A stretch of DNA of 20,525 nucleotides from a virus. A program made the translations under genes and the position numbers. Shown here in pieces: positions 1-20,525 of this stretch (positions within the stretch are counted from its first letter, which is position 1; every line of letters starts with the position of its first letter). Below the pieces are notes generated by a model that searched no databases, had not been told where the DNA came from, and worked only from the letters and a program-made list of their open reading frames with translations. The stretch spans positions 1-20,525 of the IMG/VR virus record IMGVR_UViG_3300034198_024627; one strand, 5' to 3'.

Positions 1-14
1 AAGGAGGTGCCGTG

Positions 15-368
15 ATGGGTGGCGCAATCTTGTGTCCGATCTGCGGAAACAATCAGGCGTACTGCAAATGCACGCGCCTTGAGAAGGAGCAGTTTTGGGA
101 GATCGCCCGGCTCCGCGAAGAGCGGCGGTGGGTCAGCGTCGAGGAGAGGTTGCCGGAGTTGAACAAGGCAAACCACTTCCAAGTCCGCTGCCTTGTGTGC
201 TGCAAATCCGGCGGGGTCTGCGAAATGACTTACGAGATCAACACCTACGCCAAGCAAGAACGAAACAGGCAACCACGGTGGAAGTGGCAAGGATTGATCG
301 ACCGTTCGGAAGTCACCCACTGGCAGCCGCTGCCGCTTGGGCCGGAGGGGGACGGATGGCTGACATAA
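15..368 (+). CDS. DUF551-like small zinc-binding phage protein
   Basis: A 117-residue protein. I chose the ATG at 15 over the GTG at 12 because AAGGAGG at 1-7 sits 7 bases before it. The N-terminus holds a zinc-ribbon-like cluster (CPIC at residues 7-10, CKC at 17-19). The central and C-terminal parts carry the two signatures I associate with the DUF551 family: WVSVEERLPE (39-48) and EVTHWQPLP (99-107), separated by a variable stretch containing more cysteines (59, 62, 63, 69). DUF551 proteins are small, very common in phages and of unknown function. The gene ends inside the next one and both precede a terminator, so it is the tail of an operon starting outside the window. The family call is by motif recognition; the role is unknown. 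Confidence 0.75.
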   Translation: MGGAILCPICGNNQAYCKCTRLEKEQFWEIARLREERRWVSVEERLPELNKANHFQVRCLVCCKSGGVCEMTYEINTYAKQERNRQPRWKWQGLIDRSEVTHWQPLPLGPEGDGWLT

Positions 369-553
369 TCGCAGACGCGAAAACGTGGCTGGCAGAGCAG
401 CCGCAACGCACGCAGACGCACAGCGAGAATTGCCACAAGTGGCATGCGTCGTGCCTCGTTTCTCGTCTGCTGACCGAGGCAGAGCGTCTGAAAGAGCGCG
501 TCGCGGTCCTGGACCGTAGGCCGCCGTTCACGGGACGCCCTGACGACAAGTGA
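356..553 (+). CDS. Small His/Cys-motif phage protein, function unknown
   Basis: A 65-residue protein starting at the ATG at 356, preceded by GGAGG at 344-348, and overlapping the upstream gene by 13 bases in another frame. The same reading frame is open further upstream, but that part is antisense-like shadow of the DUF551 gene. Residues 22-33 contain H22, C26, H27, H30 and C33, a possible metal site, followed by an amphipathic stretch (SRLLTEAERLKERV). Small phage proteins with a similar H/C cluster followed by a Leu-rich helix are familiar, but I know of no function. It is the last gene before the strong terminator at 588-631. Confidence 0.65.
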   Translation: MADIIADAKTWLAEQPQRTQTHSENCHKWHASCLVSRLLTEAERLKERVAVLDRRPPFTGRPDDK

Positions 554-587
554 AGAAACGCGCCGGGACGTAAGTCCATGGCAGCTT

Positions 588-631
588 GGCCGGGCAGTGG
601 GTCCTCCTCCCCACTGCCCGGCCCCCTTTTT
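588..631 (+). terminator. Strong intrinsic terminator closing the upstream operon
   Basis: A perfect 14-bp inverted repeat (588-601 GGCCGGGCAGTGGG with 610-623) and an 8-base loop are followed by CCC and five T at 627-631. The GC-rich stem and T-run are those of a rho-independent terminator acting on + strand transcription. It separates the small-gene operon (15-553) from the structural genes beginning at 670. The gap 554-669 holds no gene; besides this hairpin it has only the ribosome binding site of the next gene. Confidence 0.93.
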
Positions 632-669
632 CAACCTCCTTGGGGCATAAACCCTACAAGAGGTCTCGA

Positions 670-831
670 ATGTCGTCCCAGCCACCGCCATCTCTCGCCG
701 ACATGCGCAAGCAGCAGATCAAGCCTGTGCGCACCGAGCAGACCCCAATGGACATCAAGGTCGAGCCTCCGGCCCGGCGGCGTCGAGTGCTTGAGGGGCT
801 GATGCCTCAGCGTCCTCGCGGGGGTGCGTGA
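670..831 (+). CDS. Small Pro/Arg-rich protein, first gene of the structural operon
   Basis: A 53-residue protein with start ATG at 670, preceded by AAGAGG at 658-663. It is rich in Pro, Arg and Gln, with an N-terminal SSQPPPSLADMRKQQ segment and a basic PARRRRVLEG patch near residues 34-43. No domain is recognised and it looks largely disordered. Its stop TGA (829-831) overlaps the ATG of the next gene (831), indicating translational coupling. Lying just after a terminator and directly before the capsid module, it may be an assembly or virion accessory protein, but that rests on position alone. Confidence 0.6.
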   Translation: MSSQPPPSLADMRKQQIKPVRTEQTPMDIKVEPPARRRRVLEGLMPQRPRGGA

Positions 832-2153
832 TGCCAGAAGGGTTCTCTCGGCGTCCTCCGCAGGACTATCCGGTTGCCAAGCCCGGCGAAAGCAAGCGCT
901 TTGAGCCGCCTGCGGTGCCACGGGCGATGCACTTTCGCCCCTCGGAGGTACTCCACGAGCGCGCTTCTGCGCCTGTGGAGAAGTATTACCCAAAGCAGGC
1001 TGAGCGGATCCGAGAGATCCTCGCGGAAATCGTGGATCGGCGCGGCGATGAGCTAAAGGGCGAGGAGGTTTCGCCGGAGAACCTGGAGGCGCTTCACGGG
1101 AAGCTGGAAGACCAGCCCGGATGGAACAACGCAGGTGAACTTGCGGAGGCGAACAAAGACAAGCTGTGGATTGATCCGTCTGCGAAGTGGACGATGAGCC
1201 CGGACAGGCAGCGGTACATGCAAGGCGTCGGCAGGGATGTCGATTTCCTGAAGGGCTACCTCGACGGCGGTAACGCAGGTGACGACCTGCAAGCCCTGGA
1301 GTTCTGGGATCGCAGCAAAGACGCGAAGTCCACGGACAACTGGGACGGCGCCAACTACCAGCGCTTCAGCGGGTTGGGGAATCAGTTCGCGAGCAGCGTC
1401 ACGGACCGTGCGGTTCCTTTTGGGGCGTTCATGCAGCTGACGGACGCCGCAGGCCCGAACATCCTTCGCTGGCTTCTTGGGGGCAAGACCAGCGCCGAGG
1501 ACGCACTTGAGCGCACGCACGCGCTCAACGAGTTCCAGAAGCGATACCGCCTCGGCAAGAACCCGGTTCTCGACATTCCTACGCCAAAGCCAGGCGATGG
1601 CCCGGTGGCCAACTGGCACGAGCGTGAGGCTCAGCTTCGACAGCAGCGGATGGCTCTTGAGCCACCGTCCGGGCACGATGTTGCCAGCAGTTGGTTCGGG
1701 GGAGCGCCTGCGTTTGTTGGCGATGCGGTCGACACGCTCATGTCTGCCTTTGATCCGTCCATGTACGCGAGCCTCTGGACGTCCGTTCCTGGAAAAGCTG
1801 TCGCGCGGGCTGCGATGCGAACCATCCCGCCGAGAGCCGCCGCCAAGGTCGGCGCTCGCGACGTTGCCGGCGCTCTTGGTCGGCAGGGTGTCGCTGAGCT
1901 GACGCCAGAAGCCGGATTTGCAGCCGCAGTCCGCGCCGCCGCCCCTGCCAGCAAGCGTTCCTGGGTTGATTATTTCACGAAGCCCGAGACCGCAGAGTCG
2001 ACCCCAGACAACATGTCCGAGTCAGCTGCCCGCCAGATGCTCTCAGGTCAGATGTCAGTCCCCGATGCCAGGACGGCCAAGCCGGTGGACGACTTGAGCA
2101 AGGCAGGAACCAACTACCGCCCATTCCCGATGCCCGCAACCGCTTGGAGATGA
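831..2153 (+). CDS. Large unknown protein upstream of the scaffold; possible virion protein
   Basis: A 440-residue protein with no domain that I recognise. ATG at 831 is preferred to the in-frame GTG at 828 because it couples to the preceding stop. Visible parts: a Pro/Arg-rich N-terminus (1-50), a charged helical region (about 50-150), a middle stretch with Trp/Phe-rich segments (NWDGANYQRFSGLGNQFASS), and an Ala/Arg-rich C-terminal third with amphipathic helices (about 320-375), then a Ser/Pro tail. No signal peptide or clear transmembrane segment is seen. It lies in the operon of scaffold and capsid genes, 3 bases from the following repeat protein, so a minor head or ejected protein is possible. 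Function cannot be assigned. Confidence 0.7.
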   Translation: MPEGFSRRPPQDYPVAKPGESKRFEPPAVPRAMHFRPSEVLHERASAPVEKYYPKQAERIREILAEIVDRRGDELKGEEVSPENLEALHGKLEDQPGWNNAGELAEANKDKLWIDPSAKWTMSPDRQRYMQGVGRDVDFLKGYLDGGNAGDDLQALEFWDRSKDAKSTDNWDGANYQRFSGLGNQFASSVTDRAVPFGAFMQLTDAAGPNILRWLLGGKTSAEDALERTHALNEFQKRYRLGKNPVLDIPTPKPGDGPVANWHEREAQLRQQRMALEPPSGHDVASSWFGGAPAFVGDAVDTLMSAFDPSMYASLWTSVPGKAVARAAMRTIPPRAAAKVGARDVAGALGRQGVAELTPEAGFAAAVRAAAPASKRSWVDYFTKPETAESTPDNMSESAARQMLSGQMSVPDARTAKPVDDLSKAGTNYRPFPMPATAWR

Positions 2154-2156
2154 CCC

Positions 2157-3059
2157 ATGGCCCAGCCGTATCGCGCCTTCAGTAACGCAATGCAGTCGGC
2201 TCCGCTCGCGCCAAGGGTAGACGCCCGTCGCGCGCTTCGTGGCGACGCGTCGCAGTTCGCCCCAGACGGTGACGACGGTAGCCCGTCCATGGATGAGATG
2301 TACCGCCAGAGCGCCGATTGGCCGAACTGGCCCGAGGACCCGTCTGGCCAGATGCCGGTGATGCAGAACAGCCGCCAGGCCGTGCAGGCGACAAAGACCA
2401 TGCGCGGAATCGACACTGCCGGCCGTCGCGACATCGTTCGTCAGCTCATGTCTGAGCGAGCGAACCAGCGCGCCGCCATGGCTGCGGGTGGCGCCGGTAT
2501 TGCTGCAGCTGGTGCGGCAGGAGCCTCGGGCGGCAGCGCCATGTTCGCGCCAGCAACGACCCTGGGGAAGGACGATGAAGTCCGGCCCCAGAGGGAAGAG
2601 ATGTACCCGGAGCCCGAGGACTCGTTCGACTACGGCGGCGAGGCCCTTGGTCCGGTGGGCCCGCGCCCGCGCGGTCCGTCCCGCATGCTGCCCAGGGTTC
2701 TCCAGGAGCCGCCAGCGACCGAGGATCCTTTGGCGTCCCGAGATCCGTTCGCTCCCCGCTACAACGACGAGGAACTCGATGAACCACTGCGGGAGGAAAT
2801 GTATCCGGAGGCCGAAGCCACTGAGGATCCTTTTGCCGCCTACGACAGCAGGATTCGGGAGGAAATGTACCCGGAGCCTGAAGACTCTTTCGGCTACGGC
2901 GGCGAGGCCCTCGGTCCGGTAGGCCCTCGTCCGTCGGGGCCGTCGCGGATGCAGCCCTACCTCCCGAACGCCGACAAGCCGCTGAGCCAGGGCGGCTTCC
3001 CGTCTGGCCTGCTTCGTCACCTGCTGACGCCTCCTCCCCAAGATCGACCGAGCTACTGA
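2157..3059 (+). CDS. Unknown protein with internal REEMYPEPEDSF repeats
   Basis: A 300-residue protein starting three bases after the previous stop. The N-terminal half is polar, then an Ala/Gly-rich segment (about residues 102-125) follows a basic helix (RRDIVRQLMSERANQRAAM). The second half is built of repeats: a 32-residue unit starting REEMYPEPEDSF occurs at residues 146-177 and again at 234-265, differing at two positions, and a shorter REEMYPEAEATEDPF version starts at residue 212. The TEDP-L/F element also recurs. The repeat region is acidic and rich in Pro and Gly, and probably extended. No family is recognised. Position between an unknown gene and the scaffold suggests a role in the head or in assembly, but this is inference. 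Confidence 0.7.
   Translation: MAQPYRAFSNAMQSAPLAPRVDARRALRGDASQFAPDGDDGSPSMDEMYRQSADWPNWPEDPSGQMPVMQNSRQAVQATKTMRGIDTAGRRDIVRQLMSERANQRAAMAAGGAGIAAAGAAGASGGSAMFAPATTLGKDDEVRPQREEMYPEPEDSFDYGGEALGPVGPRPRGPSRMLPRVLQEPPATEDPLASRDPFAPRYNDEELDEPLREEMYPEAEATEDPFAAYDSRIREEMYPEPEDSFGYGGEALGPVGPRPSGPSRMQPYLPNADKPLSQGGFPSGLLRHLLTPPPQDRPSY
2592..2951 (+). repeat. In-frame 96-base repeat region (REEMYPEPED units)
   Basis: Two near-identical 96-base units lie at 2592-2687 and 2856-2951, with a shortened related unit beginning at 2790. All three are in the same reading frame of the 2157-3059 gene. The copies differ mostly at third codon positions, so the amino acid sequence is kept while the DNA has drifted, which suggests an old duplication under protein-level selection. 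Confidence 0.85.
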
Positions 3060-3104
3060 TCTGTCGTACAGTCCTGGAGTTCGACCAACTACCAGGAGAG
3101 CGCC

Positions 3105-4235
3105 ATGAGCGACGAAACCGAACTCGCTGACATCCCGGAGTCCCCCTCCTCGAATGAAACCGGCTCGCAGGAGTCCAGCGCGCCGGCCCCCAGTCAGCCG
3201 GCTTCGTCGCCGCAGGCATCGTCACCCGCTCCGGACGTATGGTCCTCCTTCCGGTCTCTCCCTGACTTCAAAGGGAAAGACGACCGTGAGATTGCTGGCC
3301 GCCTGTACGCGGCAATGCAACGAGAGCAATCGGCAACGAAAGCTCTCGCGCAGTATCAGAAGCTGATTCCGTACGGTCAGGAGTATCTGCGATACCGCGA
3401 GAGCGGAGAATGGGATCGCTTCCAGCAGTGGCAGCAGTCCCAGCAGCAGGGGCAGCGTCAGCCTCGCCAGGCTCCCCCGCAGCAGTCGCCCCAGCAGGGG
3501 CAGTCCGCCCAGGGCTGGTGGAATCCCCCGCAGGTCCGTGAAAGCTCGATGCGCTGGCTCGTCCGCGACGAGAACGGCCGCGAGCAGATCCATCCCGACG
3601 CGCCGATGCACGTTCGTGAGGAGCTGTACGAGTACCAGAAGTACCGCACGGACTTTGCGCAAAAGTTCCTGAGCAATCCGCAAGAAGCCCTCGGGCCAAT
3701 GGTGCAGTCTCAGGCCCGGCAAATCGCGGACCAGATCGTGCAGCAGCGTCTCGAAGAGGTGAGCCAGGTCGGCTACGTCAACGGCCTCGAAAAGGACAAC
3801 GCCGACTGGCTGTACGAGGGGGACGGCAAGACCCCGAGCCGTGAGGGCCTGATGATTCAGCGATACATCTCCGACGCGGAGAGGCGCGGGATTACTTCGC
3901 CCAACGATCGCTGGGACTACGCCTGCGACATGCTGGAGCGCGACCTTCTCGCTGAGCTGCGAGACAACGACGCGCAGCTGGCAAGCCGACGTCAGTTCGC
4001 CTCCTCGATTCCGCAAGCTCCGGTGGACGAAGAGGTCGAGCTTGACGACAGCGGCATGGAAGATGCACAGGCCCCTGCCCAAATCCAGGCCGAGCGGGAC
4101 ATGAACTATCTGAGAAGGGAGGCTTCCAGGAATCCCAGCCGATCGTCCGGCGCTCCTGGTCGTCAAGCCTCCGAAGGCCCCATGACATTTGAGCAGCGCC
4201 TTCGCGCCCAACTGGCGCGCGACGGACTAGCCTGA
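3105..4235 (+). CDS. Probable phage capsid scaffolding protein
   Basis: A 376-residue protein with start ATG at 3105 and AGGAGAG at 3094-3100 before it. Composition and position fit a scaffold: an acidic, Ser/Pro-rich disordered N-terminus (1-45), a helical segment (58-110), a Gln-rich stretch (about 107-137), further charged helices (150-300), an acidic patch (DEEVELDDSGMED) and a short basic C-terminal helix (MTFEQRLRAQLARDG) of the type that scaffolds use to bind capsid subunits. The gene immediately precedes the major capsid gene, the usual arrangement. Scaffolds diverge greatly in sequence, so the call rests on composition, size and synteny. No protease motif was noticed. Confidence 0.75.
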   Translation: MSDETELADIPESPSSNETGSQESSAPAPSQPASSPQASSPAPDVWSSFRSLPDFKGKDDREIAGRLYAAMQREQSATKALAQYQKLIPYGQEYLRYRESGEWDRFQQWQQSQQQGQRQPRQAPPQQSPQQGQSAQGWWNPPQVRESSMRWLVRDENGREQIHPDAPMHVREELYEYQKYRTDFAQKFLSNPQEALGPMVQSQARQIADQIVQQRLEEVSQVGYVNGLEKDNADWLYEGDGKTPSREGLMIQRYISDAERRGITSPNDRWDYACDMLERDLLAELRDNDAQLASRRQFASSIPQAPVDEEVELDDSGMEDAQAPAQIQAERDMNYLRREASRNPSRSSGAPGRQASEGPMTFEQRLRAQLARDGLA

Positions 4236-4245
4236 AAGGTAGCAG

Positions 4246-5364
4246 ATGGCGTCGGCAACCGACTGGGCACGTACAATTGGCACCACGCTCGTCACGCATC
4301 TCCGTGAGGAGGAGCTGACGACCTTCCGCAAGTTCAAGGTGTTCGCTCTCCTTGAGGGCAATGGCAAGGTTGCCATGAATCAAGGAGGTCGAGGCTTCGA
4401 CTGGCAGGTTCGCTATCGCAACCAGCCGGTGACGTCCAACACCGGAGAATCTCCTCGCGTGTTCGCTCGCCACAACCTGTGGCAGCGCGCGAACCTTCCG
4501 TATCGCGGCTACACCGTGACGGACCAGGTGACCAAGCGCGAGATGCTGGAGAATCGTGGCGCTCAGGCGCTCATCGATGTGGCCGGCAAGATGACGAGCC
4601 GGCTCCAGGAGTCGATGCAGGAGCAGCTCGGCGTCGAGGTGTACGTCAACGGCAACGCCACCGGCAACGAGGATCGGTTCCACGGCCTGGAGTCGATCTT
4701 CGCCATCGACGGCACGGTCAACAAGACGGACGGGTCGAAGCGGACGGCCAACGCTGCCGACATCTTCGCCTGGCCGTCTGCGACCTACGCCGGCCTCAAC
4801 ACCGGCCTCGGCTATCTTGCCGGCAGCCAGCTGGAGACGGGCGCTTGGCCCTACGTCCGGACTGACCCGGAGTATGACTACTGGTCGCCTATTGTCGTGA
4901 ATTACACGAGCACCTCGCTCGGCGGTGCCACGGCAACCTGGAAGGATCAGTGCATCGAGGCGATGCGCGAGGGCATCAACCACGCGAAGCGCAACGACAC
5001 CAAGGAGAGCCAGATCGACGCGATCATGCTGAATCGCGCTCTCTACATCCAGTTCCTCAACCGTCTGGATGCTCGCGAGCGCGCGATCGTGTCGAAGACC
5101 AACGGCCTCCGCAGCTACGGCTTTGGGGATGTGGTCGAGCTCGACGGCCTGGAAGTGTCGACGGAGTACGCGGTTCCGACCGGCGTGGGCTACGGAATCT
5201 CCATCGGAAACATGGAGATGAAGTGCATGGAAGGCCAGCTCATGGTCCCGGAGGGTCCGTACTACAACGAAGAGCTGCAGGCGTATCGTTACGCCGTCGG
5301 TGTCCTCGCCAACATCAAGCTGAAGAGCCCGCGCAACTTCGTGAAGTTCGCGGCCGTCGCCTGA
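4246..5364 (+). CDS. Major capsid protein, HK97-fold type
   Basis: A 372-residue protein with start ATG at 4246 and AAAGG at 4235-4239. It forms the icosahedral shell. The sequence pattern fits an HK97-fold capsid protein that needs no long delta domain: an N-terminal segment, an extended strand region with Gln/Arg/Tyr (FDWQVRYRNQPV), a long helix (ALIDVAGKMTSRLQESMQEQ), a loop domain with an aromatic YWSP motif, a segment that looks like the spine helix and P-domain (CIEAMREGINHAKRND, then ALYIQFLNRLDARERAIV), and a C-terminal strand with KSPRNFVKF. Length is typical. It lies between the scaffold and a decoration-like gene. The call is by overall pattern and context, as no single invariant motif exists. 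Confidence 0.85.
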   Translation: MASATDWARTIGTTLVTHLREEELTTFRKFKVFALLEGNGKVAMNQGGRGFDWQVRYRNQPVTSNTGESPRVFARHNLWQRANLPYRGYTVTDQVTKREMLENRGAQALIDVAGKMTSRLQESMQEQLGVEVYVNGNATGNEDRFHGLESIFAIDGTVNKTDGSKRTANAADIFAWPSATYAGLNTGLGYLAGSQLETGAWPYVRTDPEYDYWSPIVVNYTSTSLGGATATWKDQCIEAMREGINHAKRNDTKESQIDAIMLNRALYIQFLNRLDARERAIVSKTNGLRSYGFGDVVELDGLEVSTEYAVPTGVGYGISIGNMEMKCMEGQLMVPEGPYYNEELQAYRYAVGVLANIKLKSPRNFVKFAAVA

Positions 5365-5397
5365 ACCTCCTGAGAACGATTTCCCGGAAAGGTCCCC

Positions 5398-5961
5398 ATG
5401 AGTACTCTGACTTCTGATCCGAAGTTCGCGCGAGGCCAGGTCCTCGGCATTCTGTGGAAGGCATACGACGCCGACAACGGCGATGGCACTAAGGTCATCG
5501 GCCAGCGAGTGACGTTTCTCGACGAGAGTCCGATCACGAAGCTGAAGCTGAGCAACCGCACGGTGGACTGCATCGCCGTGAAGAACGTGTCTGGGGGCAC
5601 GCTCGCCCCTGGGGCGATCGTGAAGTTCCGGGCCAACAACGGGACCACTGACGCAGGTGACGCCGGCCTTTCGCAGGTCGACGGCGTGGCTGCCAGCACC
5701 GACACCCTCTACGGTGTCGTCGATGAGTACCTCACGGCCAGCGTGCCGGATCAGGAGGTGTTCTGGCTCGTCGTGTCTGGGCCCAGCGTGGTGAAGAAGG
5801 TAACCGGCGCAATCTCCGCCAACGCCGCTCTGACGATCTCGTCAGCGACCGCCGGGTCGGCAGCTGCCGGCACGAGCCCGCTTCTCGGGTACGCCATCAA
5901 GGCGGCGGTCTCTGGTGACACCACGGTTCGCGTCCAGGTGTCCTCGCCAGTTCGCGGTTGA
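5398..5961 (+). CDS. Probable capsid decoration (head stabilising) protein
   Basis: A 187-residue protein with start ATG at 5398 and GGAAAGG at 5386-5392. After about 60 residues it becomes a beta-rich domain with the pattern NVSGGTLAPGAIVKF and later LYGVVDEYL, EVFWLVVSGP and LLGYAIKAAVSGD. This resembles DUF2190-like decoration proteins that bind the outer capsid surface. It lies 33 bases after the major capsid gene and is the last gene before a strong terminator, so it would be made in large amounts with the capsid protein. The C-terminal half is rich in Ala, Ser, Thr and Gly. An alternative is a head fibre base or another minor capsid protein. Confidence 0.65.
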   Translation: MSTLTSDPKFARGQVLGILWKAYDADNGDGTKVIGQRVTFLDESPITKLKLSNRTVDCIAVKNVSGGTLAPGAIVKFRANNGTTDAGDAGLSQVDGVAASTDTLYGVVDEYLTASVPDQEVFWLVVSGPSVVKKVTGAISANAALTISSATAGSAAAGTSPLLGYAIKAAVSGDTTVRVQVSSPVRG

Positions 5962-5984
5962 CGCAGGGAAAAGTGCGATTCGAG

Positions 5985-6023
5985 CCGGGCGCAAGGGCTG
6001 ATTCCCTTGCGCCCGGTTTTTTT
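5985..6023 (+). terminator. Strong intrinsic terminator after the capsid genes
   Basis: A perfect 13-bp inverted repeat (5985-5997 CCGGGCGCAAGGG with 6004-6016) with a 6-base loop is followed by seven T (6017-6023). This is a textbook rho-independent terminator for + strand transcription. It ends the highly expressed capsid unit and separates it from the packaging genes. The short gap to 6071 contains a TATACT at 6029-6034 that could be a -10 box, but no convincing -35 element. Confidence 0.94.
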
Positions 6024-6070
6024 ATGCCTATACTTGTCCCGGTTTCAGTTTCCCATCAGAGGAGATTCCC

Positions 6071-6271
6071 ATGTCATCCAATGAAGAGCAGGCCGACAAC
6101 CGCATCCGTGAAGGGGTCAAGTACTTTTCGGACCAGATGAGAAAGCTCGGATTTCTCGGCGACACGGTGTCAAATGTTGGAAGAGACCGAGAGGCTGGCC
6201 CAGACCCGGTGGTCGTCCTGAAAGACGGGATGGCCCCAATGGTCAAGACCGTCCCACAGGCCGACAGATGA
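6071..6271 (+). CDS. Small unknown protein at the head of the packaging operon
   Basis: A 66-residue protein with start ATG at 6071 preceded by AGAGGAG at about 6057-6063. It is a charged, soluble protein: a helical first half (ADNRIREGVKYFSDQMRKLGFLG) and a short C-terminal beta-like tail (PDPVVVLKDGMAPMVKTV). No domain is recognised. Its stop (6269-6271) overlaps the ATG of the next gene at 6268, so both are coupled. It is the first gene after the capsid terminator and could assist packaging, but no sequence feature supports a function. Confidence 0.65.
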   Translation: MSSNEEQADNRIREGVKYFSDQMRKLGFLGDTVSNVGRDREAGPDPVVVLKDGMAPMVKTVPQADR

Positions 6272-6918
6272 CGCCACCAGGCAAGCAGTGTCGAGAGTGC
6301 GGGGATTACTTCCCAGACAACGTCAATAACTTCAAGAAGAAGAAGGACGGCACTCTCGACACTCGCTGCTTGGCCTGCCGGCAGCGCGTAAACGCCGGAA
6401 AGCGCAAGAAGAAGCGCGTGGCGTACCTCAAGGATGTTGAGGTCGGCGCAGTTGGCAACTTTCTCCAGGTCGCCCAGTCGGGTGGCCAGAACATTCCGCA
6501 CTCCGCAGAGCTGCTTGAAAGGCTCATGGAGTACTTTGGCGGAACCAGCGGATTCTCAGCGCTCTTGGTCAAGCAGTTCTTCGACAGCCCCCCTGGAGGG
6601 GCTGCGAGGACAAAAATCCTTGAGACGATCGTGCGTCTTGTGACCAAGAACACCGATCAGGGCGGGGCCAAGAAGCCACTCACTCAGTGGAGTGAGGACG
6701 AGCTTGAGGCGGAGCTGGACGGCCGGCTGCGCGTTTTGGCTGCTGAGTTCCAAGGAAGGATCGTCGATGGCACGCTCGCGCAAGAAGCCTCAGGCCCCCC
6801 CGCCTCTCCCGTCAGTGAAGCGGATGAGCGGGTTCGCGATCAGCAAGATCAAGGAGATCCAGGCCGAACTGGCGGACCGCCGGATCGAGGCGCTGAAGCT
6901 CTACCGACCGACGCCTGA
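6268..6918 (+). CDS. Zinc-finger protein, candidate small terminase subunit
   Basis: A 216-residue protein with an N-terminal four-cysteine zinc ribbon: C8-x2-C11 and C34-x2-C37, with the familiar intervening pattern of a Phe followed by basic residues and DG (FKKKKDGTLDTRCLAC). A basic linker (GKRKKKR) and a helical middle region follow (about 60-165; GNFLQVAQSG, LLERLMEYFGG, LVKQFFDS, ILETIVRLVTK). The last 50 residues are disordered and overlap the start of TerL by 152 bases in another frame. Position immediately upstream of TerL and a DNA-binding-type finger make it the best small-terminase candidate, which would recognise packaging sites and regulate TerL. Zinc ribbons of this type also occur near phage endonucleases, so the role is not certain. 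Confidence 0.55.
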   Translation: MTPPGKQCRECGDYFPDNVNNFKKKKDGTLDTRCLACRQRVNAGKRKKKRVAYLKDVEVGAVGNFLQVAQSGGQNIPHSAELLERLMEYFGGTSGFSALLVKQFFDSPPGGAARTKILETIVRLVTKNTDQGGAKKPLTQWSEDELEAELDGRLRVLAAEFQGRIVDGTLAQEASGPPASPVSEADERVRDQQDQGDPGRTGGPPDRGAEALPTDA

Positions 6919-8467
6919 GCAGGCGAAGTACCACGAGTGCGTCGCCAGCGAAGTGCTTTTGATCGGCGGAAATCGTTCCGGGAAGTCGCTCTGCACGTTC
7001 GTGGAGGACGCCAGGGCTGCGACTGCGCAGGATCCTTTTAACAAGTACCCTACCGAGGGCGGCATCCTCATCATAGTGGGCCAGCACTGGGGCCACATCG
7101 GAAAGGTGGTGTATCCGTACCTGTTCCGAGCGGGCGCTTTCAAGATGATTCGCGATGCGAACACGGGGGATTGGCGGTGCTACAACCCGGAGACTGACGG
7201 TCACCGCAAGGCAGATGCCAAGCCCGCCCCTCCCCTCATTCCGCCGCGCCTGATCAAGACCATCTCCTGGCTGAACAAGGCTGAGCGCCAGATTCAGTCC
7301 TGCGAGCTCACCACTGGCTGGATCATCTACTTCTGCTCAAGCCAATCTGACCCCCTGCAGGGTGTTGCGGCCGACAGGGTCCACATCGACGAGGACATCG
7401 AGGGCGACGAGAACTGGGTGCCGGAGCTTCAGGCCCGACTCTCGGATCGCAAGGGGCGACTCCATTGGAGCGCCATGCCGCACTCAACAAACTTCGCTCT
7501 CTCTGGTCTGCACGACCGAGCCACCTCGGAGTCGGAGTTGGCAAAGGAGCACCCCGACATCGTCTGCTTCAAGCTCCGCTTCCTCGACAACCCTCACATC
7601 GATTCCGACGAGAAGCGAAAGCGCATCGAGGGCTGGTCGGCGCTCGGGGAGAACATTCTTCGCATGCGCAGCGAGGGGGACTTCATCTCGGAGTCCTATC
7701 TCTGCTACCCGACATTTCACATGGGCGTCCACGGGTACGACCGCAGCGATCTGCCAAAGCTGGTGGTTCCCGATGACTGGACCCGGTACATGATCGTGGA
7801 TCCTGGGCACTCGGTGGCCGCCGTCCTTTTCGCTGCCGTTCCGCCCGACGAGCAGATGCTTCTGATCTACGACGAGCTCTACATCCGGCAGTGCAACGCT
7901 GTGATTTTTGGCGAGCAAGTAGCCAGGCGCGCCATCGACCAGTCGTTCCATGCTTTCCTGATCGACATGCATGGAGGTCGCCTCCGAGACATCGGGTCTG
8001 GCCGGCTCCCCGTCGACCAATATTCCGAGCAGTTGCGCATGCGCAATGTGCGGAGTGCCACGACAGGAAACAGCTTCCTGGCGGCGTGCGACGACATCGA
8101 AGCCCGCATGACGGCTACGCAGAGCTACATGCACATCCGCCCGGAAGGAACGCCAAAGCTGCGGATTTTGCGCGGCGCATGTCCAAACCTGGAGCGCGAG
8201 ATGAAGCGCTACCGGAAGAAGACGGCCTACGTAGGCGGATCGCACGTGGTGCAGGACTCACCGAACACGAGGGGCGAGGTTCATGCCTGCCAGTGCTTGG
8301 AGTACATCTGCGCCTACAGGCCCCGCTACCACAAACCCAAGTTCGATCCTGGCCCTGACCCCTGGTACGTTGAGGTCGCGCGTCGTCGAAAGAAGCAGAT
8401 GCTTGGCGATTCCGACGGCAGCTTCATCTACCTCGGCCCCACTACAGGACGAAAGAATGTCAACTGA
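6767..8467 (+). CDS. terL: Terminase large subunit (packaging ATPase-nuclease)
   Basis: A 566-residue protein that powers DNA translocation into the procapsid and cuts the concatemer. I chose ATG 6767 because AAGGAAGGA (6752-6760) lies just before it; the in-frame ATG at 6824 has no comparable site. The ATPase domain shows a Walker A motif GGNRSGKS (residues 67-74) and a Walker B with catalytic acid, VHIDED (205-210; D208, E209). A probable coupling motif is SAMPHST (235-241). The nuclease domain begins near 340 with MIVDPGH (D345), followed by IYDELY (D369, E370) and FLIDMHGG (D400), fitting the RNase H-like acidic cluster. The length is normal. It overlaps the zinc-finger gene by 152 bases upstream and the next gene by 11 bases. 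Confidence 0.95.
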   Translation: MARSRKKPQAPPPLPSVKRMSGFAISKIKEIQAELADRRIEALKLYRPTPEQAKYHECVASEVLLIGGNRSGKSLCTFVEDARAATAQDPFNKYPTEGGILIIVGQHWGHIGKVVYPYLFRAGAFKMIRDANTGDWRCYNPETDGHRKADAKPAPPLIPPRLIKTISWLNKAERQIQSCELTTGWIIYFCSSQSDPLQGVAADRVHIDEDIEGDENWVPELQARLSDRKGRLHWSAMPHSTNFALSGLHDRATSESELAKEHPDIVCFKLRFLDNPHIDSDEKRKRIEGWSALGENILRMRSEGDFISESYLCYPTFHMGVHGYDRSDLPKLVVPDDWTRYMIVDPGHSVAAVLFAAVPPDEQMLLIYDELYIRQCNAVIFGEQVARRAIDQSFHAFLIDMHGGRLRDIGSGRLPVDQYSEQLRMRNVRSATTGNSFLAACDDIEARMTATQSYMHIRPEGTPKLRILRGACPNLEREMKRYRKKTAYVGGSHVVQDSPNTRGEVHACQCLEYICAYRPRYHKPKFDPGPDPWYVEVARRRKKQMLGDSDGSFIYLGPTTGRKNVN

Positions 8468-8774
8468 AGGCACTCCAGAAGTCGGCCTCGGCACGATGGT
8501 TCTCTACTACCGGGACCCGCAGAACCTGCGTGAGCCACAGCTGGGGATCATCAGCCAGCGCCCTGGCGCGCAGACGGTCACTATTTCGGTGATGACCGGA
8601 GCCGGATTCATCGAGAAGCCGAGCGTGCGCTACAAGGACGATCCGGGCCTGAAGGAAAACCCTGCTTGGCAGCAGTGGGGATGCTGGGATCTGACGGACA
8701 CCGAGAAAATGCTGCGGCGCGTGACCGGCCTGTCCGCCACGCTGATTGCCGCCAGCGAGCGGTCGAAGCGCTGA
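8457..8774 (+). CDS. Small conserved-type protein between terminase and portal
   Basis: A 105-residue protein with start ATG at 8457, AGGA at 8446-8449 before it, and an 11-base overlap with the end of TerL. The first half is beta-rich (GTMVLYYRDP, PQLGIISQRPGAQTVTISVM), suggesting a small barrel. The end carries a helical segment (WDLTDTEKMLRRVTG). Small genes at this place between terL and portal are frequent in short-tailed phages, and the pattern looks familiar, but I know of no function. It is soluble, without signal peptide or cysteine motif. Confidence 0.7.
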   Translation: MSTEGTPEVGLGTMVLYYRDPQNLREPQLGIISQRPGAQTVTISVMTGAGFIEKPSVRYKDDPGLKENPAWQQWGCWDLTDTEKMLRRVTGLSATLIAASERSKR

Positions 8775-8793
8775 CTGAAGCCCTGGGGGGATC

Positions 8794-10881
8794 ATGGAAA
8801 CTGCGGACCTCGACGAAAATCCGTTTGCCAATGGGCAGACGGGCGAGGATGTCTTGCGCGCGATCACTCGCGGGTGGCTCAAGAAGATTGAGCTCGCCGT
8901 GAAGCACAAGCGTCCGTTCGCGGAGGACGCGAGCGAGGCTATGGACTTTTTCGACGGCCCGCAGAACTGGTTCTGGCGCGACAGCTACTCCAAGAGCGAG
9001 TACGGCTACAACCGATCGATCTCTCCCCCTGGCTTCCGGATGCAGGTCAATCGCGTTTTTGAGGCAGTGAAGCTCTTCGCGAGCGTGATCTATCACCGGA
9101 ACCCGGTTCGCACGGTCTCGCCCAAGAAGTTTCCGTTCGTGCCGCCGGACCTTCTTGGCGTGACGCCAGACAACATGCCGGCGGTCCAGCAGTACCAGAT
9201 GGCCGCCCAGCAGACGATGCAGCAAGACGGCGTCCGGCAGCTGGTCTCCCAGCTTCTCGACAAGCTCCTGAACTTCACGCCCGAGGCTCTCAACCTCAAG
9301 ACCCACAGTCGTCGCGTCGTTGACGAGGCGATCATCAAGGGGGCTGGGGTGTGGTGGACGGAGATGGTGACTGACCCTGGCACAGGCCAGAAGTTCGTCG
9401 GCAGCTTTGCCGACACCATCGACGGACTTCTCCTCGACCCGGATGCCCTTGAGATCGAGGACATCACCTGGTGCGCCAGGAAGTGCTGCCATCCGATCGA
9501 CGTCGTGGCAGAGCAGTACGGCGTCCCTCGCGAGGACCTTCAGAAGACGCTGCGCAATGTGGTGAACGCCAGATCGGCAGAGGTCCGCGAACTGGGGCTC
9601 TACAACGATGAGAGCCGAAACCCGCAGAAGCGAATCGGGAAGACAAACGACCTCGTCACCTACTGGCGGATCTACTCCAAGACCGGGTTCGGAGATCGCC
9701 TCAAAGACGTTTCGTCGGATTACCGTGGAACCTTCGATTCGCTCGGGCAGAACTGCTACATCGTCGTCGTCGAGGGCTTGGACTACCCACTGAACGTCAA
9801 GCCAGAGATGTTGAACGAGCCCGTGGACCCTCAGGCCGGGACTGCGCCGAACCTCTTCTCGTCTGTGCAGTGGCCTATTCCTTTCTGGGGCGAGGCGTCT
9901 GGGTGGCCGTTCACCATGCTCTCGTTTCACCGCAAGCCCGGCTACGTGTGGCCGATCAGCCATGTCAAGCCCGCCATCCCGGAGCTTCGGTTCCTTTGCT
10001 GGGCTTTCTCGTTTCTCGCCCAGCGCGTCGCAATCAGCTGTGAGACGCTGGTTGGCGTGAGCAAGGCTGCCGACCAGGACGTCAAGGATCAGATCCTGAG
10101 CCAGTCGCAGGCTGGGTTCAAGATCGTTGAGCTGAGCGAGATGGTAGGCCGCAGCGTCAACGACCTGATCAGCGTGTTTCAGCTTCCAGACCTGAGTCCG
10201 GAGATCTGGAAAGTCATCCAGGCCGTCACCGAGATGCTTGAGAAGCGTCTTGGTCTGACCGAGCTGGTGTACGGCCTGACCAACAAGCAAATGCGATCGG
10301 CCACGGAGGCGTCAGTCCGGTCTGAACAGATCTCGATTCGACCCGACGACATGGCTGAGTGCGTCGAGAATGCGATGACGGAGATCGCCCGCAAGGAAGC
10401 GATGGCTTCCAGGTGGCTCCTAGAGCCAGACGATGTCGCTCCGATCCTTGGCCCTGTGGGTGCTGCCGCGTGGGCGATGCACGTGGCATCCATGGACGTC
10501 TCTGCGGTGGGAAATGAGTTCGATTACCGGATTGAGGCAGGCAGCGCTCGGAAGCCCAACAAGCAGACCAGAATCGAGCAGATGCAGTCGGCGCTCCAGA
10601 ACCTGGGGCCTGTTCTGTCGAATCTGATTGGTGCTGGCGTTGTTGATCCGTTCAACGCGCTCATCAAGGACTGGGCAGAGTCGATGGACCTCGACGCCAC
10701 GCCATACCTCGTTCCGCCGCCTCCTCCGCCCCCCATGATGCCACCGCCTGGGCCGCCTGGCCCGCCTCAAAGTGGCGCTCCACAAGGGCAGGAAGGCCCG
10801 CCTCCTGGCCCAGAACAGGGGCCGCCGCCTGACGCAGGGCCGCCTCCCAACCTTCCGCAGATTCCCCAGGAGATGCAGTAA
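8794..10881 (+). CDS. Portal protein (head-tail connector) with polyproline tail
   Basis: A 695-residue protein that would form the dodecameric DNA gate at one capsid vertex. Start ATG 8794 follows a G-run (8785-8790). The N-terminal wing region contains YNRSISPPGFRMQVNRVFE and the stretch LFASVIYHRNPVR typical of portals; the central part has beta-rich clip and crown-like regions (VDEAIIKGAGVWWTEM, DPDALEIEDITWCAR). The stem/tunnel region includes LTELVYGLTNKQMRSATEAS (about 487-506). The C-terminus has GAAAWAMHVASMDVSAVGNEF and a helical region. The last 55 residues (about 641-695) are roughly half Pro, with Gly and Gln, and are not typical. Size is that of large podovirus-type portals. It follows the terminase genes and precedes neck genes. 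Confidence 0.88.
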   Translation: METADLDENPFANGQTGEDVLRAITRGWLKKIELAVKHKRPFAEDASEAMDFFDGPQNWFWRDSYSKSEYGYNRSISPPGFRMQVNRVFEAVKLFASVIYHRNPVRTVSPKKFPFVPPDLLGVTPDNMPAVQQYQMAAQQTMQQDGVRQLVSQLLDKLLNFTPEALNLKTHSRRVVDEAIIKGAGVWWTEMVTDPGTGQKFVGSFADTIDGLLLDPDALEIEDITWCARKCCHPIDVVAEQYGVPREDLQKTLRNVVNARSAEVRELGLYNDESRNPQKRIGKTNDLVTYWRIYSKTGFGDRLKDVSSDYRGTFDSLGQNCYIVVVEGLDYPLNVKPEMLNEPVDPQAGTAPNLFSSVQWPIPFWGEASGWPFTMLSFHRKPGYVWPISHVKPAIPELRFLCWAFSFLAQRVAISCETLVGVSKAADQDVKDQILSQSQAGFKIVELSEMVGRSVNDLISVFQLPDLSPEIWKVIQAVTEMLEKRLGLTELVYGLTNKQMRSATEASVRSEQISIRPDDMAECVENAMTEIARKEAMASRWLLEPDDVAPILGPVGAAAWAMHVASMDVSAVGNEFDYRIEAGSARKPNKQTRIEQMQSALQNLGPVLSNLIGAGVVDPFNALIKDWAESMDLDATPYLVPPPPPPPMMPPPGPPGPPQSGAPQGQEGPPPGPEQGPPPDAGPPPNLPQIPQEMQ

Positions 10882-11426
10882 TGGTGCCATCCGAGGTTCG
10901 GGATCGTGGCCCGGAAGCCGTAGCCCACTACCGCAAGATGATTGCCGACGGGCAGACCGAGCGCTGGGCGACAATGTGCGCGCTTCAGTGCCCTCCAGGA
11001 ACAGCAGGGTCCGATCGCGCTTTTATGCAGCGCCGCTGCAACGGCGAGTACCTAGGCGAGATGCACGCCCCAATGGCGTCTCGCTTGGTGCGTGAAGCAC
11101 GGGCCGTGGGCATAAACCCATCGGGCAAGTTCTACATGGGCGGCCTGGCTGACAAGCGCGGGCACATGGACCCGATGGCTTGGGTGGGCAGCGTGGATGA
11201 CGTTCGCCGCGTTGCGCAAGCGCGCGATCTTGAAGTCCATGGGATTGTCGACTACGTCCCGCCGGAGAAGGAACCGCCGAAGCGGGTCGACATCGACCCT
11301 GGCCTGTTGAAGGAAAACGTCGATCACGAGATGCGGAAAGACCCGTCCGCCAAGCGCGAGGACGTTGTCGAGAGGGTCAAGGAAAAGATCGTCCCGCACT
11401 GGAAGAAGAAAAAGGGGTATCGCTGA
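10881..11426 (+). CDS. Unknown phage protein between portal and adaptor
   Basis: A 181-residue protein whose ATG overlaps the portal stop by one base (10881). The N-terminal third has a CALQCPPGT segment with Cys pairs and a helix (VRDRGPEAVAHYRKMIADGQ). The centre reads REARAVGINPSGKFYMGGLAD and then WVGSVDDVRRVAQARDLEVHG, a combination I have seen in uncharacterised phage neck-region proteins. The C-terminus is Lys/Glu-rich and helical (VERVKEKIVPHWKKKKGYR). It is coupled both to portal and to the next gene (TGATG at 11424-11428). It could be a virion assembly factor, but no activity can be read from the sequence. Confidence 0.7.
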   Translation: MVPSEVRDRGPEAVAHYRKMIADGQTERWATMCALQCPPGTAGSDRAFMQRRCNGEYLGEMHAPMASRLVREARAVGINPSGKFYMGGLADKRGHMDPMAWVGSVDDVRRVAQARDLEVHGIVDYVPPEKEPPKRVDIDPGLLKENVDHEMRKDPSAKREDVVERVKEKIVPHWKKKKGYR

Positions 11427-11758
11427 TGCCATTCAAGATCGAACACAAGTCCTCTGTCACTCCGTCGCTTACAGCCACCAGCAGCGTGACAACGTCTGCC
11501 CGCATCCCATGGGGCGCAAACGCCGGAGGGATGATGTTTGTTTCCGCTGTCGCAGGCGGCGCGACAACCATCACCTGGTACGCAGCCCAAGACGCCGAGT
11601 CGACCCCTGTTCCCGTCGTGGACGCTGGGGCGAATGTCACGACAGCCGTGACGGCCAGCAAGGCGTATTACGTCCCCGACTCGCTCTTTTCTGCTCCGTT
11701 CGTCATGGCGGTCACCAACGCCGGAACCGTCTCGTTTGCCATGGCAGTCAAGGGGTGA
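11426..11758 (+). CDS. Small beta-rich structural protein, possible head or neck decoration
   Basis: A 110-residue Ala/Thr/Ser/Val-rich protein with almost no charged residues after the first ten. It has alternating strands (MMFVSAVAGGATTITWYAAQ, AGANVTTAVTASKAYYV, PFVMAVTNAGTVSFAMAVKG) that suggest a beta-sandwich. Small genes like this lie near portal or adaptor genes in several tailed phages and are often virion proteins. Its start overlaps the previous stop (TGATG) and the next gene follows 3 bases later. Function is inferred from composition and location only. Confidence 0.65.
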   Translation: MPFKIEHKSSVTPSLTATSSVTTSARIPWGANAGGMMFVSAVAGGATTITWYAAQDAESTPVPVVDAGANVTTAVTASKAYYVPDSLFSAPFVMAVTNAGTVSFAMAVKG

Positions 11759-11761
11759 TCG

Positions 11762-12652
11762 TTGTACTACGCAGCCCAGGACATCCTCGAATACCTCATG
11801 GCGTCTGTGGGCGGCGGTGCCCAGGAGGCGGAGCATCGCGCCCTGCGGATCGCTACCCACAACGCCTTGCGGGACGTCGGCAACGCCAGGGACTGGCGCT
11901 GGTACGAGACGGAGGCCCCTCTTCCTGCGCCGACGGACTCGACGAACAAGGTCTATATCCTTCCGGCCAACGTGAAGAACGTAGATTCCGTGGTCCCGCC
12001 AGACAGAACCACCATCACGGAGTTCGTGAATCCTCGCGAGTGGCGGCGGCTGGAAATCTACACGCTACCGACACCGAGCCCGCTGTACTGGACGGTCATG
12101 CGCAGCCCGACAAAGCCAGATCGATGGCAGATGATGTTTGCCGGCAACCCCTCGGGTATTGACCCCTCTCTGACCTACTACTTCACGTACCGACGCCAGC
12201 CAACCCCGCTTCGCTACATGGGATACGAGGAGGTGTGTCGCGATGGATCGCTGACCGCCACCACGGCCCCTGGAGCCGTGAAGCGATATGGGACTGCGGC
12301 AAACTTCCCTGAGGGCATGGCGGGGACTCGTCCTTTCACGGCTCAGGAGATCCTTGGCGTTGCCGGCAGTCTTCAGGGCACTCCGCCGAGTGGAGCGAAG
12401 ACCGTTGTCAGCGACTACCTCGACATGTCTGACCACATGTACACGGCCGTCCTGTCTGGCGCGGACATGTGGCTCGCCCGCCTCCTTGGCAAGAACATCG
12501 ACGGTGCAACGGCGGTGTTTCAGCGCGACATGCGGTTGGCCATGGAGGCAGACCAGATCACGCCCATCTCCGGTCAGCGCAGCTTTGGGGCGCTCTACTC
12601 GCCTCGCGCGATGGGCTACTACTCTCCCACGCAGGCAAACACTGGGGTCTGA
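11762..12652 (+). CDS. Head-tail adaptor (T7 gp11-like tubular protein), TTG start
   Basis: A 296-residue protein starting with TTG at 11762, supported by AAGGGG at 11749-11754; the first in-frame ATG (about 11798) would remove the first helix. The N-terminal helices (YYAAQDILEYLMASVGGG and EAEHRALRIATHNALRDVGN) followed by RDWRWYE are the pattern of podovirus adaptors that dock under the portal. A beta-rich central part (YILPANVKNVDSVVPPDRT, LEIYTLPTPSPLYWTVM) and a C-terminal helical bundle (LSGADMWLARLLGKN, FQRDMRLAMEAD) follow, again as in adaptors of short-tailed phages. It lies between portal and the nozzle-like gene, the usual order. It is longer than T7 gp11 because of loop insertions. 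The assignment rests on pattern and synteny. Confidence 0.72.
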   Translation: MYYAAQDILEYLMASVGGGAQEAEHRALRIATHNALRDVGNARDWRWYETEAPLPAPTDSTNKVYILPANVKNVDSVVPPDRTTITEFVNPREWRRLEIYTLPTPSPLYWTVMRSPTKPDRWQMMFAGNPSGIDPSLTYYFTYRRQPTPLRYMGYEEVCRDGSLTATTAPGAVKRYGTAANFPEGMAGTRPFTAQEILGVAGSLQGTPPSGAKTVVSDYLDMSDHMYTAVLSGADMWLARLLGKNIDGATAVFQRDMRLAMEADQITPISGQRSFGALYSPRAMGYYSPTQANTGV

Positions 12653-12654
12653 CC

Positions 12655-13014
12655 ATGCAGCCAACCCAGTGGTCTGGGGTCATCAGCAACGTCTCTCCCC
12701 ACGCCATTCCGAACGGCGCGGCGGTCGACCAAATGAACCTCGGAACCGAGGTTGCGGGCCAGCTGACGTCGAGGGGCGGCATGAGGATCGTCCAGACGGT
12801 CCCTGATGGCGGGGCGCTGGACGTCCACGGCTACATGTCGGGCGGATACTACTACGCCATCTACCTCACGAACCAAGGCGGAATTGTGACGGTCAAGGGG
12901 CCTTCGTACGGCGACGCCACGGGCTCGCCCTCTGAGCCGTCGCTCGTGGTCACCGGCAAGCAGTCGGCAACCTCTTACACGCAGAAGTGCATTTCGGCGC
13001 TGGAGGACATCTGA
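12655..13014 (+). CDS. Small tail protein resembling the N-terminus of tail nozzle proteins
   Basis: A 119-residue protein with start ATG at 12655, 2 bases after the adaptor stop; only a weak GGGG lies upstream. The opening segment NVSPHAIPNGAAVDQMNL followed by GQLTSRGGMRIV is like the beginning of podovirus tubular protein B (nozzle) chains, where the strand pairs onto the adaptor ring. The remainder is beta-rich (GYYYAIYLTNQGGIVTVKGPSYG) with a short C-terminal helix. The next gene starts two bases after its stop in the +1 frame. It may be a separate subunit or the detached first domain of the nozzle. A sequence error joining both is also possible but not needed, since both have complete start and stop codons. 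Confidence 0.65.
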   Translation: MQPTQWSGVISNVSPHAIPNGAAVDQMNLGTEVAGQLTSRGGMRIVQTVPDGGALDVHGYMSGGYYYAIYLTNQGGIVTVKGPSYGDATGSPSEPSLVVTGKQSATSYTQKCISALEDI

Positions 13015-13015
13015 G

Positions 13016-16000
13016 ATGGCGCTCCCGGCGTTTTCGGCTGCAAAAGGAATCACTGTCACGACTGGCCCAAACAACGAACTGATCGTTGTGCAGGGCGGCG
13101 TTCGAGGCCGCCGATGGACTGGCCAAGAAAGCAAGGAGTTCGTACCGCTCGGCGTGGATGCCCCCACGGTCGCGCCAACCGTAATCGCAGACCCTGGTGC
13201 TCCGGATGGCTACTACATTGCCCGCGTCGATGTCACAAAGGGAGGCTACTGCTACAACGCGCCGCCTGTGGTCACGATCAATAGCACGCCGGCAATCGGG
13301 ACAGTGACCGGAGGGGTCGAAGCCAGCGCCATTGCTTACCTGAATCAGTCGTCTGTCGCCGAGATTCGGGTCCAGAAGTCTGGCAAGTACTACCCTGCCC
13401 CGCCGACCATCACGCTGAGCAGCACGTGCGGAACTGGGGCCGTCTTGACCGCCGAGCTAGACATCCCTGTGGGGGCTGGATACGACGCCACAAACGACCC
13501 TCTGACCGGGATTACTCAGTGGGAGATCATCCAGGCTCCCACGTATCTGGATGAAGCTGGGGAAGTCTCGGATCCTCTCATTTGGTATAGGGCGTTCAAT
13601 GGAACGGTGAACATTTCCGCCACGAATGGGACGGCGCTCACAAACCCCCGCCCCACCAACTACCAGCTTCCGACCGGCACAAACTGGGACTCCGCGATCA
13701 CCTGCTCCTCTACCGGAGCAAGTCCGGCTACTTTGGTTGTCAGCGGAGACACGCGCACCGGCCAGGCCGCGAAAATTAAGCTCACGTTCGCCGGAGCGAG
13801 GTGGGTATGCAGCTACGCTCCTGCAGGCGGCCAGGCCCTAAACCACTGGCGGGGGGCCAGGCAGCTGCTCTCCGTGGCGCCTGGAAAGTTCGGGTCTGGC
13901 TATGACCCCAACACGACCGTGGTGGTTCGCATCCGCGCAAATCAGTCGAGCTCTAACACAGAGAACGACATTCTCATCTACGGATACCCGACCGGCAACG
14001 ACAACAACACTCAGGCGCGCGGATACCCGATCAAGAACATTGCGATCACCAACCCTGGATCTGGGTACACAGTTGCTCCCGTGATTCAGATCACATCGAA
14101 GTCTGGGTTTGGTGCCGTCGCCACGTGTGAGGTCGCCAACGGACAGATAGTGTCTGTCAAACTCGTCAACAACGGCGGTGGGTACAAGACTCCTCCAACA
14201 GTGGAGGCGCTGTCGGGCAAAGCAGAGGCATTCCCTGTAGCTCGTCCCCACCTCAGGGGGAAATACCTGTGCTACTACCGCTACATCGACGACACCGCCG
14301 TAGAGTTTGGAGGGCCATTCCCGAGCAGTCTCTCGCCCCCAACGGTGTTTGACGCCGAGAACGGCAAGTCGCGCATTCGCTGGACGGTGGCTTACCCTAA
14401 CGGCCAGGGGCGTCCAAAGGCCGTCGAGCTGTGGAGGACTACCAGCAACCAGGGCATTACCCTGTATCGCGTGTCCACGCAGCTGGCGTCGGCCTCGTTT
14501 TTCCTCGACGACCTCACGGACGACGAGCTGCGGAATCCTGATCGCGCAGGCTATGCGGCCATGCCGATTCTGCTTCCTAACGGAGAGCTGTGCGCAAATC
14601 GCTTCGCGATTCCGCCAGACAACAAGGACGTCGTCGTCCGCTTTCAGGATCGATACTGGTACGGCGTCGACACCAGCGGCCGCGAGATGAACACCGTCTA
14701 CTACTCGGAGGTAGACGAGCCCGAGAGCGTGCCCAGCATCAACCAGATCGTCCTCCAGCAGAGCAGCCGCGACGCTGACCGGATCACGGCCCTCGCTCCC
14801 GTGAACAACACGCTCTTGATGTTTCAGGAGCGTCATGCTTTTGCCCTCTCGTTTGCGAGCAACCCAGTCTTCGATGCGCAGGTTCAACCGATTGCGTTTC
14901 GGGGCTGCATGGGGCAGCAGTGCTGGGACATCTACGACGGAGTCATATTTGCGCTTGACCAGACTGGCGTGTACTCCATCTCTCTCAACGGATCGGTCGA
15001 GGACCTGTCGGCACCAATTGCCAATCTCATTTCCGATCAGCTTGACGTCCTGAACGGCTCAAGGAACTTCCTCACCATCGACCAGAAAACACTCACCCTT
15101 CGGGCGTTTGTGTCTTTCAAGAGCGACAGGGCCACAAGCTCTGGCACAGACGCCACGCCGACGCGTGCGCTGTGCTACTCGCTCAGGACGAAGAGTTGGT
15201 TCATGGAGAAGTACCCACAGAAGGTGCGGGCGGCTACGGCCGGGAAGCTCGCCCTCGCCACTGGCGCATTCCCCCCGAGTGATGTCCGGAACATCTACGC
15301 CTGTGAGTCTGGTCTCGTTGTCCTAAACGAGGGATCGGCCGACCTTGCTCGCGGCGCAGTTACATCTGTTCGGCTCACCAACAGGGGCGCCGGATACAAG
15401 ACTCCGCCCACTGTGACGGCCTCCGGCGGCGTCGGGGCTGAGTTTCAATCGGTCACTAATGACAGCGGCGAGGTTACGGCGATCATCATCCGCAACCCTG
15501 GGAGAGGGTACTCGTCCGGGACTCTCACCATCTCAGCTCCGAACGATCCTTCCTTCGCGTCTCCGGTAGCCGCGACAGCTACGTACACGGCGACATCCAC
15601 CACGGCCGACACTCCCCTCTACATCCCGTATCGCATGAAGACCGGGTGTGCTGCCTACGTGGACGACTCTGAGGACCCAAAGGCGGCGGCGGCTCAGTCG
15701 CGGCAGATTCGCGTGGCCTACAAGCCGCTTGCTGTGTCGAGCCCGCTTGCGATGCGGCTGTACTACAACAACGCGAAGGATCCACGGCGAAACCTGGCCA
15801 CCAGGGTTCGGGGGACTGGGTTTGCCTTCAGCTCTGTTGACTCATCCGCTCGCATCGATCTCGGCGGAAACATGATCAAGAGCGGTGCCGACGACGGCGT
15901 GGCCGGTGCTGTGCTGTCTGGGCGGACCATCGATGACATCAATGCGGACCGTAATGTTGCAGTGGAGATCAGCGGCGCTCGGACCGGGCCAGAGCCTGTC

Positions 16001-16042
16001 ATCGTGTACGGCATTGATGCCGCAGGGACTGGGGGCCGCTGA
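13016..16042 (+). CDS. Large tail nozzle-like protein with G-x-G-Y repeats
   Basis: A 1008-residue protein, the largest here. The middle (about 412-770) fits a tail nozzle/tubular protein B: KYLCYYRYID, FFLDDLTDDELRN, DRYWYGVDTSGREMNTVYYSE, then ALAPVNNTLLMFQERHAFAL, CMGQQCWDIYDGVIFALDQTGVYSI (residues 631-655) and a C-terminal beta part; this propeller-like pattern (variable loops around repeated strands) forms the distal part of short tails. Inserted at 76-137, 293-303, 338-397 and 783-840 are copies of a G-x-G-Y-x-x-x-P-x-V motif, for example GGGYKTPPTV (387-396) and GAGYKTPPTV (791-800). Such repeats are common in phage tail and fibre proteins. It follows the adaptor and precedes a tail-associated gene. 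Its role in DNA passage or host contact is inferred. Confidence 0.78.
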   Translation: MALPAFSAAKGITVTTGPNNELIVVQGGVRGRRWTGQESKEFVPLGVDAPTVAPTVIADPGAPDGYYIARVDVTKGGYCYNAPPVVTINSTPAIGTVTGGVEASAIAYLNQSSVAEIRVQKSGKYYPAPPTITLSSTCGTGAVLTAELDIPVGAGYDATNDPLTGITQWEIIQAPTYLDEAGEVSDPLIWYRAFNGTVNISATNGTALTNPRPTNYQLPTGTNWDSAITCSSTGASPATLVVSGDTRTGQAAKIKLTFAGARWVCSYAPAGGQALNHWRGARQLLSVAPGKFGSGYDPNTTVVVRIRANQSSSNTENDILIYGYPTGNDNNTQARGYPIKNIAITNPGSGYTVAPVIQITSKSGFGAVATCEVANGQIVSVKLVNNGGGYKTPPTVEALSGKAEAFPVARPHLRGKYLCYYRYIDDTAVEFGGPFPSSLSPPTVFDAENGKSRIRWTVAYPNGQGRPKAVELWRTTSNQGITLYRVSTQLASASFFLDDLTDDELRNPDRAGYAAMPILLPNGELCANRFAIPPDNKDVVVRFQDRYWYGVDTSGREMNTVYYSEVDEPESVPSINQIVLQQSSRDADRITALAPVNNTLLMFQERHAFALSFASNPVFDAQVQPIAFRGCMGQQCWDIYDGVIFALDQTGVYSISLNGSVEDLSAPIANLISDQLDVLNGSRNFLTIDQKTLTLRAFVSFKSDRATSSGTDATPTRALCYSLRTKSWFMEKYPQKVRAATAGKLALATGAFPPSDVRNIYACESGLVVLNEGSADLARGAVTSVRLTNRGAGYKTPPTVTASGGVGAEFQSVTNDSGEVTAIIIRNPGRGYSSGTLTISAPNDPSFASPVAATATYTATSTTADTPLYIPYRMKTGCAAYVDDSEDPKAAAAQSRQIRVAYKPLAVSSPLAMRLYYNNAKDPRRNLATRVRGTGFAFSSVDSSARIDLGGNMIKSGADDGVAGAVLSGRTIDDINADRNVAVEISGARTGPEPVIVYGIDAAGTGGR

Positions 16043-17058
16043 TGTTCGACGCGTCTAGGATTGCCGCGATTCTTCGCTCCTGTGGCGTTCCAATGCGGCA
16101 GGCGGCGGAGCTTGCAGGCGTTTTGGGAGGGCGCCGGCAAAAGCTCAAGACAGGCGGCGGCTTGGAGCAGGACACCACCCCAAGCGACCTGCGCGAAGTG
16201 ACTCCCAGCGCACGGAGGCACCACCTCACCAATCTGGATTTTCGCAGGGGGGATCCGGACTACCGGCCTTCAAAGATCGACGATTCCGAGCGCCGGCGGC
16301 AGGCACAGCCTGATCCGGCAATCAAAACTGTGTCTGCGCCTCAGGAGACCGACTCCTCGTACAACCTTGTCGATGGGGCCTATACGTCGGTGGTGGCGGC
16401 CGACGGGGCTGTGGCGGTCAACCTGGCCGTTCAGGGCAGCGGACGGGCAATGATGCTCGACCCTCCGAGCAACTCGATCGTTGGAAAGACGCTTCGCTGC
16501 GAGGCCGGAGGCGGCGGCGCCAACCAAAACCTTGTCAGGTTTTTCATCGACGAAACAGGGCAAGAGGTTGTCTGGAAGCTGATGCTGGCGATCGATCGCA
16601 TCCCAATCGTCACCGACATTCGGTACCGCATTGGTCGCGGGATCGAGTACACGAGGCGGACGGCTGCCGTTTTCCTTGACCCGGCAGATCAATTCGAGCG
16701 AAAAGTTGTTCCGTTCAAGCAGCAGGAAGTGGTGTCTTCCCTCGACAAGAACGACGCCAACACTTCTCTCATCGCGACCAAGATTAAGGTGGACGTTCCG
16801 GCGACAGAGAACTTTGAGACAGACACGTTTTCTTTTGGTGGATCCGCCGACGCCGTTCTCTGCAAGACCACTTCCGCCTGGGCGAAGGGCTCATCCGCCA
16901 CGCCTCAGATCTGGGCCGGCGTGCCGGGAAGCGAGACGAACACTGGTACGACGATCTCGGCGTATAACCGATACGCCTCAATTCCCACCGGAAAGTTCTG
17001 CACGGTGATGCTGCACCGTAGCGGGTATTACTACGTAATCGCTGCGGAGTGCTCGTGA
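16042..17058 (+). CDS. Tail-associated protein, function unknown
   Basis: A 338-residue protein whose ATG overlaps the stop of the nozzle gene (TGATG at 16040-16044). A short helical N-terminus (FDASRIAAILRSCGVPMRQAA) and a charged linker are followed by a beta-rich region with YNLVDGAYTSVVAADG (about 105-120), YRIGRGIEYTRR and later TGTTISAYNRY and FCTVMLHRSGYYYVIAAECS at the end. I recall similar C-termini ending in a Tyr/Val-Ala-Glu-Cys pattern in uncharacterised phage proteins near tail genes. Position right after the nozzle gene, with coupling, suggests a virion protein at the tail tip or a fibre-anchoring protein. No enzyme motif is seen. Confidence 0.68.
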   Translation: MFDASRIAAILRSCGVPMRQAAELAGVLGGRRQKLKTGGGLEQDTTPSDLREVTPSARRHHLTNLDFRRGDPDYRPSKIDDSERRRQAQPDPAIKTVSAPQETDSSYNLVDGAYTSVVAADGAVAVNLAVQGSGRAMMLDPPSNSIVGKTLRCEAGGGGANQNLVRFFIDETGQEVVWKLMLAIDRIPIVTDIRYRIGRGIEYTRRTAAVFLDPADQFERKVVPFKQQEVVSSLDKNDANTSLIATKIKVDVPATENFETDTFSFGGSADAVLCKTTSAWAKGSSATPQIWAGVPGSETNTGTTISAYNRYASIPTGKFCTVMLHRSGYYYVIAAECS

Positions 17059-17615
17059 TGCTGTTGCCAGGCTGCCAGTGTTGCGGTACGTCTCCGTGCC
17101 CAGAGTGTCGGCACTACACGGTTGACACGTTTGACAACAGCCTTACCGCTACTGTCACAATAAACGGCTACAGCATTCCGGTGTATACAGGAGACTTTTT
17201 TCCTGAATACGAATACCTGAGTATTCCATCAGAAGTGCAGTCCAATTGCTTTGTTGGTTATGAGAATCCTAAGCGAGCCGGCTTTTATGCGGAGTTCCAG
17301 GCAGATAGTGCTTTCAGGGAATACTTCGAGGTATCTGGGTGCCCAAGCGTTCGAGTGTTGCTAAGGATTTACGTTGTTCTCCCAGAATCTCAGTACTATG
17401 GCCCAAACAGCAGGCTTGCGCTTCAAATAGAAGGGTACGATATTCCAGCAAACTGCACCGACACCGGCGGGACAGCCACCACATCGCAGTCGTGGTATTT
17501 CTGGGGCAACGACCAATTTGTAGACGAGAACTGCACAATTGCTTTGCTCGACTGGCTTAGCACGCTGACCGTGGTCACTACATTTGCGTTTGACCCTTGC
17601 GAGTGCCCACCATGA
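17058..17615 (+). CDS. AT-rich Cys-framed protein, probably acquired
   Basis: A 185-residue protein starting at ATG 17058, which overlaps the previous stop; in-frame GTG codons at 17049 and 17055 are less likely. The N-terminus MLLPGCQCCGTSPCPEC has five Cys in the first 17 residues, and the protein ends DPCECPP, so both ends are Cys-rich. Four further single Cys lie between. The body is beta-rich and aromatic (YTVDTFDNSLTATVTING, VRVLLRIYVVLPES, TSQSWYFWGNDQF). Counting 17161-17460 by hand gives about 47% GC, whereas a sampled stretch of the next gene is about 62%. The codon use (TTT, ATA, TAT) also differs. No family is recognised; tail tip, adhesin-like or carbohydrate-binding roles are possible. 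Confidence 0.7.
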   Translation: MLLPGCQCCGTSPCPECRHYTVDTFDNSLTATVTINGYSIPVYTGDFFPEYEYLSIPSEVQSNCFVGYENPKRAGFYAEFQADSAFREYFEVSGCPSVRVLLRIYVVLPESQYYGPNSRLALQIEGYDIPANCTDTGGTATTSQSWYFWGNDQFVDENCTIALLDWLSTLTVVTTFAFDPCECPP

Positions 17616-18049
17616 CCGACCCGGTCAAGCTGTCGCGGCAAGCGGTTGCATCGTTCGCGGCAAAGCGAAAGCCGGGCTACGAATCCGCGTTGATTGCCGC
17701 CGCCGTCTCCTCTGATGAACGGTCCGTGACGATCACGCGCGTCGACTACGACCGGCTCCGAGACGAGTTTGCGTTGGCCTGCGGCCCTGGCTGCCAACTC
17801 CGCCGCTCGCTGGCATGGTTGAGAATCCGCGACGACGGCTCCTGTGGCTGCAATTCCTACGCTGCGCAGATGGACGCCTGGGGGCCCGACGAGTGCCTCC
17901 GGCGAATCGAAGAGATCGTCGAGCACCTGCGGCAAGCCGCCGAGAAGAGGGGATTGATCTTCAACGAACTCGCCGCCCGCCAGCTTGTTCGGGTCGCCTG
18001 CGGTCTGGCTCGGAGGAACGCCCGCAAAGTGGCCTCCGAGGGGACATAA
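17612..18049 (+). CDS. Cys-motif small protein common in aquatic-type phages
   Basis: A 145-residue protein starting at ATG 17612, overlapping the previous stop (ATGA). It has a Cys pattern C57-x3-C61, C78-x-C80, C95, in the context ACGPGC...DDGSCGC...WGPDEC, and then a helix (LRRIEEIVEHLRQAAEKRG) leading to ARQLVRVACGLARRNAR. I recognise this arrangement (CPGC-like, DDG-x-C-x-C, W-G-x-x-x-C, EEAKKRGL-like, AR-LVR-AI) as a recurring small uncharacterised family of phages and some bacteria, from memory and without a named domain. The cysteines could bind zinc or a metal cluster. GC returns to the level of the rest of the genome here. Confidence 0.72.
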   Translation: MTDPVKLSRQAVASFAAKRKPGYESALIAAAVSSDERSVTITRVDYDRLRDEFALACGPGCQLRRSLAWLRIRDDGSCGCNSYAAQMDAWGPDECLRRIEEIVEHLRQAAEKRGLIFNELAARQLVRVACGLARRNARKVASEGT

Positions 18050-18071
18050 ACCAAGCAGAAAGGGCCATCCC

Positions 18072-18566
18072 ATGCTTGGCGGACTCATTCAGCCGCGATA
18101 CATCACGAGCTACTCCGGTGGCGGCGGGAGCCGCGAGGCCAGCTCTTCGGCCTCGTACGACTACTCTGGCCTGGAGGACCACCTCAAGTCCCAGGACATG
18201 GTGGATGACCTGCGGGCGCAGAAGTACGCCTCTCTTTACGGGGGGGATGTGGCCGGGAGCGTTGCGACTAGCGACAAAATCCGCTCGCTGCTCGGCAAAA
18301 TCAACGCCAACGCCCCAGGGGCGACGGAGAAGAGCCCTCATACGGTGGTGAATCCACTTGCGAAGGTTCAGAGCTCCAGCGGGTCCGCTGGCGTTCACCA
18401 GCGGGAACCTGATTTTGAGGGTTATCACGACTATCAGGATGGAATTGGGGCGGATCAAGACAGCCAGCCGGCCCCGCCAGAGTGGAAGCAAAACCTCATT
18501 AACAAGAACAGCGCCCTCAAGGACAAGCGTCTTGGCCGGATGGTCGAGATGGGCCACATCGCGTAA
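18072..18566 (+). CDS. Low-complexity Ser/Gly/Asp protein, possible ejection protein
   Basis: A 164-residue protein with start ATG 18072 and AGAAAGG at 18057-18063. It is rich in Gly, Ser, Asp and Lys: a Gly-Ser stretch (SYSGGGGSREASSSASYDYSG) near the N-terminus, an amphipathic region (DMVDDLRAQKYASLYGGDV), then a disordered middle and a charged C-terminus (KNSALKDKRLGRMVEMGH). No domain is recognised. It opens a series of five small low-complexity genes after the tail genes. In podoviruses internal core (ejection) proteins are encoded in this area and have similar composition, so that role is a plausible but unproven inference. Confidence 0.62.
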   Translation: MLGGLIQPRYITSYSGGGGSREASSSASYDYSGLEDHLKSQDMVDDLRAQKYASLYGGDVAGSVATSDKIRSLLGKINANAPGATEKSPHTVVNPLAKVQSSSGSAGVHQREPDFEGYHDYQDGIGADQDSQPAPPEWKQNLINKNSALKDKRLGRMVEMGHIA

Positions 18567-18577
18567 GGAGTGCAGGC

Positions 18578-18850
18578 ATGTACGGAATGAAGGCTTTCGG
18601 ATACCAGCCCTTTGGGCAGGCTGCGCGGATGATGCAATCTGGCGATCCAGACACGGTCGCCATGGGGGAGAGCATCGCTGGGGAGTACGGGCGAGATCTG
18701 AACCGTGACAACCACGAACAGGGCCTCCAGAGCTCTGAGCAGAGCCGCCGGCAGTACGACTCCGAGACGTCCCGAATGATGGGCATGAAGAAGATTGGGG
18801 TCCTTGGCGGGCTCCTGAGCGGGCGCATGCCAATCGGCGGGAACTACTGA
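18578..18850 (+). CDS. Small Gly/Met/Ser-rich protein, unknown
   Basis: A 90-residue protein with ATG 18578 and a strong AAGGAG at 18565-18570 that overlaps the previous stop. It is rich in Gly, Met, Gln and Ser with a helical middle (GEYGRDLNRDNHEQGLQSSEQSRRQ) and a C-terminal Gly-rich hydrophobic stretch (IGVLGGLLSGRMPIGGNY). The C-terminal stretch is too short to be a clear membrane helix. Like its neighbours it may be a virion component; its composition and place in the run are the only clues. Confidence 0.62.
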   Translation: MYGMKAFGYQPFGQAARMMQSGDPDTVAMGESIAGEYGRDLNRDNHEQGLQSSEQSRRQYDSETSRMMGMKKIGVLGGLLSGRMPIGGNY

Positions 18851-18851
18851 G

Positions 18852-19244
18852 ATGGACTTCCAGTACGGCAACTACGGCCAAGCCATCGGCTTCGGAAGCG
18901 GCGGTCTGCTTGCCGGCCTCATGCCTGGCGGCAATCCCGCGCAGCAGGCGGCTTACGGCCAAGCCATGCAAGGGGCTTCTCAGCTTGCGCTGAACCGTGC
19001 CCAGGAGAACATGGGGTATCAGCAGCAGCAAGCGCAAAACGAGTCTCAGCAGCGCCAGTCCGGCAACCAGAACAAGGCCCAACGCCTCGGAAATGAGAGT
19101 CAGGAGCGGATGGGCAAGGGCGAGCTTTCGACTCGCAAGAAGGCGTTCGGCATCGGCCAGCAGTTCGGGTATGCCGGAATAGACCGGCGCAAGCAGCTTG
19201 GGATTCAGCAAGGCGTGCTCAACGGCCTGGCGGGAGGCGACTGA
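18852..19244 (+). CDS. Gln/Gly-rich helical protein, possible inner-core protein
   Basis: A 130-residue protein starting one base after the previous stop. The N-terminus is Gly/aromatic (DFQYGNYGQAIGFGSGGLLAG) and resembles a short amphipathic or membrane-active segment; the centre is a polar helix of Gln, Ala and Asn (about 35-90, including YQQQQAQNESQQRQ). Such Gln/Ala-rich, low-charge proteins occur among internal virion proteins of podoviruses, for example of the T7 gp14 type, which are ejected with DNA. There is no sequence signature that proves this. It is followed by another similar gene after 2 bases. Confidence 0.62.
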   Translation: MDFQYGNYGQAIGFGSGGLLAGLMPGGNPAQQAAYGQAMQGASQLALNRAQENMGYQQQQAQNESQQRQSGNQNKAQRLGNESQERMGKGELSTRKKAFGIGQQFGYAGIDRRKQLGIQQGVLNGLAGGD

Positions 19245-19246
19245 TC

Positions 19247-19810
19247 ATGGCAATCGGATCTGACCTGACGCTTACCGGCGGGACGTTCGCCCCAGGCCCG
19301 CCAAAGCCAGCGCCTCCCGGCTGGCCGACCAAGCCACAGCCAGCCAAGGCCGCTGGGCAGTCGAGTCCTTACGGTCGCGCTCCGGGCGGAATCGGGGACG
19401 ACATCTCGCAGTCGGCAGAGAACAACGCCATGGCGATGGGCGCTGGCGCTGGGATGGCGTCACTTCAGAGCATGGACCGGGCTGGAGTCTCGCGCGGAAA
19501 AGGTCAGAGATCTCGGGCGGACGTCGCCCAAGCGGGCGCGGACATCGGCGGCCGGATGCAGTCGCAGCAGATTCAGCAGGGAATCGCTTCTGCTAACGCA
19601 AAAAACCAGCAGGGCTACGAACAATCCATGCGAATGGAGCAGCTCGGAAACCAGGGCTTGCTGGAGGGCCTCAGGAGCCAGGGCGCTCGCGAGCGTCTGG
19701 CTGGCCAGGGCTGGACCCAAGACATCTACGAGGCCCTGGCGAACGGCCAATTCAGTCTTGACCAGATGCAGCTTGACATGTCTCCGCTCCTGCGAAGCCT
19801 GATGGGCTGA
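19247..19810 (+). CDS. Pro-rich N-terminus, Gln/Ala helical protein, unknown
   Basis: A 187-residue protein with ATG 19247. The N-terminal third is Pro/Gly/Lys-rich and disordered (PGPPKPAPPGWPTKPQPAK, about 17-35). The remainder is an Ala/Gln/Gly/Met-rich helical region (AENNAMAMGAGAGMASLQS; QIQQGIASANAKNQQGYEQS) ending with a helix MSPLLRSLMG. It shares the composition of the preceding gene, suggesting they are relatives or functional partners. It may be an ejection or assembly protein. No catalytic motif is visible. Confidence 0.62.
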   Translation: MAIGSDLTLTGGTFAPGPPKPAPPGWPTKPQPAKAAGQSSPYGRAPGGIGDDISQSAENNAMAMGAGAGMASLQSMDRAGVSRGKGQRSRADVAQAGADIGGRMQSQQIQQGIASANAKNQQGYEQSMRMEQLGNQGLLEGLRSQGARERLAGQGWTQDIYEALANGQFSLDQMQLDMSPLLRSLMG

Positions 19811-19834
19811 TCAAACTACACGAAAGGGTGTGAC

Positions 19835-20143
19835 ATGGCTGACGATGTCGATCTCGAAGACCTTCCGCCAAAGGCGCTGCGGAAGATGATCCGCACCCTC
19901 CGCGCGAAGCTCAACAAGAAGCCAGGCGGTGATGACGAAGAGGACTCCGGCTCCGAGAAGGAGCGCGAGGATCTTGCCGATCTCCACGAAGACTCCAAGG
20001 GCAAAGGCCACAAGCAGAAGGTCGAGAAGGACGATCTGCCGTTCGACTTGGAGGGCGGTGACGCCGAAGATGAAGGCGAGGAAGACGACTCGTCTAGCGA
20101 TGAAGAGAAGTCAGTTCCGCCGAAGAAGAACCCGAAGAAGTAA
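19835..20143 (+). CDS. Highly acidic Asp/Glu/Lys-rich protein, unknown
   Basis: A 102-residue protein with ATG 19835 and AAAGGGTG upstream (19822-19829). A short helix near the N-terminus (LPPKALRKMIRTLRAKLNKK) is followed by a charged, disordered tail of Asp, Glu, Lys and Ser, including EDEGEEDDSSSDEEKS and a C-terminal Lys/Pro segment. It has no Cys and hardly any hydrophobic residues. Acidic proteins of this type may mimic DNA or bind basic partners, but nothing specific is shown. It belongs to the run of small genes from 18072. Confidence 0.6.
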   Translation: MADDVDLEDLPPKALRKMIRTLRAKLNKKPGGDDEEDSGSEKEREDLADLHEDSKGKGHKQKVEKDDLPFDLEGGDAEDEGEEDDSSSDEEKSVPPKKNPKK

Positions 20144-20151
20144 GGGCCGAC

Positions 20152-20525
20152 ATGAATCTTTGGAGACTCTTCGGCGACGCGGCTAAGGGGTCGTCTATTC
20201 CCAGGGCCGACGAAGTAGCCAAGAACGCTGCTCGGGTTCGCAATCTAGCCATGCAGGCCCGGCAAGCCAGGGCTGGCGCGGATCGCGTTACGGAACTTCC
20301 TGACGGAAAGACGGCCACCACTCTTGGCGGCCCGGTCGAGCGCCCGCAGGCCCCCAAGTCTTCGCGAGAAGAGGTCGAGGACCTCATCACCGAAGGCAGT
20401 CAGATTGCGCAGGACGAGAAGAAAGCTCGCGCCGGCACTGCTGCGGCCATGGAGGCCGAGCGCAAGGCAAAGAAAGAGCCTGCCCAAGCCGTCCGTTCGG
20501 AACGAGAAGCCATCGAGTTCTGGAA
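20152..20525 (+). CDS. Start of an Ala/Arg/Glu-rich protein, cut by window end
   Basis: An ATG at 20152 is preceded by AAGGG at 20142-20146, overlapping the previous stop. The frame stays open to the window end, giving 124 codons. The visible part begins MNLWRLFGDAAKG and has helical, Ala/Arg/Gln-rich segments (ADEVAKNAARVRNLAMQARQ, AMEAERKAKKEPAQAV). The protein probably continues well beyond the window. By analogy with podoviruses a large ejection protein could follow the small inner-core genes, but no domain is visible in this part. Confidence 0.6.
   Translation, partial: MNLWRLFGDAAKGSSIPRADEVAKNAARVRNLAMQARQARAGADRVTELPDGKTATTLGGPVERPQAPKSSREEVEDLITEGSQIAQDEKKARAGTAAAMEAERKAKKEPAQAVRSEREAIEFW

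Follow-up and report, generated by a model that had tools for sequence, protein, structure and literature searches.

A fixed slot among the tail genes of uncultivated GC-rich phages holds mostly low-GC genes with cysteine-cluster N-termini and varying bodies

Gene organization and base composition of the locus

The window, that is, the whole stretch of 20,525 bases analysed here, corresponds with zero mismatches to positions 22539-43063 of a 60-kb IMG/VR contig (60,089 bases). The genes on the + strand are arranged in the order terminase, portal, a possible tail protein, a 1008-aa protein, a 338-aa protein (hereafter the upstream protein), the gene under study (slot gene), and a gene encoding a GPGCQL motif. 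The terminase matched PHROG 2 (E 1.5e-11) and the portal matched PHROG 156 (E 4.6e-6), with a Pfam SU10 portal match under its cut-off; the match of the possible tail protein to PHROG 6013 was weak (E 0.017). Tail-fibre and baseplate matches were obtained for the 1008-aa protein in the PHROGs/Pfam search, and the same search gave no match for the upstream protein, the slot protein, or the downstream GPGCQL protein. When cultured phages were searched, the terminase matched 8 Arthrobacter phage records at 21-22%, and the 1008-aa protein matched 173 phage records, 169 of which were Synechococcus phages or cyanophages, over 8-20% of the length among the 20 matches listed. No match in cultured phages was found for the slot protein at E up to 1, or for the upstream protein, two versions of the downstream protein, and a slot protein of another body type (type B, see below).

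The slot gene (17058..17615, + strand; coding part 17058-17612) encodes a protein of 185 aa with 11 Cys. Its start is likely the ATG at 17058, with the GTG at 17049 as the alternative, and not a position near 17110 as given in a first-pass annotation of the window. This ATG overlaps the stop of the upstream gene as TGATG (17056..17060, + strand), and the overlap was present in 13 of the 14 loci printed, the exception being L005; translational coupling of the two genes is suggested at this point. A GGAG located 8 bases 5' of the ATG (17046..17049, + strand), within the codons for ...AAEC of the upstream protein, is likely the ribosome-binding site as judged from the sequence, and GCGGAG and CGGAG were seen upstream of the start in 11 and 13 of these 14 loci, respectively. 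The next gene likely starts at ATG 17612, which overlaps the stop of the slot gene as ATGA.

The N-terminal part of the slot gene (17058..17114, + strand) encodes the Cys cluster MLLPGCQCCGTSPCPECRH, followed by a body (17115..17612, + strand) that ends with PCECPP. The Cys-rich ends described in the first-pass annotation were thus seen at both termini, as MLLPGCQCCG...CPEC and ...PCECPP. Its description of the protein as beta-rich agrees with the AlphaFold model, which is itself of low confidence (pLDDT 62, two-row alignment); the slot protein is probably beta-rich according to this model.

A GC content of about 47% had been reported for 17161-17460, and the recount gave 0.467, the lowest value among the 300-base windows of the slot gene, compared with 0.656 for the gene downstream. 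The drop was said to begin after about 50 native bases, and indeed the first 57 bases had a native GC of 0.632 and the remainder 0.494. The slot gene as a whole (17058-17612) showed a GC of 0.508 and a GC3 of 0.56, and the 17 other genes of the window showed 0.624 and 0.76, respectively. When the contig was scanned in 555-base windows with 5-base steps (60,000 of 60,089 bases), the slot gene was the GC minimum (0.506), the lowest value elsewhere being 0.530 and the mean 0.616 (sd 0.023). If its amino acids were encoded with native codons, the gene would be expected to have a GC of 0.582 ± 0.011, and 0 of 5000 simulations were as low as the observed value. Therefore, about one-third of the drop is ascribed to amino-acid composition and about two-thirds to synonymous codon choice. 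These results confirmed that an unusually low-GC gene does lie among the tail genes, and not by chance. The second-lowest GC stretch of the 60-kb contig (L065) is located at about 6485-7100 (0.530), where no long gene was called.

Slot genes of related phages

Related loci (L numbers) and phage records (G numbers) were collected by searches with the neighbouring proteins, which gave 16 loci for the upstream query and 29 loci for the downstream query, the window's contig included; a type-B query gave 75 loci. An ORF occupied the slot in all 26 loci with a downstream homolog, and the Cys cluster was present in all 22 readable N-termini; the 26 loci were drawn from 31 besides the window's own copies, with L019 (window's contig), L024, L025, L040, and L042 omitted. 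The sole full-length relative of the window's slot protein found outside its own contig was that of L020 (38%). Of two scans of genome contigs, the first gave no relative and the second gave one (41%) on a contig binned as a Porticoccaceae MAG, which is perhaps itself a phage. At L064, a Porticoccaceae MAG contig, the slot (7153-7737) encodes a protein with an MSLLTMLCCC start and a long serine-rich stretch, and a GPGTEL gene follows directly.

In the related uncultivated phages, the Cys-cluster N-terminus is joined to one of at least five bodies (A to E), plus a truncated F found as one gene. Body A occurs in the window and L020, body B (342-376 aa) in many loci, and body C, with GLITYNG, in L004, L027, and L041. 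Type D has a hydrophobic start and then LPGCxCC, and body E, in L029, L044, and the fragment L021, is of the choice-of-anchor R kind. The hydrophobic start, MLAEI...MYPLG[FL][ML]LPGC, is conserved in seven type-D proteins (L006, L007, L008, L009, L010, L011, and L015); it carries no positive charges and is similar to a membrane anchor or a lipobox. L072, which derives from a related phage, encodes at the corresponding slot (5737-7533) a 598-aa protein with 75 Cys, and the GC of this gene is near-native.

The slot gene was below its flanks in GC at 34 of 34 loci including the window (mean 0.568 vs 0.655), and in a larger type-B set at 45 of 45 (0.584 vs 0.667); the two sets overlap in many shared contigs and the loci are related, so these counts do not represent independent events. 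The 34-locus set includes the duplicates L024 and L012, the near-duplicate L040, and the truncated genes L005 and L017, and omits the too-short L013, L014, and L018, the fragments lacking the N-terminus (L021, L031, L033, L035, and L045), L046, and the distant L064, L072, and L073. Across these 34 loci, the first 57 bases averaged 0.621 and the remainder 0.562, the remainder being lower in 32 of them. All low-GC slot genes counted belong to GC-rich phages. In the distant phages G016 and G017, the Cys-rich slot genes (31 and 75 Cys) had GC values of 0.640 and 0.621 within stretches of 0.648 and 0.631, respectively, indicating that a low-GC body is not universal in the slot.

The first-pass annotation had interpreted the low GC as indicating a foreign gene. 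Since low GC recurs in the slot genes of relatives, it is not the mark of a single recent foreign import, and this part of the annotation was not supported. An ortholog of the same composition in all relatives, which the annotation had named as evidence against its view, was found by half: the slot and its low GC recur, but the body differs. If a low-GC gene had recently been acquired from an unrelated source, whatever its function, the strong local deviation in GC and codons and the replacement of a block relative to L004 (see below) would be accounted for. We nevertheless disfavour this explanation as very improbable, because the slot genes of GC-rich phages are consistently low in GC and because the GC in the flanks of L006, L016, and L020, the relatives of parts of the block, is 0.64-0.68. 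In view of the recurrence in both sets, we reject it as an account of the GC drop. In this phage group, the body of the slot gene is repeatedly low in GC, in the window mostly at synonymous sites; as a guess, the low GC might derive from a shared pool of bodies or from weak codon selection. A local GC drop beside tail genes thus need not signal recent import.

Block exchange and pairing with the upstream gene

The upstream gene (16042..17058, + strand) encodes an N-terminal part of 200 aa belonging to the backbone and a C-terminal part of 76 aa belonging to an exchanged block. In comparison with the closest relative, L004, 159 of 200 residues were identical in aa 1-200 and 33 of 76 in aa 263-338. 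The latter region was identical at 58-62 of 76 residues to L005, L006, L007, L008, L010, L011, and L016; the upstream ORFs of these seven loci are shorter than that of the window and bear no relation to it elsewhere. This C-terminal domain (class I; 16828..17055, + strand) ends with YYYVIAAECS, and its DNA showed 75-88% identity to L006 and L016 from about 16880. The downstream gene (17597..18049, + strand; likely start ATG 17612) encodes a GPGCQL...CGC domain, and aa 1-131 of its product were identical to L020 at 101 of 131 residues; the last 19 aa (132-150), which represent the backbone, were identical to L004 at 15 residues and to L020 at 3.

These protein identities, together with sliding DNA identities to L004, L006, L016, and L020, indicate that a block of about 1.1-1.4 kb was replaced in an L004-like backbone. 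The outer limits of the block are 16582..17990 (+ strand), the left junction lying between about 16582 and 16880 and the right junction at about 17960-17990. The block had no single best donor: its upstream end was nearest to class I loci, and the body and the downstream part were nearest to L020, a class II locus. Within type B, L032 and L047 shared 95-100% DNA identity per 60 bases in the second part of the gene and 51-75% in the first part, and in L139 a type-E N-terminus was joined to a type-B body (partial gene). The cassette directly after the tail genes that the first-pass annotation had proposed is therefore well supported as an exchangeable one: a block was replaced relative to L004, gene content varies at a fixed place, and three slot bodies in relatives match a surface-type domain (see below).

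The dN/dS values within body types were 0.10-0.28 in ten comparisons, in which the window-L020 pair was near synonymous saturation, and selection within body types is purifying. The description of the gene as fast-changing accordingly holds for block exchange but not for point change; the slot gene encodes a working protein that changes by the former and not by the latter. The low dN/dS would also suit a tail protein that serves in structure or decoration, has no receptor role, and varies neutrally. We consider such a protein distinctly unlikely, as outer parts were repeatedly exchanged between conserved ends, a pattern that selection on recognition would often leave. No sign of a diversity-generating retroelement was seen: reverse transcriptase PF00078 was found in 0 of 4 related phage records (possibly incomplete), and the control was found in 3 of 14 genomes.

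The N-terminus of the slot protein was paired with the C-terminal class of the upstream protein. Among 33 non-identical loci (35 given, the identical L024 and L012 dropped), LPGCxCC was found at all 11 class I loci, LGGxxxCxxCxC at all 16 class II loci (the N-terminus of L046 read by eye), and GLITYNG at all 3 class III loci; L037, L029, and L044 had no class. In the type-B set, in which 61 of the 75 loci were kept after 14 identical proteins had been dropped, class II occurred with its motif in 41 of 47, the other 6 being variants or cut starts, and class I with its motif in 2 of 2. A further upstream class ending in QGEC was paired with MKGGFGCSPCC in 3 of 3; three other loci were unclassed and six had no readable upstream part. 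All these counts come from related loci and are not independent. Bodies A and B were found behind both class I and class II, and class I ends precede bodies A, B, and D. The pairing is as expected of a plug and a socket, but linkage would produce an identical pattern where the junction directly follows the N-terminus.

The downstream gene belongs to a family with a GPGxxL...CxC...MDxWG domain, which in many relatives is preceded by a CxxC...C stretch that is zinc-ribbon-like by eye; this family gave no family match. All 47 type-B slot genes with 400 bases or more of 3' sequence were followed by the GPGxxL gene. Of the 17 records searched, 12 contained it, and no match was obtained in the distant G015 and G016 or in the type-D records G003, G004, and G005, where a different gene with Cys residues occupies this position. 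Its presence in 12 of 17 records and its absence behind type-D genes indicate that it is a frequent, not a fixed, companion of the slot. At L006 (6646-6951), L008 (7001-7333), and L010 (6479-6784), a small gene encoding CRACGH...C and GDALxW follows the type-D slot in place of the GPGxxL gene. The GPGxxL domain of L064 lies inside a 405-aa protein (7728-8945), and the genes beside it are presumably glycosyltransferase-like.

Proposed role of the slot protein

We attempted to assign the slot protein to a family. The window protein matched no family in PHROGs, Pfam, or NCBIfam (best PHROG E 0.038) and had no PDB sequence match beyond chance (best E 0.17). A Foldseek search against the PDB gave no match at E<=0.001 for the window model or a type-B model (type-B best 0.014), both models being of low confidence, and a VIA fold search with these low-confidence models reached a best Z of 5.0 among unrelated folds. 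A literature search yielded no paper on this slot system and no Cys-rich tail-tip adhesin, which is no proof of absence. The choice-of-anchor R domain is typical of anchored surface proteins. This domain (NCBIfam NF041539) was detected in the slot bodies of L021, L029, and L044 (E 1.4e-10 to 8.4e-7); with a cut-off of 30, the scores of L021 (41.4) and L044 (38.6) pass and that of L029 (29.1) is just below. The window protein, with body A, showed no match to NF041539. No membership of the window protein in gp38, Tfa, or choice-of-anchor R is claimed.

The features seen directly are the fixed slot, the gene overlaps, the Cys-cluster N-termini, the variable bodies, the block exchange with its junctions in the neighbour genes and just behind the N-terminus, the pairing of N-terminus and upstream C-terminus, and the purifying selection within body types. 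We propose, with about an even chance of being right, that the slot gene encodes a small receptor-binding adhesin at the tip of a tail appendage encoded upstream, the Cys-rich N-terminus docking and the body recognising the host. The upstream protein would be the fibre, as suggested by gene order, the neighbours, and its exchanged C-terminus. In the virion, the N-terminus of about 20 aa, perhaps stabilised by metal or disulfides, would dock on the C-terminal domain of the upstream protein, and the body would serve as an exchangeable head that binds the receptor and bears on host range. The adhesin would then cap the tip of the appendage and work like T2-type gp38. A broader form of this proposal, to which we give somewhat less than an even chance, is a plug-and-socket system in differing backbones, in which the flavour of the Cys-rich plug would match the socket formed by the C-terminus of the tail protein encoded before it, and heads A to E, including choice-of-anchor R, would be traded on a tip adhesin. 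Several observations count against an adhesin: the window protein gave no match beyond chance in the family, cultured-phage, and PDB sequence searches and lacks gp38-type Gly-rich motifs, the pairing with the upstream gene may reflect linkage among loci that are not independent, the slot genes of G016 and G017 have near-native GC, the surface-type domain matches are confined to three relatives and exclude the window protein, and the hydrophobic stretch before LPGC in the seven type-D proteins is odd for a protein at the tip.

That hydrophobic start, followed by lipobox-like LPGC, would fit a protein of the membrane or cell surface that is produced in the infected cell, e.g., for superinfection exclusion, and whose gene is sited among the tail genes. 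We regard this explanation as quite improbable, since types A and B have no hydrophobic stretch by eye, the window start MLLPGC is too short for a signal peptide, the start of the type-D proteins lacks both Lys and Arg, and the slot gene overlaps a tail gene.

The gene for T2-type gp38 lies directly behind the fibre gene. The slot gene lies directly 3' of a tail gene, with the TGATG overlap, and this upstream gene is a candidate fibre gene by its order and neighbours. According to the accessible text of one report, T2-type gp38 is located at the tip of gp37 and contacts it with its N-terminus, and chimeric gp38 with a matching N-terminus restored plaques, whereas unmatched gp38 failed (PMC12892980). 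The gp38 of T2, S16, and PP01 is described in the same text as a separate small tip protein whose N-terminus fits the fibre end and whose variable outer part sets the receptor (PMC12892980); the slot protein would resemble it in these respects, with a presumed location at the tip. In contrast, no sequence or profile relation to gp38 was detected in PHROGs, Pfam, or cultured phages, and gp38 has poly-glycine II helices, whereas the slot family combines Cys-cluster N-termini with varied bodies; gp38-type Gly-rich motifs were not seen by eye in the window protein (Gly 6.5%).

The main rival to the tip adhesin is a fibre-assembly chaperone of the Tfa, T4 gp38, or Alteromonas phage cap type, which would fold or transiently cap the upstream protein and be exchanged with the fibre end. 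The position directly after a tail gene and the exchange along with the upstream C-terminus fit such a chaperone. T4 gp38 is the chaperone of gp37 in the accessible text of PMC12892980, and that of PMC10579305 describes Alteromonas phages of distant families with a common fibre and downstream chaperone module. The slot would be like the module of Alteromonas phages A5, V22, and P24 as a recognition module common to distant backbones (PMC10579305, accessible text), but unlike in that module, the downstream gene here begins with a Cys cluster and varies fully within a single fibre-end class. Wholly different bodies (A, B, and D) behind class I are unexpected for the chaperone of one fibre end; moreover, three slot bodies match an annotated surface-type domain, and no chaperone-family profile match was obtained in PHROGs, Pfam, or NCBIfam. 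Taken together, we judge a chaperone to be rather unlikely.

If the tip-adhesin proposal is true, the slot would allow host recognition to be read from sequence in a set of uncultivated GC-rich phages; no close cultured relatives of these phages were found. Heads could then be catalogued from sequence, and plug-socket matching would predict which head fits which phage. What makes the locus interesting is the fixed slot and its exchangeable heads rather than the GC drop.

After the tail cassette, at 42690-55276 of the 60-kb contig (in L067), three long proteins free of Cys (2194, 798, and 1193 aa) are encoded, which are perhaps internal virion proteins.
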